A DNA stretch of 64,000 nucleotides from Ruegeria sp. HKCCA6707 (GTDB lineage Bacteria; Pseudomonadota; Alphaproteobacteria; Rhodobacterales; Rhodobacteraceae), in NCBI RefSeq assembly GCF_013033515.1, contig NZ_WQEG01000005.1:186001-250000 (forward strand). Direction: 5' to 3'. The stretch's first letter is position 1, and every line of letters starts with the position of its first letter. The position numbers were made by a program, and so were the translations under genes. Shown here piece by piece: positions 1 through 64,000 of this stretch. The notes beneath the pieces are model-generated. The model did not search any database and was not told the origin of the DNA. It worked only from the letters and a program-made list of their open reading frames with translations.

Positions 1-959
1 GCCCAATAAAAACAAGTTCTGTCGCGCTGTTTGATAAAATTTGCTCGACCCTTCAACACCAGATCCACACCGCCGGGTCTTGTGTTCGAATACCATTCAT
101 CCTGTGGGTCAATGGTTGTGAAATACCCTAACCGAGAAAAAGCTTTCGCCAGGCCCAGGGCAAAGAAATAGTCGCCCCACTCGGTCAATGCATTACGATC
201 GGGCGCTGCAACCTTGATCGCGATGTCTGGTTTGTTTTGCCAGCCAGGGGCCAACTGATGCGGACAGGCAGAATACCATCTGCTCTGCTCAGCCGGTACA
301 AGGTCAAGCTCGTCGAAATAGGTGCTGACGCCGTATTCTTCGATCTTCAGATCAGTATATGATACGCTGATCTCGTCGTAAGAGTCTGACAACGCAGTAT
401 TTCGTGGATCAAGTCCTGATACGATCAAAAGCCCGGTTGGAGCGCAATCAACCACTTCTATCTCAAGATCGGGACGATAGTTGCGCAGGATCGGCACAAT
501 TTTCCAGACATCTCCTGTCCAATCCTTGGTGATCCTGTCACGTTCCGCGATGTCGCTGTTCCAAGGCACACAATCATGCGTCACAATAACGCTGTCGGGC
601 TTGCAGTGGCGCTCGGTGTTGATGAAATCCCGCAACAGAAATTCGACCAGGTGCATGCCGTCGAGGAAGACCAAATCAAATTCGACACCCATCGCGTTCA
701 GCCGATTAGACGCAAAGAACTTGTCGCTTGTCTCCTGAAAAAGATGAAGTTCGGGTTTGTCCCCAATCAACTCGAGCTGCGCGATGAAGGCCGGATCAAC
801 AGAAATCGTTTTTGCGCTACTCAGTCTTAGGCTGGCACCGGTTTGAGTGCCAACCTCGAAATACCACTCCGGCTTCAAAGTCGCATGAAGACGCCTGAGA
901 AACTCCAGGTAATGCAGCCCATCAGCAAGGCCGAAACCTTCTTGGCGCTGTCTGGCCAT
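1..959 (-). CDS. Class I methyltransferase-like protein with C-terminal glycosyltransferase-like region (partial)
   Basis: The reading frame is open from an ATG at 959 through the left edge, about 319 codons, with an in-frame stop just upstream at 978-980 and a GAGGAT-type ribosome site. Residues ~30-150 look like a SAM-dependent methyltransferase: EVGTQTGASL near the start and DLVFLDGMHLVEFLLRDF further on, as in the methyltransferase-24 group. The last ~80 visible residues (GDYFFALGLAKAFSRLGY, then GVDLVLKGR) resemble the N-terminal part of CgeB-like glycosyltransferases. It starts only 71 bp after sdhA on the same strand, where sdhB would be expected. A two-domain carbohydrate-modifying enzyme is my inference; the C-terminus is outside the window. 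Confidence 0.72.
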   Translation of the reverse strand, partial: MARQRQEGFGLADGLHYLEFLRRLHATLKPEWYFEVGTQTGASLRLSSAKTISVDPAFIAQLELIGDKPELHLFQETSDKFFASNRLNAMGVEFDLVFLDGMHLVEFLLRDFINTERHCKPDSVIVTHDCVPWNSDIAERDRITKDWTGDVWKIVPILRNYRPDLEIEVVDCAPTGLLIVSGLDPRNTALSDSYDEISVSYTDLKIEEYGVSTYFDELDLVPAEQSRWYSACPHQLAPGWQNKPDIAIKVAAPDRNALTEWGDYFFALGLAKAFSRLGYFTTIDPQDEWYSNTRPGGVDLVLKGRANFIKQRDRTCFYW

Positions 960-1030
960 CCCTAGTTGATCCTCGGCTCAATGCGTTGCGCATTTTTCAT
1001 GGCTTCGTTCATGCCAAACACAGTACCTTG

Positions 1031-2836
1031 TTAGAACGTACGGGCCTTGGGCGCGATACGTTTCAGGCTGATGCCGCCTTCGTCTTCAGTTGTCAGCGGA
1101 TCCGTGATCACAGGGCGATAGCTGAGTTCGACCTTGTTACCTTCAACCCGGCTGACCGTGTGCACGCGCCAGTTTTCATCGTTACGCTCGGTAAAGTCCT
1201 CATGCGCGTGGGCACCACGCGATTCCTTGCGGGCCTCAGCGCCAACGATGGTGGCCAGAGCACTGGGCATGAGGTTGGTCAGCTCCAGTGATTCCATCAA
1301 GTCGCTGTTCCATACGAGGCTGCGGTCAGACACTTTCAGGTCGTCCATCTTGGCCGCAATCGCGGTCATCTTTTCGACCCCTTCCGCCATGGTTTTGGCG
1401 GTGCGGAACACGGCAGCGTCTTCTTGCATTGTGCGCTGCATCTCAAGCCGCAGATCGGCAGTTGGAACTGCGCCGCTTGCATTGCGGACGGCGTCAAACC
1501 GGTCAAAGGCTTTGTCAACCGAGGCCTGATTCAGCTCGGGATTCGATGCGGTCGGGTCCACTACTTTGCCTGCGCGGATCGCCGCTGCGCGGCCAAAGAC
1601 CACCAGGTCGATCAACGAGTTTGACCCCAACCGGTTCGCCCCGTGTACCGAGGCACAGCCAGCCTCACCCACAGCCATTAGGCCGGGGACTACAGCGGTC
1701 GGGTTATCGGCGGTAGGGTTCAGAACCTCACCCCAATAGTTGGTCGGGATACCGCCCATGTTGTAATGCACAGTCGGCAGAACCGGGATCGGTTCCTTGG
1801 TGACATCAACCCCGGCAAACACGCGCGCCGATTCCGAAATGCCCGGCAGGCGTTCGGCCAAGGCTTCGGCAGGCAGGTGGCTGAGGTTCAGATGGATGTG
1901 ATCGCCATTGTCACCATGACCACGCCCTTCACGGATCTCCATAGTCATTGAGCGCGAGACATAGTCGCGCGGCGCAAGATCTTTGTACTGAGGCGCATAG
2001 CGCTCCATGAAGCGTTCGCCTTCAGAGTTGGTCAGATACCCGCCCTCACCGCGCGCGCCTTCGGTGATCAGACAGCCCGATCCATAGATGCCGGTCGGGT
2101 GGAACTGCACAAACTCCATATCTTGAAGCGCCAAACCGGCGCGCGCCACCATACCGCCACCGTCACCGGTGCAGGTATGGGCCGAGGTGGCGCTGAAATA
2201 GGCCCGGCCATAGCCGCCCGTTGCCAGAACCACCATCTTGGCGTTGAACACATGCATCGTGCCATCGTCCAGCTTCCAGCAGACAACGCCCTGGCACTGC
2301 CCGTCATCGGACATGATCAGGTCGATGGCGAAGTATTCGATATAAAATTCAGCGTTATTCTTCAGCGATTGGCCATAAAGCGTGTGCAGGATCGCGTGGC
2401 CGGTGCGGTCGGCGGCTGCACAGGTGCGCTGCACCGCAGGACCTTCCCCAAACTCGGTAGTATGGCCGCCAAAGGGGCGCTGATAGATCTTGCCCTCTTC
2501 GGTGCGGCTGAAGGGCACGCCATAATGCTCAAGCTCATAGACCGCCTTGGGGGCTTCACGCGCCAGATACTCCATCGCGTCGGTATCACCCAACCAGTCC
2601 GAGCCCTTGACCGTGTCGTACATATGCCATTGCCAGTGATCTGGGCCCATGTTGGACAGCGAAGCGGCAATGCCGCCCTGCGCCGCAACCGTATGCGAGC
2701 GGGTCGGGAACACTTTGGTCACACAGGCTGTGCGCAGCCCCTGCTCAGCCATGCCCAGAGTGGCGCGCAGACCTGCACCGCCAGCGCCAACAACGACCAC
2801 GTCATATTCATGCGTTTCGTATTCGTATGCAGCCAT
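1031..2836 (-). CDS. sdhA: Succinate dehydrogenase flavoprotein subunit SdhA
   Basis: 601 residues, full family length. It oxidises succinate to fumarate and passes electrons via FAD to SdhB. The dinucleotide-binding GAGGAGL is at residues 17-23. His48 in [10 protein letters not shown] is the expected covalent FAD attachment site, and the substrate region [20 protein letters not shown] lies near residue 246. It follows sdhD by 18 bp in an sdhC-sdhD-sdhA operon. The iron-sulfur gene sdhB is not next to it; a methyltransferase/glycosyltransferase gene follows instead. Confidence 0.98.
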
Positions 2837-2854
2837 TTCTTTCAGCTCCGGGAA

Positions 2855-3226
2855 TTAAAGGGCAATGCGCGCGATGGCGAAAAGGCCAGCGGCGGCGGCA
2901 CCGTAAGACAGGCAGGTCACCAGAATGATCAGGACCTTCTCCATCGTGCCGTGAACGTAGTCTTCGATCAGCACCTGCGCGCCTTCGGCAAAGTGCCTGA
3001 ACCCGACCAGCAGGGTCAGGGCCGCCACAATCGCCGGGAATGGCCGCGCGTAATAGTCCAGCACAACGTCAAAAGGCTGACCCAGGATCGGACCAAAGGT
3101 AAAGATGAACAGGGGCACGAGGATCAGCAGAGCAACCGAGCTGACTTTCATGCTCCAGAAATGAGCGGTGCCCGATTTGGCCGAACCCAGGCCAGTCGCG
3201 CGCTTGCGGTCTGTCAGATAACGCAT
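2855..3226 (-). CDS. sdhD: Succinate dehydrogenase membrane anchor subunit SdhD
   Basis: 123 residues from the ATG at 3226, which has a strong AAGGAGG ribosome site; an upstream in-frame extension is ignored. Three hydrophobic segments (about 29-48, 62-82 and 96-120) anchor complex II. The typical N-terminal GLGSAKSGTAHFW is present. The histidine in GFRHFAEGAQVLIEDY occupies the place of the haem b/quinone-site ligand of the family. It lies 11 bp after sdhC and 18 bp before sdhA. Confidence 0.93.
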   Translation of the reverse strand: MRYLTDRKRATGLGSAKSGTAHFWSMKVSSVALLILVPLFIFTFGPILGQPFDVVLDYYARPFPAIVAALTLLVGFRHFAEGAQVLIEDYVHGTMEKVLIILVTCLSYGAAAAGLFAIARIAL

Positions 3227-3237
3227 GAAAGCCTCCT

Positions 3238-3624
3238 TTACGCGACGATGAGCAGGGTCAGAAGGGTCAGCACAACCGACCCGATGATAACCGCCCAACC
3301 CAGCTTGTAGGCAGTGGGCAAATCCAACCCAAGGGCATTATCCCAGATCAGATGCCGGACGCCGGCAAGCGTATGATACCAGATACCCCACAGCGACAGC
3401 GTCATGATCAGATCACCCAGAACCGAAGTCAGCCACCAATTCGCGCGGGCAAACGCCTCGGGCGATGTCGCCGCCGCCAAGAGCCACCAAACGATCAGAA
3501 GGGCGGCCAACAGCATGGCGTTTCCTGTGATGCGGGTCAGAATGGATGTGACCGACGTCAGCTGCGGACGATAGATCGACAGATGCGGCGAAAGCGGGCG
3601 ATTGCCCCGATTTACATCGGCCAT
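3238..3624 (-). CDS. sdhC: Succinate dehydrogenase cytochrome b556 subunit SdhC
   Basis: 128 residues from the ATG at 3624, chosen because AAAAGGAG precedes it and because MADVNRGNRPLSPHLSIY is the usual family start. It carries the haem-binding motif H84-x6-H91-x3-D in WYHTLAGVRHLIWD and three membrane spans (about 30-55, 66-92 and 107-128). It is the first gene of the sdh operon. The paired GTGATCAC operator lies about 115-145 bp upstream. Confidence 0.95.
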   Translation of the reverse strand: MADVNRGNRPLSPHLSIYRPQLTSVTSILTRITGNAMLLAALLIVWWLLAAATSPEAFARANWWLTSVLGDLIMTLSLWGIWYHTLAGVRHLIWDNALGLDLPTAYKLGWAVIIGSVVLTLLTLLIVA

Positions 3625-3738
3625 GGCGGCTCCTTTTCGGTTGGCTACGGACGGTTTTACTGTTTTTTGCACCTCTGTCACGTGCTGCGCGTGCAAAAAC
3701 CGCCAAAATCAAGCCAATTTGACAGATTATTTCGTTTC

Positions 3739-3767
3739 GTGATCACACCAGATGACGTCGTGATCAC
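3739..3767. promoter_or_regulatory. Paired GTGATCAC palindromes upstream of sdhC
   Basis: Two copies of the 8-bp palindrome GTGATCAC (3739-3746 and 3760-3767), each followed by A, have centres exactly 21 bp apart, two helical turns. The same pair with the same spacing is upstream of sucC. A lone third copy sits at 3817-3824. This fits a dimer-of-dimers transcription factor site for the sdh promoter. The regulator is not identifiable from this window. Confidence 0.72.
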
Positions 3768-3816
3768 AGAGCTGCTCCAACCCGGTGTATCTTAGTGTTT
3801 TCAACATGCAAGCGAT

Positions 3817-3824
3817 GTGATCAC
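3817..3824. promoter_or_regulatory. Third GTGATCAC copy distal to the sdhC operator pair
   Basis: A single GTGATCAC, with 5' T and 3' G, has its centre 57 bp from the nearer member of the pair. It lies between sdhC and the 3' end of the DUF1194 gene. It could be an auxiliary site for the same regulator. Isolated copies inside genes (1104-1111 and 62417-62424) show that one copy alone is weak evidence. Confidence 0.4.
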
Positions 3825-3839
3825 GAATCCCAGAAACAC

Positions 3840-4502
3840 CTATTTCAGACCTGCCGTTTGCTGCGTCACTTCGCGCAAAAGCTTTTTTCGAATTTTCTCG
3901 GGGTAATCAGCAAAGCCAGAGGCCGAAACGACAAAAGCCGCCTCTCCTACGATTACATTCTCAAAGAAATAGGCTGTGAGGTCTGGCTCGCTTTCCTCGA
4001 TGGCAATCGCATTGACGGTTACGCCGTGAGCCCGCATCAAGCCATGCGTGTCTGTCGGCTCAACACCTTCGTTCGAAATCCCGTCACCCGAAATATCAAT
4101 CAAATGCCGCGAGCAGTCGGACACCTCGTCGAAACTGGTCAGCGTCGTTTCCAGCGCCTCACCAATCGCCGTCGAGAAGTTTCGCCATATCCGAGGATCC
4201 GCTGCCACCTGATCTGCAAAGCGTTCGACCGCGGTGAAGCTGTCGATCTTCGTCCAGGGGATGGTGACTTGTTGGCGAGACGCACCGGTCCACTGCACCA
4301 GCATCAGACGCGCCTGCCCACGCACCAGCGCCTCGGACACAATGGGGTCGCGCAAACCGGCGGCCAGCCCGTCCATTTGAATGCGGTATTCCTCGGAATC
4401 CACTGACCCAGACACATCCACCGCCAAGGCCAAAGCAAGATCGCAGGCCCAAGCCGGAGGGCTCAGGCACAGGCAAGTGACAAAGGCGCGCGCAAACAGC
4501 AT
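3840..4502 (-). CDS. DUF1194 von Willebrand factor A-like exported protein
   Basis: 220 residues with a signal peptide at 1-19, probably cleaved after PAWA. A VWA-type metal site follows: DVSGSVD near residue 29 (the DxSxS element), with ISGDGISNEG near 140 as the second acidic loop. This matches the DUF1194 family common in Rhodobacterales. Its function is unknown; a divalent-metal-dependent protein contact in the periplasm is inferred from the fold. It is co-oriented with sdhC but separated from it by the ~215-bp sdh promoter region. Confidence 0.85.
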   Translation of the reverse strand: MLFARAFVTCLCLSPPAWACDLALALAVDVSGSVDSEEYRIQMDGLAAGLRDPIVSEALVRGQARLMLVQWTGASRQQVTIPWTKIDSFTAVERFADQVAADPRIWRNFSTAIGEALETTLTSFDEVSDCSRHLIDISGDGISNEGVEPTDTHGLMRAHGVTVNAIAIEESEPDLTAYFFENVIVGEAAFVVSASGFADYPEKIRKKLLREVTQQTAGLK

Positions 4503-4547
4503 TGCGCTAAGCTAGCACGGTTTTGCCCGCAGGCGATCACATCACCG

Positions 4548-5576
4548 TCAGATTGGCATCAACGCCCAATAGTCCAGATCCAGCAGCACATCGGCTTTGT
4601 ACTTTCCATCCGGCCCGCGCAGTTCAAACGGTGCACCGCCTTTGGTGGCCACAAGACGCAGGCGCAGGGCCCCAACGCCGGGAACGCCAGTTTCTGCCTT
4701 ATCCAGAACCTCGGACCACGCCTTGATCGTATCCTCAGCAAAGCAGGGGTTGGCATGGGCACCACCGTTCAATCCGACGATCATCTGCGCATTGGCGAGC
4801 CCGTTGAACGACAAAGCCCGCGCCATCGAGATCACATGCCCGCCATAGATCAGCCGACCCTCGGGCCGGAATGTCAGGTCGAAATGCACCTTGGCCGTGT
4901 TCTGCCAAAGGCGTGTGGCCAACATATGCTCGGCCTCTTCCACGGTGACACCATCCACGTGATCGATGGTCTCGCCGACCTCATAGTCGCCCCAGCGATG
5001 GGGTTCGCCAGCCAGGGCGAAATCATAGTCCGAAAAATCCAACCCCTGCGGGATCACCAGATCATCGATGGAAAGCGCCTGTTTCAAATCCGGCACGACG
5101 GTATCTGGCGCCGGAGTATCCAGGTTCGACTTACGAACCATGACCCATCGGACATAGTCGAGCACAACCTCATCCCGCTGGTTCAGCCCTTTGGTCCGAA
5201 CCCAAACCACGCCCGTTTTTCCGTTCGAATTCTGCTTGACCCCGATCACCTCAGAAACCGAACGCAGCGTGTCACCCGGATAAACCGGCTTCAACCAACG
5301 CCCCTCGGCATAGCCAAGATTGGCAACCGCGTTCAATGAGACATCCGGTACCGTCTTGCCAAACACCACATGAAAGGCCGCCAGATCATCAACCGGGCTT
5401 TGTGGCAAACCACTGGCCTGCGCAAATGCGTCCGAGGAATAGAGCGCGTGACGCGCAGGATAGAGCGCATGGTACAAAGCGCGCTCTCCGGTGGTCACAG
5501 TACGCGGCACGGCGTGGTGCAACACTTGCCCCACCGCATAATCCTCGAAGAACCGGCCCGGGTTGGTTTTGGCCAT
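4548..5576 (-). CDS. mch: Mesaconyl-C1-CoA hydratase (MaoC-type double hotdog)
   Basis: 342 residues, the usual length. It hydrates mesaconyl-C1-CoA to beta-methylmalyl-CoA in the ethylmalonyl-CoA pathway. Two MaoC-like hotdog halves are seen: residues ~10-160 with a TGERALYHALYP element, and ~190-342 with FRPEGRLIYGGHVISMARA. Mcl2, the thioesterase of the same pathway, is three genes upstream in the same transcription unit, which supports the assignment over a generic MaoC dehydratase. The start overlaps the preceding DUF1737 stop (TAATG), indicating translational coupling. Confidence 0.9.
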   Translation of the reverse strand: MAKTNPGRFFEDYAVGQVLHHAVPRTVTTGERALYHALYPARHALYSSDAFAQASGLPQSPVDDLAAFHVVFGKTVPDVSLNAVANLGYAEGRWLKPVYPGDTLRSVSEVIGVKQNSNGKTGVVWVRTKGLNQRDEVVLDYVRWVMVRKSNLDTPAPDTVVPDLKQALSIDDLVIPQGLDFSDYDFALAGEPHRWGDYEVGETIDHVDGVTVEEAEHMLATRLWQNTAKVHFDLTFRPEGRLIYGGHVISMARALSFNGLANAQMIVGLNGGAHANPCFAEDTIKAWSEVLDKAETGVPGVGALRLRLVATKGGAPFELRGPDGKYKADVLLDLDYWALMPI

Positions 5577-5782
5577 TATTGCTGCCCCAGTTTCATATCC
5601 GGCTCATAGTCGCCCTCAATCTCTTTTGTGACCGCCTGCGCACAGCGCATCTGGCTGGTCGCGGGATCAAAGGCGTAAGCGGGCGAGCCGTGCAAGTCCC
5701 AGCCCTTGGCCAACGCGTCCGAGACCTTGTGGCAGAAGGCCGAGGAATCCTCGGACGTCAATAGGCGGTAGAGTTTTGCCAT
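5576..5782 (-). CDS. DUF1737 domain-containing small protein
   Basis: 68 residues, cytoplasmic, without signal or membrane segment. The N-terminal LYRLLTSEDSSAFCHKVSDA and WDLHGSPAYAFD are characteristic of the DUF1737 family. Its function is unknown. It lies between nnrU and mch, 12 bp after the former and overlapping the latter by one base, so it is almost certainly co-transcribed and coupled to mch. Confidence 0.82.
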   Translation of the reverse strand: MAKLYRLLTSEDSSAFCHKVSDALAKGWDLHGSPAYAFDPATSQMRCAQAVTKEIEGDYEPDMKLGQQ

Positions 5783-5794
5783 GAGTTCAATTCC

Positions 5795-6349
5795 TTACGA
5801 GGTAAAGGGGGATGGGCCGACCAGCCCGTGAATATATCCAATGACGCCCAGCAGAACGATCGACGCGACAAAGAAAATCGCATCTTTGCCATAAGTGCCA
5901 GGCTCGGATGGGGTCCATTCGGGTTCGGACTTGTTGATCACGATGACCTCGACCACCGCCCAGGCCAGCAATCCGCCGAACAGGATGATCGACGCCAGAT
6001 CACCATTCACCAGCAGATGCGCAAAGGCCCAAAGCTTGAACCCGCCCAACATCGGGTGGCGCACACCGTTCAATAGCCGCCCCTTGGTGCCTGCAGGGCT
6101 CATCAGAAAGATCGCAATCAGAACCAGCAGATTGTTGATATGCACCATGAAGATCGGTGGTGCCCAGACATGGATGAAATCGGTCATCCGATAGCCAAAG
6201 ATCATCAGCAGAATCGACACGACCAGCGCAAGCGCCACCGCGCCTTTTCCGGCATCGCCCATCGCCGCGCGCCGTTCCGGCATCACACGTTTGAACAAAT
6301 GCGCCGCCCACCACAGCGCCACACCCAAAATCAGAAGTAGAAAGCCCAT
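5795..6349 (-). CDS. NnrU family integral membrane protein
   Basis: 184 residues with about five to six hydrophobic segments. The NnrU signature is clear: VWAPPIFMVHINNLL, GVRHPMLGGFKLWAFAHLL and VNGDLASIILFGG. NnrU proteins were first tied to nitrite/NO metabolism but are widespread in bacteria without denitrification, and their role is unsettled. It sits 6 bp after mcl2 in the mcl2-nnrU-DUF1737-mch unit, so a link to ethylmalonyl-CoA pathway physiology is contextual only. Confidence 0.88.
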   Translation of the reverse strand: MGFLLLILGVALWWAAHLFKRVMPERRAAMGDAGKGAVALALVVSILLMIFGYRMTDFIHVWAPPIFMVHINNLLVLIAIFLMSPAGTKGRLLNGVRHPMLGGFKLWAFAHLLVNGDLASIILFGGLLAWAVVEVIVINKSEPEWTPSEPGTYGKDAIFFVASIVLLGVIGYIHGLVGPSPFTS

Positions 6350-6355
6350 GCTGGC

Positions 6356-7213
6356 TTACCCCGCTTGCAAAGCTAATATCGCCTCTGCTTTTGCCAGAAT
6401 TTCACGTGCAGTTACAACGTGCAGGTTTTCGACGATCTTTCCATCCACGACCGCGACCCCCTGCCCCTGGGCTTCGGTTTCTTCAAACGCCACGATTTGG
6501 CGGCGTGCCAGATCGATTTCGACCTCGGACGGAGCGAAGGCTGCGTTGGTCACATCAATCTGCGCCGGGTGTATCAGTGTTTTGCCGTCAAACCCCATAT
6601 CGCGCCCCTGTGCGCATTCTGCGGCCAACCCTTCAGTGTCTTTGAACGCGTTATAGACCCCATCAACAATGATTAGTCCTTGGGCCTTGGCCGCCAGCAG
6701 GCACAGGCCCAGCGAGGTCATCAAGGGCAGGCGATCCGGGCGGAACCGGGTCTGAAGCTCTTTGGCCAGATCATTTGTGCCCATGACGAAGCCCGCCATC
6801 AGCGGGTGCGCTGCGATTTCGGCCGCGTTCAACATGCCACGCGGCGTTTCCATCATCGCCCAGATCGGCAAATCCCCGGTGATCGCGGCCAATGCGTCAA
6901 CATCTGACGCCGCATTCACCTTGGGCAACAACACCACATCGGCATCCATATCGCGCACCGCTTGGGCATCCGCCTGCCCCCAAGGCGTGTCCAGCCCGTT
7001 GATTCGCACGATTTTGACACGTGCGCCATATCCCCCGACCGACAGCGCTTGCTTCAGTGTGTCGCGCGCGTTCTCCTTTTCGTCGGCTGCCACAGCATCC
7101 TCAAGGTCAAAGATGATCGCATCCACCGGCAACGATCGCGCCTTGTCCAACGCGCGCTCTTTCGAGCCAGGGATATAAAGAACCGACCGATAGGGGCGCT
7201 GACGAGGATCCAT
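6356..7213 (-). CDS. mcl2: (3S)-malyl-CoA thioesterase, HpcH/HpaI family
   Basis: 285 residues from the ATG at 7213, which has AAGGAG eight bases upstream; a longer in-frame start lacks a ribosome site. It shows the citrate-lyase-beta-like TIM barrel: YRSVLYIPGSKERALDKA at the start, FDLEDAV for Mg2+/CoA, and MMETPRGMLNAAEIA in mid-protein. The N-terminus fits Mcl2, which hydrolyses malyl-CoA to malate, rather than the lyase Mcl1. Clustering with mch supports this, but Mcl1 or a CitE-like activity cannot be excluded by sequence alone. Confidence 0.85.
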   Translation of the reverse strand: MDPRQRPYRSVLYIPGSKERALDKARSLPVDAIIFDLEDAVAADEKENARDTLKQALSVGGYGARVKIVRINGLDTPWGQADAQAVRDMDADVVLLPKVNAASDVDALAAITGDLPIWAMMETPRGMLNAAEIAAHPLMAGFVMGTNDLAKELQTRFRPDRLPLMTSLGLCLLAAKAQGLIIVDGVYNAFKDTEGLAAECAQGRDMGFDGKTLIHPAQIDVTNAAFAPSEVEIDLARRQIVAFEETEAQGQGVAVVDGKIVENLHVVTAREILAKAEAILALQAG

Positions 7214-7387
7214 GGCGTTCTCCTTGAAATATTGTTGCGCGGAATGAGCCATTTTTTTCAATTTAGTTCAAGCCCAAAATCGCCGCGGCGCAGCAATTGC
7301 TGTTTCCAAGAGCGCAACGCGCGTTGGTTTAACCCGATTTAGACGTCCTCTCTTCAGGTTAACGACACGGGTTATTTGGGGATTCAA

Positions 7388-7686
7388 ATGAACAAGATGA
7401 CGAAAGCGACTATGGAGATGGGGTTGTTGGTAATGGCCGCCCAGCAATTGAATGCGCAACCTCGCCAATGTGCACCGCGTGCTGATGTGGTGCAGCAACT
7501 GGAAGAAAACTACGGAGAGACGCGCCGGGGTCTCGGCCTTGCCCGGCAAGGCGCGGTGATGGAGGTCTTTGCCTCCAGCACGAGCGGTAGTTGGACCATT
7601 ACGGTGACTCTTCCCGATGGCCGGACGTGCCTGATTGCGTCTGGTGAAAGCTATGAACCTCTGACCGAAGCGCTTCCACCCAACAC

Positions 7687-7690
<4 letters not shown>
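7388..7690 (+). CDS. Conserved hypothetical exported protein
   Basis: 100 residues from the ATG at 7388, preceded by GGGG; a TTG start 12 bases upstream is possible. A short, mildly hydrophobic N-terminus ending in AAQQLNAQ looks like a signal peptide. The mature part contains YGETRRGLGLARQGAVMEVF, GSWTITVTLPDGRTCL and a possible disulfide pair. I recall similar small proteins in Rhodobacteraceae but no function. It is divergent from mcl2, and its stop shares a CTAG palindrome with the stop of the TauE gene. Confidence 0.72.
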
Positions 7691-9566
<1,876 letters not shown>

Positions 9567-9586
9567 GGTCAGTTTGACACTCAGAA

Positions 9587-9611
9587 CACCGGCCCTCAAC
9601 ATGGGTCGGTG
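9587..9611 (+). terminator. Hairpin after mdh
   Basis: CACCGGCCC and GGGTCGGTG form a nine-base stem with one mismatch and a seven-base loop, 20 bp after the mdh stop. No T-run follows, so termination is uncertain. The rest of 9567-9884 holds no gene and contains the paired GTGATCAC operator of sucC. Confidence 0.45.
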
Positions 9612-9746
9612 CTCCATCAAAGACCTTCGGTCTCAAAATTATGGGCTAGTCACCTGTTGGCGCAAACCCCGCAAACACCTTTTTCGAAACTGTTTTCCTG
9701 GTTCCGCGTGGTGAATCGAATCAAGCCAACCTACGCAGCTAAATTT

Positions 9747-9775
9747 GTGATCACACCCCAAAATGCTGTGATCAC
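9747..9775. promoter_or_regulatory. Paired GTGATCAC palindromes upstream of sucC
   Basis: GTGATCAC occurs at 9747-9754 and 9768-9775, centres 21 bp apart. Flanks extend the outer symmetry (TTTGTGATCACA and TGTGATCACAAA). The arrangement equals that upstream of sdhC, including ACC directly after the first copy. The pair lies 110-138 bp upstream of the sucC start. An AATCAAGCCAA 11-mer 28 bp before the pair (9719-9729) also recurs near the sdh pair (3707-3717). A shared operator is the simplest explanation. Confidence 0.75.
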
Positions 9776-9884
9776 AAATAGTGAAAATCTTCGTGAAAAA
9801 GCTCTTCAACGTCAAAAAAGCCTTTAACCTTGCCCGCTAGACACCCCTATAACAGGGGAATTACAGTCAGACGGGACAAATTCG

Positions 9885-11078
9885 ATGAACATTCACGAAT
9901 ATCAGGCCAAAGCGCTTCTTCGCAGCTATGGCGCTCCGGTCTCCGACGGTCGCGCCGTTCTGCGCGCCGAGGAAGCCAAAACCGCAGCCGGTGAGTTGGA
10001 TGGACCCTTGTGGGTTGTCAAAGCACAGATCCATGCGGGCGGACGCGGGAAAGGCTCATTCAAAGAGGCTGACGCAGGTGAAAAGGGCGGTGTCCGTCTG
10101 ACCAAATCGGTGGAAGAAGCCGCCGAAGAAGCCAAAAAGATGCTGGGCCGGACGCTGGTCACGCATCAGACCGGCCCGGCGGGCAAGCAGGTCAACCGCA
10201 TCTATATCGAAGCCGGTTCTGGCATCGAGCGCGAGCTTTATCTCGCCCTGCTGGTCGATCGTCAGACCAGCCGCATCTCGTTCGTCTGCTCGACCGAAGG
10301 CGGCATGGACATCGAAGAAGTGGCCGCAGAAACGCCCGAGAAAATCCTGTCCTTCTCGGTTGATCCAGCCACGGGGTATCAACCCTATCACGGCCGCCGC
10401 ATCGCCTTTTCGCTGGGTCTGCAGGGCGCGCAGATCAAGCAATGCGTCAAACTGATGAGCCAGCTTTATACAGCCTTTGTCGAAAAAGACATGGAGATGC
10501 TGGAGATCAACCCGCTGATCGTCTCGGACAGCGGTGACCTCAAGGTGCTGGATGCCAAGGTCGGCTTCGACGGCAACGCGGTCTACCGCCACCCTGACAT
10601 CGCCGAACTGCGCGACGAGACCGAAGAAGACCCCAAAGAGTTGGAAGCCTCGAAATACGACCTGAACTATATCGCTCTGGATGGTGAGATCGGGTGCATG
10701 GTCAACGGCGCCGGTCTGGCGATGGCGACGATGGACATCATCAAGCTTTACGGGGCCGAGCCTGCCAACTTCCTCGACGTCGGTGGTGGTGCGACCAAAG
10801 AGAAAGTAACCGAAGCGTTCAAGATCATCACCTCGGACGAAAACGTCAAAGGCATCCTGGTCAACATCTTCGGCGGCATCATGCGCTGTGACGTCATCGC
10901 CGAGGGCGTTGTCGCCGCCGTGAAAGAGGTCGGCCTGAAAGTGCCTCTGGTCGTGCGTCTGGAAGGCACGAATGTCGAGAAAGGCAAAGAGATCATCAAC
11001 ACCTCAGGCCTGGACGTGATCGCAGCGGACAACCTGAAAGACGGTGCTGAGAAGATCGTGAAGGCGGTTAAGGGTTGA
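9885..11078 (+). CDS. sucC: Succinyl-CoA synthetase (ADP-forming) beta subunit
   Basis: 397 residues, full length. It binds the nucleotide in the reversible conversion of succinyl-CoA to succinate with substrate-level phosphorylation. It opens with [19 protein letters not shown] (ATP-grasp). EINPLIV near residue 207 and [17 protein letters not shown] near 272 are family signatures. It is first gene of the suc cluster, downstream of the paired GTGATCAC operator. Its stop overlaps the next small gene (TGATG). Confidence 0.98.
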
Positions 11079-11317
11079 TGGTAAGGCCAGTCTTGGTTCT
11101 GAGCTTTTTGGCAATGGCAAGCTGCGCCGAAGAAGCCGGCAAAGGCAATGCGGTTAGCACGGAAGCTAATTTTTCGCGCGATCCAATTGTGTTCGACTGC
11201 CCTGACGGCCCGGACGTGGATGCGATGAGCAAACAATCGACCGCCACAGGCCGCCCGGTATCTTGCGACGACGGTGAGTTCACTTGGACCATCGATGCTC
11301 AACAAGAAGCCACCTAG
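11078..11317 (+). CDS. Small putative lipoprotein between sucC and sucD
   Basis: 79 residues from an ATG that shares a base with the sucC stop; a TTG just upstream is an alternative start. The N-terminus [12 protein letters not shown] resembles a lipoprotein signal with a slightly unusual lipobox (Met at -3). The rest is polar, with a pair of cysteines around FDCPDGPD and PVSCDDGEF. No family is recognised. Its position between the two subunits of one enzyme means its expression tracks the TCA operon. Confidence 0.62.
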
Positions 11318-11378
11318 CCTAATGTACTGAACCCGCCGTATGGCGAGTGAAACGACAATTTGTAAGGAGACGCCCCAA

Positions 11379-12260
11379 ATGGCAGTCCTCATCGACGAAA
11401 ATACCAAAGTGATCTGTCAGGGCTTTACCGGCTCGCAGGGCACATTCCACTCGGAACAGGCCATCGCCTATGGCACCAAGATGGTCGGCGGTGTGACCCC
11501 CGGCAAAGGCGGGATGACCCATCTTGACCTGCCCGTGTTCAACTCGGTTCACGAGGCCAAGCATGTGACCGAGGCCAATGCTTCGGTGATCTACGTGCCG
11601 CCACCCTTTGCCGCAGACTCGATCCTTGAAGCGATTGATGCCGAGATGGGGGTGATCGTAGCGATCACCGAAGGCATCCCGGTTCTGGATATGATGAAGG
11701 TGAAACGCGCGCTGGAAGGCAGCAATTCGCGCCTGATCGGGCCGAACTGCCCCGGTGTCATCACCCCGGATGCCTGCAAGATCGGCATCATGCCCGGCCA
11801 CATCCACAAACGCGGCTCGGTCGGTGTTGTGTCGCGTTCGGGCACGCTGACCTATGAGGCCGTCAAACAGACCACCGATGTGGGTCTGGGCCAGTCCACC
11901 TGTGTCGGCATTGGCGGCGACCCGATCAAAGGCACCGAGCATATCGACGTGCTGGAATGGTTCCTGGCCGATGACGAAACCCACTCGATCATCATGATCG
12001 GTGAGATCGGTGGTTCCGCCGAGGAAGAAGCCGCGCAGTTCCTGGCCGATGAGGCCAAGAAGGGCCGCAAAAAGCCGGTCGCTGGTTTCATCGCTGGCCG
12101 CACCGCCCCTCCGGGCCGCCGCATGGGCCACGCGGGCGCGATTGTCGCTGGTGGCAAAGGCGGAGCCGAGGACAAGATCGAAGCCATGCGCTCGGCCGGT
12201 ATCGTCGTGGCGGAAAGCCCCGCGACGCTGGGTGAGGCTGTGTTGGAAGCGATTGGGTAA
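11379..12260 (+). CDS. sucD: Succinyl-CoA synthetase alpha subunit
   Basis: 293 residues from the ATG at 11379, chosen for its AAGGAG site and because [18 protein letters not shown] is the family start. It binds CoA and carries the phosphorylated active-site His in GHAGAIV near residue 249. [13 protein letters not shown] near 118 is the second signature. It forms the heterodimer/tetramer with SucC. It is separated from sucC only by a small lipoprotein gene. Confidence 0.98.
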
Positions 12261-12263
12261 GTC

Positions 12264-12950
12264 GTGATCCGAGGCCGTCAATCCTTATTTGGCTTAGTGG
12301 CTGCCCTCTTGGCAGTCACATCCGCACCTGCTGGTGCGGAAAACTATGATCTGGCCTCAGAAACCATCAGTGCATGTCAGTCAGAAACCGATCTGGCCAT
12401 ACTGACAGATGCGCTTATTCAAGTTGGGTGGACGCCCAAGGTGCCTGCAAATCTTGATGACAGGGCAATCCGGTCTTATGCAGCCACCTATCTGCCAAAT
12501 CACTTCGGCACTGGCGACTATTCAGACACGCGCATCGCAAGCACCTGGGAGTTAGCTCTTAAAAATGCGACAGGTGCGCGCAACTTGAAGATAGTTGATG
12601 GTTCTCAGAAAAAGGACAGATGGTTTGTTCGTGACCAAACCGGAAGCGTTTTGCGAGTCGATAGCTACAAGAATGGAGAGTTCGAACAAACCAGCTGTGT
12701 TCTGGCATTCAAAGAAGAAGACTCTCCAATTACTTTTGAAAAGTTGCTAGAGGACTCCGACCGCAACCCCAAATCCCTTCCGCCAGTTCTTCATCTTCGG
12801 TCACAGTCTTCCGAAGATGAAGAACTAAAAAGAAGCATGAACGGCGCGATCTTGAACATACATCGAATGCAATCCGCCTCGGACCCAGAATTTGATGTTT
12901 CGTCAGTTTTTACAACTGTTACAACAAAGCGACCGGAGAAGTCAGAATGA
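12264..12950 (+). CDS. Hypothetical exported protein between sucD and sucA
   Basis: 228 residues from a GTG at 12264, three bases after the sucD stop. There is a clear signal peptide (LFGLVAALLAVTSAPAGAEN, cleavage near 25). Three cysteines are present, and the C-terminal third is charged and low-complexity. No family is recognised. Its base composition is visibly more AT-rich than sucD and sucA, suggesting a fast-evolving or acquired gene. The last codons overlap the start of the DUF805 gene (ATGA), so it is embedded in the operon. Confidence 0.7.
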   Translation: MIRGRQSLFGLVAALLAVTSAPAGAENYDLASETISACQSETDLAILTDALIQVGWTPKVPANLDDRAIRSYAATYLPNHFGTGDYSDTRIASTWELALKNATGARNLKIVDGSQKKDRWFVRDQTGSVLRVDSYKNGEFEQTSCVLAFKEEDSPITFEKLLEDSDRNPKSLPPVLHLRSQSSEDEELKRSMNGAILNIHRMQSASDPEFDVSSVFTTVTTKRPEKSE

Positions 12951-13489
12951 CCTTCTCAGACGCCATCCGCACCTGTTTCTCCAAGTTCTTCACCTTCTCG
13001 GGTCGTGCCGCGCGGCCCGAATACTGGTTCTTTTTCCTGTTCATCGTGATCTGGAACATCATCGCCGGGATCATCGACTGGCAGTTTTTCACGCAGGTTT
13101 CGACCTCGCAAACCGACAGCAGCACAAGCGTTACGGCCACGTCCAGCCAACCGGTGCAATCCATCGTTGGCCTGATCGTCTTTTTCCCGCATCTGGCCGT
13201 CGCGTGGCGGCGGATGCATGATACAGGGCGCAGCGGGCTTTTTGCCCTTCTGCCGATCCTGTTGATCCTCGGGGCCTTTGCAGTCTTGATTTTCGGCATC
13301 GGCCTTGCCTCAAGTTTCCAGCACGGCGGCAGCCTGGACATCCTGTTCACCCGCGCCACGTTGCTGATCGTCATTCCGACACTGATCGTCCTGTTTGTGT
13401 CGCCCCTTCTGGTTCTGTGGTGGCTGACCCGCCCCAGTCAGCCAGGCCCCAATAAATACGGTCCCAACCCATATGAGGTACTCCCATGA
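12947..13489 (+). CDS. DUF805 integral membrane protein
   Basis: 180 residues. The DUF805 hallmark FSGRAARPEYWFFFLF is at ~18-33, VAWRRMHDTGRSGLFALLP is near 87, and RPSQPGPNKYGPNP is at the C-terminus. Four membrane spans are visible. Function is unknown. It overlaps both neighbours by four bases (ATGA), so translation is likely coupled to sucA. Confidence 0.88.
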   Translation: MTFSDAIRTCFSKFFTFSGRAARPEYWFFFLFIVIWNIIAGIIDWQFFTQVSTSQTDSSTSVTATSSQPVQSIVGLIVFFPHLAVAWRRMHDTGRSGLFALLPILLILGAFAVLIFGIGLASSFQHGGSLDILFTRATLLIVIPTLIVLFVSPLLVLWWLTRPSQPGPNKYGPNPYEVLP

Positions 13490-16443
13490 CCGAACATACG
13501 CCCAACACTGCCTTTCATGCCTCTAGCTTCATGCAAGGCCACAATGCCGAATATCTGGAGCAGCTTTACGCCCAGTACACCAAGAACCCGGGCGCGGTAG
13601 ATGCGGCCTGGGCCGAATTCTTCAAGGCGATGGGCGATGCCACACCGGATGTGCAGCGCGAGGCTGAAGGCCCGTCCTGGGCGCGGACCGACTGGCCGCC
13701 AATGCCCGCCGATGACCTGACGGGCGCGCTGACCGGGGAATGGGCCGAGATCGACGCCAAGGCAGCGGGCAAAAAGATCAAGGACAAAGCCGCGGACAAG
13801 GGTGTTGAGGTCAGCGACGATCAGATCAAACGCGCGGTTCTGGACAGTCTGCGCGCGCTGATGCTGATCCGGGCCTATCGGATCCGGGGCCATCTGGCCG
13901 CCGATTTGGACCCGTTGGGGATGCGTGCGGCCAGCACTCACCCCGAGCTGGATCCGAAAACCTATGGGTTCACCGAAGCGGATATGGATCGTCCGATCTT
14001 TATCGACAACGTTTTGGGCCTTCAGGTCGCCTCGATGCGGCAGATCGTCGAGATCGTAAAGCGGACCTATTGCGGCACTTTCGCGCTTCAATACATGCAT
14101 ATCTCGAACCCCGAAGAGGCCGCCTGGCTGAAAGAGCGGATCGAGGGCTATGGCAAGGAAATCGCCTTCACCAAGGAAGGCCGCAAGGCAATCCTGAACA
14201 AGATGGTCGAGGCTGAGGGATTCGAGAAGTTCCTGCATGTCAAATACATGGGCACCAAGCGGTTCGGTCTCGATGGCGGTGAAGCGCTGATCCCGGCGAT
14301 GGAGCAGATCATCAAGCGTGGCGGTGCGCTGGGGCTGAGCGACATCGTAATCGGGATGCCGCACCGGGGGCGTCTGAATATACTGGCTAACGTGATGGGC
14401 AAGCCATACCGCGCGATTTTCAACGAGTTTCAGGGTGGCAGCTTCAAACCCGAAGACGTCGATGGCTCGGGCGATGTGAAGTATCACCTGGGCGCGTCCA
14501 GCGACCGCGAGTTTGATGGCAACAGTGTCCACCTGTCGCTGACCGCCAACCCCTCGCACCTTGAGGCGGTGAACCCGGTGGTGCTGGGTAAGGTCCGTGC
14601 CAAGCAGGATCAGTTGAACGACACCGACCGCACACGGGCGATGGGCATCCTGCTGCACGGCGATGCGGCCTTTGCGGGTCAGGGCGTGGTCGCCGAAGGC
14701 TTTGGCCTGTCGGGACTGCGCGGGCACAAGACTGGCGGCACGATGCATATCGTGGTGAACAACCAGATCGGCTTTACCACTGCACCGCACTTCTCACGCT
14801 CCAGCCCGTACCCGACGGATATCGCGCTGATGGTCGAGGCGCCGATCTTCCACGTCAATGGTGATGACCCCGAGGCTGTGGTTCATGCGGCCAAAGTCGC
14901 AACTGAGTTCCGTCAGAAGTTCCACAAGGACGTGGTGATCGACATCTTCTGCTATCGCCGCTTTGGTCACAACGAGGGCGACGAGCCCATGTTCACCAAC
15001 CCAGTCATGTACAAGCGGATCAAGACGCATAAGACCACGCTGTCCTTGTATACCGAACGTCTGGTCAAGGACGGCCTGATCCCCGAAGGTGAGATCGAGG
15101 ATATGAAAGCCGCGTTCCAGGCGCATCTGAATGATGAGTTTGAGGCAGGCAAAGACTATAAGCCGAACAAGGCCGATTGGCTCGATGGCCGCTGGTCACA
15201 TCTGGACAAGAACAAGGACGAATACGTCCGCGGTGAAACCGCAATCTCGCCCGAGACGCTGGCCGAAGTCGGCAACGCTCTGACCCGCGCGCCTGACGGC
15301 TTTGCGCTGCACAAGACCGTTGGCCGCCTGCTTGAGCACAAAAAGAAGATGTTCGAAACCGGTACGGGTTTTGACTGGGCCACCGGCGAAGCGCTGGCCT
15401 TTGGCTCGCTACTGACCGAAGGCTATCCGGTCCGTCTGTCGGGGCAAGACGCCACGCGCGGGACGTTCAGCCAGCGTCATTCAGGTTTTGTGCATCAGGA
15501 AACCGAAGAGCGGTATTATCCGCTGAACAATATCCGCGCCGGGCAATCGCACTACGAAGTGATCGACTCGATGCTCAGCGAATATGCCGTTCTGGGCTTT
15601 GAGTATGGTTACTCACTGGCCGAACCCAACGCCCTGACCCTGTGGGAAGCGCAGTTTGGTGACTTTGCCAACGGCGCGCAGATCATGTTCGATCAGTTCA
15701 TCAGCTCGGGCGAAAGCAAATGGCTGCGGATGTCCGGTCTGGTCACGCTGCTGCCACACGGGTTCGAAGGCCAGGGCCCCGAACACTCATCTGCGCGGCT
15801 GGAGCGGTTCCTGCAGATGTGCGGTCAGGACAACTGGATCGTGGCGAACTGTACGACGCCTGCGAACTATTTCCACATCCTGCGCCGTCAGTTGCACCGC
15901 ACCTTCCGTAAGCCGCTGATCATGGTCACGCCGAAATCGCTGCTGCGCCATAAGCTCGCGGTCAGCACAGCTGATCAGTTCACCACCGGGTCCAGCTTCC
16001 ACCGGGTGTTGTGGGATGACGCTCAGCACGGCAACTCTGACACCAAACTGGTGGCCGACGACAAGATCAAACGGGTCGTTCTGTGCTCGGGCAAGGTTTA
16101 CTACGACCTGCTCGAGGAACGCGACGCGCGCGGTATTGATGACGTCTATCTGCTGCGGATCGAGCAATATTATCCCTTCCCGGCCCATTCCCTGATCAAC
16201 GAGCTTGAGCGGTTCAAAGGGGCCGAAATGGTCTGGTGTCAGGAAGAGCCCAAGAACCAGGGCGCCTGGACCTTTATCGAGCCCAATATCGAATGGGTCC
16301 TGACCCGTATCGGGGCCAAGCACACTCGCCCGGTCTATGCCGGACGCGCAACCTCGGCCTCGCCCGCGACGGGTCTGGCCAGCCAACACAAAGCCCAACA
16401 AGAAGCGCTGGTGAACGAAGCGCTGAGCATTGAAGGAAAGTAA
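13486..16443 (+). CDS. sucA: 2-Oxoglutarate dehydrogenase E1 component
   Basis: 985 residues, full length. It is the thiamine-diphosphate-dependent decarboxylase of the 2-oxoglutarate dehydrogenase complex. Seen are the E2-binding N-terminus ([20 protein letters not shown]), [18 protein letters not shown] near 290, [20 protein letters not shown] near 350, [13 protein letters not shown] near 390 and [10 protein letters not shown] near 425 (diphosphate/Mg2+ site). It is followed directly by sucB (TAATG overlap) and, further on, lpdA. Confidence 0.98.
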
Positions 16444-17957
16444 TGATGTCCATTGAAGTTCGTGTTCCCACGTTGGGCGAGTCGGTCACCGAGGCGACGG
16501 TTGCAACCTGGTTCAAGAAGCCCGGCGATGCGGTCGCCGTGGATGAAATGCTGTGCGAGCTGGAAACCGACAAGGTAACGGTCGAGGTCCCCTCACCCGC
16601 CGCTGGCGTGATGGGCGAAATCGTCGCTGCCGAAGGCGAAACCGTTGGTGTGGATGCACTGCTGGCGACAATTGCCGCCGGTGAAGGTGCAGCACCCGCG
16701 CCCGCCGCCCCAGCTGCTGAAGCCCCCGCAGCGGCTCCTGCTGCTTCAGGCGGTTCGGTCGATGTGATGGTGCCCACTCTGGGTGAATCTGTGACCGAAG
16801 CGACCGTTTCGACGTGGTTCAAACAGGTCGGCGACAGTGTCGCGCAGGATGAGATGCTTTGCGAGCTGGAAACCGACAAGGTCTCGGTCGAGGTTCCGGC
16901 CCCCGCCGCGGGCGTTCTGGCCGAAATCACGGCCCCCGAGGGCACGACCGTGGACGCCAGCGCCAAGCTGGCGGTGATCTCTGGCTCGGCAACCGGGGCA
17001 ACCCCTGCACCTGCGGCAGCCGCCGCAGCACCGGCTGCGGCAAGCACCGGCAAAGACGTAGCCAACGCTCCGTCCGCTGAAAAAGCCATGGCCGAGGCCG
17101 GGCTGTCAGCCGATCAGGTCACCGGCACCGGGCGCGATGGCCGCATCATGAAAGAAGATGTGGCCAAAGCCGTCGCCGCAGCAGCTGCCCCAGCACCTGC
17201 AGCAACCCCTGCCCCTGCGGCCCAGGCGCCACGTGCGCCAGTTGTCGCCGAAGATGCCTCGCGCGAGGAACGGGTCCGCATGACCCGTCTGCGCCAGACC
17301 ATCGCCAAGCGCCTGAAAGACGCGCAGAACACTGCCGCGATCCTGACCACCTACAATGAGGTGGACATGACCGAGGTAATGGCGCTGCGCAACCAGTACA
17401 AAGACCAGTTCGAAAAGAAACACGGTGTGCGTCTGGGCTTTATGTCCTTCTTTACCAAGGCCTGCTGTCACGCGCTGAAAGAAGTGCCCGAAGTGAATGC
17501 CGAGATCGATGGCAACGACATCGTCTACAAGAACTTCGTGCATATGGGCGTGGCCGCCGGTACGCCACAAGGGCTGGTGGTTCCGGTGATCCGTGATGCA
17601 GATAGCATGTCCTTTGCTGCAATCGAAAAGGCCATCGCCGAAAAAGGCAAACGCGCGCGCGACGGCAAGCTGTCGATGGCCGAGATGCAGGGCGGTACCT
17701 TCACCATCTCGAACGGGGGTGTCTATGGCTCGCTGATGTCCTCGCCGATCCTGAACCCGCCGCAATCGGGTATTCTGGGGATGCACAAGATCCAGGACCG
17801 TCCGATGGTTATCAACGGAGAGATCAAGATCCGCCCAATGATGTATCTGGCTCTGTCCTACGACCACCGGATCGTCGACGGCAAAGGCGCGGTCACCTTC
17901 CTTGTGCGCGTCAAAGAAGCGCTCGAAGATCCACGCCGCCTGCTGATGGACCTGTGA
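16443..17957 (+). CDS. sucB: Dihydrolipoyllysine succinyltransferase E2 with two lipoyl domains
   Basis: 504 residues. Two tandem lipoyl domains (about 3-78 and 103-178) each carry the lipoylated Lys in ELETDKV. Ala/Pro linkers follow, then the peripheral-subunit-binding domain (~208-243, [15 protein letters not shown]), then the catalytic domain with the active-site His in [13 protein letters not shown] near 475. E. coli SucB has one lipoyl domain; two are seen in this bacterial group. The start at 16443 or the adjacent ATG at 16446 cannot be separated. Confidence 0.97.
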
Positions 17958-17959
17958 CC

Positions 17960-18229
17960 ATGGCGACCCATGTTCTGTGGCAGGCCGATGTGGCAGATTT
18001 CGATGTCTGGCTGAAAGTGTTCCGCGAAGACAAAAAGATGAGAGAGGCTGCGGGGATCCGCGACCTCCATATCTGGCAGGACCCTGCGCAAAAAGACCAC
18101 GCGGTTGCGCTGTTCGAAATCACTAATCTGAACCGGGCCGAGAATTTCCTGCAATCCGAAGAACTGGCGATGCATCACGAACGCGGCGGTGTGGCCCATA
18201 TTCAAATCAAGGTGTTGGAGCCTGTCTAG
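17960..18229 (+). CDS. Small cytoplasmic protein with ABM-like features
   Basis: 89 residues from the ATG two bases after the sucB stop; a GTG at 17954 is an alternative start. THVLWQADVADFDVWLKVF, then ALFEITNLNRAENFL and HIQIKVLEPV, suggest a single dimeric alpha-beta barrel domain of the antibiotic-biosynthesis-monooxygenase/stress-response type. That is a fold guess from the strand-helix pattern. It has no signal peptide. It lies between sucB and lpdA and is likely co-transcribed. Confidence 0.68.
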   Translation: MATHVLWQADVADFDVWLKVFREDKKMREAAGIRDLHIWQDPAQKDHAVALFEITNLNRAENFLQSEELAMHHERGGVAHIQIKVLEPV

Positions 18230-18246
18230 GCAAGCGGGCCGCCCCT

Positions 18247-18307
18247 CACCTTTTCTAAAATACTCCGGGGGACGCCCGGATCGGGCCGGGGGCAAAGCCC
18301 CCTTCCC
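18247..18307. repeat. GC-rich hairpin intergenic repeat before lpdA
   Basis: After the leader ACCTTTTCTAAAATACTCC, G-rich stretches are followed by the perfect inverted repeat GGGGGC-AAA-GCCCCC (18288-18302) and TTCCCC. I recall this layout as a dispersed intergenic element in Rhodobacterales genomes, but only one copy is in the window. It could act as an RNA stability or attenuation hairpin between sucB and lpdA. Confidence 0.5.
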
Positions 18308-18332
18308 CGAAAACCCATAAAGGACCTGAGAT

Positions 18333-19721
18333 ATGGCAAATTATGACGTCATCGTAATCGGAGCCGGCCCGGGCGGCTATGTCTGTGCCATCCGCTGTGC
18401 CCAACTGGGCCTGAAAACCGCCGTTGTCGAAGGGCGTGAGACGCTGGGTGGCACCTGCCTGAACGTCGGCTGTATCCCGTCCAAGGCGCTGCTGCATGCC
18501 AGTCATCAATTGCATGAGGCCGAGCATAACTTTGCAAAAATGGGCCTGAAAGGCAAAAGCCCCTCGGTCGATTGGAAGCAGATGCAGGCCTATAAGGATG
18601 AGGTCATCGAAGGCAACACCAAGGGCATCGAGTTTCTGTTCAAGAAGAACAAGATCGACTGGCTGAAAGGCTGGGGCTCGATCCCTGCTGCGGGTCAGGT
18701 CAAAGTGGGGGACGAGGTTCACGAGACCAAGAACATCATCATTGCCTCGGGCTCTGAACCTGCATCGCTGCCCGGGGTCGAGGTGGACGAAAAGGTTGTT
18801 GTTACATCGACTGGCGCGCTGTCGCTGGGCAAGATCCCGAAAAAGATGGTGGTGATTGGCGCCGGTGTCATCGGGCTGGAACTAGGCTCTGTCTATAGCC
18901 GCTTGGGCGCCGAGGTCACGGTGATCGAATACCTCAAAGAGATCACACCGGGCATGGACCCGGAGGTGCAAAAGACCTTCCAACGGATCCTCAAGAAACA
19001 GGGGCTGACTTTCGTTATGGGTGCTGCGGTGCAAAAGACCGAAGCAACAAAAACCAAGGCCAAGGTCACCTATAAGCTGCTGAAAGATGACAGCGAGCAT
19101 GTGATCGATGCCGATACCGTGCTGGTCGCTACCGGGCGCAAGCCTTACTCCGATGGTCTGGGACTGGACGCTCTGGGCGTCGAGATGACGCCGCGCGGTC
19201 AGATCAAAGTGGGCAGCGATTGGCAAACCAACGTGCCCGGCATCTACGCCATTGGCGATGTGACCGAAGGCCCGATGCTGGCGCACAAAGCCGAAGACGA
19301 AGGCATGGCCGCCGCTGAGCAGGTCGCGGGCAAACATGGCCACGTGAACTATGGCGTCATCCCCGGGGTGATCTACACCTGGCCCGAGGTTGCCAATGTG
19401 GGCGAAACCGAAGCCACGCTGAAAGAGCAAGGCCGCGCCTATAAGGTCGGCAAGTTCATGTTCATGGGCAATGGGCGCGCCAAGGCGAATTTCGCATCAG
19501 ACGGGTTTGTCAAAATCCTGGCCGACAAGGAAACGGATCGCATCCTTGGTGCGCATATCATCGGTCCGGCCGCCGGAGACCTGATCCACGAGGTGTGTGT
19601 GGCAATGGAATTTGGCGCATCCGCCGAAGATCTGGCGCTGACCTGCCACGCGCATCCCACCTACTCCGAGGCCGTGCGCGAGGCCGCCTTGGCCTGTGGC
19701 GACGGCCCGATCCACAGCTAA
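18333..19721 (+). CDS. lpdA: Dihydrolipoyl dehydrogenase (E3)
   Basis: 462 residues. The FAD-dependent enzyme reoxidises dihydrolipoamide of the 2-oxoglutarate complex with NAD. It has FAD site [12 protein letters not shown] at 8-19, the redox disulfide in [15 protein letters not shown] (Cys44/49 region), NAD site [13 protein letters not shown] near 173, and the C-terminal catalytic HAHPTYSEA. As the E3 following sucA-sucB it serves that complex. A GC-rich hairpin repeat precedes it. Confidence 0.97.
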
Positions 19722-19729
19722 GACCAAAG

Positions 19730-19755
19730 CCCCGGCGGCGATCACGCCGCTGGGG
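19730..19755. terminator. Hairpin between convergent lpdA and tetR genes
   Basis: CCCCGGCGGCG and CGCCGCTGGGG pair with one mismatch around an ATCA loop, nine bases after the lpdA stop and overlapping the 3' end of the repressor gene. It could stop transcription from both sides. No T-run is present, so this is a structural call. Confidence 0.42.
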
Positions 19756-20320
19756 TCAACCACGCCTTCAGGTAGATGTCTAACCTGTCCTGAAAGCGCT
19801 CTGACCCGTGCAGGGCACAGAAGGTCAGTGCCATGGCCTGAATTGCAAAGGCCTGCACCCCTTCGGCCAGCAATTCCGACGTCACGTCGCGACGTGCAGG
19901 GACCGTGTTCAGCCAGGTTTCCACGACACGGACATAGCGTTCGAAACAACGGGCGATAGGCCCAATTTCGGTGATAGCCGCGGCTCCTGAATACCGGATC
20001 AACAGGTCGAACACATACCGCTCGGATGTCATGAAGTCATGCACCGGAGCCAGGGCTTGAATAAGTTCGGCAACTGAACCAGGCACGGGATCTTGTTCAA
20101 CCTGATCAAAGATCGCGGCCAGCTTTTCGCCGATCAGGTGTGCCATCAAAGCGTCTTTGTCCTTGAAATGCGCAAAGAACGTACCTTTGGCGACTCCCGC
20201 AGATTTTACCACATCTTCAACACGTAAAGCCTCGTACCCGCCTTGGCTTACAAGTTCAGTCGCCGCGTCCAGTAGCCGGGCACGGGTCTTGAGCGTTCTT
20301 TTTTGAACAGTCTTTTGCAT
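19742..20320 (-). CDS. TetR/AcrR family transcriptional repressor
   Basis: 192 residues from the ATG at 20320; the alternative at 20335 is next to the operator and lacks a ribosome site. The N-terminal helix-turn-helix (residues ~10-57) contains LVSQGGYEALRVEDVVKSAG and VAKGTFFAHFKDK. The C-terminal ligand domain is not assignable. It is divergent from a flavodoxin-fold oxidoreductase gene, with three TGACC-NN-GGTCA repeats between them. It very probably represses both itself and that gene until a ligand binds. Confidence 0.9.
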   Translation of the reverse strand: MQKTVQKRTLKTRARLLDAATELVSQGGYEALRVEDVVKSAGVAKGTFFAHFKDKDALMAHLIGEKLAAIFDQVEQDPVPGSVAELIQALAPVHDFMTSERYVFDLLIRYSGAAAITEIGPIARCFERYVRVVETWLNTVPARRDVTSELLAEGVQAFAIQAMALTFCALHGSERFQDRLDIYLKAWLTPAA

Positions 20321-20341
20321 TGCCCCAGATTGCATGTTTTT

Positions 20342-20405
20342 TGACCGTGGTCAAATTTAATATTGACCGCGGTCATTTTTTGATTCTAATAAATGACCAC
20401 GGTCA
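20342..20405. promoter_or_regulatory. Three TGACC-NN-GGTCA operator repeats
   Basis: Near-identical dyads TGACCGTGGTCA (20342-20353), TGACCGCGGTCA (20364-20375) and TGACCACGGTCA (20394-20405) fill the gap between the divergent repressor and oxidoreductase genes. Starts are 22 and 30 bp apart, near two and three helical turns. These are the expected operators of the adjacent TetR protein. Confidence 0.85.
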
Positions 20406-20421
20406 TTTTTGGAGAATCACC

Positions 20422-21015
20422 ATGCCGCGTAAAAAGATCCTGATCCTTGACGGTCATCCCGCAGAAAGCAGCTTGTCCCGGACATTCGCGCAAACCTACG
20501 CAGACGCCGCACGTCAAAACGGCCACGACGTTCGCATGATTCACTTGTGCGACTTGCAGTTCGACCAAGATTTCGGCCAGGGCAGTTACGACGACTTCAA
20601 ACCCCTAGAGCCTGCACTTGAGAAGGTCTTGCAGGACTTTGAATGGAGCGATCATCTGGTTCTGACCACGCCCATGTGGTGGGGCGGCCTTCCGGCGAAA
20701 CTCAAGGGGCTGATCGACCGCATGTTCATTCCGGGGCGCACTTTTGACACGCGCAATACAACCAAGCTTGGTTTCCCGGCACCTATCCTGACGGGTCGTA
20801 CCGCGCGGGTTATCCTGACATCCGACACGCCGGGTTGGTTCATGCGACTGGTGTATCGCCAAGCCCTGATCCGTCAGGTCCGAGATCAGGTGCTGGGGTT
20901 TGTCGGCTTCAAACCCACACGGTTCACCTATTTTGCGGGGGCCAGCTATCCCAAGCCCGGACATGTCGACCGATGGATCAGCAAGGTCGCAAAGATCGGT
21001 GCGGCGGCTGTCTGA
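20422..21015 (+). CDS. Flavodoxin-fold NAD(P)H-dependent oxidoreductase
   Basis: 197 residues from the ATG at 20422 with GGAG nine bases upstream. LILDGHPAESSLSRTFAQTY at 6-25 is the FMN-phosphate loop of the NQO/MdaB/KefF group, and TTPMWWGGLPAKLKGLIDRM near 80 is the second flavin-contact motif. It probably reduces quinones or other electrophiles with two electrons. It is controlled by the divergent TetR repressor, which suggests induction by a toxic quinone or aldehyde. Confidence 0.88.
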   Translation: MPRKKILILDGHPAESSLSRTFAQTYADAARQNGHDVRMIHLCDLQFDQDFGQGSYDDFKPLEPALEKVLQDFEWSDHLVLTTPMWWGGLPAKLKGLIDRMFIPGRTFDTRNTTKLGFPAPILTGRTARVILTSDTPGWFMRLVYRQALIRQVRDQVLGFVGFKPTRFTYFAGASYPKPGHVDRWISKVAKIGAAAV

Positions 21016-21028
21016 CAGCTATGGGCAC

Positions 21029-21634
21029 CTACCACATTGTCTTGGCGGCGCGCGGTCCCCAGTCTTTATCATATTGCGCGCCACCCTCTTCCCCGGATGA
21101 GGCTTCGGCCAGCAGCTGACCCACGCTGGGCAAGTTTGCGCTTTCATCCTCTGCGGACCAGGTGCCGGAGCGCATCAACGCGCGGGCGCATTGCGAGTAG
21201 ATCTCGGTGATCGAAATCACGATGACCGTTGCGGGATGTTTTCCGTTCTTGTCAAACCGCGCGCGCAAAGCCTCGTCCGCGGTCACGCGTGCCGATCCGT
21301 TCACGCGCACAACATTGTTCGAGCCTGGCACCATAAACATCAATGAAACCCTGGGGTCGCGGACTATATTGCGCAGGCTATCCAACCGGTTGTTCCCGCG
21401 CCAATCCGGCAAGGCCAGCGTTTTCGGGTCAAGTTCCAACACAACCGGGCCATCATCGCCCCTGGGACTGCCATCAACGCCTTCCGGTCCTACGGTGCTG
21501 AGGACGCACAGCCGTGAGGACATGATCCACTGACGATAGAGCGGCGTCAGATGATCAACGACCTTGCGCAACGACGGCGCCACCGGGGCACCATAAAGAG
21601 CGGTCAGCGCCTCGATATCTTCAATGAACTCCAT
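21029..21634 (-). CDS. Pyridoxamine 5'-phosphate oxidase-like FMN split-barrel protein
   Basis: 201 residues from the ATG at 21634. VDGSPRGDDGPVVLELD, DWRGNNRLDSLRNIVRDPRV and LMFMVPGSNNVVRVNG place it in the MSMEG_1061-type PPOX family. These bind FMN or F420 and have mostly unknown substrates. Its first codons overlap the end of plsC by 14 bases, so it forms the tail of an ftsE-ftsX-plsC unit. Confidence 0.85.
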   Translation of the reverse strand: MEFIEDIEALTALYGAPVAPSLRKVVDHLTPLYRQWIMSSRLCVLSTVGPEGVDGSPRGDDGPVVLELDPKTLALPDWRGNNRLDSLRNIVRDPRVSLMFMVPGSNNVVRVNGSARVTADEALRARFDKNGKHPATVIVISITEIYSQCARALMRSGTWSAEDESANLPSVGQLLAEASSGEEGGAQYDKDWGPRAAKTMW

Positions 21635-22361
21635 CCGGATCAAACCCCACTTCGCGCATCAAACTGTTCGAGCGTGTCTCGACCATCTCTTCCAAACGTT
21701 TCAGGAATAAGTCTTTTGGAACACCGGGCTCGATCGGATCAAGAAAATCGACAATCGCCAGCCCCGGTTTGCGCAGGATCCCGGTGCGCGGCCAGAACAC
21801 GCCCGCGTTGGTCGCCACGGGGATACAGGGAAACGCAAGACCCTCGTACAGCACCGCCGTGCCCACTTTATATGGCTTCTTTACGCCCGGCGCGACTCGC
21901 GTGCCCTGCGGGTAGATCACCAACTGCCCGGGCTCGCTGAACTCTTTGGCCACATCTTTGACCATCTTCGCCACAGCTGCGCCTTTGCGCCCGCGATTGA
22001 CGGGGATGCAGCCCAAGCGTTTCGCATAAAGACCGATGATCGGTGTCCACAGCAGCTCTCGCTTCATGATGAACTTGCCATGCGGCACCGCGTTGAAGAT
22101 CATTATGATGTCCAGAAACGACTGGTGCTTGGCCCCCACAACAACTTCGCCGGTTGGAACACTGCCGCGCACTTCGCATCTGATGCCAACCATCCAGCGC
22201 GCCATCCACATGGTTGTTCGTGCATAGGTCTTGCAGGCCCGCAACGCGCCTTGTTTGGCAAACAGCGCATAGGGCGCAAAGACGATGCCCAGGATAAGCA
22301 TCCAGGCATAGATCACGATCATGAAGATCAGTGACCGGATCCATTGAAAGGCCGTGGCCAT
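21621..22361 (-). CDS. plsC: 1-Acyl-sn-glycerol-3-phosphate acyltransferase
   Basis: 246 residues from the ATG at 22361; a much longer open frame upstream belongs to another frame of ftsX. N-terminal membrane segment (~8-33), then the catalytic H-x4-D motif in AKHQSFLDIIMI near 80 and the substrate motif YPQGTRVAPG near 153. It makes phosphatidate from lysophosphatidate. The start shares one base with the ftsX stop, so it is coupled to cell-division genes. Confidence 0.93.
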   Translation of the reverse strand: MATAFQWIRSLIFMIVIYAWMLILGIVFAPYALFAKQGALRACKTYARTTMWMARWMVGIRCEVRGSVPTGEVVVGAKHQSFLDIIMIFNAVPHGKFIMKRELLWTPIIGLYAKRLGCIPVNRGRKGAAVAKMVKDVAKEFSEPGQLVIYPQGTRVAPGVKKPYKVGTAVLYEGLAFPCIPVATNAGVFWPRTGILRKPGLAIVDFLDPIEPGVPKDLFLKRLEEMVETRSNSLMREVGFDPDGVH

Positions 22362-23260
22362 CACGAAAGCTCCTTCAACTTGCGCCGCGCGGCGGCCCAT
22401 GTGGCCACAAAGGCAACGGCTGCGCCCAACAGGGGGATCAGAGCGGGCAGCAGCCATCCGATGCCCTGAAAGCCCAGCCCGGTCAGGAAACCACCTGCAT
22501 CCGAGGCCTCGGGCAGCAACAAAACACCGGACATCCCGAACAGTGTCCCAACCGCAGCCCCAAACAGAGCGCGCAGGGTGAAGCGGCGTACAAAGGCACC
22601 TGCGATGAACCGGTCCCGCGCGCCGATCTGACGCAAAACCTCGATGATCTGCGCATTGGCCGCAAGGGAAGCGTTGGCCGCAAGCGTGATCATCGCTGCG
22701 GTGGCCCCGCCGATCAGCAGGATCGAGATCCAACCAAGGCGCCTCAGTGACACCGCAGCCTCTACCAAAGGTTCACGCCAACGGGAATGGTCATCCAGCA
22801 CAGCACCCGGCACCTCCGCACCCAATCGCAGGCGCAATCCGGTGGCGTCCAGGCCCGGCTCTCCCTCGACGATTTCGATCAGCTGCGGCACTGGCAAACT
22901 GTCAAGCGGCAGATCAGGCCCGAACCAGGGGGCAAGCAGGGCGACCTGCTCTTCTGTGGTCAGCGCTCGGGCAGACGCCACGCCGGGCGTCTGGCTCAGC
23001 ACGGCCAAGGCGGCCTCGGTCTGCGCGGCGCGCTGATCTGCCGGCGCGTTGATCCGCAATGTAGCAGCACCTGCCAGTTCCGAGGCCCAACGATCGGCCA
23101 ATCGGCCAGAGGCCAACGACAGCGCCAGCGCAAAAACCGCCAAAAACGCCATCGCGCCAGAGACGAACAGGGTCAGTTGAGCGGTATAACCGGTGGGCGG
23201 CACCACACGGTCGGCGCTGCGGTCGCGTTGCAGCAGGGCGCGCAGGTCATCCTTGATCAT
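22361..23260 (-). CDS. ftsX: Cell division membrane protein FtsX
   Basis: 299 residues with one N-terminal membrane span (~30-52), a periplasmic domain (~55-165) and three C-terminal spans, the FtsX layout. The cytoplasmic N-terminus is short. With FtsE it forms an ABC-type complex that activates septal peptidoglycan hydrolases. Conservation is low, as usual for the family; the identity rests on topology, LRQIGARDRFIAGAFVRRFT near 210 and adjacency to ftsE (4-base overlap). Confidence 0.88.
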   Translation of the reverse strand: MIKDDLRALLQRDRSADRVVPPTGYTAQLTLFVSGAMAFLAVFALALSLASGRLADRWASELAGAATLRINAPADQRAAQTEAALAVLSQTPGVASARALTTEEQVALLAPWFGPDLPLDSLPVPQLIEIVEGEPGLDATGLRLRLGAEVPGAVLDDHSRWREPLVEAAVSLRRLGWISILLIGGATAAMITLAANASLAANAQIIEVLRQIGARDRFIAGAFVRRFTLRALFGAAVGTLFGMSGVLLLPEASDAGGFLTGLGFQGIGWLLPALIPLLGAAVAFVATWAAARRKLKELS

Positions 23261-23934
23261 AGATCCGCTCCTGCCAGTTGCAGCCCATGCTGCGAAATTC
23301 GCAGAACGCGCGCCTGAACCTGACTTTTGGCGGCGCGGATCAGGCTGAGGTCATGGGTGGCGATCAGAACAGTCTTGCCCATCCGGTTCAGTTCGACCAA
23401 CAGGCGCAGCAACCGCTGCGACATTTCCCAGTCGACATTGCCCGTCGGCTCATCCGCCAGAACGACATCCGGTGACAGGATCACAGCCCGTGCCAAAGCG
23501 GCACGCTGGCGTTCACCACCCGACAGCTCGGGCGGGTACGCATCGCGACGCGTGCCAAGGCCAACCCAATCCAAAAGCTCGCCAAGATTTGCATCTTCCG
23601 TCTCGGCGGCGCGCCCTGACACCATCAGCGGCAAGGCGACGTTTTCGGCCACGGTCAGGTGGTCCAAAAACCGACAATCCTGATGTACTACGCCGACCCT
23701 TCGACGCAACAAGGCCATTTGATCCCGATCCTGCCGGGCGACATCGTCGCCGAAGACAGACAGTCGCCCAGCGCTTGCCTGCAACGCGCCGTAGCAGAGC
23801 TTGAGAAAGGTGGTTTTACCAGCGCCGGAGGGGCCCGTTAGAAAATGGAACGAGCCGGGCTGCAATTGCAGCGTAACATCGCTCAGCAACTCACCATCAC
23901 CATAGCTGTAGCTGAGATTTTCCAGCTCGATCAC
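23257..23934 (-). CDS. ftsE: Cell division ATP-binding protein FtsE
   Basis: 225 residues, a single ABC ATPase. Walker A GPSGAGKTT at 34-42, Q-loop VVHQDCRFLDHLTVAEN, signature LSGGERQRAALARA near 141, Walker B VVLADEPTGNVD and the switch His in IATHDLS. It overlaps ftsX by four bases. The upstream gap to the divergent zinc-ribbon gene is 185 bp and holds the promoters of both. Confidence 0.94.
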   Translation of the reverse strand: MIELENLSYSYGDGELLSDVTLQLQPGSFHFLTGPSGAGKTTFLKLCYGALQASAGRLSVFGDDVARQDRDQMALLRRRVGVVHQDCRFLDHLTVAENVALPLMVSGRAAETEDANLGELLDWVGLGTRRDAYPPELSGGERQRAALARAVILSPDVVLADEPTGNVDWEMSQRLLRLLVELNRMGKTVLIATHDLSLIRAAKSQVQARVLRISQHGLQLAGADL

Positions 23935-24119
23935 AGCTGTCCCCTTTATCTTTTATGCACTGTGTCTTGCCCGAGAGTTGCGACGGTTTCAATGCTTCAT
24001 CGGTTCCATTTTGGATACAGTTGCACCCCCTGATCGAAAACACGCTTTGCGGTAGCCTCGTATCGGAATATAAGTTTTGAAAAAAGGATGACCGGCCAGT
24101 AGGCGGGCCAGGAGGCAGA

Positions 24120-24875
24120 ATGCGGATTACATGCCCGAATTGCGGTGCCCAATATGAAGTCCCTGACGAGGTTATTCCCGAGGGCGGGCGCGACGTGCAG
24201 TGTTCAAACTGTGAAAAAACGTGGTTTCAGGGAAAGAGCGACGAGGTAGAGGTGCCAGAGGCCGCCGAAGACACGGTCGTGACCCCAAAGCCCGAGCCTG
24301 TTCCCGAGCCCGAGGCCGAACCAGCCGCGTCTGAGGCCACTACCGACGTTCCGGCAGAACCCGAACCGGTTGCAGAAGCAAAGCCCGAGACCAAGAAGTC
24401 CAGCAATCTGGACCCTTCAATCAGCAGCATTCTGCAGGAAGAAGCCGCGCGCGAGTCGGAGTTGCGAGCCAAAGAAAGTGGAAGCCTGGAAAGCCAGCCG
24501 GACTTCGCTCTGGATCCCCCACCGGTTCCAGCGAAAGTGGCGCCAAAACGGCCACCGGCGACTCAGACCGCAAGCGATGCCGGCAAGAAAAAAGAGCTGC
24601 CAGATGTCGAAGCGATCAATTCCGGGCTGCGCAGCGCGACGGTCGGCGATCTGAACGACACGCCACCGGTGGCACGCAAATCCAACGGGTTTCTGCGGGG
24701 TTTTGCGCTGATTGTCATCATCGGTGTGATCCTGCTGCTGATCTACAGCAACGCCAACCAGATCAGCGAGGCGGTACCGCAAGCGGATCCCGTGTTGCAA
24801 TCTTATGTATCCATGGTCGATCAGGCCCGTTTGTGGTTGCAAGCGCAATCAGATGCGGGCGCAGCGCAGAACTGA
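24120..24875 (+). CDS. Zinc-ribbon (MJ0042-type) membrane protein
   Basis: 251 residues. The N-terminal zinc ribbon uses C5-x2-C8 and C28-x2-C31 (ITCPNCGAQY and VQCSNCEKTW). A long acidic Pro/Glu/Ala-rich linker follows, then one membrane span around 192-212 (GFALIVIIGVILLLIYS) and a short tail. Such proteins are typical of Alphaproteobacteria and lie beside ftsE. The role is unknown. Its stop sits in a hairpin shared with the convergent TIGR02302 gene. Confidence 0.86.
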   Translation: MRITCPNCGAQYEVPDEVIPEGGRDVQCSNCEKTWFQGKSDEVEVPEAAEDTVVTPKPEPVPEPEAEPAASEATTDVPAEPEPVAEAKPETKKSSNLDPSISSILQEEAARESELRAKESGSLESQPDFALDPPPVPAKVAPKRPPATQTASDAGKKKELPDVEAINSGLRSATVGDLNDTPPVARKSNGFLRGFALIVIIGVILLLIYSNANQISEAVPQADPVLQSYVSMVDQARLWLQAQSDAGAAQN

Positions 24876-24888
24876 CCCTTCGGGTCAG
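24872..24888. terminator. Compact bidirectional hairpin containing both stop codons
   Basis: CTGACCC-TTC-GGGTCAG is a perfect seven-base stem. The left arm contains the TGA of the zinc-ribbon gene and the right arm the complementary TGA of the TIGR02302 gene, so one short stem ends two converging genes. Confidence 0.5.
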
Positions 24889-27425
24889 AACCGCTCCAAC
24901 AGCCGTTTGAGATAGTCTAGCTCGACTTGGGGCCGATCCGTATCGCCGGTACGGCGGCGGATTTCGTCCAGCAACTCGCGGGCGCGGCGATAGACGTCTT
25001 CGCCCTGCAACAGATTCTCATCGGTCGAGATTGATCCATTGGCGCCAGCATTCCGGCCCAAGGGGTCACGATTGCTGGCTTGTGCCTCCCCTTCCTGCGT
25101 TCCCTGTCCCGGTTGGTTCTGCTGGTTCTGAGCCATCGCCTCGCCCAAGGATCGCATACCTTCCCGCAGCGCTTCCATCGCCTCGGACTGGCGGTCAATC
25201 GCTTCGGCCAGATCATCCCCGCGCAAAGCGTCTTCGGCCTGATCCATGGCGCGACCGGCCCGATCCAGCGCATCCCGCGCGGCGTCACCTTCAGGTGTAC
25301 CACCACCGGGCAGGCCCTGTTGCTGACGGCTCAACTCGTTGCGCAAAGCTTGCTGACGATCCGCCAGCGATTGCTGCTGGCCGGATTGGCCCTCACCTTC
25401 GCCATCAGGCGTTCCCTGGCCTTGGCCTTCGTGGCTTTCGCCCCGGCCTGAGCCGCCATTGCGCCCTTCATTGCCCTGACTGTCACCAGCCTGCGCGCCG
25501 GGATTGAACTGTTCTTGCAGATCACGAAAAGCCTGATCACTAAGCCCTTGCTGTTCGCGCAGCGTCTCGGCCAGTCCTTCCATGGCCTGCTGGCCCTCGG
25601 ATTGACCGCCTTGGCCCTGGCCTTGGGTGACCCGCATATTCTCCATCATCTGCTGGAACTCCTCAAGCGCCTGCTGCGCTTCGGCCATACGGCCCTGTTC
25701 CATCAGTTCCTGAATGCGATCCATCATGCGTTGCAGATCATCTTGAGACATCTGCATCGATTCACCGTTTTGACCCTGCTGCTGCTCGCCACCCTCACCG
25801 TTTTCCTGTGCCAGGCGTTGAAGTTGTTGCAGATAGTCCTGAGTGGCCTCGCGCAGCTCCTGCATCAACTCGGCAATCTCTTCGTCGCTTGCACCATTCT
25901 GCATCGCTTCGGTAAGGCGCTCTTGTGCACGACGCATCCGTTCGAGCGCATCCGCAAGCGTGCCATCTTCGATCAGAATCGCCAGATCCCACAACGCTTG
26001 CGCTATCTCTTCCTGCTGCTTGTCCTTCAACCCGTATTTGTCGAACGCCTCAAGCCGGCGCAGGGTCACGCGAAGGCGCAAATAAGCGGTCTCGGACCGG
26101 AACACGCCATCCGGCAGATGGGACACAGCCCGCAAAACCTGCGACACGCGAAGCGCGTTTTCCTTGGACCACAGCAAGTCACGGCGCTGTTCGATGATCG
26201 CTGCTGCAAGCGGGTCAAAGAACCTGCGTGCGGGCAGATCGGTCTGGTAGATCTCGGATGTCACCACCTGCTCTGCAGCGTCCTGCGCAGAGAGCGTGAT
26301 CTTGACCGGCAAATGCGCCCAGGGATGTTCCGAGAAATCTTCGATCAGGTCTTCGGTGAATTCACTGCGATCTCCGGTGATCGGCATCGGCAGGTCAACG
26401 GTAATCAACTCGCGCGGTTCCGGGTCGGTGGCCAGACCATAGCGGCGGTCGACATTGTCCAAATCCAGCTCAATCCGGGCCGTGCCCGAGATCACGCCGT
26501 AATCATCCGCCGCATCAAAGGGCAGTTTCATCTGGCCGCCTGCCTCGGCCTCGGCCCGACCCGAAACTGCGATCTGCGGAGCAGTGTCGGCAACGATCTG
26601 AACCGCCCATTCCTGAGCAGCAGGACCTTCGATCTTCAACTGGCCCGAGGTTTCGGCCACAAAATCCTGTTCCGGCTCGGTCGCCAGTTCGGCCCCGGTG
26701 GGTGATGTCGTCTCGGTCAGTGTATGGGCGCCGATCTCGCCGTAGAACCGCAAAGTGATGCGGCTGCCTTGCGGCACCACCAGCGACGGACCACTTTGAT
26801 CGGCCAGATAGAGCGTCGGCAATCCGGTATAGCGCGGGGGCTCGACCCAGCCCTCCCATGTCGCTCCCGGCCCGGCCTGTGCCGTACCCGGCGCCATCTC
26901 GGCCACGGACCCAATCCGCCAGAATGATCCGAACACCAGACCCACAACCAAGGCCAGCATCGCCGCATAGCGTAGGGCAAACGGGTCGCGCGAGGCGAGC
27001 CGAAGGTCAGGCGAAACAGGTTCGGCCTGGGCTGCGCGTGCTGCCATGCGTGCCTGATGGGCCTGCCACAGGGCAACGGAATCTGCGTCCATCGCACCAA
27101 TCGCCTGATCATCCAGCAGCGCCTGTATAGGACGGCCCGGCAATGTCTCATCCAAACGGATCAAAGCTTCGGCCCGGGACGGTATGTGAACGCGCCGGAC
27201 CCCGTAAACAGCTGTCACAACCAATGCGACAACCGCCACCACGGCGGCGCCCCAAACGGTTTCGACAGCGACAAGATCGTGCAGGCCCAGCAACAAAGCG
27301 GCCATAACCAGCATCAGTACCGAGAAGAACGGCCAAAAGGCGCGCAAAACCTGCTCGGCCAGCAAACCCGCATGGGTCAGCCACAAGGACAGTCTAGGAA
27401 CGGGCAGCTTCGAGTTGTCGCGCAA
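24885..27425 (-). CDS. TIGR02302 (DUF4175) large membrane-anchored protein
   Basis: 846 residues. Two N-terminal membrane spans (about 24-75) and a third near 155-175 precede a long soluble region. The final third is very rich in Gln, Glu and Gly, with repeats such as QEEIAQALWDLAILIEDGTL and strings of QGQG. This matches the alphaproteobacterial TIGR02302 low-complexity family, of unknown function. Its start is 36 bp from the lysA stop, and it probably shares the lysA transcript. Confidence 0.88.
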   Translation of the reverse strand: MRDNSKLPVPRLSLWLTHAGLLAEQVLRAFWPFFSVLMLVMAALLLGLHDLVAVETVWGAAVVAVVALVVTAVYGVRRVHIPSRAEALIRLDETLPGRPIQALLDDQAIGAMDADSVALWQAHQARMAARAAQAEPVSPDLRLASRDPFALRYAAMLALVVGLVFGSFWRIGSVAEMAPGTAQAGPGATWEGWVEPPRYTGLPTLYLADQSGPSLVVPQGSRITLRFYGEIGAHTLTETTSPTGAELATEPEQDFVAETSGQLKIEGPAAQEWAVQIVADTAPQIAVSGRAEAEAGGQMKLPFDAADDYGVISGTARIELDLDNVDRRYGLATDPEPRELITVDLPMPITGDRSEFTEDLIEDFSEHPWAHLPVKITLSAQDAAEQVVTSEIYQTDLPARRFFDPLAAAIIEQRRDLLWSKENALRVSQVLRAVSHLPDGVFRSETAYLRLRVTLRRLEAFDKYGLKDKQQEEIAQALWDLAILIEDGTLADALERMRRAQERLTEAMQNGASDEEIAELMQELREATQDYLQQLQRLAQENGEGGEQQQGQNGESMQMSQDDLQRMMDRIQELMEQGRMAEAQQALEEFQQMMENMRVTQGQGQGGQSEGQQAMEGLAETLREQQGLSDQAFRDLQEQFNPGAQAGDSQGNEGRNGGSGRGESHEGQGQGTPDGEGEGQSGQQQSLADRQQALRNELSRQQQGLPGGGTPEGDAARDALDRAGRAMDQAEDALRGDDLAEAIDRQSEAMEALREGMRSLGEAMAQNQQNQPGQGTQEGEAQASNRDPLGRNAGANGSISTDENLLQGEDVYRRARELLDEIRRRTGDTDRPQVELDYLKRLLERF

Positions 27426-27461
27426 GGCGGGCCTCCTGATTGGGCCCGCGCGACCACCGCG

Positions 27462-28727
27462 TCAAAGCCACGTAGGTATGGTATCGCGGTTTATGATTTC
27501 GTCAAAGCTTGGGCGTTCACGAATTACGGCAAATTGATCCCCGTTCACCAAAACTTCGGGGATCAGAGGGCGCGTATTGTATTCGCTGGACATTACCGCG
27601 CCATATGCGCCTGCGCTGCGAAAGGCGATCAGATCACCGGATTGCAAGGGCGGCATGTTACGCTGCTTGGCAAAAGTGTCCCCGGATTCGCAAACCGGGC
27701 CAACGATGTCATAGGGCTGTGGCTCGACACCGGCCTCAGGTTCCTGAACCGCAATGATGTCGTGATGCGCTTCATACATTGCGGGCCGGATCAAATCGTT
27801 CATAGCCCCGTCAATGATCAGAAAATCGCGGCCTTCGCCGGACTTCACATAGATCACCTTGCTGACCATCAAACCAGCATTGCCCGCAATCAGTCGCCCC
27901 GGTTCAATCTCGATCTCGCACCCCAAATGTCCAAGCGTTTTCTTGACCATAGCCCCGTATTCAACCGGCAAAGGTGGTGCCTCGTTCGAGCGGGTATAGG
28001 GAATGCCCAGCCCGCCACCCAAATCCAAACGGCGGATATTGTGGCCCTCGGCACGCAACTGCGCGGTCAGATCGGCGACTTTGTTATAGGCCAGCTCGAA
28101 CGGGGCCAGATCGGTCAATTGCGACCCGATATGAACGTCGATCCCGATCACCTCAAGTCCCGGAAGGCTGGCCGCGCGGGCGTAGACCTCGGACGCGCGT
28201 GAGATCGGAATACCAAACTTGTTCTCGGATTTACCCGTGGCAATCTTGGCGTGGGTTTTCGCATCCACATCTGGGTTCACCCGCACGGTAATCGGCGCGA
28301 TTACGCCCAATTCCTGGGCAACCGCATTGATCACTTCCATCTCGGGTTCGGATTCCACGTTGAACTGACGAATTCCACCGGTCAGCGCCGTGCGAATCTC
28401 ATCTGCCGTTTTACCGACGCCCGAGAAAACGATCTTGTCGCCGGGCACGCCAGCCGCCTTGGCACGCATGTACTCACCGCCCGAGACGACATCCATCCCC
28501 GCCCCCACCTGCGCCAACGTCTTCAGGATCGCCTGATTGCTGGCCGCTTTCATCGCATAGCAGACAAGGTGGTCCGTGCCTTCCAGCGCGTCGTCAAACA
28601 GCTTGAAATGACGCTGCAACGTCGCTGTCGAATAGACATAGAACGGCGTTCCGACCGCGGCTGCGATCTCGGAAATCGGGACATCCTCGGCGAAAAGCGC
28701 GCCGTCGCGGTAGAGAAAATGATCCAT
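27462..28727 (-). CDS. lysA: Diaminopimelate decarboxylase
   Basis: 421 residues. The PLP enzyme converts meso-diaminopimelate to lysine. The PLP Lys is in YAMKAASNQAIL near 60, the PLP-phosphate glycine loop is GGGLGIPY near 240, and VCESGDTFAKQRNMP near 345 holds the dimer-contributed Cys. It follows argH and two small lipoprotein genes on the minus strand. Confidence 0.97.
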   Translation of the reverse strand: MDHFLYRDGALFAEDVPISEIAAAVGTPFYVYSTATLQRHFKLFDDALEGTDHLVCYAMKAASNQAILKTLAQVGAGMDVVSGGEYMRAKAAGVPGDKIVFSGVGKTADEIRTALTGGIRQFNVESEPEMEVINAVAQELGVIAPITVRVNPDVDAKTHAKIATGKSENKFGIPISRASEVYARAASLPGLEVIGIDVHIGSQLTDLAPFELAYNKVADLTAQLRAEGHNIRRLDLGGGLGIPYTRSNEAPPLPVEYGAMVKKTLGHLGCEIEIEPGRLIAGNAGLMVSKVIYVKSGEGRDFLIIDGAMNDLIRPAMYEAHHDIIAVQEPEAGVEPQPYDIVGPVCESGDTFAKQRNMPPLQSGDLIAFRSAGAYGAVMSSEYNTRPLIPEVLVNGDQFAVIRERPSFDEIINRDTIPTWL

Positions 28728-28795
28728 AAAGCGCGCTTAGACCAAAAAAGGCCTGTGGATCAATGGAGTCTGGCGGATTTACACGCCGAACAAAG

Positions 28796-28945
28796 TCAAA
28801 AGGACGTTGAGCCACCCACACGCCCATATCCCGAGATCGAGATACCCGAAGACTTGGGCTCGGGCGTCGGCTCGGGGCGCGGCTGAGACGTAGGTTCACA
28901 AGCGGCCAAAGCCGCAAGCAGAAGAAACGGGGTCAATAATTTCAT
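28796..28945 (-). CDS. Mini-lipoprotein upstream of lysA
   Basis: 49 residues from the ATG at 28945 (AGAAG nine bases upstream). The lipoprotein signal KLLTPFLLLAALAAC ends with a good lipobox (LAAC), leaving a ~34-residue Pro/Glu-rich mature peptide. No family is assigned. Tiny lipoproteins between argH and lysA are a feature I recall in related genomes. It is co-oriented with its neighbours. Confidence 0.72.
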   Translation of the reverse strand: MKLLTPFLLLAALAACEPTSQPRPEPTPEPKSSGISISGYGRVGGSTSF

Positions 28946-28967
28946 GATATCTTCTTTTCTAAAGGCC

Positions 28968-29150
28968 TCAGAACCCGACAAACAGGCTTATCGGGCCGCG
29001 TGTCGCGCCAACGCCAGCCGCCACATAGGTCCCGCTGGAGCCTACGCCAACGCTGGCATTCATTGTCGGTTGCAGCGGTTCACCATCTGCGCCGCAGCCT
29101 GCCAACACCGCACAGGTAGCTACCAAGATCGTTGCGCGCAGCAGAGTCAT
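28968..29150 (-). CDS. Small lipoprotein coupled to argH
   Basis: 60 residues from an ATG sharing a base with the argH stop (TGATG). The signal TILVATCAVLAGC contains a canonical lipobox (LAGC). The mature part is Gly/Val-rich (NASVGVGSSGTYVAAGVG) and ends in aromatic ISLFVGF, reminiscent of a short outer-membrane-facing peptide. Function is unknown. Translation is probably coupled to argH. Confidence 0.7.
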   Translation of the reverse strand: MTLLRATILVATCAVLAGCGADGEPLQPTMNASVGVGSSGTYVAAGVGATRGPISLFVGF

Positions 29151-30538
29151 CAGACCATCGCTTTCCATCTTTGAACCTGGGCCCGCACCCGATCCGGTGC
29201 GGTGCCACCGTAGGACTGACGCGAGTTTACCGAATTTTCGACCGTAAGAACAGAATAGACATCTTCGGTGATGTCACCATGGACCGATTGCATATCGGCA
29301 AGGCTCAGATCAGGCAGGTCACAGCCTTTGTTTTCGGCCATCGCAACCAACGAGCCGGTGACATGGTGCGCATCCCGAAACGGCAGCCCGGGCACACGCA
29401 CCAGCCAATCGGCCAGGTCCGTCGCGGTTGAAAAGCCTGACCCTGCAGCAGCGGCAAGACTGTTGCGATTGGCAGTCATGTCCTTGACCATGCCTTCCAT
29501 CGCCGCCAGCGCCAACATCCAGTTGTCGGCGGCATCAAATACCTGCTCTTTGTCTTCCTGCATGTCTTTGGAATAGGCCAAGGGCAGGCCCTTCATCACT
29601 ATCATCAGCGCAGTATTGGCGCCAAAGATGCGCCCCACCTTGGCCCGGATCAGCTCGGCCGCATCCGGGTTTTTCTTTTGCGGCATGATCGAGGATCCAG
29701 TGGAAAAGCGATCAGACAAGGTGACAAAGCGGAACTGGGCCGAGGACCAGATCACCAGCTCTTCGGCAAAGCGCGACAGGTGGACAGCGCAGATTGACGC
29801 GGTGGACAGGAATTCCAGCGCGAAATCGCGGTCGCTGACGGCGTCCAACGAGTTGGCGGCAGGTCGATCAAACCCAAGCGCCTTGGCAGTCATATCGCGG
29901 TCGATGGGGAATGAGGTTCCGGCCAGCGCCGCAGCACCCAAGGGGGACTCGTTCATCCTGGCGCGCGCATCGCGGACGCGCGACAGATCGCGGCCAAACA
30001 TCTCGACATAGGCCATCATATGATGCCCCCAAGTGACCGGCTGCGCGGTTTGTAGATGGGTAAAGCCCGGCATCACCCAATCGGCCCCGGCCTCGGCCTG
30101 CGCCAAAAGCGCACGGATCAAAGCCAGCAAACCCGTTTCAGCCGCATCCAGCTGATCACGCACCCACAGTTTGAAATCGGTAGCGACCTGATCGTTGCGC
30201 GATCGGCCTGTGTGCAAGCGGCCTGCGGGCTCTCCGATAACCTCTTTCAGGCGCGCTTCGACGTTCATGTGGATGTCTTCCAGTGCGGCCGAGAACTGAA
30301 ACTCACCCTTCTGGATTTCTGACAAAACGGTGAGCAGCCCTTCCCGAATGGCCTCGGCATCACTATCACTAATGACGCCTGTCGCAGCCAGCATGGCGGC
30401 ATGGGCGCGCGAGCCTGCAATGTCCTGGGCTGCCATCCGCTGATCGAACCCGATCGAGGCGTTGATCGCCTCCATGATCGCGTCTGGACCGGCGGCAAAG
30501 CGGCCGCCCCACATCTGGTTCGAGGATTGATCGGTCAT
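29150..30538 (-). CDS. argH: Argininosuccinate lyase
   Basis: 462 residues. It cleaves argininosuccinate to arginine and fumarate. The fumarase/aspartase superfamily signature [12 protein letters not shown] is near 283, [13 protein letters not shown] lies near 110 and TGFTHLQ-type [16 protein letters not shown] near 158. It is divergent from the TlpA gene across only 21 bp, so the two promoters overlap or lie within the genes. Confidence 0.97.
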
Positions 30539-30559
30539 GAATGAAAACCCGGAGTTGAT

Positions 30560-31126
30560 ATGCGCCTGTTACGTCTGTTCCCCCTTTATATGGCCCTTGC
30601 GTTGGGTGCAAACGCAGCTTTGGCAACGGATGCCGAAACGCTGGCACCCTTGCGGGATGGCTCTCTGAAACGGCTGATCTTGCATAGCGAACCCAAAGAG
30701 GCCAAGACCATCGAGTTCCAATTGGAAGATGACGGCGGCGTTGGCACGCTGGAAGACTATGCCGGCAAATACGTGCTGGTGAATTTCTGGGCCACTTGGT
30801 GTGCACCTTGTCGCAAAGAGATGCCTCAGATTGCCGAGCTGCAAGAGGAATTTGGCGGCGACAAGTTCGAGGTTCTGACCCTGGCCACAGGCCGCAACTC
30901 TCCTGCCGGGATCAAGAAATTTTTTGACGACAATGGCATCACGGGCTTACCGCGCCACCAAGACCAAAGCTCGTCCGCCGCGCGTGAATTCGGTGTCGTT
31001 GCCCTGCCGATCACTTTGATCCTGAACCCCGAAGGCCAGGAAATTGCACGTTTGATCGGAGACGCGGAATGGAATTCCGACAGCGCCAAAGCGATCATCT
31101 CGACCTTGGTGGGCGCCGAAAGCTGA
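30560..31126 (+). CDS. TlpA-family periplasmic thioredoxin
   Basis: 188 residues. A signal peptide of ~22 residues is followed by a thioredoxin fold with redox motif C81-A-P-C84 in [16 protein letters not shown] and the cis-Pro segment VVALPITLI. TlpA-type proteins reduce periplasmic disulfides, often for cytochrome maturation; CcmG-like function is possible but ccm genes are not nearby. A hairpin follows the stop. Confidence 0.92.
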
Positions 31127-31153
31127 CCCCTGCGGTCAACGTGAGACACGGAA

Positions 31154-31180
31154 CCTTCGGGCGCCTGTAACGCCCGAGGG
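31154..31180 (+). terminator. Terminator-like hairpin after the TlpA gene
   Basis: CCTTCGGGCG and CGCCCGAGGG pair over ten bases (one G-T) around a seven-base loop, 28 bp after the stop, followed by TAGTTTCATTT. The remaining gap to 31356 holds no gene I can support. Confidence 0.65.
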
Positions 31181-31356
31181 TAGTTTCATTTAGTCGGGCT
31201 TGGGCCATTTTATGCCCTGATTTCAAGCTTTCGGCACCAAACCGCTCAAGAAAGCGGCACCTGCGTCGGCAGAACCCAAAGCCGAAGCGACCCATATTGA
31301 AACGCCGATATTGGTTGCCACATGGATAACAGAAGACCGAAGCACCCGAGGACCGC

Positions 31357-31548
31357 ATGACCCGTATCACATCCATCTCGACCTATATCGGACTGCTGGG
31401 CCTTGTTTTGTCGATGGTTGCCGCTTTGGCAGAAACGGTGTCCCCTGCGGCTTTGCTTTTTGGCTTTGTCCTGATGCTGACCGGTATGTTTGGCGCGATT
31501 ATCGCCGCTGCGGCCTCGTGGTCCTTTGAGCGCGCCCGATCAAACTGA
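31357..31548 (+). CDS. Small two-span membrane protein
   Basis: 63 residues with a GAGG ribosome site. It is almost entirely hydrophobic: two spans (about 8-28 and 31-53), then SFERARSN as a positively charged cytoplasmic tail. No family is recognised. It stands alone between the TlpA gene and the EAL-domain gene. The call rests on ribosome site, topology and absence of competing frames. Confidence 0.55.
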   Translation: MTRITSISTYIGLLGLVLSMVAALAETVSPAALLFGFVLMLTGMFGAIIAAAASWSFERARSN

Positions 31549-31642
31549 TCGATATTCTGAAACGTCTTAACCGCAGATTCATCTGTTTGCCCTGAAATCA
31601 TGACCAACAGGGTTTGGCCATGACTGAAGGATCGTCACGGAT

Positions 31643-32476
31643 ATGCGGAACAAGAGGCTTGCGGACCTGCCGGAAGGGGCGGACAGCCCGCTGGACGCTG
31701 CGGTTTCGGCGCGGGATCGTTCAGCGGTTCAGATGGCGACCGAAGCGGTGAAACACAAGCAATGCAAGCTGGCGTTTCAGCCGGTCATGCAATCGCGCCC
31801 ACCCCAGGGCGTCGCTTTTTACGAGGGGTTCATCCGCGTGTTGGATGAAACCGGGCGCGCCATTCCCGCGCGTGAGTTCATGCCGCAGGTTGAAAACACA
31901 CCTGTGGGTCGCGATCTGGATTGCGTCGCGCTGGAAATGGGTATGCGGACTTTGATCCGAAACCCCGGCATCCGCCTGTCGATCAACATGTCCGCCCGTT
32001 CGATTGGCTATGCGCGCTGGTCGCGCCTGCTTGAGAAATTTCTCAAACGCGACGCGACACTGGGTGAGCGGTTGATCCTTGAGATCTCGGAAAGCTCGGC
32101 GATGCAGGTGCCGGAACTGGTGGTCGATTTCATGGATCGGCTGCAATCGCGGGGCATCGCCTTTGCTTTGGACGATTTTGGCGCCAGCAATTTCAGCTTT
32201 CGCCATTTTCGCGAGTTTCTTTTTGACGCGGCCAAGATCGACGGACAGTTCATTCGTGGCATCAGCCGCGACCCCGACAACCAGGCATTGGTGCGCGCAC
32301 TGATCGCAGTCGCACGCGAGTTTGAGATCTTGGTAACCGCCGAATCGGTCGAAACACCCGAAGATGCCGAATTTCTTGTCGCCAATGGGGTCGACTGCCT
32401 TCAGGGGTTTCTGTTTGGCGCACCGACAGTCTCCCCACCCTGGATCGGGAAAACCAAAGAAAAAACCGGAACTTGA
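31643..32476 (+). CDS. Stand-alone EAL-domain protein (putative c-di-GMP phosphodiesterase)
   Basis: 277 residues, an EAL domain from ~30 to 260 without GGDEF, PAS or signal region. The signature is E61-G-F-I-R rather than EALLR, but the Glu and Arg remain. Other metal and base residues are present: INMSAR (Asn), LEISESS (Glu), ALDDFGAS (Asp-Asp), AAKIDG (Lys), AESVET (Glu) and CLQGFLFG (Gln). Hydrolysis of c-di-GMP is therefore possible, though DDFGAS replaces the usual DDFGTG. It is monocistronic. Confidence 0.86.
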   Translation: MRNKRLADLPEGADSPLDAAVSARDRSAVQMATEAVKHKQCKLAFQPVMQSRPPQGVAFYEGFIRVLDETGRAIPAREFMPQVENTPVGRDLDCVALEMGMRTLIRNPGIRLSINMSARSIGYARWSRLLEKFLKRDATLGERLILEISESSAMQVPELVVDFMDRLQSRGIAFALDDFGASNFSFRHFREFLFDAAKIDGQFIRGISRDPDNQALVRALIAVAREFEILVTAESVETPEDAEFLVANGVDCLQGFLFGAPTVSPPWIGKTKEKTGT

Positions 32477-32531
32477 TGCCCGTTTTCAGTGATCTGCCCA
32501 AATCAAACTTACGCTGAGACAAGCTGTCCGT

Positions 32532-32547
32532 TGCTGCAATTGCAGCA
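32532..32547. promoter_or_regulatory. 16-bp palindrome upstream of phaA, PhaR-like
   Basis: TGCTGCAATTGCAGCA is a perfect 16-bp palindrome 122 bp before the phaA start. It contains CTGC-N4-GCAG, close to the TGC-rich inverted repeats reported for the PHB-responsive repressor PhaR in Paracoccus and Rhodobacter. Assignment to PhaR is inference; no phaR gene is in the window. Confidence 0.6.
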
Positions 32548-32669
32548 TTGGGGTATTTCAGGCAGAGTTGAGCGGGGGAACATGAGGCGCTCTGACTCTG
32601 GCAGAGCGAAGCTTTGCAACTTGCGCCGTCAGATTTCCCACAGGACCATGACGGTAAAGGACTGATCAA

Positions 32670-33845
32670 ATGACCAACGTAGTAATCGCATCCGCCGCAC
32701 GCACAGGCGTCGGCAGCTTTAGCGGTTCGTTTGCGAACACCCCTGCACATGACCTGGGCGCCGCCGTACTCGAAGCGGTTGTCGAGCGCGCCGGGATCGA
32801 CAAAGGCGAAGTCAGCGAAACCATCATGGGTCAGGTTCTGACCGCGGCTCAGGGCCAGAACCCCGCACGTCAGGCGCATATCAATGCGGGCCTGCCGCAG
32901 GAAAGCGCGGCCTGGGGCATCAACCAGGTCTGCGGCTCGGGCCTGCGCGCTGTTGCGCTGGGTGCGCAGCATATCCAACTCGGGGATGCTGACATCGTGG
33001 CCGCCGGTGGCCAGGAAAACATGACCCTTTCGCCCCACGCTGCCGCTCTGCGCGCCGGTCACAAGATGGGCGACATGAAATACATCGACACGATGATCCG
33101 TGACGGCCTGTGGGACGCATTCAACGGCTACCACATGGGCCAGACTGCCGAAAACGTTGCCGAGAAATGGCAGATCAGCCGCGATATGCAGGACGAATTC
33201 GCCGTTGCCTCGCAGAACAAGGCAGAAGCCGCGCAGAAGGCCGGTAAATTCGACGACGAGATCGTGCCCTTCACCATCAAGACCCGCAAGGGCGACATCG
33301 TGATGGACAAGGACGAATACATCCGCCACGGCGCGACCATCGAAGCCATGGGCAAACTGCGCCCAGCCTTCACCAAAGAGGGTTCGGTTACGGCCGCCAA
33401 CGCGTCAGGCCTGAATGATGGCGCGGCCGCGACGCTGCTAATGTCGGCTGAAAACGCTGAAAAACGCGGGATCGAGCCTCTGGCCCGGATTGCATCGTAC
33501 GCAACGGCTGGTCTGGACCCGTCTATCATGGGTGTTGGCCCGATCTATGCGTCCCGCAAGGCACTTGAGAAAGCGGGCTGGTCGGTTGACGACCTGGACC
33601 TGGTTGAAGCCAACGAAGCTTTCGCCGCGCAAGCCTGTGCCGTCAACAAGGACATGGGCTGGGACCCTTCGATCGTAAACGTCAACGGTGGCGCCATCGC
33701 CATTGGTCACCCAATCGGAGCCTCCGGTTGCCGCGTTCTGAACACGTTGCTGTTCGAAATGAAGCGCCGCGATGCCAAAAAGGGTCTGGCCACCCTCTGC
33801 ATCGGTGGCGGCATGGGCGTTGCGCTCTGCGTGGAGCGCGACTAA
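32670..33845 (+). CDS. phaA: Acetyl-CoA C-acetyltransferase (beta-ketothiolase)
   Basis: 391 residues. It condenses two acetyl-CoA to acetoacetyl-CoA, feeding polyhydroxybutyrate and the ethylmalonyl-CoA pathway. Active-site Cys is in [16 protein letters not shown] near 89, with the catalytic [10 protein letters not shown] near 348 and [13 protein letters not shown] near 378. A strong intrinsic terminator follows, before phaB. The upstream gap carries a 16-bp palindrome resembling PhaR sites. Confidence 0.97.
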
Positions 33846-33865
33846 GTGCCTTGACATCTAAATAG

Positions 33866-33895
33866 AAAAGGGCGTCCACTGGACGCCCTTTTTTG
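33866..33895 (+). terminator. Strong intrinsic terminator between phaA and phaB
   Basis: AAGGGCGTCC-ACT-GGACGCCCTT is a perfect ten-base stem with a three-base loop, followed directly by TTTTG and preceded by AAAA that extends pairing. It should end phaA transcripts and separate phaB. Confidence 0.93.
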
Positions 33896-33926
33896 TTACA
33901 ATCGAGCATTACCCAAACAGATGCGA

Positions 33927-33972
33927 CAATATCGCCGGACAGAAAGAGACAATCGATCGCGAAACGATATTG
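33927..33972. promoter_or_regulatory. Inverted repeat in the phaB upstream region
   Basis: CAATATCG (33927-33934) and CGATATTG (33965-33972) form perfect 8-bp arms 30 bp apart, between the phaA terminator and phaB. It could be a looped operator or part of the phaB promoter; a chance match is possible. Confidence 0.3.
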
Positions 33973-34034
33973 CGAAATACATACTCTCAGAGTAACAGAA
34001 TTACCCAAGACGACCAAAATTGGAGGAGTCATCA

Positions 34035-34757
34035 ATGGCACGTACAGCACTCGTTACCGGCGGATCTCGCGGCATCGGCGCAGCAATTTCCAAGGCGCTC
34101 AAGGCCGAAGGATACAACGTTGCGGCGACCTATGCGGGGAACGATGAAGCGGCGGCGAAGTTCACCGAAGAAACCGGCATTGCCACGTATAAATGGAACG
34201 TTGCCGATTATGACGAATCCAAAGCGGGTATCGAAAAAGTAGAGGCCGAGGTTGGCCCGATTGATATCGTCGTCGCCAATGCCGGTATCACGCGTGACGC
34301 GCCATTTCACAAGATGACACCCGAGCAGTGGCATCAGGTGATCGACACCAACCTGACCGGTGTGTTCAACACCGTCCACCCTGTGTGGCCCGGCATGCGC
34401 GAGCGCAAGTTCGGGCGGGTGATCGTCATCAGCTCGATCAACGGCCAGAAAGGCCAGTTCGCTCAGGTGAACTATGCTGCGACCAAAGCGGGTGATCTGG
34501 GCATCGTAAAATCACTGGCACAAGAAGGCGCACGCGCAGGCATCACCGCCAACGCAATCTGCCCCGGCTATATCGCCACCGAGATGGTGATGGCGGTGCC
34601 GGAAAAGGTACGCGAATCCATCATTGGCCAAATCCCCGCGGGTCGTCTGGGTGAACCGGAAGAGATTGCGCGCTGTGTGGCTTTCCTGGCCTCGGATGAT
34701 TCCCAGTTCATCAACGGTTCGACGATTTCGGCGAACGGTGCACAGTTCTTTGTCTAA
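34035..34757 (+). CDS. phaB: Acetoacetyl-CoA reductase
   Basis: 240 residues from the ATG at 34035 (GGAGGAG upstream). An NADPH-dependent short-chain dehydrogenase: cofactor loop TGGSRGIGAAI at 7-17, NAG motif VVANAGITRD near 84, catalytic Ser in VISSINGQKGQFAQ and Y-x3-K in NYAATKAGD near 150. It makes (R)-3-hydroxybutyryl-CoA from the PhaA product. It has its own upstream region after a terminator and ends in another strong terminator. Confidence 0.96.
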   Translation: MARTALVTGGSRGIGAAISKALKAEGYNVAATYAGNDEAAAKFTEETGIATYKWNVADYDESKAGIEKVEAEVGPIDIVVANAGITRDAPFHKMTPEQWHQVIDTNLTGVFNTVHPVWPGMRERKFGRVIVISSINGQKGQFAQVNYAATKAGDLGIVKSLAQEGARAGITANAICPGYIATEMVMAVPEKVRESIIGQIPAGRLGEPEEIARCVAFLASDDSQFINGSTISANGAQFFV

Positions 34758-34781
34758 GCCAAGCCGAGCTTGAAACGAATT

Positions 34782-34810
34782 GGGCCGGCCCCAAACAGGC
34801 CGGCCCTTTT
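34782..34810 (+). terminator. Intrinsic terminator after phaB
   Basis: GGGCCGGCC and GGCCGGCCC form a perfect nine-base GC stem with a CCAAACA loop, followed by TTTT. It lies 25 bp after the phaB stop. Confidence 0.9.
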
Positions 34811-34838
34811 GCATCCCGTAAGAACGCGCGCGCTGCGT

Positions 34839-34949
34839 TCAGTGGAAACTAAATACTTTCTTCAGCATCGCAATAATTGCCGTGCCCCGTGCTTCATGTG
34901 CGCGGTGAAAGGCGCGGCGGGCGGCTGGATTTGTGGTCATCTCGATCAT
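34839..34949 (-). CDS. Putative 36-residue basic small protein
   Basis: An ATG at 34949 (alternative 34940) preceded by GAAAGGA opens a 36-codon frame ending in TGA at 34839. The product reads as a basic amphipathic peptide: TTNPAARRAFHRAHEARGTA, then IIAMLKKVFSFH. It lies in the otherwise empty 300-bp gap between the phaB terminator and a LysR gene. Short Ala/Arg/His-rich proteins of this sort occur in Rhodobacteraceae. The size makes this a moderate call. Confidence 0.5.
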   Translation of the reverse strand: MIEMTTNPAARRAFHRAHEARGTAIIAMLKKVFSFH

Positions 34950-35060
34950 CTTCGCGGTCCTTTCAGAACAGTTTCATTTGACTTGATCTGAATATGACCC
35001 TTAATTTCGAAAGCGACAAACGAGTAATTCTCGCATTTCAGTTAAGAAAAATTTGACCGC

Positions 35061-36005
35061 ATGCCAGACAGTTTACCCCCGCTCACAGCCCTACGCGCCT
35101 TTGACGCTGCCGCCCGGCACATGTCTTTCGCCAAGGCCGCCGACGAGTTGCACGTGACCCCTGCTGCGCTGTCTTTTCAGATAAAATCGCTTGAGGAGCA
35201 TTTAGGCCGCCCCCTGTTTCGCCGCCTGAACCGAGCCGTCGAGCTGACCGAAGCCGGTCGAACCCTTGCACCCGGTGCAGCAGATGGGTTCGCTACTCTT
35301 CAGGCCGCATGGCAAGCGGTACGCCGACAAGGAGACGATACCAGCCTGACCGTGACAGCCGGACCCGCCCTGACCGCCAAGTGGCTTGCTCCGCGCCTCT
35401 ACGAATTCGCACGCGCACATCCGGAAATCGATTTGAAGTTCTCGGCGACTTTGCGAAACATGGACCTTGAACGGGATGACGTCGATGTTGCCATCCGGTT
35501 TGGCTATGGGCCTGACGAAGAGCTCTATTCTCTGCCGGTTCGCAAAGAGTGGCTGACCCCGGTGATGACCCCCGAACTGGCCGAGCAGTATCCAACAGTT
35601 GAAAGCTTACAAAAAGCACCGCTGATCCACGACGATTCGATCGCATTTCTGAAACCCCCCGCAAACTGGGCGACATGGTTCCGCTCGGTGGGCGTAGATT
35701 TTGAGCCCAAACACGGCGCCAGTTTCTCACATGCCGATCACACAATTGACGCGGCGGTGGCCGGTATGGGGGTCGCGCTTGGGCGACGTTCGATGATCAT
35801 CAAGGACCTGACCGAAGGGCTGTTGGTCGCCCCTTTCAAAGTTGCGATCGAAACACAGGGGCGATTTCGCTTTCTCTGTCTGCCAGGTGCCGAGAAACGA
35901 CCTCAGATCGCAGCATTCAGGGATTGGTTTGTCGCAGAGATCGAAAAGACCGCACATATCTCGGACGCGTTTCAGATCATCCCGGTCGAGGACATTGCCG
36001 CATGA
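35061..36005 (+). CDS. LysR-type transcriptional regulator, GcvA-like
   Basis: 314 residues. The winged helix-turn-helix at ~6-65 reads LTALRAFDAAARHMSFAKAA and TPAALSFQIKSLEEHLG, the GcvA/AmpR-type arrangement. A periplasmic-binding-protein-like effector domain (~95-300) follows. The inducer is unknown. Its stop overlaps the start of an EamA transporter (ATGA), so it is likely coupled to that exporter rather than controlling a divergent gene. Confidence 0.9.
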   Translation: MPDSLPPLTALRAFDAAARHMSFAKAADELHVTPAALSFQIKSLEEHLGRPLFRRLNRAVELTEAGRTLAPGAADGFATLQAAWQAVRRQGDDTSLTVTAGPALTAKWLAPRLYEFARAHPEIDLKFSATLRNMDLERDDVDVAIRFGYGPDEELYSLPVRKEWLTPVMTPELAEQYPTVESLQKAPLIHDDSIAFLKPPANWATWFRSVGVDFEPKHGASFSHADHTIDAAVAGMGVALGRRSMIIKDLTEGLLVAPFKVAIETQGRFRFLCLPGAEKRPQIAAFRDWFVAEIEKTAHISDAFQIIPVEDIAA

Positions 36006-36868
36006 CTCGATCCCGCGCGACCAGTATCGGTTTTGTTGCCGTACTTCTGTGGTCTCTGCTTGCCCTGTTTACAGTTGGGTCAGCACCAACCCCGCCTTTG
36101 TTGCTGAACGCGATCTGCTTCAGTCTTGGTGGGACGTTGGGGCTGATCTGGACATGGCGTACGGGCGGCATCGCGCAGCTGCGTACGGTCCGGTGGCCCA
36201 TCTACATGTTCGGAACAGTCGGACTGTTTGGCTATCACGCGCTGTATTTCTCGGCGCTGCGGATGGCGCCAGCGGCCGAGGCCGGGCTAATTGCCTACCT
36301 CTGGCCGCTGCTGATCGTTTTGCTTTCGGGTCTGCTGCCAGGTGAGCATCTGCGCGCAGGACACCTGATTGGCGCCTGTCTGGGCTTTGCGGGGGCTGCA
36401 CTGATCATCTTGGGTGGAGGTGGAGCAGGCTTTCAATCGGATCACCTGCCCGGCTATGGCCTGGCCCTGCTGTGCGCTTTGACATGGTCGGGCTATTCCG
36501 TTTTGTCCCGCCGTTTGGGCGATACGCCCACAAATTCTGTCGCAGTGTTTTGCGTGCTAACTGCTATTGCCTCTTGGATATTGCATTTCACGCTTGAGGA
36601 CACGATCTGGCCCGACACGGCCGTCAGCTGGGCCTCTGTTCTTGCTCTTGGGCTCGGACCGGTTGGGCTGGCGTTTTACGTCTGGGATATCGGGGTCAAA
36701 CAGGGCGACATTCAGATGCTTGGAACCAGCTCTTATGCTGCGCCGCTATTGTCGACTCTGGTTCTGATCCTGGCCGGGATCGCCGCCCCAACCTGGGGTC
36801 TGGCGATCGCGGCGGTTTTGATTACCGGTGGCGCGGTACTTGCAGCCCGCGCCAGCTTTGCGAATTAG
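36002..36868 (+). CDS. EamA/DMT-family transporter
   Basis: 288 residues from the ATG at 36002, overlapping the LysR stop by four bases. Ten hydrophobic segments in two EamA repeats are seen: YHALYFSALRMAPAAEAGLI near 80 and GDIQMLGTSSYAAPLLSTLV near 240. Members export amino acids or metabolites; the substrate is unknown. The 3' end overlaps the convergent YdcH gene by four bases. Confidence 0.88.
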   Translation: MTRSRATSIGFVAVLLWSLLALFTVGSAPTPPLLLNAICFSLGGTLGLIWTWRTGGIAQLRTVRWPIYMFGTVGLFGYHALYFSALRMAPAAEAGLIAYLWPLLIVLLSGLLPGEHLRAGHLIGACLGFAGAALIILGGGGAGFQSDHLPGYGLALLCALTWSGYSVLSRRLGDTPTNSVAVFCVLTAIASWILHFTLEDTIWPDTAVSWASVLALGLGPVGLAFYVWDIGVKQGDIQMLGTSSYAAPLLSTLVLILAGIAAPTWGLAIAAVLITGGAVLAARASFAN

Positions 36869-37029
36869 GCCGACAGGCGCTCGATCTCTTCTTTCAGTTT
36901 CAATTTCTGCTTTTTGAGCTGGGCGATGTGGAGATCGTCGATGCCTGGCGAGCGCTGAGCTTGTTCTACTTCAAGACCGAGAGTTTCGTGTTTTTTCTTC
37001 AGTTCCGTCAGATGTGCGCTAACGCTCAT
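36865..37029 (-). CDS. YdcH (DUF465) family small coiled-coil protein
   Basis: 54 residues from the ATG at 37029 with an AAGGAGG ribosome site. LTELKKKHETLGLEVEQAQR and HIAQLKKQKLKLKEEIERL make two helices of a DUF465 hairpin. Function is unknown but the family is very common in Alphaproteobacteria. Confidence 0.9.
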   Translation of the reverse strand: MSVSAHLTELKKKHETLGLEVEQAQRSPGIDDLHIAQLKKQKLKLKEEIERLSA

Positions 37030-37153
37030 GGCGATCCTCCTTGGTGGGTATACAAATAGTACGTGTGAAGTTGACCACATCAATTCAACCCTGTCACGCC
37101 GCAGCTGCACAGAATCTGTCACAAATCCTAGGAATTCGGCTGATCAATGCCGA

Positions 37154-37924
37154 CTAGGGATCAAACCCGGCCAAGCTTGCACCGTTGCGCAGCACCGCGC
37201 TCAGTTCGGGGGCATAACTATCACCGTCCCGCTCGTGCCGAACGCCTTGATGCAGAATCACCGGTGGATGCAGCTTGAAAGCGGCCCGCCTGCCCTTGCG
37301 CGCGCGCAGGATCACAAGTTCGGCATCGCGACCAACCCGCGCCGCCAGAGGCAGCACCTCGACCGAGCCCAGATGGCCCGTGCAGGCCACCAGCATGTCC
37401 GGAAGCCGGTCAGCTTTCTGGATCATGCTTAAATAGCCTTTTGGGGCCAGCCGTTTTGCCGCGACCTCAACCCATAGGGCAAGCGGCGTCTGTTCGCCCA
37501 AAGCGATGCTTCGCCCGGTGTCTCGCGCTGTGCTGTGCGCGCCTGGTTTGTAATAGGGCGGGTTTGCAATCACGTGATCGAATTGCCTTTGCCGCAGATC
37601 GGCGGGCATTGCTGTCAGGTCTGCCTGGACAACATCCAGATCAACCGCATTCTCTTGCGCATTCCTGCGCGCCAAATGCGCGTATTCTTCCTGCAATTCG
37701 ACCCCGGTGAGCTGCAATCCGGGCACCCGCGCCGACAGGCAAAAACTGGCCGCTCCCGCGCCGCAGCCAAGCTCCAGCACCGACTGCCCCGGTGACGCGG
37801 GGACCGATGCGGCCAGAAGAACAGGATCAACTCCGGCACGATAACCTGCCTTGGGTTGCCACAGCCGAACACGACCACCCAGAAAGTCATTGCATGTCAG
37901 GTCGCTGTCATCACGCGCAGTCAT
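37154..37924 (-). CDS. TrmN6-like tRNA1(Val) adenine-N6 methyltransferase
   Basis: 256 residues. SAM site LELGCGAGAASFCLSAR near 50 and the N6-adenine motif IANPPYYKPG near 120 define the YfiC/TrmN6 group. RAGVDPVLLAASVP is the conserved preceding element. It probably methylates A37 of tRNA-Val, though substrates vary in this family. The start overlaps the DUF2007 gene by four bases. Confidence 0.85.
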   Translation of the reverse strand: MTARDDSDLTCNDFLGGRVRLWQPKAGYRAGVDPVLLAASVPASPGQSVLELGCGAGAASFCLSARVPGLQLTGVELQEEYAHLARRNAQENAVDLDVVQADLTAMPADLRQRQFDHVIANPPYYKPGAHSTARDTGRSIALGEQTPLALWVEVAAKRLAPKGYLSMIQKADRLPDMLVACTGHLGSVEVLPLAARVGRDAELVILRARKGRRAAFKLHPPVILHQGVRHERDGDSYAPELSAVLRNGASLAGFDP

Positions 37925-38136
37925 CGACCCAAAGGTATGTCATTGTCGTGCATCACACGTTCTGCCCGGGTCAGATCATCGGCACGCACCATCAGCCGGC
38001 GAGGGAAGATTCCAATGCCGCCTTCGAGGATGCTCATATTTACGTCCATCTGAAAGCAGTCTATATCCTCGCCCTCAAGGAGAGCGGATGCAAAAGCCAG
38101 AATTGTTGGATCGGTGCTGCGCAAAAGTTCTTTCAT
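37921..38136 (-). CDS. DUF2007 domain small protein
   Basis: 71 residues. MKELLRSTDPTILAFASALL, then GGIGIFPRRLMVRADDLTRA, matches the DUF2007 putative signal-transducing family with a ferredoxin-like fold. It overlaps the TrmN6-like gene by four bases and is divergent from the polyprenyl synthase across 56 bp, an arrangement I recall as frequent in the order. Confidence 0.88.
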   Translation of the reverse strand: MKELLRSTDPTILAFASALLEGEDIDCFQMDVNMSILEGGIGIFPRRLMVRADDLTRAERVMHDNDIPLGR

Positions 38137-38192
38137 GGGGATGGATGTAAGGGCAAGGCAAGGCGGAAGTCGAGCCTTGTATCAGGAGTGTG

Positions 38193-39191
38193 ATGAATAT
38201 CAGCACGATCTCGAAACCGCATGAGCGACTGGCCGGAATTCTGACCGAGGAAATGGCGGCGGTAAATGTATTGATCCGCACGCGGATGGCCTCGGATCAC
38301 GCCCCGCGCATTCCCGAAGTGACAGCACATCTGGTCGAGGCTGGTGGCAAGCGGCTGCGTCCGATGCTCACTTTGGCAGCGGCCAACCTTTTTGGTTATG
38401 CCGGCGACCACCATGTGCGGCTGGCGGCGACGGTTGAGTTTATTCACACAGCCACGTTGCTGCACGACGATGTAGTGGACGAAAGCGGTCAGCGCCGCGG
38501 TCGGCCTACAGCGAACCTGCTCTGGGACAACAAATCCAGCGTGTTGGTGGGTGACTACCTGTTTTCGCGCAGTTTTCAGTTGATGGTCGAAACCGGATCC
38601 CTGCGGGTTCTGGACATTCTCTCCAACGCATCGGCCACCATTGCCGAAGGCGAAGTGCTACAGATGACCGCCGCGACGGATCTGCGCACGGATGAATCGG
38701 TTTATCTGCAAGTTGTGCGCGGCAAGACCGCGGCCCTGTTTTCTGCGGCCACCGAAGTGGGGGCGGTGATTGCCGGGGCATCGGACGCGCAGGTTCAGGC
38801 CCTATTTGATTATGGCGATGCATTGGGTATCGCGTTCCAGATTGCCGACGACCTGCTGGATTATCAGGGCGACAGCAAGGCGACGGGCAAAAACGTTGGC
38901 GATGATTTCCGTGAACGCAAATTGACTTTGCCGGTGATCAAAGCCGTCGCACAGGCCACACCTGAAGAACGCGCTTTCTGGCAACGCACTATCGAGAAGG
39001 GCCGCCAGGAAGATGGCGATCTGGATCACGCTCTGGCGCTGATGCACAAATACGGCACGTTGGACGCCACCCGCACCGACGCATTTGGATGGGCAACAAA
39101 GGCCAAAGCTGCGCTGGAAGGCCTGCCCGATCACGAATTGCGCAACCTGCTGCGCGACCTGGCCGATTACGTGGTCTCGCGCCTTAACTGA
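38193..39191 (+). CDS. Long-chain polyprenyl diphosphate synthase
   Basis: 332 residues from the ATG at 38193 (AGGAG five bases upstream). It holds the first Asp-rich motif LLHDDVVDESGQRRGRPTAN near 92 and the second QIADDLLDYQGD near 220. It extends farnesyl or geranylgeranyl diphosphate to the octa- to decaprenyl chain of ubiquinone; Q-10 is usual in this group, so decaprenyl (DdsA-type) is likely. The 3' end overlaps ispE by eight bases, convergently. Confidence 0.93.
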   Translation: MNISTISKPHERLAGILTEEMAAVNVLIRTRMASDHAPRIPEVTAHLVEAGGKRLRPMLTLAAANLFGYAGDHHVRLAATVEFIHTATLLHDDVVDESGQRRGRPTANLLWDNKSSVLVGDYLFSRSFQLMVETGSLRVLDILSNASATIAEGEVLQMTAATDLRTDESVYLQVVRGKTAALFSAATEVGAVIAGASDAQVQALFDYGDALGIAFQIADDLLDYQGDSKATGKNVGDDFRERKLTLPVIKAVAQATPEERAFWQRTIEKGRQEDGDLDHALALMHKYGTLDATRTDAFGWATKAKAALEGLPDHELRNLLRDLADYVVSRLN

Positions 39192-39993
39192 GCGTTGTCG
39201 CCCGCACCCACCAGTCCGGCTGGGCCGCGCCGATCTCATAGGCCGCAAAATGCGCCGCTTTCATCGTCGGATAGAGTGCAAAGCAGGTCGAACCCGACCC
39301 CGACATGCGGGCCAGCAAAACATCGCGGGTGTCGCCCAGCGCGTCCAGCACATCGATGATCTGCGGCGCAACCGAGCACGCCGGGATTTGTAGATCATTG
39401 CGTTGGGTGCTCAGCCATTCGGCGCAGGCGGTGACACTGTCGAAAACGCCTATGTCGGCTGGCATCGCCGGGTTATCCTTGCGATCCAGCGCCTGAAAAA
39501 CCGGCCCGGTGGGCACCGAAATACCGGGGTTGACCAGCAGCGCTGGCAAAGGCGGCAAGACGGCTGGGCTCAGGTCCTCTCCGATACCCTGCATCCGCGT
39601 GGCCTTGCCCCGACCACAGACCGGAACATCGGCACCCAGTGACAGCGCCACAGCGGCATCTGCGCTCCCAAATGCCCGCAAGGTTGCCGCCGCATCCGAA
39701 GAACCACCCCCGATGCCGCCACCATGCGGCAGAGCCTTATTCAGGGTAATTTGCCCCGTCCAATCCATTGCCTGCGCAGCACGCCACACAAGGTTGCGAT
39801 CGTCGGTCGGAACGCCTTGGGCAAACTCACCGCTGACCTCGATCGACAGCACTGGACCAGGGTGAAAGGTCAAGTGATCCCCAACATCGGCAAAAACAAC
39901 CAAAGAATCCAACAGGTGATACCCGTCCGAGCGCTGGCCGGTCACATGCAGTGTCAGGTTGATCTTGGCCGGCGCGAAGGCCTCAGCCGTCAT
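39184..39993 (-). CDS. ispE: 4-Diphosphocytidyl-2-C-methyl-D-erythritol kinase
   Basis: 269 residues, GHMP kinase fold of the MEP isoprenoid pathway. Substrate Lys is in FAPAKINLTLHV at 6-17, ATP loop LPHGGGIGGGSSDAAATLR near 88 and motif III RMSGSGSTCFAL near 240. It lies opposite the polyprenyl synthase, which uses the product of the same pathway. Its start overlaps the TPR gene by 11 bases. Confidence 0.95.
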   Translation of the reverse strand: MTAEAFAPAKINLTLHVTGQRSDGYHLLDSLVVFADVGDHLTFHPGPVLSIEVSGEFAQGVPTDDRNLVWRAAQAMDWTGQITLNKALPHGGGIGGGSSDAAATLRAFGSADAAVALSLGADVPVCGRGKATRMQGIGEDLSPAVLPPLPALLVNPGISVPTGPVFQALDRKDNPAMPADIGVFDSVTACAEWLSTQRNDLQIPACSVAPQIIDVLDALGDTRDVLLARMSGSGSTCFALYPTMKAAHFAAYEIGAAQPDWWVRATTLS

Positions 39994-41695
39994 TGGCTAC
40001 TTTCAACGGGTCAGCGCCTTCTTCTTCCAGAACCACGTCCAGACCAACCTCTAGCTTGCGCCGAATGCGGTCCGGGTCGGCCTCGCCATCGCTGTCTTCG
40101 GGGTCAATGAAGGACAAGGCGCGCTTCCATTGGAATTCAGCCTCGCGATAGCGGCCAACCGCCCAATAGACATCGCCCAAATGGTCATGCACCACCGGAT
40201 CAACGGCCATCAACTCGGCCGCGCGTTCCATATGTTCGACCGCTTCATCATAGCGTCCAAGACGGAACAAGACCCATCCCAAACTGTCTACGATATACCC
40301 GCTGTCTGGTCGTGCCGCGACCGCGCGTTCGATCATGTCCAGCGCCTCATCCAGCTTTTCCCGCCGCTCCACAAGAGAATATCCCAGGTAATTCAGCACC
40401 TGCGGCTGATCCGGGTTCAGTTCAAGCGCTTTGCGAAAATCGGCCTCGGCCTTGTCCCAGTCTTTGAGACGCTCATGGGATATCCCGCGCGCATAGTGCA
40501 AGAACCAGCTCGCATCGGCCCCTTGCGCCGTCAGATCAATCGCCGTGTCGTATGAGGTGACAGCTGCGGCATAGTTTTCCTGTTGCCGCTGCAAATCTGC
40601 CAGAGCCACATGCACGGCAGGCAAACCCGGCTGTTGAACAGCAAGGCTTTCCAGAACTTCGACCGCAGCATCCTCTTTGCCAGACCGGCGCAGAACTTCA
40701 GCCCGACCAAGCTCGGCCACGTGGTAATCCAGACTGTCGACAGGAACCTGTCGATAGGCCTCGACCGCCAGGTCAAACTGACCCAGATTTTCCAGCAACT
40801 CGGCGCTCATTAAAACAGCATCAATATGATCGGGACGCAGGTAGCTGGCGATGCGGGCATAAAGCAGAACATAGTCCTGCGCCGCCTCGTTGTTCAACGC
40901 TGCACCGACCGAATGGAATACTTCGGCTACGCCATCCTTGACGTTGCCAACATGGGTGAACGGAAGCGTTTCGCCCGCTGAAAGCCGCGCCTTGTAGTCA
41001 TCGATAAATGGGTCGCTCCCTGCCGAAAATACGTCTTCGATGAATTGCAACGCGTCATCGTTACGATCCAATTGCGAAAGCACTTCGACCCGAGAAAGCG
41101 CGGCCCGGCGCGACAGACGCGACGCTGCTGCATCGCCCTCAGAGAACACTTCTTCTGCGCCCTCAAAGTCCCCGACCGAGGCCAGCGCAAGAGCCTTATG
41201 GTACATCGCGAACGAGCGCAGACCCTCTTGCTCGGCAACGGTATCGAACTGCTCCATCGCCTTGGTCATAGCGCCCTGACCGATCTGCACCCAGGCAATC
41301 ATCAAGCCATCAACCAGCGGACCAATGCCTTGGCTTTCCGGATCAAGCGCTAGAAACTCCTCGAATTGCTCGTTTGCGATCATCGTGGCCGCGATGGTCA
41401 TATTCGCAGCCTGCGCCTGCCCATCATATTCGGCCACCGTCTCAGCGATGGGCAATGCGCCCTCGATATTGCCCAGCGCAATCCGCGCCAACAACACGCT
41501 TTCCAGAAGTCGGCGATCTTCGGGGTTTGAACGTAAAGCGCGCGAATAGTAACGCTCAGCCGCTTTGTAGTCGCTTTCATAGATCGCTTGCCGACCGGCA
41601 AGATAAGAGCCCGCGCCGACATCCGCTAAACCAGGAAGCGCAACAGAAGAAGAAAGAACCACAGCAAGCGCTGTGCGACGGATCAAGGAAAACAC
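39983..41695 (-). CDS. Exported tetratricopeptide-repeat protein
   Basis: 570 residues with a signal peptide (AVVLSSSVALPGLA, cleavage near 25). Multiple TPR units follow, best seen at 395-510: SHERLKDWDKAEADFRKALE, LDEALDMIERAVAARPDSGY and LGRYDEAVEHMERAAEL. It probably scaffolds an envelope complex. The family, with a conserved TPR-rich C-terminus, is common upstream of ispE in Rhodobacterales. Confidence 0.88.
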   Translation of the reverse strand: MFSLIRRTALAVVLSSSVALPGLADVGAGSYLAGRQAIYESDYKAAERYYSRALRSNPEDRRLLESVLLARIALGNIEGALPIAETVAEYDGQAQAANMTIAATMIANEQFEEFLALDPESQGIGPLVDGLMIAWVQIGQGAMTKAMEQFDTVAEQEGLRSFAMYHKALALASVGDFEGAEEVFSEGDAAASRLSRRAALSRVEVLSQLDRNDDALQFIEDVFSAGSDPFIDDYKARLSAGETLPFTHVGNVKDGVAEVFHSVGAALNNEAAQDYVLLYARIASYLRPDHIDAVLMSAELLENLGQFDLAVEAYRQVPVDSLDYHVAELGRAEVLRRSGKEDAAVEVLESLAVQQPGLPAVHVALADLQRQQENYAAAVTSYDTAIDLTAQGADASWFLHYARGISHERLKDWDKAEADFRKALELNPDQPQVLNYLGYSLVERREKLDEALDMIERAVAARPDSGYIVDSLGWVLFRLGRYDEAVEHMERAAELMAVDPVVHDHLGDVYWAVGRYREAEFQWKRALSFIDPEDSDGEADPDRIRRKLEVGLDVVLEEEGADPLKVANDG

Positions 41696-41798
41696 CGGAA
41701 AACTGCCTTGTTGCCTATTATCAGGAACAAGCTAGGGCCTCTGACCTCCAGAGGCAATGGCCGGACCATCACGACCCCGCCATTGTCTGCATTTCTGC

Positions 41799-43445
41799 CT
41801 ACATATTGGGGTAGTTCGGCCCGTCGCCGCCTTGTGGCGTTGTCCAGGTGATATTCTGGCTGGGATCCTTGATGTCACATGTTTTGCAGTGCACGCAATT
41901 CTGAAAGTTGATGACAAAACGCGGCCCGTTTTCGTCCTCGACCACCTCATAGACGCCTGCCGGGCAATAACGCTGCGCTGGCTCGTCGAACTCGGGCAGG
42001 TTCACCTTGACCGGGATATCCGGGTCGGCCAGCCGCAAGTGACACGGCTGGCTTTCCTCATGGTTGGTCGCCGCGAAGGATACGTTGGTCAGACGGTCGA
42101 ATGACAGCACTCCATCGGGCTTGGGATAATCGATAGGCTGATGCTTGCTGGCATCTTCGGTCGATTCAGCATCGTTTTTGCCGTGACCCAGGGTGCCCAG
42201 CAGCGAAAAGCCAAGCGTGTTGGTCCACATGTCCATTCCACCCAGCGCAAGACTGGCAGTCAGACCGTATTTCGACCACAGCGGCTTGACGTTGCGCACT
42301 TTCTTCAGATCGCTGCCGATCGCGCCGTCCCGCACGTTGGTCTCATAGGCGGTCAGCTCGTCGCCCGAGCGTTCAGCTTTTATCGCGTCATAAGCGGCCT
42401 CGGCCGCGGCCTTGCCAGACAGCATCGCATTGTGGTTGCCCTTGATACGCGGCACGTTCACCATACCCGCCGAACAGCCCAACAAAGCCACGCCCGGAGC
42501 CACCAGCTTGGGCATCGACTGATACCCACCCTCGGTGATCGCTCGGGCACCATAGGCCACGCGTTTGCCGCCTTTCAAAAGCTCAGCCACCATCGGATGA
42601 TGCTTGAAGCGCTGGAATTCCATATAGGGGTAGAGATAGGGGTTCTTGTAGTTCAGATGCACCACGAACCCGACATAGACCTGATTGTTTTCAAGATGAT
42701 AGATGAAAGATCCGCCACCTGCATTGCTGCCCAGCGGCCAGCCCATGGTGTGGGTGACCGAACCTTCCTTGTGCTTGTCGGGGTCGATCTCCCAGATCTC
42801 TTTCATGCCAACGCCGTATTTCTGCGGCTCTTTCCCGGCTGACAGATCGTATTTGGCAATGACCTCTTTGGACAGCGATCCGCGCACACCTTCGGACAGG
42901 AACACATACTTGCCGTGCAGCTCCATCCCGGGCTCGGTATTGGGGCCATACGATCCGTCGGGCTCCAGGCCAAACACACCGGCCACAACGCCTTTGACTT
43001 CGCCATTGTCGCCAAAGACCAGCTCGGAACAGGCCATGCCTGGGAATATTTCGACGCCCAGCGCTTCGGCTTGCTCGGCCATCCAGCGGCAAACATTGCC
43101 CATCGAGACGATGTAGTTGCCATGGTTGTTCATCAACGGCGGCATGGGCGCGTTTGGGATGCGCAGCTGACCCGCTTCGCCCAGCATGTAGAAGTTGTCA
43201 TCCTTGACCGGAACGTTCAGCGGTGCGCCTTTTTCTTTCCAATCGGGGATCAACGCATCCAGACCACAGGGATCAAGCACCGCACCCGACAGGATATGTG
43301 CGCCGACTTCCGACCCTTTTTCCAGAACCACGACATTCAGGTCAGCATCCAGCTGTTTCAAACGGATGGCCGCAGACAGACCCGCGGGGCCTGAACCCAC
43401 GATCACCACGTCATATTCCATCGCTTCGCGTTCAATCTCGGCCAT
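41799..43445 (-). CDS. Electron transfer flavoprotein-ubiquinone oxidoreductase
   Basis: 548 residues. It passes electrons from acyl-CoA dehydrogenases via ETF to ubiquinone. FAD site VIVGSGPAGLSAAIRLKQL near 15, a central membrane-surface region, and a C-terminal [4Fe-4S] cluster with cysteines in RYCPAGVYE and NCVHCKTCDIKDP. The ending PQGGDGPNYPNM is diagnostic. It serves the acyl-CoA dehydrogenase encoded at 57-59 kb among others. Confidence 0.97.
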   Translation of the reverse strand: MAEIEREAMEYDVVIVGSGPAGLSAAIRLKQLDADLNVVVLEKGSEVGAHILSGAVLDPCGLDALIPDWKEKGAPLNVPVKDDNFYMLGEAGQLRIPNAPMPPLMNNHGNYIVSMGNVCRWMAEQAEALGVEIFPGMACSELVFGDNGEVKGVVAGVFGLEPDGSYGPNTEPGMELHGKYVFLSEGVRGSLSKEVIAKYDLSAGKEPQKYGVGMKEIWEIDPDKHKEGSVTHTMGWPLGSNAGGGSFIYHLENNQVYVGFVVHLNYKNPYLYPYMEFQRFKHHPMVAELLKGGKRVAYGARAITEGGYQSMPKLVAPGVALLGCSAGMVNVPRIKGNHNAMLSGKAAAEAAYDAIKAERSGDELTAYETNVRDGAIGSDLKKVRNVKPLWSKYGLTASLALGGMDMWTNTLGFSLLGTLGHGKNDAESTEDASKHQPIDYPKPDGVLSFDRLTNVSFAATNHEESQPCHLRLADPDIPVKVNLPEFDEPAQRYCPAGVYEVVEDENGPRFVINFQNCVHCKTCDIKDPSQNITWTTPQGGDGPNYPNM

Positions 43446-43569
43446 CGCGGGCTCCTTCGCTAACTTTCCGAATTGACGCTTTTCGCGTTCCGTCGGCGCA
43501 ATTTTGTTTCACGGGTGATTACATGGTCGGAAAGACGTTGGTCAATCGAAACACGGCGTAACGGCGCCT

Positions 43570-44037
43570 CTAATCGTCACTTCTGCTTTCCGGTGCATCG
43601 CCCATCAGGTATCTGGGGCCGCTGCCATGGGATTTGGCGCGATCATCGGGGTTGTAAAGCGCGCATTTGGGCAAGCTGAGACAGCCACACCCGATGCAGC
43701 CATCCAAATTGTCGCGCAGCCGGATCAGCGTATCGATTCGCGCGTCCAGATGCGCGCGCAAACCAACGCTGATTTTCTTCCAATCCTGCGGTGTTGGCGT
43801 GCGATTGCCCGGCAAGCCGGACAGGACCTCGCGGATTTCCGGCAAGGTCAGACCGAACTGCTGCGCGATCATGACGAAACTCAACCGCCGAATATCCGCA
43901 CGCTGATACCTGCGTTGACCACCCGCATTGCGCCAAGGGGCAATCAAGCCCTGTGCCTCGTAATAGCGGATAGCCGAAACTGCCAATCCGGTTCGACGCG
44001 CCAACGCGCCAATTGCAAGCCCTTCGGAAGCTGCCAT
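43570..44037 (-). CDS. soxR: Redox-sensitive transcriptional activator SoxR
   Basis: 155 residues from the ATG at 44037; a longer frame runs through the promoter. The MerR-type helix-turn-helix (6-45) contains AIGALARRTGLAVSAIRYYE. The [2Fe-2S] ligands C114-x2-C117-x-C119-x5-C125 lie in CIGCGCLSLPKC, as in SoxR of other bacteria. It is divergent from a VOC protein gene, with a SoxR-like promoter between. Confidence 0.94.
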   Translation of the reverse strand: MAASEGLAIGALARRTGLAVSAIRYYEAQGLIAPWRNAGGQRRYQRADIRRLSFVMIAQQFGLTLPEIREVLSGLPGNRTPTPQDWKKISVGLRAHLDARIDTLIRLRDNLDGCIGCGCLSLPKCALYNPDDRAKSHGSGPRYLMGDAPESRSDD

Positions 44038-44057
44038 GAGACCTCGCAAGAATTTCC

Positions 44058-44088
44058 TTGACCTAAAGTTAGGTTTAGAAATTATCGT
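44058..44088 (+). promoter_or_regulatory. SoxR-type promoter with 19-bp spacer facing the VOC gene
   Basis: A -35 TTGACC (44058-44063) and a possible -10 TATCGT (44083-44088) are 19 bp apart, the overlong spacer of MerR-family promoters. Between them CCTAAAGTTAGGTTTAGA (44062-44079) is an imperfect dyad resembling the SoxR box with its TTA-rich centre. It points at the VOC gene. Confidence 0.75.
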
Positions 44089-44121
44089 GAGTCGGGACAA
44101 GCCCTAATTGAAGGAGATCCC

Positions 44122-44502
44122 ATGATGGCAACGCTTGAACACACCAACATCACAGTCCGCGACCCGCAGGCAACCGCAGCTTGGATGCAGGATGTCTTTG
44201 GCTGGAAAACCCGCTGGGAAGGCCCCGCGATATCGGGCGGATTCACGGTTCATGTGGGTGGGCCCCACACCTATCTGGCGCTTTATTCGCCCGACAGTCC
44301 CAAACCATCCAACGAAAGCAGCTATGACGTTGTCGGCGGGCTGAACCATGTGGGTGTTCTGGTTGAGGATCTGGATGCTGCAGAAGCAAGCGTGCGCAAA
44401 GCCGGATTCGAACCTCATAACCATGCCGATTATGAACCGGGTCGTCGGTTCTACTTCCGTGATGACAATGGGATCGAGTTTGAGTTGGTGCAATATGATT
44501 GA
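44122..44502 (+). CDS. VOC-family (glyoxalase/bleomycin-resistance fold) protein
   Basis: 126 residues with a strong GAAGGAG site; two adjacent ATGs are possible starts. Two beta-alpha-beta3 repeats are seen: LEHTNITVRDPQATAAWM and GGLNHVGVLVEDLDAAEASV, with conserved His and Glu metal-ligand candidates (final EFELVQYD). The substrate is unknown. Control by the divergent SoxR suggests detoxification of redox-cycling compounds or their products. Confidence 0.9.
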   Translation: MMATLEHTNITVRDPQATAAWMQDVFGWKTRWEGPAISGGFTVHVGGPHTYLALYSPDSPKPSNESSYDVVGGLNHVGVLVEDLDAAEASVRKAGFEPHNHADYEPGRRFYFRDDNGIEFELVQYD

Positions 44503-44736
44503 GATGCTCTGGCTAACCACCCCCTCTGATCGATGGAGCAAAGGCCCCCGCAAAGACATGAACCGCCGGCGTGGCGAAACCCGCTCCAAACGGCGCAAAG
44601 TCGCGAATTTACCGGCGGGGGGCGTCTGAACCCTTGCAATTCCCATTTCATTTGGGTCAGGTATTCTTCAACCAACACTTCGCCCCGACGCTTTTGTGCG
44701 GCGGGGCGACTCAATTTTACGTGGACGTTAATCAGT

Positions 44737-45207
44737 ATGGAAAAGATCCCAATGACGCCTGCGGGCTTTGGCGCGCTAGAAGCAGAGCTGAAGAACCTGA
44801 AATCGGTCGAACGCCCGGCCATCATCGCCGCCATCGCCTCGGCGCGAGAGCTTGGTGATCTGAAAGAAAACGCCGAATACCACTCTGCCCGCGAAAAGCA
44901 GGGCTTTATCGAAGGCCGCATCAAAGAACTCGAAGGCATTCTGTCACTGGCTGATGTCATCGACCCCAGCAAGCTGTCCGGCTCTGTCAAGTTTGGCGCC
45001 AAGGTCACGCTGGTCGATGAAGACACCGATGAAGAAAAGACCTGGCAGATCGTCGGAGAATACGAAGCCAATATCGAAAAGGGCTTGTTGAACATTAAAT
45101 CGCCAATTGCCCGCGCGCTGATTGGCAAGGACGAAGGCGACAGTGTCGAGGTTCGAACTCCGGGTGGGGTCCGGTCCTATGAAATTCTGAGTGTCGATTA
45201 CGCCTGA
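44737..45207 (+). CDS. greA: Transcription elongation factor GreA
   Basis: 156 residues from the ATG at 44737, chosen because [20 protein letters not shown] aligns with the start of known GreA. The N-terminal coiled coil carries the acidic tip in [20 protein letters not shown] near 40-60. The C-terminal FKBP-like domain ends [16 protein letters not shown]. It rescues backtracked RNA polymerase. The 234-bp upstream gap (44503-44736) holds a GC hairpin, CGCCCCG and CGGGGCG, but no gene I can support. Confidence 0.96.
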
Positions 45208-45221
45208 CGGGAGGGGCGATC

Positions 45222-46217
45222 ATGTCAGAGCCATCACCTGATCACGACGCCAACAGACCGACATCGCTGGGCATCTATGATCGTCCGGGCGAACCGAAAG
45301 TAACCGGGATCGAGATCACTGCGGTGGCGCTCAGCCTGGCTTGGCTTTTGATTGCCATTGTCTTTCTTGTCTTGCCCAGCAACCAGCAAGGTGGCGGTGT
45401 GATCGTCATCTTTCTGGCCGTGTTCATGCCTGTGGCGATGATCTGGGTGGCGGCTGTTGCGATGCGCACCAGCCGCATCATGCGCGAGGAAAGCGCCCGT
45501 CTTCAGACCGCGATAGATGCCATTCGCAACACCTACGTCACGCAGCAGCAAAGGGCCGCCAGCACCTATGCACCGATGGTGTCCAAAAGGCTGGAAGACA
45601 TCGCTCAAACAGCCCAAAACGCAGAAAGCACCCCTGCGACGTTTTCTTCTCACCGCGCAGAACCGGCGCGCCCGCTTTCAGCCCCGGCCTCTCGCAACGA
45701 TCAGACATCGCTGGAATTGGGCGTACCCACCGAGGATATGTCGCCACCCCTGCCAAAGGATGTTTTTATCCGCGCTTTAAACTTCCCCGAAACCCAAGAC
45801 GACGCGCTGGGGTTCGATGCGCTGCGGCTGGCGCTCAAGGACCGGCAGGCCTCGCAGCTTGTGCAGGCCTCGGAAGACATCCTGACTTTGTTAAGCCAAG
45901 AGGGGATTTACATGGACGACCTGCGCCCGGATATGGCGCGGCCTGAAGTCTGGCGGCAATTTGCCCAGGGTGCGCGCGGGCGTGCCATTGCTTCGCTGGG
46001 TGGCATTCGCGACCGCTCGTCTCTGGCGCTGACCTCTGCGCGCATGAAACAAGACCCGATCTTTCGCGACGCGGCGCATCACTTCCTGCGCAAGTTCGAC
46101 CATATGATCGTCGATTTCGAGCCCAACGCCTCGGATGCAGAGCTGACCGCATTGGGTGACACGCGGACCGCGCGGGCCTTTATGTTGCTAGGCCGTGTGG
46201 CCGGGACGTTCGATTAA
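45222..46217 (+). CDS. Conserved hypothetical two-span membrane protein
   Basis: 331 residues. Two membrane spans (about 32-52 and 60-80) are followed by a coiled-coil stretch (SRIMREESARLQTAIDAIRN), a Pro/Ala-rich linker and a helical C-terminal domain with QDDALGFDALRLALKDRQAS. No function is known. It is 14 bp after greA, so likely co-transcribed. Its stop shares TTAA with the convergent molybdenum cofactor gene. Confidence 0.8.
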   Translation: MSEPSPDHDANRPTSLGIYDRPGEPKVTGIEITAVALSLAWLLIAIVFLVLPSNQQGGGVIVIFLAVFMPVAMIWVAAVAMRTSRIMREESARLQTAIDAIRNTYVTQQQRAASTYAPMVSKRLEDIAQTAQNAESTPATFSSHRAEPARPLSAPASRNDQTSLELGVPTEDMSPPLPKDVFIRALNFPETQDDALGFDALRLALKDRQASQLVQASEDILTLLSQEGIYMDDLRPDMARPEVWRQFAQGARGRAIASLGGIRDRSSLALTSARMKQDPIFRDAAHHFLRKFDHMIVDFEPNASDAELTALGDTRTARAFMLLGRVAGTFD

Positions 46218-48289
46218 AGTCCGAAACTGCCAAAGGGTATAAAGCGCACCGGATCGCCAGGCTGAATATGCTGCGCGCCGTCGCCAAGCTCGACCAGCCC
46301 TTCGGCCCAGCTGAGCCCGCTGATCCGGCCAGACCCTTCCGAACGAAACACTTCGACGCGCCCGTCCCGCAAACGCGCGCGAAGGTATTCCCGACGACCG
46401 GGCTTTTTACGCTTTTCAAACGCTGCGGGCACATCGAACCCTTGTGGCTCCTTCCACCCCTCACCCGCCATCAACCCCAGCGCAGGACGGGCAAAAATCA
46501 GGGTGCAGACCATGGCCGCCACGGGATTCCCTGGCAGGCCAAATACAGGGGTGCCGCCCCACATGCCCAAGGCCAGTGGACGGCCAGGTTTCAACGCTAT
46601 CCGCCATTCTTGCATCGCACCTGCCTGACGCAACAGGGCCGAGACATGATCTTCGTCACCCGCCGACGCGCCGCCACTGGTCAGGATCACATCGGCCTTA
46701 TCAGAGGCCTGATCCAACCGGGCGCGCAACATCTCGCGATCATCGGCGACGCGGCCCATGTCGACCGGCTGAAACCCCATGCGCGCCATCATGGACAGCA
46801 GCATCGGGCGGTTGGCGTCAAAAATCTGCCCAGGCCCTACCGGGTCGCCGGGTTCGATCAACTCATCCCCGGTCGACAGGACAGCAACACGCAAAGGGGC
46901 TTGCGCTGCCACCTCGGCCACGCCCACAGCGGACAACAAGGCAAGATCTGCCGGAGTCAGACGGCGCCCCTTGGACAGCGCCAACGCGCCTTGCGCCACG
47001 TCCTCGCCTGCTTTGCGGGTGTTGGCGCCCTGCTTCAGCGGCCCGTGAAAGGCGATATGACCGTCCTGAACGGTAACATCCTCTTCCAGGATCACCGTGT
47101 CCACTCCCTCGGGCAGGGCCGCACCGGTCAAAACGCGCAATGCGTGACCTTCAGGGACCGCACCGTCAAACGGGATACCCGCCGCCGCGCGTCCGGGGGT
47201 CAGGGGTAATACGTGGCTGCCCTCGGACATGGCCCCCGCAAACCCATAGCCGTCCACTGCCGTATTGGGCTGCGGCGGATTGGACCGTTGTGCCACAACG
47301 TCCTCGGCCAGCACCCGGCCAATCGCGTCCTGCAAAGCGACGGTTTCGGGCGCGGTGACAGGGCGCAAGCGGTCCTTCAGCAAGGCCAGAGCCTCATCAA
47401 CCGGCGTCCAATTGACCCCGGCGGGCAAGGCGAAACAGTCATTCCTGAGTGGCGACGGAGCGATATCCGGCTTTTGTTGTGACACCCCTAAAATCCACCC
47501 TTCCTCTGCCGCGCTGACATCAAGTGCCTGCGCCAATTCCTGTTCCGACATCGCCGCCAGCCACAGTGCAACCTGTTCAACCTGCCAGGCGTCCTTGATC
47601 TGACCATCCGGTGCTGCGCCCAGTTTCAACGAAGGCCAGATTTCCACGAAGGCCACCGGTCTGTCCAGCGGATGGAACGGCCAAACCGCCACCTGCCCCT
47701 CGAATGCACGGCGCAAACGGTTGAGCACGGGCAACCCCATCATCACCTGTCCACCCACCGCCCCGGCGCCCCCCATCTGCCAGCATGTGAAACTGCCCTT
47801 GGCCTCGGGTATCAGTTCTACCCGGCGTCGTTCGGGAAACGGGTTATGATAGCTTGACCTGGTTTTTGGCAACCCGTCGATCTTACGCTGCAACCCGTTG
47901 AACCAGAACGGCCCTTTGCCCCCGAACCTCAGGTTGATCTGGCCCGCCAGATCGAAACGGTTATTGGCCGTGGGTGTGTCCTGAATATGGGTTTCAAACC
48001 AGTCCCAAAGACGCAGCGGATCATCCGATCCGGTCAACGCCTGGGCAAAGCCTTTGGGATAGCCAAAAGGGAAATCGAACCCCAAACACAAGCGTCGCCC
48101 GGCCCGGATCTCGGCGTCAATCAGACTGTGCAACCAGCGTTCTGCGATCTGGCGGTTTCGATGATAGACCGGCTCTTCGGCGGACCTGCCTCGCACAACA
48201 CAAGACCAGATTGCATCTTTGCGGGGTCTTGGGCCAGTGTCTTTTCCACCAGACCAATCGACCATCGCAAAGCTGTCAAATCCGGTCAC
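46214..48289 (-). CDS. DUF429-like domain fused to molybdopterin molybdotransferase MoeA
   Basis: 691 residues, about 280 longer than MoeA. Residues 1-~270 start FDSFAMVDWSGGKDTG and include LCLGFDFPFGYPKGFA and VEIWPSLKLG, an RNase H-like pattern like DUF429. Residues ~285-691 are full MoeA: NTAVDGYGFAGA, RVLTGAALPEGVDTVI, LSTGDELIEPGDPVG, TSGGASAGDED and FGLPGNPVAAM. MoeA inserts molybdate into molybdopterin. The role of the N-terminal domain is unknown. It overlaps mobB by four bases. Confidence 0.9.
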   Translation of the reverse strand: MTGFDSFAMVDWSGGKDTGPRPRKDAIWSCVVRGRSAEEPVYHRNRQIAERWLHSLIDAEIRAGRRLCLGFDFPFGYPKGFAQALTGSDDPLRLWDWFETHIQDTPTANNRFDLAGQINLRFGGKGPFWFNGLQRKIDGLPKTRSSYHNPFPERRRVELIPEAKGSFTCWQMGGAGAVGGQVMMGLPVLNRLRRAFEGQVAVWPFHPLDRPVAFVEIWPSLKLGAAPDGQIKDAWQVEQVALWLAAMSEQELAQALDVSAAEEGWILGVSQQKPDIAPSPLRNDCFALPAGVNWTPVDEALALLKDRLRPVTAPETVALQDAIGRVLAEDVVAQRSNPPQPNTAVDGYGFAGAMSEGSHVLPLTPGRAAAGIPFDGAVPEGHALRVLTGAALPEGVDTVILEEDVTVQDGHIAFHGPLKQGANTRKAGEDVAQGALALSKGRRLTPADLALLSAVGVAEVAAQAPLRVAVLSTGDELIEPGDPVGPGQIFDANRPMLLSMMARMGFQPVDMGRVADDREMLRARLDQASDKADVILTSGGASAGDEDHVSALLRQAGAMQEWRIALKPGRPLALGMWGGTPVFGLPGNPVAAMVCTLIFARPALGLMAGEGWKEPQGFDVPAAFEKRKKPGRREYLRARLRDGRVEVFRSEGSGRISGLSWAEGLVELGDGAQHIQPGDPVRFIPFGSFGL

Positions 48290-48777
48290 AAACCGACCTC
48301 GTGCAGGATGAAATCTGCAATCGCGGCCGTATCGTTCAAATCGAAAACCGGACGATCCAGAGACAGCGGCACGTCGCTGGCAACAGCGCGGATCGTGTCA
48401 TTGCCCGTTGCAATCAGGGCGTTGCCCGGTTCTTGCCGAAACGCCTCGATCTTGGGATGTGCCTCTCGTTTGTATCCTTCGATCAACACCAGATCGACCG
48501 GAGATAGGCGAGCCAGAAGATCCGACAGTCGTGGCTCCTCGGCCCCGCGCAGTTCTTGCATCAGCGCCACGCGCTGACCCGAGGCCAAAAGCACTTCGTT
48601 CGCGCCTGCTGTGCGATGGCGATAACTGTCACGGCCCGGCTGATCAACGTCAAAGCTGTGATGCGCGTGCTTCACGGTCGAGACCGAGAAACCACGGTCA
48701 GTGATCTCGGCCACCAACCGCTCCATCAACCCGGTCTTGCCCGCATTCTTCCAGCCGGTGACGCCATAGACTCTCAT
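48286..48777 (-). CDS. mobB: Molybdopterin-guanine dinucleotide biosynthesis protein MobB
   Basis: 163 residues. P-loop GVTGWKNAGKTGLMERLV near the start, then HAHHSFDVDQPGRDSYRHR and LVLIEGYKREAHPKIE, define this GTP-binding accessory of MobA. It overlaps both mobA and the MoeA fusion by four bases. Confidence 0.94.
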   Translation of the reverse strand: MRVYGVTGWKNAGKTGLMERLVAEITDRGFSVSTVKHAHHSFDVDQPGRDSYRHRTAGANEVLLASGQRVALMQELRGAEEPRLSDLLARLSPVDLVLIEGYKREAHPKIEAFRQEPGNALIATGNDTIRAVASDVPLSLDRPVFDLNDTAAIADFILHEVGL

Positions 48778-49418
48778 GCCAGCCTCAACAGTTCTTGCGC
48801 GCGGGTCAGGTCGTCGGGCGTGTTCACATTGAAAAACGGATCAAAGGGTTCAGCAGGGAACAATGCCTCACGCCCCTGATGCTTGTCCGTCCACAGCACC
48901 ACCTTGCGCAGACCGTCTTGCAATTCAGCCCGCAAATCATCGCGCAACGCCACGGGCCAGAGCCCAAAGGTCGGGTGCCGGTTGACCCGCTTGCCACCGC
49001 CGGATTTCAGCACCTCATCGCTCGAACGTGGTGTCGTGGCCAGAACCAGCGGATGCGCTTGCCCCGCGGCCGCGTGTTGCAGACGCGCCACCAGATCATG
49101 CGGAAAGAATGGCGTATCCGCTGCAGCGGTGACGATACTGTCGGCTCCCTGCCCTGCTGCCCAATCCAACCCAGCCAGAACCCCGGCCAAAGGCCCTGCA
49201 AAGCCCTCTATGGAGTCCGGCACAACAGGCAGCCCAAGATCTGCAAACCGCGCCGGATCACCATTGGCATTCAGTGCAAGCCCACCCACTTGTGGCGCCA
49301 GGCGTTCAACAACATAGGACAACAGGCTCTGCCCGCCGATCTGCAACAGACCCTTGTCACCGCCACCCATACGCGTCGCCAAACCGCCCGCCAGTATCAC
49401 GCCCAGAGGTTTTCCCAT
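48774..49418 (-). CDS. mobA: Molybdenum cofactor guanylyltransferase MobA
   Basis: 214 residues from the ATG at 49418, which has AAGGGACGGG upstream; one at 49436 is weaker. The nucleotidyltransferase loop LAGGLATRMGGGDKGL at 7-22 and TAAADTPFFPHDLVARL near 95 are characteristic. It attaches GMP to molybdopterin, giving the form used by DMSO-reductase-family enzymes such as formate dehydrogenase. First gene of mobA-mobB-moeA. Confidence 0.95.
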   Translation of the reverse strand: MGKPLGVILAGGLATRMGGGDKGLLQIGGQSLLSYVVERLAPQVGGLALNANGDPARFADLGLPVVPDSIEGFAGPLAGVLAGLDWAAGQGADSIVTAAADTPFFPHDLVARLQHAAAGQAHPLVLATTPRSSDEVLKSGGGKRVNRHPTFGLWPVALRDDLRAELQDGLRKVVLWTDKHQGREALFPAEPFDPFFNVNTPDDLTRAQELLRLA

Positions 49419-49477
49419 TCCCGTCCCTTGATTCATTCACCGCAGCGGAACAACCTTTGAGGCTTTGTAGATCGAAC

Positions 49478-50431
49478 TCAGTTCAATTGAAACGCGGTTG
49501 GATACAGATGGTGCAGGACAAACAACCAAAGTATCAGCGTTCCGACAGACAAAAAGGATGTCATGGACACGATATGGGCCGCCAGTTTGGGCTCTTGATC
49601 ATAGTGTTTGGCCAAAAGGAAAACGTTTTTCGCCGTGGGCACCGCCGATGACACGGTTGCCGCGATGGTCCACAGCGGATCGAGGCCAATCAGATGCGCC
49701 GCCAGCAGGACCAGCCCCGGTGCAACGATCAGCTTTGCACCCGTCAGGAACAGAAGCAGCGGCCCGGTCTGGACAATGGTACGCACGCTTGTCGTAAATC
49801 CGATGGCAAACAGCGCAACAGCCGCCAAACCCTGGCTGAGCAGTTCAAGATAGTCCGAGACGGCGTTCGAGAAACCAAGCCCGGTCGCAGAATAGGCAAC
49901 ACCCAACAAAGTTGCAGCAATAATCGGGTTCTTCAGGACATTCAGAATGATTTTGTAGATTGGCGTCCTAACCCCCGCTTTGTGACCTGCGGTGGTTTCA
50001 AGCGTTGTGGTCATGATCAACAGCAATATGGCCACGACCAGATTGGCCAGCACAGCCGGCAACGCGCCTTTGGACCCAAATATCGCATGCAAGATCGGCA
50101 GGGCCACCAGCGCCGTGTTCGAAGCCACGGCAGCAAACGCCGCGACCGTGGCCGATCCGGCGTGAAAACCCGTCATGCCTTTGAGAATGAGAAACAAAAC
50201 CACAAACAGCGCCAGCAGAGTCCCGCCATAAGCGATGTAGAAGCCATAGTTCAGAAGGTTGGTGAACTCTTCCTGACCAATCAGATAAAACATGATGGCC
50301 GGGATCAGGACAAAGACTGCGAATTGCACCAACGCATCTGAGGTATCTTCGCTCAGCAGCTTGGTCCAGGAAAAGACATATCCCGTCACGATGACTGCGA
50401 AAACAGGGGCTATGAGGTTGATGAGTTCCAT
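49478..50431 (-). CDS. AEC-family permease (auxin efflux carrier type)
   Basis: 317 residues from the ATG at 50431; a GTG two codons earlier is possible. About ten membrane spans in two halves are seen, with FVLIPAIMFYLIGQEEF near 47 and AKNVFLLAKHYDQEPKLAAH near 270 as conserved AEC segments. Bacterial members transport malate, malonate or other carboxylates; the substrate here is unknown. Confidence 0.88.
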   Translation of the reverse strand: MELINLIAPVFAVIVTGYVFSWTKLLSEDTSDALVQFAVFVLIPAIMFYLIGQEEFTNLLNYGFYIAYGGTLLALFVVLFLILKGMTGFHAGSATVAAFAAVASNTALVALPILHAIFGSKGALPAVLANLVVAILLLIMTTTLETTAGHKAGVRTPIYKIILNVLKNPIIAATLLGVAYSATGLGFSNAVSDYLELLSQGLAAVALFAIGFTTSVRTIVQTGPLLLFLTGAKLIVAPGLVLLAAHLIGLDPLWTIAATVSSAVPTAKNVFLLAKHYDQEPKLAAHIVSMTSFLSVGTLILWLFVLHHLYPTAFQLN

Positions 50432-50541
50432 ATTCACCCGGGCAAAAATGCACCCGCTTTGCTGTTCGTATTATCGCCGCTTAACGAACATCTATCAGAA
50501 ACGGCTGAAATTCCTAACCACTGCTGTCAGATGATGGAAAC

Positions 50542-51483
50542 TCAGGACTGCGCGCTTTTTCGTTTATGCTTTTTATCTTCATGCGGAACCGTTGCCGGAT
50601 CCACATCGCGCACCAAACGGTCCTCACCCGACAGACAGACAAACCGCTGACCCCGCATCCGCCCAATCAAAGTCAGCCCAACCTCACGCGCAATCTCGAC
50701 GCCCCAGGCGGTAAAGCCCGAGCGGGAGGCCAGCACAGGAATGCCCATCATCGCCGTTTTGATCACCATCTCGGAAGTCAGTCGCCCGGTCGTGTATAGG
50801 ATCTTATCCGCAGCGCTTTCACCTTCGGACAGCATCCAGCCAGCAATCTTATCAACGGCGTTATGGCGGCCCACATCCTCCATATAGACCAACGGGCGGT
50901 TTTCGTGGCACAGCACGGTGCCGTGAATGGCCCCGGCCTCAAGATAAAGCGATGGGGTGCGGTTGATCTTGGCGGCCAGATCATACAGCCACGAGGTGCG
51001 CACCGACACCTGCGGCAGGCGCACATCCTCAAGCCCTTCCATCATGTCGCCAAAGACCGTCCCCACCGCGCAGCCACTGGTGCGGGTCTTTTTCTTCAGC
51101 TTGTCCTCGTATGAGGTTTGCCGCGCGGTGCGCACCACAACGGTTTCCAGATCATCATCATAATCGACCCGGGTGATCTGATCATCCGTCAGCAGCATGC
51201 CCTGATTGCGCAGAAAGCCCAGCGCCAGATATTCAGGATAGTCGCCAATGGTCATGGCCGTCACGATTTCCTGAGAGTTGAGGAAAATCGTCAGCGGGCG
51301 TTCCTCAACCACGGAAATCTGGCTGACATCGCCGTTCTGATCCACACCTTCGACCGCGCGGGTCAGGCGAGCCGCCCTTGGATCTGGTGCGATCACATAG
51401 TCTGACAGGTCAAGCTCCGTGGCCAATTGCAACCCCTCCCCAAGACGGCTACTGCTGCTCTTGGCACCATAGGATCTCACCAT
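50542..51483 (-). CDS. fdhD: Formate dehydrogenase accessory sulfurtransferase FdhD
   Basis: 313 residues from the ATG at 51483. FdhD carries sulfur from a cysteine desulfurase to the molybdenum cofactor of formate dehydrogenase. EERPLTIFLNSQEIVTAMTI near 60, HENRPLVYMEDVGRHNAVDK near 195 and TTGRLTSEMVIKTAMMGIPV near 228 are family hallmarks. The usual C-x2-C loop reads TSGC138-AVG: one Cys only. The start codon overlaps that of divergent azlC in a CATG palindrome, so one start may be misplaced. Confidence 0.93.
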   Translation of the reverse strand: MVRSYGAKSSSSRLGEGLQLATELDLSDYVIAPDPRAARLTRAVEGVDQNGDVSQISVVEERPLTIFLNSQEIVTAMTIGDYPEYLALGFLRNQGMLLTDDQITRVDYDDDLETVVVRTARQTSYEDKLKKKTRTSGCAVGTVFGDMMEGLEDVRLPQVSVRTSWLYDLAAKINRTPSLYLEAGAIHGTVLCHENRPLVYMEDVGRHNAVDKIAGWMLSEGESAADKILYTTGRLTSEMVIKTAMMGIPVLASRSGFTAWGVEIAREVGLTLIGRMRGQRFVCLSGEDRLVRDVDPATVPHEDKKHKRKSAQS

Positions 51484-52192
51484 GGCAATCACCACAAGCA
51501 AGTCATATTTCTGGACGGGTTTTCGCGAAGGTCTGCCCTTTGTGATCGTCGTTGGCCCGTTCGGAATGCTGTTTGGGGTCTTCGCGACCGAGGCCGGGCT
51601 GAACATCGCGCAAACCATTGCCTTCTCTGCCACCGTCTTTGCCGGTGCGGCCCAGTTTACCGCGTTGCAATTGCTGCAGGACAATACACCCACAGTGATT
51701 ATTCTGGCCTCTGCGTTGGCGGTTAATTTGCGGGTGGCGATGTATTCGGCCTCGCTGACCCCCTATCTGGGTGCCGCACCACTTTGGCAAAGGGCCTGCG
51801 CTGCTTATCTGATCGTGGATCAATCCTATGCCTGCTCGATCGTCCGGTTCGAGGCAGAGCCCGAGCTGACCACAAAACAGCGTATGGCCTATTTCGTCGG
51901 ATGCGTCAGCCCGGTGGCTCCGATCTGGATTCTGATGACCTATCTGGGCGCGGTTCTGGGTGCTCAGATCCCTGACAGCTGGGCGCTGGACTTTGCGTTG
52001 CCGATTGCCTTTCTGGCGATGATCGGACCGATGATGCGCACGCTGCCTCATGTGATAGCCGCCCTTGTTGCGATTGTTGTCGCGCTGCTTACCGTTCAGG
52101 TTCCGGCCAATCTGGGCCTGCTGATCGCCGGAGTCGCTGGCATGATGGCAGGCGCGCAGGCCGAACTGGCGCTGGAGAGGCACAAGCGATGA
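51482..52192 (+). CDS. azlC: AzlC-family branched-chain amino acid exporter, large subunit
   Basis: 236 residues. FREGLPFVIVVGPFGMLFGV near 14 and FAGAAQFTALQLL near 54 are the AzlC signatures, with about seven membrane spans. With AzlD it exports branched-chain amino acids. AGGATCTCACC precedes the ATG. It overlaps azlD by four bases. Confidence 0.92.
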   Translation: MAITTSKSYFWTGFREGLPFVIVVGPFGMLFGVFATEAGLNIAQTIAFSATVFAGAAQFTALQLLQDNTPTVIILASALAVNLRVAMYSASLTPYLGAAPLWQRACAAYLIVDQSYACSIVRFEAEPELTTKQRMAYFVGCVSPVAPIWILMTYLGAVLGAQIPDSWALDFALPIAFLAMIGPMMRTLPHVIAALVAIVVALLTVQVPANLGLLIAGVAGMMAGAQAELALERHKR

Positions 52193-52521
52193 CAACGGTA
52201 AGTGCAACAACCATCTGGATCCTGATCATCGGCCTTGCGATTGGCAGCTTTGCGCTGCGTTTTACCTTTATCGGGCTTGTCGGTGACCGCCCGATACCAT
52301 CCTGGCTATTGCGGCATCTGCGTTATACCGCCGTGGCGATCATTCCAGCTTTGATCGCGCCGCTGGTCGTGTGGCCCGCAGCGACCGACGGCCAGCCTGA
52401 TCTGCCACGCATGGCCGCAGCAGCCGTGGCATTGACAGTCGGCTTGGTCACAAAAAAAGTGCTGACAGCGATCTTTTCCGGGGCCGCTGTGCTCTATGCC
52501 TTGCTTTACTTAATTGGTTGA
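52189..52521 (+). CDS. azlD: AzlD-family amino acid exporter, small subunit
   Basis: 110 residues with four membrane spans, the usual AzlD size. LRFTFIGLVGDRPIPSWLLR near 24 and YTAVAIIPALIAPLVVWP near 45 are characteristic. It pairs with AzlC. The 3' end overlaps the convergent lipoprotein gene by 12 bases. Confidence 0.9.
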   Translation: MTTVSATTIWILIIGLAIGSFALRFTFIGLVGDRPIPSWLLRHLRYTAVAIIPALIAPLVVWPAATDGQPDLPRMAAAAVALTVGLVTKKVLTAIFSGAAVLYALLYLIG

Positions 52522-53151
52522 AGCCCCATCCAACGCGTTCAATTGCGCGTTGTTGGCTGCAAGACCTTTTTGCAAATCCGCGTCATCGTTTTCGCGATAT
52601 TCAGCTGTCTGAACACCGGGCAAAGCGCCAAACTGCTCGGACAGCTTGACCGGATAAAAAGTGGTGCTGATCCCTTCGAACCCGGGCACCTGCTGAAGCA
52701 ATTGCGCGGTTGCATTTGCACAGAACGCACCCGCGACCGGCCCGGATTGCTTGGCCAGTTGCAATGCGATTTCTGCCTGTTGTGGCGTAACTTCAATCGT
52801 CTGGATACGGGCGTAATGCGTTTCGCGCGCATGACTGCTGCGATAAGCCCGTTCGACATTTGGAGTTATTCCGTAGAGCACATCATCCTTGATCGGCACA
52901 ACATCCGCGCGGAACGAACCTGCCGGGTCAAAGATCACACGCTCGCTACCGCTGATCATCAACGAGGTATGCGCACCCGATCCGTTGCGCGTGCTGATCA
53001 TGGTGTAGAGCGTCAAAGTCGAGGGCCCTGGGTCGCGATAAGACCTGGCAACGATCTCGGCCTGCTCCGCCTGCGGGCGTTGCGACCCGGCGCAGCTTGC
53101 CAACACCGCAAGTATCAGACAAGCAGTCAGAACCCTGAACACAGGTGTCAC
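52510..53151 (-). CDS. Conserved hypothetical lipoprotein
   Basis: 213 residues from a GTG at 53151 with GAGG upstream. A lipoprotein signal (VLTACLILAVLASC, lipobox LASC) is followed by a domain with TLYTMISTRNGSGAHTSLMI, SERVIFDPAGSFRADVVP and SSHARETHYARIQTIEVTP. A cysteine in GAFCANATAQLL and the preceding His residues hint at a papain/NlpC-like hydrolase fold, but this is only a pattern guess. Function is unknown. Confidence 0.78.
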   Translation of the reverse strand: MTPVFRVLTACLILAVLASCAGSQRPQAEQAEIVARSYRDPGPSTLTLYTMISTRNGSGAHTSLMISGSERVIFDPAGSFRADVVPIKDDVLYGITPNVERAYRSSHARETHYARIQTIEVTPQQAEIALQLAKQSGPVAGAFCANATAQLLQQVPGFEGISTTFYPVKLSEQFGALPGVQTAEYRENDDADLQKGLAANNAQLNALDGASTN

Positions 53152-53163
53152 CTCAAAGAAAGC

Positions 53164-53298
53164 TTAAGACGCAAACACCGCCAGGAACAGGCACAGGAGG
53201 GCGATGACCACAACGCACCACGTTGTGAATTTGATGAAGCCATCGAAAGTTTTGGTTTGGACGGTGATATCCATCTCGCCGTGCTTGTGTTCAGCCAT
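53164..53298 (-). CDS. aa3-type cytochrome c oxidase subunit IV
   Basis: 44 residues from the ATG at 53298. HKHGEMDITVQTKTFDGFIK is the polar N-terminus and FTTWCVVVIALLCLFLAVFA the single membrane helix, matching the bacterial subunit IV (CtaI-type) of aa3 oxidase. It is encoded alone, away from catalytic subunits, as I recall for related species. Confidence 0.85.
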   Translation of the reverse strand: MAEHKHGEMDITVQTKTFDGFIKFTTWCVVVIALLCLFLAVFAS

Positions 53299-53366
53299 GA
53301 TCTAAAGATTCCCAATTCGCGTGTTTACGAGGTTGGATAATGCAATTTTCAGCCCCTGTCACCACG

Positions 53367-53927
53367 TCATTCGCGCGCACCTTCACGCGATGGAAAAACC
53401 GAGCATCCCGGGTATCCGAACCCCCAACGCCAAGGCAGACCGCTGCACGGACCACCACCAAAACGCACCGCCAAGAACATGGCTTCTGCGGTGATGGAAT
53501 GAACCTGCCCGATCTGATCCTCCGTCATATCGTACCGCTCGGCATAGTCAGAAGCGAATTCCTGACCATGTGTCTTCACGCAGGACCGTAAAGCTTCATC
53601 AGCAGTCAAACGCGCCTTGAAACTGTCTTCTGCTGTAAGCGCGCCTCCTGCTGAATGGTAGGCTTTGTCATGCGTTATACAGCAGTATTCCCAAGGCGGA
53701 TGCGCTTCATAGAGCGCACTGAATTTGGGAAAGGTATCAGCCACAAGGCGCCAACTGCTGGAGAGACCACCGGAACATCCATCGGTCTCAAACGGGGTCA
53801 GATCGGCGTCACCCCGTTGATCCATCAAAGCGCGATGCGCCGGCATCTCAATGCTGCTCATGATGTCTTGCGCCTGCACAGGGGTCGCGCAGACCAACAG
53901 AAGGCACAGACTGTTACGGATTGTCAT
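53367..53927 (-). CDS. Exported phospholipase A2-like protein
   Basis: 186 residues from the ATG at 53927. Signal peptide ~1-20 (VCATPVQAQ). The PLA2 active-site helix C82-C83-x2-H86-D87 is in PWEYCCITHDKAYHSAGG, preceded by TDGCSGGLSSSW in place of the calcium loop. Several further cysteines allow disulfides. It would cut phospholipid acyl chains in the periplasm. It overlaps the glycerophosphodiesterase gene by 14 bases. Confidence 0.82.
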   Translation of the reverse strand: MTIRNSLCLLLVCATPVQAQDIMSSIEMPAHRALMDQRGDADLTPFETDGCSGGLSSSWRLVADTFPKFSALYEAHPPWEYCCITHDKAYHSAGGALTAEDSFKARLTADEALRSCVKTHGQEFASDYAERYDMTEDQIGQVHSITAEAMFLAVRFGGGPCSGLPWRWGFGYPGCSVFPSREGARE

Positions 53928-55755
53928 CACGCATCGCCTGAGTATCGACAGACAGTCCAAAACTTGTGGCCAACCACAAGAGCAGTCGTTCGCCCGGGCC
54001 CATCTCAGCCCGCGCCTGCAACACCGCGTTTGCCATGGCCGGACGGTCGGTGATCAGGCCGTCAGCGCCCATAGATGCCATGGCCGACATTTGCAGCGGA
54101 TCATTGACCGTCCAGACATAGATGTCCTTGCCCGCTTCATGGACCTTACGGATCAATCCCGGCGATACCGTCGCCGCGTTCACCGCAACAAAATCCCCTT
54201 CCAACCCCGAAAGATCGCCCACAGCCGTCGCTGCCAATACTCCCGCCCGCCAATCCGGGCGCAGCTTTTTCATCTTTTGGACTGCGGGGTATTTGAGAGA
54301 CATGGTCGAGATACTGTCCTGCATCTCCATTTCTTCCACAATGCCCACCACGCGGTTTTCCAATTCGACGTCGTGGCCGTAATATTTCAGCTCAATAATC
54401 ACATTGGCCCGCCCCTTCGCGGCCTCCAAAACCGCGCGCAGGGTTGGGGTGCGCTCCGCGGCGTATTTCGGATCGAACCAACTGCCGATGTCGATCTCGG
54501 CCACATCCGGCATGGTCGCGTCCCAGACCTTGAGGTTGACGCCGCCCAGCTTCATGAAATCACTGTCATGGGCCACGATCACTTCGCCATCTGCGGTTTC
54601 CTGAACGTCGATCTCGACCCAATCGGCCCCGTCTTCGATTGCTTTGAGCACCGAAGCAATCGTGTTTTCAGGCCTCAGCGCTGCGGCCCCCCGATGGCCA
54701 ATGACCTCGGCATGATCCGGCGTCTGCACACGCTCTAACAGCGCCTGCCCCGACCACAAACCGATCAGCAAAGCCACAGCGGCAATTGCTACCGTGACAA
54801 GAATCGGCCGTCGCACATTACTGCGGGGTTCGGGATGTGGCAGCGATGCGGCCTCGGGCTCGAAAAACCTGTCTAGCAGGACCGCCAAGGCCCCAAGTGC
54901 CAGCGCCGCCAAGACAAGCCCCGCCAGCGACCAAAGACCTGCCACCAAAAGGCCAATGCTCAGGGCGACACGCAGATTTGTACCCTCGCTAAGTGGGACC
55001 AGAGCGAAGGCCAGCCCTGCAACAAAGGCAATGGCTGCACCAATCGCCAAGCGCATGGCCAGCCACAGGACCAGCTCGATTTTCAACCGCCCCCGCTTTC
55101 CCTCCATCCGCTGCTGGCTCACGACAAATGCGCTGGCCGGGGGCGTGCCTTCAAACAGCACAAGATGCAGACCCAAAGCCCAGCCTGACAGACGTCTGAC
55201 CAGAACCCAGGCCAGAGCCAGCACCACGATCCCGATCAGGACAACAGCAATCCAGAAGGCCGGGGGGTGAAACGTGAGGTAGTAGTTGATGTCAAACTCC
55301 GTCAGGGTCCACCACGCGATCAGGCCAGCAACCGCCACAAACGGAACCGCGATCACCAAAATCCGCAGGATCAGCCGTGCGGCGAAGCCAAACAGGGAAG
55401 GTAAGCGTGAGATGATCAGCGAAATGGCGGAGCTACTGGCGCGCCAAGGGTCAGGTTCCCCCATACGCAGCGATGCGGCCATTACGGCAAAGACAAAGAC
55501 CTCGGCCAACAAAAACAGGCTGAGCACAACAATCGCCGCGACGAACCCGATCGGAGACAAAAGAAACATCGCGATGGCCTGATCGGTCAAAGCAGATTGA
55601 TCCGACAGCGAGACCGCAAAATTGACGGCAACGGCCATGGCAGGCGCGATCAATGCCACCAACAGCAAGCGCACCGCTATGTAGATCGGCAGGAAAACAC
55701 GGCGCCGGGCCCAGGACCCGGCATATGCACTTGTAACGGCTGAGAAATATGACAC
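53914..55755 (-). CDS. Membrane-anchored glycerophosphodiester phosphodiesterase
   Basis: 613 residues from a GTG at 55755 with AGGAGAACC upstream; an ATG at 55779 is weaker. Residues ~15-320 hold about eight membrane spans (GPDPase_memb-like). Residues ~345-605 are the catalytic barrel: IGHRGAAALRPENTIASV, DGADWVEIDVQETADGEVIV and NVIIELKYYGHD, with the His, Glu and Asp metal and base residues. It releases glycerol-3-phosphate from deacylated phospholipids. Confidence 0.92.
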   Translation of the reverse strand: MSYFSAVTSAYAGSWARRRVFLPIYIAVRLLLVALIAPAMAVAVNFAVSLSDQSALTDQAIAMFLLSPIGFVAAIVVLSLFLLAEVFVFAVMAASLRMGEPDPWRASSSAISLIISRLPSLFGFAARLILRILVIAVPFVAVAGLIAWWTLTEFDINYYLTFHPPAFWIAVVLIGIVVLALAWVLVRRLSGWALGLHLVLFEGTPPASAFVVSQQRMEGKRGRLKIELVLWLAMRLAIGAAIAFVAGLAFALVPLSEGTNLRVALSIGLLVAGLWSLAGLVLAALALGALAVLLDRFFEPEAASLPHPEPRSNVRRPILVTVAIAAVALLIGLWSGQALLERVQTPDHAEVIGHRGAAALRPENTIASVLKAIEDGADWVEIDVQETADGEVIVAHDSDFMKLGGVNLKVWDATMPDVAEIDIGSWFDPKYAAERTPTLRAVLEAAKGRANVIIELKYYGHDVELENRVVGIVEEMEMQDSISTMSLKYPAVQKMKKLRPDWRAGVLAATAVGDLSGLEGDFVAVNAATVSPGLIRKVHEAGKDIYVWTVNDPLQMSAMASMGADGLITDRPAMANAVLQARAEMGPGERLLLWLATSFGLSVDTQAMRDDNP

Positions 55756-55820
55756 GCGAGGTTCTCCTGAATGATCCACTCATTCAAGGCTGCGATTGCG
55801 TGAATTGCAAGGGTTCTGAG

Positions 55821-56273
55821 TCAGCTTTCTCCCAGATCGGCCGCAAGCCGGAAGCCGATACGGTTGGCCGGTTTATCCTCAACCGATTTGGGCAGCGCAC
55901 GCAGCATGACATTCAGCTGAGTGACATGCTGAACCAGTTGCGTCTTCGCACCCCCGCCATCTGAACCATAGAACGTGACGATATCAGGCTCGAAAAACCC
56001 CATCCCCTCGATCCGCATCACGCCCGCTTCGCCGCCGGTGAATCCCATGGCGACCTCATGATCGGCATCCAGTGCTTTTTCGAAATTCTGGATATACATG
56101 ATCAGCCGCTCATAGGCCCATTGCGCAGGGCTTTTCGCCTCGACAGGCTTCTGCAATGGCTTGGGCAGGTCTTTGGCACCAGACTTGGCGTCGGAATTGG
56201 CATGTACTTCGTAACAGCGCGGCAGGGCCGCCGCTTCGGCAGCTTCGGCTGACGTCTCGATTTCATCCTGCAT
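55821..56273 (-). CDS. DUF6173 family protein
   Basis: 150 residues from the ATG at 56273. After an acidic N-terminus, SPAQWAYERLIMYIQNFEKA and GGEAGVMRIEGMGFFEPDIV match DUF6173, cytoplasmic and of unknown function. It lies 4 bp after the MBL hydrolase gene and thus in its operon. Confidence 0.82.
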   Translation of the reverse strand: MQDEIETSAEAAEAAALPRCYEVHANSDAKSGAKDLPKPLQKPVEAKSPAQWAYERLIMYIQNFEKALDADHEVAMGFTGGEAGVMRIEGMGFFEPDIVTFYGSDGGGAKTQLVQHVTQLNVMLRALPKSVEDKPANRIGFRLAADLGES

Positions 56274-56277
56274 GACG

Positions 56278-57324
56278 CTATTCCTTGCGCTGGTACATCC
56301 ACGCACCATCATCCCGACGGGTTCTGGTAACCGCACCAATGTGGAAGAGATGGTTCATATGTGCAACTGCCTCGACCAGCGCCAGACCATATTCACCCTC
56401 TTTGATCGGACGCTTGAACAAAGGTGGAAAGCAATCGGCAGCGGTTCTCGGCTGATCCAATTCGCCCAGCAAACGCGCCAGCGCACCGTGGTGATTGTCA
56501 ATCAGTTGCCGCATCCGGATCGGCAAACCGGTGAAGGGCAGTTTATGTCCGCCAAGAACCAGATGCTCGGGTCGGGCCAGCGATTGCAGGCGCTCGCAGG
56601 CCTCGAGCCAACCGGAAACGGGGTCGGCCATCGGTTCGGTTGCATACACCCCAAGGTTGGGACTGATCGAACTGAGAATCTGGTCGCCGCTGATCACCAG
56701 ATCGTCGTCGCGGCTCCAGAAGGTTGCGTGTTCGGGCGAATGGCCGTTGCCGATATGCACATCCCAATCGCGCCCGCCCATGCGGATCACGTCATCCTGT
56801 TTAATCCGTGTGTAGCCCAGCGGCATAGGAAAGACGCCATCCGCAAAGTTGAACGGTCGGTCCGCCATGCGCTTGGCCAGAATATCCGGCGCCATGCCCG
56901 CGCTGCGATAGAAGTTCAGCGTCTCTTCCGGCCAGGTTTCTTGCACATCCAGCGTCAACATCCGCGCAAACAACCAGGCCGTCCGAGTCGCGACCAACTC
57001 GGCCCCGTGTTCGGATTGAAACCACCCTGCATTGCCGACGTGGTCGGGATGGTGATGGGTCACAACAACCCGGCGCACGGGCTTTCCGCGCAATGGCCCC
57101 GCCATGACGTTTTCCCAGATCGCGCGCGACTTTTTGGAAGAAAGCCCGGTATCGACGATCGTCCAGCTGTCGCCATCATCCAGCGCGTAGACGTTCACAT
57201 GGTCCAGCGCCATTGGCAAGGGCAGGCGGATCCACAGCACGCCGTCGGCAATATCGATGCTTTCTCCCGGTGCCGGAGGCTCCGGCCAAGGGTAGCGGAT
57301 GCTCTCGGGCCGATCACCGTCCAT
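56278..57324 (-). CDS. MBL-fold metallo-hydrolase
   Basis: 348 residues. The dinuclear zinc motif H90-x-H92-x-D94-H95 is in VVVTHHHPDHVGNAG. Further ligands are likely in GNGHSPEHATFW near 193 and ISGDQILSSISP near 210. The layout is like the glyoxalase II/LACTB2 group with a C-terminal helical domain. Between DmdC-type dehydrogenase and DUF6173 genes, a thioesterase role is possible. Its start shares a base with the dehydrogenase stop. Confidence 0.9.
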   Translation of the reverse strand: MDGDRPESIRYPWPEPPAPGESIDIADGVLWIRLPLPMALDHVNVYALDDGDSWTIVDTGLSSKKSRAIWENVMAGPLRGKPVRRVVVTHHHPDHVGNAGWFQSEHGAELVATRTAWLFARMLTLDVQETWPEETLNFYRSAGMAPDILAKRMADRPFNFADGVFPMPLGYTRIKQDDVIRMGGRDWDVHIGNGHSPEHATFWSRDDDLVISGDQILSSISPNLGVYATEPMADPVSGWLEACERLQSLARPEHLVLGGHKLPFTGLPIRMRQLIDNHHGALARLLGELDQPRTAADCFPPLFKRPIKEGEYGLALVEAVAHMNHLFHIGAVTRTRRDDGAWMYQRKE

Positions 57325-59027
57325 CAGCTGGCCAGCTCATCAACGCTGAGCGCATAGAGATCCTCGGCCCCTTTCTGCGCCTGCGCCAACAGCCCAGAAT
57401 ATTCGGGCAGTAGCGCACTGATGTAATAGCGCGCCAGTTTCGCGCGGGGCCCTTCCGGGTCCGCCAAGGCAGCGGACAGGTGGTAATGCCCGCCCAAAAC
57501 GCGCGCAAAAGCTGCCAGATAAGCCGTCGCCCCGGCAAAACGGGTGTTCATGTCCGTCTGCGACACCAGCCATTCGGTGGTTTCACGCAAGGATTCCGTG
57601 GCTTCCCAAACCGGACCGGCCAGATCCGGCAGGGTGGCACGGGCCTTCTCTGCCTGCTCTTCGATCTCGTCCAGCAAGTTCGAGGCGGCTTCGCCCCCAT
57701 CCATCATTTTGCGCGCCACAAGGTCCATCGCCTGAATGCCGTTGGTGCCCTCATAAATCGCTGTCACGCGGACGTCGCGGTAATACTGGGCCGCGCCGGT
57801 TTCTTCGATAAAGCCCATACCGCCATGGACTTGCACACCGGTCTCGGCCACCCGCATCCCGGTTTGCGTACCAAAGGCCTTTCCGATCGGCGTCAGCAGC
57901 GCCGCACGGGCCGCCCAATCCGCATCACCCGTGGCTTGGGCCATGTCGATCGCAGCCGCATTGGCCAGCAGGATCGACCGCGCCGCAAATACATCGGCGC
58001 GCATATCCATCAGCATCCGCCGCACATCCGCATGGTCAATGATGGTGCCCGAGGGTGTCTTGCCCTGCTTACGCTCCAGCGCATAGGCCAGCGCGTGTTG
58101 ATAGGCGCCTTCGGCCACGCCAACCCCTTCGCCACCCACCCCAAGACGGGCGTTGTTCATCATGGTGAACATGGCCGCCATACCGCCATGTTCCGGCCCA
58201 ATCAGCCAGCCTTTGGCCCCGTCATATTGCATCACACAGGTGGGTGAACCATGCAGGCCCATCTTGTGTTCCAGCGAGACCACTTTCAGATCGTTTGCCA
58301 CGCCGGGATTGCCGTTCTCATCCGGGATATATTTCGGCACCAGAAACAACGATATGCCCTTGGTACCCGGCACCCCGTCCGGCAGACGAGCCAGGACCAG
58401 GTGGCAGACATTTTCGGTAAAATCGTTGTCACCCCAGGAAATATAGATCTTCTGTCCCGAGATCGCATAGGTCCCGTCGCCATTCGGCTCGGCCTTAGAC
58501 GTCAACGCACCCACATCCGACCCGGCCTGCGGCTCGGTCAGATTCATGGTCCCCGACCATTCACCGGCCATCATCTTGGGCAGATACAGCGCCTTCAGCT
58601 CGTCACTGGCATGATGTTCCAGTGCTTCGATCTGGCCTTGTGTCATCAGCGGCGCCAGTTGCAGCGACAGGCATGCCGCGCTCATCATCTCATTCACCGC
58701 GGTGGTCACGGTCATCGGCAGACCCATACCGCCATATTCGGGATCACCGCTCATCCCGACCCAGCCACCTTCGGCAATGGCTTTCCAACCATCCGCGTAA
58801 CCGGGGGATGTGCGCAACACACCGTTTTCCAGACGCGCAGGGTGCAAATCGCCCGGGCGCTGCAAGGGGGCCAGAACCTCTTCGCACAGCTTGCCCGCTT
58901 CGGTCAGGATCGCGCTGACCACATCCGGGCTCGCATCCGAGAATTTCTCGGTCGCTGCGATCTGGTCGTAGCCGATCACATGGTTCAATAGAAATTCATA
59001 ATCAGACAATGGGGCGCGATAGGTCAT
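57324..59027 (-). CDS. Acyl-CoA dehydrogenase, DmdC type
   Basis: 567 residues from the ATG at 59027 (GAGGGAAG upstream). N-terminal YRAPLSDYEFLLNHVIGYDQ, MNLTEPQAGSDVGALTSKAE near 160 and a C-terminal extra domain are typical of the DmdC group. DmdC oxidises methylmercaptopropionyl-CoA in DMSP demethylation; other members act on straight-chain acyl-CoA. The family is clear; the DMSP substrate is inferred from resemblance and the likely marine lineage. Electrons go to ETF and ETF-QO. Confidence 0.9.
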   Translation of the reverse strand: MTYRAPLSDYEFLLNHVIGYDQIAATEKFSDASPDVVSAILTEAGKLCEEVLAPLQRPGDLHPARLENGVLRTSPGYADGWKAIAEGGWVGMSGDPEYGGMGLPMTVTTAVNEMMSAACLSLQLAPLMTQGQIEALEHHASDELKALYLPKMMAGEWSGTMNLTEPQAGSDVGALTSKAEPNGDGTYAISGQKIYISWGDNDFTENVCHLVLARLPDGVPGTKGISLFLVPKYIPDENGNPGVANDLKVVSLEHKMGLHGSPTCVMQYDGAKGWLIGPEHGGMAAMFTMMNNARLGVGGEGVGVAEGAYQHALAYALERKQGKTPSGTIIDHADVRRMLMDMRADVFAARSILLANAAAIDMAQATGDADWAARAALLTPIGKAFGTQTGMRVAETGVQVHGGMGFIEETGAAQYYRDVRVTAIYEGTNGIQAMDLVARKMMDGGEAASNLLDEIEEQAEKARATLPDLAGPVWEATESLRETTEWLVSQTDMNTRFAGATAYLAAFARVLGGHYHLSAALADPEGPRAKLARYYISALLPEYSGLLAQAQKGAEDLYALSVDELAS

Positions 59028-59152
59028 GGCTTCCCTCGGATTTGGTCCTGGCTGGCCTTGGAATTTCCAAGCCACGCCTGTATGCATCTGGGCTTGCAAG
59101 CTTACCTACCCGCCCGGGCCACGCAATCAACCAAAACGCCGCGTCACAAGTG

Positions 59153-60100
59153 ATGAAACTGTTTCAAACCAAATATCTGTCCGCTGACGCTGCGGGGTTG
59201 GCGCAGGCCGCAGACCTGCTGCGCCAAGGTCAGCTCGTCGCGTTTCCAACGGAAACGGTCTACGGGCTGGGCGGCGACGCGCGAAACGGAGAGGCGGTTG
59301 CGGCCATTTATGAGGCCAAGGGGCGGCCCAGCTTCAACCCGTTGATCGCTCATGTGGCGTCGGTAGAGGCAGCGCAGCGTTTCGTCGAATGGTCCGATCA
59401 GGCGCAAAGTCTGGCCGATGCGTTCTGGCCCGGTCCCTTGACCTTGGTGTTGCCTTTGCGCCCGGGCCACGGGGTATCGTCCCTCGTCACGGCAGGGTTG
59501 GACACATTGGCCGTCCGCGTTCCAGCCCACCCCATTGCACGTTCGCTTTTGGAGGCCGTCGACGGACCGGTGGCCGCGCCTTCGGCCAACCCATCGGGTC
59601 GGATCAGCCCGACAACCGCAGGCCATGTGCAGTCGGGCTTGGATGGTCGGATCGCCGCCATCCTCGATGCGGGACCCTGCGGAGTAGGGCTGGAATCCAC
59701 CATCGTCGGGCTCGCGGGTGAGCCTTCGCTTTTGCGACCGGGTGGCGTGGCTTTGGAAGAGGCCGAACACGCACTGGATACACGGCTGCATATTCATCAA
59801 TCAGGTGATCTTTTGACCTCGCCGGGTCAGCTGCAATCCCATTATGCGCCGAACGCGCCGGTCAGACTGAATGCCGAGGCCGGTGTTGGGGATGAGGTCG
59901 TTCTGGGTTTTGGCCCGGTAGACTGTACCCTCAACCTTTCCCAAAGCAGTGATCTGGTCGAAGCTGCGGCCAACCTGTTTGCGATGTTGCACGATTTGGA
60001 CAAATCTCACCGTCCGATTGCCGTGTCACCGATCCCCGACCATGGGCTTGGCGCTGCGATCAATGACCGGCTGCGCCGGGCTGCGGCCCCCAGGACTTAA
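59153..60100 (+). CDS. L-threonylcarbamoyladenylate synthase (Sua5 type)
   Basis: 315 residues from the ATG at 59153. The YrdC catalytic domain (residues ~10-200) contains GQLVAFPTETVYGLGGDA, KGRPSFNPLIAHV and DGPVAAPSANPSGRISPT. A C-terminal Sua5 domain (~215-315) begins QSHYAPNAPV. It makes the threonylcarbamoyl-AMP for t6A37 in tRNA. The stop shares TTAA with the convergent yqgE-type gene. Confidence 0.95.
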   Translation: MKLFQTKYLSADAAGLAQAADLLRQGQLVAFPTETVYGLGGDARNGEAVAAIYEAKGRPSFNPLIAHVASVEAAQRFVEWSDQAQSLADAFWPGPLTLVLPLRPGHGVSSLVTAGLDTLAVRVPAHPIARSLLEAVDGPVAAPSANPSGRISPTTAGHVQSGLDGRIAAILDAGPCGVGLESTIVGLAGEPSLLRPGGVALEEAEHALDTRLHIHQSGDLLTSPGQLQSHYAPNAPVRLNAEAGVGDEVVLGFGPVDCTLNLSQSSDLVEAAANLFAMLHDLDKSHRPIAVSPIPDHGLGAAINDRLRRAAAPRT

Positions 60101-60651
60101 GCGCGCCCCGCGCTGGCTGAAAGCGTCAGTGGGTCAACGCCCAACGTGGCCAGCGCGGCTTCCCACTTCTCGTCATCCGGCAGGTCAAAGACCAGTTTCG
60201 GATCGGACTCTGTGGTCAACCAGCCGTTCATCGCAATCTCATCTTCCAGCTGGCCCGGACCCCATCCGGAATAGCCCAGCGCAACAAGCGCATTGAGCGG
60301 CCCACGCCCCGAGGCCAGATCTTCCAGCACGTCCAACGTTGCGGTCATGCTGAAATCGCCGCAAATCTGCATCGAATGCAAATTTGCCTCATAATCAGAT
60401 GAATGCAGAACAAAACCGCGCGACATCTCGACCGGACCTCCGAAATGCACCAGACGCTCACCCACAACCGGGATCCGACACGGAATATTGAGCTGCTCCA
60501 GAAGCACTTTGGTTCGCAGGTCCGACGGCTTGTTGATGATCAGCCCCATAGCGCCATCTTCGGCATGGCTGCAAATATAGACCACCGAATGCTCAAAGCG
60601 CGGGTCACCCATTCCAGGCATCGCAATCAACAGTTTTCCGGTCAGGTCCAT
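60097..60651 (-). CDS. YqgE/AlgH family protein
   Basis: 184 residues from the ATG at 60651. LTGKLLIAMPGMGDPRFEHS, EDGAMGLIINKPSD, VHFGGPVEMSRGFVLHS and GYSGWGPGQLEDE are the family motifs, unusually well conserved. The biochemical role is unclear; AlgH was once tied to alginate control. Confidence 0.95.
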   Translation of the reverse strand: MDLTGKLLIAMPGMGDPRFEHSVVYICSHAEDGAMGLIINKPSDLRTKVLLEQLNIPCRIPVVGERLVHFGGPVEMSRGFVLHSSDYEANLHSMQICGDFSMTATLDVLEDLASGRGPLNALVALGYSGWGPGQLEDEIAMNGWLTTESDPKLVFDLPDDEKWEAALATLGVDPLTLSASAGRA

Positions 60652-60810
60652 GAGGCAAGGTCTCTTGTCATCCGTCCGAACCAACAATGACCCGGTCCGG
60701 CAGGGATTGGCAAGGGATCAGCGCATGTTCTGTGGGTATTCGGACGCATTTCATTCCGCTGAACGGAACGTGACTTGGCAACCTGCACGACTATGCCCAT
60801 TTAATAGGGC

Positions 60811-61620
60811 ATGATGATGTATAGGACACCTGCTGCCGCCCTGCTGGCTGGTCTTACTTTTGCTGCGCCGACATTTGGTCAGAGCGCGAACGGACTTGCG
60901 CAACTTGACATTCTGGATGGGGGCCGTTCAGCGGACGGATCGTATCAGGGCGCATTGCGGATGACCCTGCAGGATGGCTGGAAGACATATTGGCGCGCAC
61001 CGGGCGATGCCGGGATACCACCGCATTTTGATTGGGGGCCGTCCTCGAATGTCGGTGAGGTTTCGATCACCTGGCCTTCACCGGATGTGTTTGACCAAAA
61101 CGGATACCAGTCTATCGGCTATGAAGGCGAACTAGTCCTGCCGGTGACAATCACTCCGAAAAACCCTGCTCAGCCGGTTCGGCTGCAAGGCAGCGTTGAC
61201 ATTGGCGTCTGCAAGGATGTCTGCGTGCCCGAGCGGTTGGACTTCGACCATGTTCTGGATGCCGAGGCCGGGCGCAATCCGACCATTGCTGCGGCGCTGG
61301 CAGAACGTCCCTTCTCACCGGCCGAAGCAGGGGTATCCGGCGCGGCCTGTCACTTGTCGCCCACAAATGACGGGATGCAGATCGAGGCGCGGATCACCAT
61401 GCCACCCGCCGGTGGTGACGAGGTTACGGTCATCGAACCGGGCAATCCGATCCTTTGGGCCTCTCAAACCGTGACTGAGCGGCAGGGCGACACGCTGATC
61501 GCCCGGTCCGAGGTCATCAATGCCTCGGGCGAGCCTTTTGCGCTGAACCGTTCCGATATTCGCATCACGGTTCTTGGCGCGCATCATGCCGTTGATATCA
61601 TCGGGTGCAGCGCGGGCTGA
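60811..61620 (+). CDS. DsbD N-terminal-domain (DsbC superfamily) exported protein
   Basis: 269 residues with signal peptide (ALLAGLTFAAPTFGQ). LQDGWKTYWRAPGDAGIPPH near 53 and GSVDIGVCKDVCVPERLDF near 130 match the periplasmic N-domain of DsbD, with the redox C-x3-C. The membrane and thioredoxin parts of DsbD are absent. Three ATGs in a row start the gene, inside an inverted repeat ATGCCC-N8-GGGCAT (60793-60812) that may affect initiation. Confidence 0.88.
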   Translation: MMMYRTPAAALLAGLTFAAPTFGQSANGLAQLDILDGGRSADGSYQGALRMTLQDGWKTYWRAPGDAGIPPHFDWGPSSNVGEVSITWPSPDVFDQNGYQSIGYEGELVLPVTITPKNPAQPVRLQGSVDIGVCKDVCVPERLDFDHVLDAEAGRNPTIAAALAERPFSPAEAGVSGAACHLSPTNDGMQIEARITMPPAGGDEVTVIEPGNPILWASQTVTERQGDTLIARSEVINASGEPFALNRSDIRITVLGAHHAVDIIGCSAG

Positions 61621-61624
61621 CCGC

Positions 61625-62044
61625 ATGACACAACTTCCCCGAATCGGCGCTTTGGCCGTTGTTCTGCACGAAAACCAGGTGCTGTTGGTCCAGCGCAGCA
61701 AGCAGCCCGATGCCGGGCTGTGGGGCTTCCCTGGTGGTCACGTCGAATGGGGCGAAACGGTTCTTGAGGCGGCTGCGCGGGAATTGCTGGAAGAAACTTC
61801 CATCATCGCACAGCCCCTGTCCTACCTGGACAATCTCGACTTGTTGCGCCGCGACTCTCAAGGGCAGGTAAACTCACATTACCTGCTTGTAGGTGTGGCC
61901 TGCCGCTATGTCTCGGGCACACCTCAGGCCGGTGATGACGCCTTGGATGCAAGCTGGTTTCCGGTCGAACGCATCTTGCAAGGCGATCTGAGCATGAGCG
62001 CGCGTGTGCCCGAGCTTTTGTCCACCGCTCTAAGGGCTGATTAA
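61625..62044 (+). CDS. NUDIX hydrolase
   Basis: 139 residues from the ATG at 61625, four bases after the preceding stop. The NUDIX box GGHVEWGETVLEAAARELLE with following ETSI fits G-x5-E-x7-RE-x2-EE, except a Ser in place of the late Gly. QRSKQPDAGLWGFPGGHVEW suggests an ADP-ribose or nucleotide substrate class. Its stop shares TTAA with the RND gene. Confidence 0.92.
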   Translation: MTQLPRIGALAVVLHENQVLLVQRSKQPDAGLWGFPGGHVEWGETVLEAAARELLEETSIIAQPLSYLDNLDLLRRDSQGQVNSHYLLVGVACRYVSGTPQAGDDALDASWFPVERILQGDLSMSARVPELLSTALRAD

Positions 62045-64000
62045 GTGCCCGCGCGGCCCGACAACCGACCATAAAGCAGCCCCGAAAGGGTTACGCTGAC
62101 CAGCAAGATCAGCGCCGCACCCGCCGCAAACACCCCAAATCCCATGCGCAGCAGGGCCATCCCGTCTTCGTCCCCGTAGAACTGGGCCAAAGAGGCGAGC
62201 GGCGCGCCAGACACAACGGGCCAGACCATCGCCACCACCAGCCAAACCGCCAAGGCTGCACCTGTCGCCACAACCGACCCCTGCACTACTCGATCAGGCG
62301 CGCGCAACGCGCGGCGCATCGCGGTCATCGGGCGCGCGACATCGTTGAGGATCGCCAGCAAGGCCGGAACCAGCAGCAACACAAGCAACATGCCAAAGCC
62401 CAGACCATAGACCAGAGTGATCACGGTCGGTTTGAGGAATTGCGCCTGTTGCGAGCCTTCGTAAAGCAGCGGTGTCAGACCAAGCACGGTGGTCAATGTG
62501 GTCAGCATCACTGGGCGCAGCCGGTCTGCGGTCCCTTCGATGATCGACGGCACCAGCCCGCGTTCCTGCTGGTACCCGTCAATGGTCGTCACCAGAACAA
62601 TCGAGTCGTTGATGATAATCCCTGTCATGCCAAGCAGGCCGACAACGGTGAACATGCTTAGCGGAACATCCCAGATGTAATGGCCCCAGATCGTACCCAC
62701 CAGGCCAAAGGGAATGATCGACATGACCACCAGCGGACGGGTCCAGCTTGCAAAGACCCAGGCCAAAACAAGGTAGATGCCGGTCAGACACAGGATAAGC
62801 CCCGCCCCGGCTTCGGCCAGAAACTCGTTTTCCTGTTCGCTCAGTCCTGCCATGCGCCATTCAACCTGACGTTCCGCCGCGATGGTGGGCAGGATTTCTT
62901 CCTGCATGGCGCGGGCAATCTCGGCTGCTTGGGCTGGATCGTCCTCGGAAATGTCCCCGTTCACGGAAATCACCCGCAACCCGTTTTCGCGCCGCACAGT
63001 TGAAAAGCCCGATTTCCGCTCGACCGAGACGATGTCGGCCAAAGGCACGTAAACCCCATCTGGTGTGCGCATCAGCGTGCGTTCCAGGAAATCGGCTGTC
63101 AGTTCGCCTTCGGGCAGTTCAACCCGGATTTCCGCGCTACGTGGTCCGTCGGGATAGGTCGCGGCCTCGATCCCGTTCAAGCGATCACGCAGCACGCGGC
63201 CCAGTGTTTCGATACGGAAGCCAAGCGCCTGTCCCTGAGGGGTCAGGTCCAGAATGAACTCTTCTTTGTCATAGGCCAGATTATCCTCAAGCGCCGAGAC
63301 CTCGGGGTATTTTGCCAGTTCGGCCTGCAAATCCTCGGAGGCGGATTTCAGAGTATTTACGTCTGCGCCAAAGAATTGCACATCTATGGCGTCACCGCCG
63401 GGGCCGGACCGCCAGCCTCGGAAGCTGAGCAGTTCGACCTTGGGATGGCGTGGCACGGTATCTTGCAGCTCACCCACGAATTCAAAGCTGGAATAGGGAC
63501 GCAAGTCTGCGTCGATCAACTCAATCGAAATCCCGCCCAGCAGGTCTGCATCCTTGCCATCGGCGGCGGAGAGACCAAACCCGGCCGATCCGCCAACCTC
63601 GGCCAGCACATAGTCAATCGGGTTTCGGCCATGGCGTTCTTCATAGACCGCACCCAGCTCTTCGGTGGCGCGCTGCACCATGCGCATCATCTCCAAGGTA
63701 TCCGCGCGCGTCGCGCCCTCGACCATGATGAAATTGCCAGTAACCGAGCCCCGCTCGGGCGCATTGAAAAACCGCCAGTTCACGTCACCCCGAATGAACA
63801 GGGCCGCTTGGCTGGCCAGAATCACAACCATGATCGCCACAACCACATAGCGCGCCCGGATCACCAGCCCGATCATCGGGCGGAACAGCGTGTCGCGCAC
63901 CCAGCGGAAACCGCGGTTGACCACACGGTTGGGCCAGTCATACCAATGTTCCTTGGCCGAATGCGCAATCGCGTGGGCCATGTGGTTGGGCAGGATCAGA
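62041..64000 (-). CDS. RND-family efflux permease (partial, C-terminal part)
   Basis: The frame is open to the right edge; about 653 residues are visible, the second part of an RND transporter. The first codons read LILPNHMAHAIAHSAKEHWY, the segment after the first membrane bundle, so the start is outside the window. A periplasmic porter domain follows, then membrane helices including WTRPLVVMSIIPFGLVGTIW, GMTGIIINDSIVLVTTIDGY and TTLTTVLGLTPLLYEGS. Substrate is unknown. Confidence 0.9.
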   Translation of the reverse strand, partial: LILPNHMAHAIAHSAKEHWYDWPNRVVNRGFRWVRDTLFRPMIGLVIRARYVVVAIMVVILASQAALFIRGDVNWRFFNAPERGSVTGNFIMVEGATRADTLEMMRMVQRATEELGAVYEERHGRNPIDYVLAEVGGSAGFGLSAADGKDADLLGGISIELIDADLRPYSSFEFVGELQDTVPRHPKVELLSFRGWRSGPGGDAIDVQFFGADVNTLKSASEDLQAELAKYPEVSALEDNLAYDKEEFILDLTPQGQALGFRIETLGRVLRDRLNGIEAATYPDGPRSAEIRVELPEGELTADFLERTLMRTPDGVYVPLADIVSVERKSGFSTVRRENGLRVISVNGDISEDDPAQAAEIARAMQEEILPTIAAERQVEWRMAGLSEQENEFLAEAGAGLILCLTGIYLVLAWVFASWTRPLVVMSIIPFGLVGTIWGHYIWDVPLSMFTVVGLLGMTGIIINDSIVLVTTIDGYQQERGLVPSIIEGTADRLRPVMLTTLTTVLGLTPLLYEGSQQAQFLKPTVITLVYGLGFGMLLVLLLVPALLAILNDVARPMTAMRRALRAPDRVVQGSVVATGAALAVWLVVAMVWPVVSGAPLASLAQFYGDEDGMALLRMGFGVFAAGAALILLVSVTLSGLLYGRLSGRAGT

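Follow-up and report, generated by a model that had tools for sequence, protein, structure and literature searches.

Results

Two palindrome pairs lie upstream of sdhC and sucC

The window, by which we mean the whole 64,000-nucleotide stretch of the Ruegeria sp. HKCCA6707 genome that was analyzed, carries genes from two TCA operons. On the minus strand lie sdhC (3238..3624), which served as the tblastn query against relatives, sdhD (2855-3226), which is 3' of sdhC, and sdhA (1031-2836). All three are open reading frames that were named from sequence. On the plus strand lie sucC (9885..11078), sucD (11379-12260), and sucA (13486-16443), which are open reading frames that were also used as tblastn queries, and a putative sucB (16443-17957), which was named by position alone. 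The palindrome GTGATCAC occurs seven times in the window as compared to 1.14 expected copies, and none of 100 dinucleotide shuffles reached seven. Only two exact GTGATCAC-N13-GTGATCAC pairs are present, one at 3739-3767 (sdhC) and one at 9747-9775 (sucC).

The sdhC pair is flanked by the start of sdhC (3624, minus strand) on one side and by the stop of the neighboring DUF1194 gene (3840) on the other. It consists of a promoter-proximal palindrome, a candidate AkgR-type site (3739..3746), and a promoter-distal palindrome (3760..3767), with a start-to-start spacing of 21 bp. The sucC pair, situated between the end of mdh (9566) and the start of sucC (9885), has the same arrangement, with the promoter-distal palindrome at 9747..9754 and the promoter-proximal palindrome at 9768..9775. 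These coordinates confirm the earlier note, which had described two identical 8-bp palindromes 21 bp apart before each operon. A third exact GTGATCAC (3817..3824) is found in the same intergenic stretch, 57 bp farther upstream and offset in phase from the sdhC pair by approximately half a turn. Similar third-site spacings are found in some close relatives, being 57 bp in loci of the same genus (L410, L412, and L424) and 56-57 bp in relatives from other genera (L330, L384, and L395). The remaining copies, at 1104 and 62417, are both within open reading frames. Across the 4.54-Mb draft genome, which is 99.24% complete, GTGATCAC-N13-GTGATCAC has no exact occurrence beyond the sdhC and sucC pairs, and the single one-mismatch pair (C27:165697) is inside an open reading frame that was judged by eye to be transaldolase-like. 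A control search of the genome used the reversed pattern; this pattern includes CTAG, a rare tetramer in bacterial DNA, and the control was given no weight. As a separate observation, a mesaconyl-CoA hydratase-like MaoC gene (4548-5576) is close to sdh, and MaoC-like frames were also seen by eye near sdhC in loci L176 and L474.

The pair is conserved across the family at a near-fixed spacing

The family survey covered 198 genomes, nearly all from different genera, and counted as a pair any exact N2-N32 pair of GTGATCAC anywhere in the genome. By this definition, 176 of the 198 genomes have a pair, and because neither spacing nor place was restricted, a few of these positives may be due to chance (G061 is one such genome). 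We then enumerated every N12/N13 pair in 76 of these 176 genomes, of which 75 have at least one and G061 has none. The 134 pairs recovered from the 75 genomes are located before sucC (74) or before sdhC (60), and none is found elsewhere. The spacing is 21 bp in 121 pairs and 20 bp in 13, and is thus near-fixed at about two helical turns. In the open N2-N32 search, other spacings at sdhC and sucC come only from additional third or fourth sites. The sequence flanking the palindromes is less conserved than the palindromes themselves.

Two further sets of family genomes were examined. From 36 further genomes, duplicates were removed by sequence context and most listed pairs were fetched; the omitted pairs (e.g., in G044, G047, and G127) have other spacings. 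Among the matches listed for this set, the 20/21-bp pairs are before sucC (35), sdhC (31), and sucA (1), and the pairs at other spacings consist of one 13-bp pair before akgR and three pairs, spaced 18, 27, and 31 bp, that are not near any of these genes. From 28 genomes chosen for extra or unusual pairs, all 14 loci with a 20/21-bp pair, a few of which are already counted within the 134, have it before sucC or sdhC, and none of the 13 examined pairs at other spacings is before either gene. The earlier note had named a lack of conservation in relatives, and frequent pairs at intragenic positions, as grounds for doubting the element. The pair is instead kept before sdhC or sucC in most of the sampled family genomes, and the placed 20/21-bp pairs of the family are before sucC, sdhC, and, once, sucA. 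Its view that both TCA operons carry a regulatory element is borne out, and this element is conserved.

Several variations on the arrangement were observed. In one genus the pair is before sucA instead of sucC (G177, L164 1933-1961). Three palindromes at 21+21 bp are found before sucC in Pseudotabrizicola sediminis (L217, 19903) and in a metagenome genome of Gemmobacter nectariphilus (L224, 20188). G135 also has three at 21+21 bp among the matches listed. In L224 and in L239 (20165), one more palindrome before sucC follows 26 bp on. In addition, 15-bp-spaced pairs with a nearly identical spacer are found in two genera (L456 1501-1523 in G125 and L460 1501-1523 in G107). Neither locus has a match to sdhC, sucC, sucA, mdh, or akgR, and these pairs possibly represent a further target of a GTGATCAC-binding regulator. 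A 24-bp-spaced pair (G069, L476 1260-1291) is in a locus with an akgR-like match that is not the best one of that genome.

A survey of 289 genomes from the class found two pairs in each of the four genomes that belong to the same family. Outside the family, a pair of any kind is present in 18 of 285 genomes, mostly at other spacings, and a 21-bp pair is present in two loci, L130 and L132. In L130, from another family of the class, the 21-bp pair (992-1020) precedes a gene of the GntR type that is only distantly related (28.6% identity), so the arrangement may be older or may have arisen twice. None of the tested genes adjoins the pair in L132.

The sdhC pair is in helical phase with the predicted sdhC promoter

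A promoter matrix was learned from sequence alone using 94 sdhC upstream regions. The matrix finds a GTGACA-N16/17-TANNAN promoter before sdhC, which scores at least 10 in 84 of the 94 regions. In the window, the inferred -35 element (GTGACA, 3676..3681, minus strand) and -10 element (TAAAAC, 3654..3659, minus strand) are separated by a 16-bp spacer. In 74 of the 84 regions, the distance from the start of the -35 element to the center of the nearer palindrome is 61-64 bp. The other ten distances (40, 51, 52, 52, 53, 72, 72, 73, 75, and 82 bp) keep the phase of the main cluster for a period of 10.5 bp, which was the best of the periods tried (6 to 16). As compared to uniform placement, the phasing at sdhC has a p value of 9e-5, uncorrected for kinship.

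At sucC, the inferred -35 element (9823..9828, plus strand) is weak and its register is uncertain by 1-2 bp, and the promoter search places the -10 element (TATAAC) at 9848..9853 on the plus strand. The sucC -35 element is also weaker than that of sdhC across the relatives, and is 50-52 bp from the pair in 67 of 119 cases, which is about one turn nearer than at sdhC. Helical phasing at sucC is weak (p = 0.03) because the sucC -35 element is hard to place. Natural sequence variation itself suggests that an activator has to be positioned on a single face of the helix.

AkgR is the probable regulator

AkgR of Rhodobacter sphaeroides, which was reportedly described by Imam et al. in mBio in 2015, is a protein that we take to be RSP_0981. 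In the available text of one study, GTGATCAC is given among the binding sites of R. sphaeroides AkgR, which is termed a transcriptional activator (PMC6365646). In the accessible part of another, the GntR protein RSP_0981 is a predicted regulator of succinyl-CoA synthetase (sucCD), sdh, and 2-oxoglutarate dehydrogenase (PMC4344238). The same source also predicts sdh as a target of CceR (RSP_1663) and of NtrC, so AkgR would share control of sdh with other regulators; the motif given for CceR, GTT-N6-8-AAC, differs from the GTGATCAC palindrome (PMC4344238). The window carries what would be expected of an AkgR regulon, with the motif at the target promoters, one pair before sdhC, and one before sucC, which is followed by sucD and sucA.

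Of 22 loci in the source genome that encode an FCD protein (the match and up to 1.5 kb per side), GTGATCAC is found only at P0001, just before the start codon. P0001 is an AkgR orthologue that scores above the cut-offs for both PF00392 (GntR) and PF07729 (FCD), and is 76% identical to its counterpart in G051, a genome that is presumably R. sphaeroides. The nearest named match to the G051 AkgR protein is from Cereibacter ovatus (95%), and in G051 the genes sucC, sdhC, and akgR are found in that order within about 11 kb. In many genomes, including the source genome, AkgR has two matches at E<=1e-30, and in the source genome the second of these is weaker. Taken from sequence, these findings indicate that the regulator using the pairs is probably AkgR, a GntR/FCD protein. 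The earlier note was probably correct that a single regulator coordinates both TCA operons; its reading was incomplete in that the regulator it could not match is very probably a known one, as the motif and the targets match AkgR/RSP_0981.

We next compared the distribution of AkgR with that of the pair. A strong AkgR match (E<1e-50) is present in 177 of the 198 family genomes, and 173 of the 177 have an exact N2-N32 pair. AkgR is absent or weak in 21 genomes, of which three (G019, G096, and G114) have the pair, before sucC. The presence of AkgR and of the pair is therefore concordant in 191 of 198 genomes. Among the four AkgR-positive genomes without a pair, G122 and G155 lack a match to sucC and G147 has only a 52% homologue; in G040, sdhC and sucC each have a one-mismatch pair. 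G061, one of the 173, has AkgR and pairs spaced 22 and 13 bp, neither of which is before sucC or sdhC, and the 22-bp pair (L475 1220-1249) is directly after a long open reading frame.

Eighteen genomes have neither a strong AkgR match nor the pair. A close sucC is present in 16 of these, none of which has the pair before it, and the best stretches contain 3-7 mismatches (three in G017, four in G157, where the stretch is at the usual position, and 6-7 in the others). Of the other two genomes, G021 has only a distant sucC homologue and G172 has none. sdhC was located in 14 of the 18, and in none of the 14 is it preceded by the pair (5-7 mismatches). On a SucC tree of 54 rows, ten changes are needed for AkgR and eight for the pair. 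A strict co-loss test on this tree had four well-supported independent contrasts, with changes the same way in 2.3 on average and the opposite way in 0, which in this under-powered test is not significant.

A single palindrome is found at the akgR promoter

An exact palindrome is upstream of akgR in all 30 loci that are most like the Ruegeria gene, and is no more than 35 bp from the start in 29 of them. In 26 of the 28 loci where the pattern found both elements, the site is 18 bp from the start of the -35 element (TTGAC), which puts it over the -10 element. The site is absent in five of eight further relatives, G051 among them, and only 14 of 79 named loci have it, so autoregulation would not be general. 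Two palindromes merely 13 bp apart were seen before akgR in G187 (L163 1450-1470).

A scan of the genus with the longer pattern TTTGTGATCACA listed 43 places in 13 genomes, some of which are one site counted on both strands, and 30 places were made into loci and examined. Fourteen are before sucC, ten before akgR, four before sdhC, and two elsewhere, the latter both in the source genome and within open reading frames. No further target genes were found among the 30 of 43 places.

Discussion

Our preferred reading, which we regard as likely, is that each pair is a tandem operator from which AkgR would activate sdh and suc. This assignment is based on the presence of an AkgR orthologue in the genome, the near-fixed spacing at sdhC and sucC, and the single site over the akgR promoter. 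Each GTGATCAC would accept one AkgR dimer, and with the two-turn spacing of 20-21 bp a pair of dimers would be neighbors on the same DNA face. Because the spacing is near-fixed, cooperative binding by the two dimers is plausible. From positions of about -95/-116 at sdhC and -88/-109 at sucC, computed from the inferred -10 boxes, the paired dimers could assist transcription initiation by RNA polymerase. At akgR, a single dimer would cover the -10 region and limit the synthesis of AkgR itself. Together this would form a single feedback-limited switch by which succinate dehydrogenase and the sucCDAB enzymes are set jointly. We are less sure of cooperativity and of akgR autorepression than of the tandem operator itself.

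A chance origin of the pairs, or a repeat without a regulatory role, was considered and rejected. Irregularly spaced pairs do arise by chance, several of them within reading frames, and GTGATCAC contains GATC. Against this, the shuffles, the uniqueness of the pairs in the source genome, their rarity outside the family, and the placement of 134 of 134 N12/N13 pairs before two genes in 75 genomes leave chance with a negligible probability, and the lower conservation of the flanks argues the same way. The earlier note's judgment that the arrangement is hard to ascribe to chance is upheld by the excess of copies in the window and by this placement. A regulator other than AkgR is a more serious candidate, since a different GntR paralogue that shares the half-site might use the pair, either by itself or competing with AkgR. 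The second AkgR match of many genomes, the 21-bp pair upstream of the distant GntR gene in L130, the pairs kept in G019, G096, and G114 without a strong AkgR match, and a Pseudomonas GntR protein that is proposed to use GTGATCAC (in the available text of PMC6365646) would all be consistent with this idea. However, the concordance of pair and AkgR across the family, together with the restriction of the palindrome to akgR among the 22 FCD loci, makes it improbable.

The sign of regulation is the point on which an alternative carries somewhat more weight, although it too is unlikely. AkgR could bind the pair as a repressor, in which case sdh and suc would stay low until a ligand releases AkgR. 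Many GntR proteins, including those of the GntR/FCD type, are repressors, and at akgR the palindrome lies across the gene's own -10 element, which is a repressor position. The pairs, however, are about 50-63 bp upstream of the inferred -35 elements of sdhC and sucC, an activator-type position, the helical phase is kept at sdhC, and AkgR is called an activator in the portion of PMC6365646 at hand. With AkgR as the activator of sdh and suc, a broader proposal can be made, which we hold tentatively and rate at somewhat short of an even chance. AkgR may read the number and place of its operators as the sign of regulation, such that tandem sites spaced by two helical turns and placed whole turns upstream of the promoter activate sdh and suc and the single site at the akgR -10 element represses. 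The family would then keep a closed circuit of mainly three promoters and lose it along with akgR, and the pair would slide relative to the sdhC promoter by whole turns only.

The motif, the regulator, and the target operons are already in print as known or predicted. What is possibly new is the tandem operator, with its near-fixed spacing and its helical phase relative to the sdhC promoter, and the single site over the akgR -10 element. In the accessible portions of the literature on AkgR, RSP_0981, tandem GntR operators, and Rhodobacteraceae GntR/sdh regulation, in which the 2015 mBio study of AkgR is represented by PMC4344238 and by papers that cite it, neither the spaced pair nor the promoter phase nor the akgR self-site is described. 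The proposal turns an unexplained spacing into a defined circuit that can be tested and that would regulate the oxidative TCA cycle of the Rhodobacteraceae, a large and common family, and the 28/29-letter signature would predict AkgR control from raw sequence.

The closest known system is that of R. sphaeroides AkgR, which shares the GTGATCAC motif and for which sdh, sucCD, and 2-oxoglutarate dehydrogenase are predicted RSP_0981 targets in the available text of two sources (PMC6365646, PMC4344238). The 76%-identical protein in G051 is encoded near sdh; the two genomes differ in that the source genome has a palindrome over the akgR promoter and G051 does not. PS417_07240 of Pseudomonas simiae, a regulator of deoxyribonate oxidation, is also GntR-like and is proposed to control its own cluster through the same palindrome. 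In contrast to the pairs described here, one conserved palindrome is described for that system, which serves a different pathway, and it spans -47 to -40 relative to the start codon (from the accessible part of PMC6365646). PS417_07240 is 32% identical to AkgR. A third comparison is Escherichia coli NanR, for which the consulted portion of PMC8012715 describes GntR-type dimers that bind adjacent repeats cooperatively and less strongly with longer spacers. NanR differs in being a repressor that acts on three GGTATA repeats, and its cooperativity operates via a 32-residue N-terminal extension (PMC8012715), whereas in the AkgR orthologue the GntR domain match starts at residue 15. By analogy, and although it acts as a repressor, NanR may be taken as a precedent for cooperative GntR dimers on repeated sites (PMC8012715).
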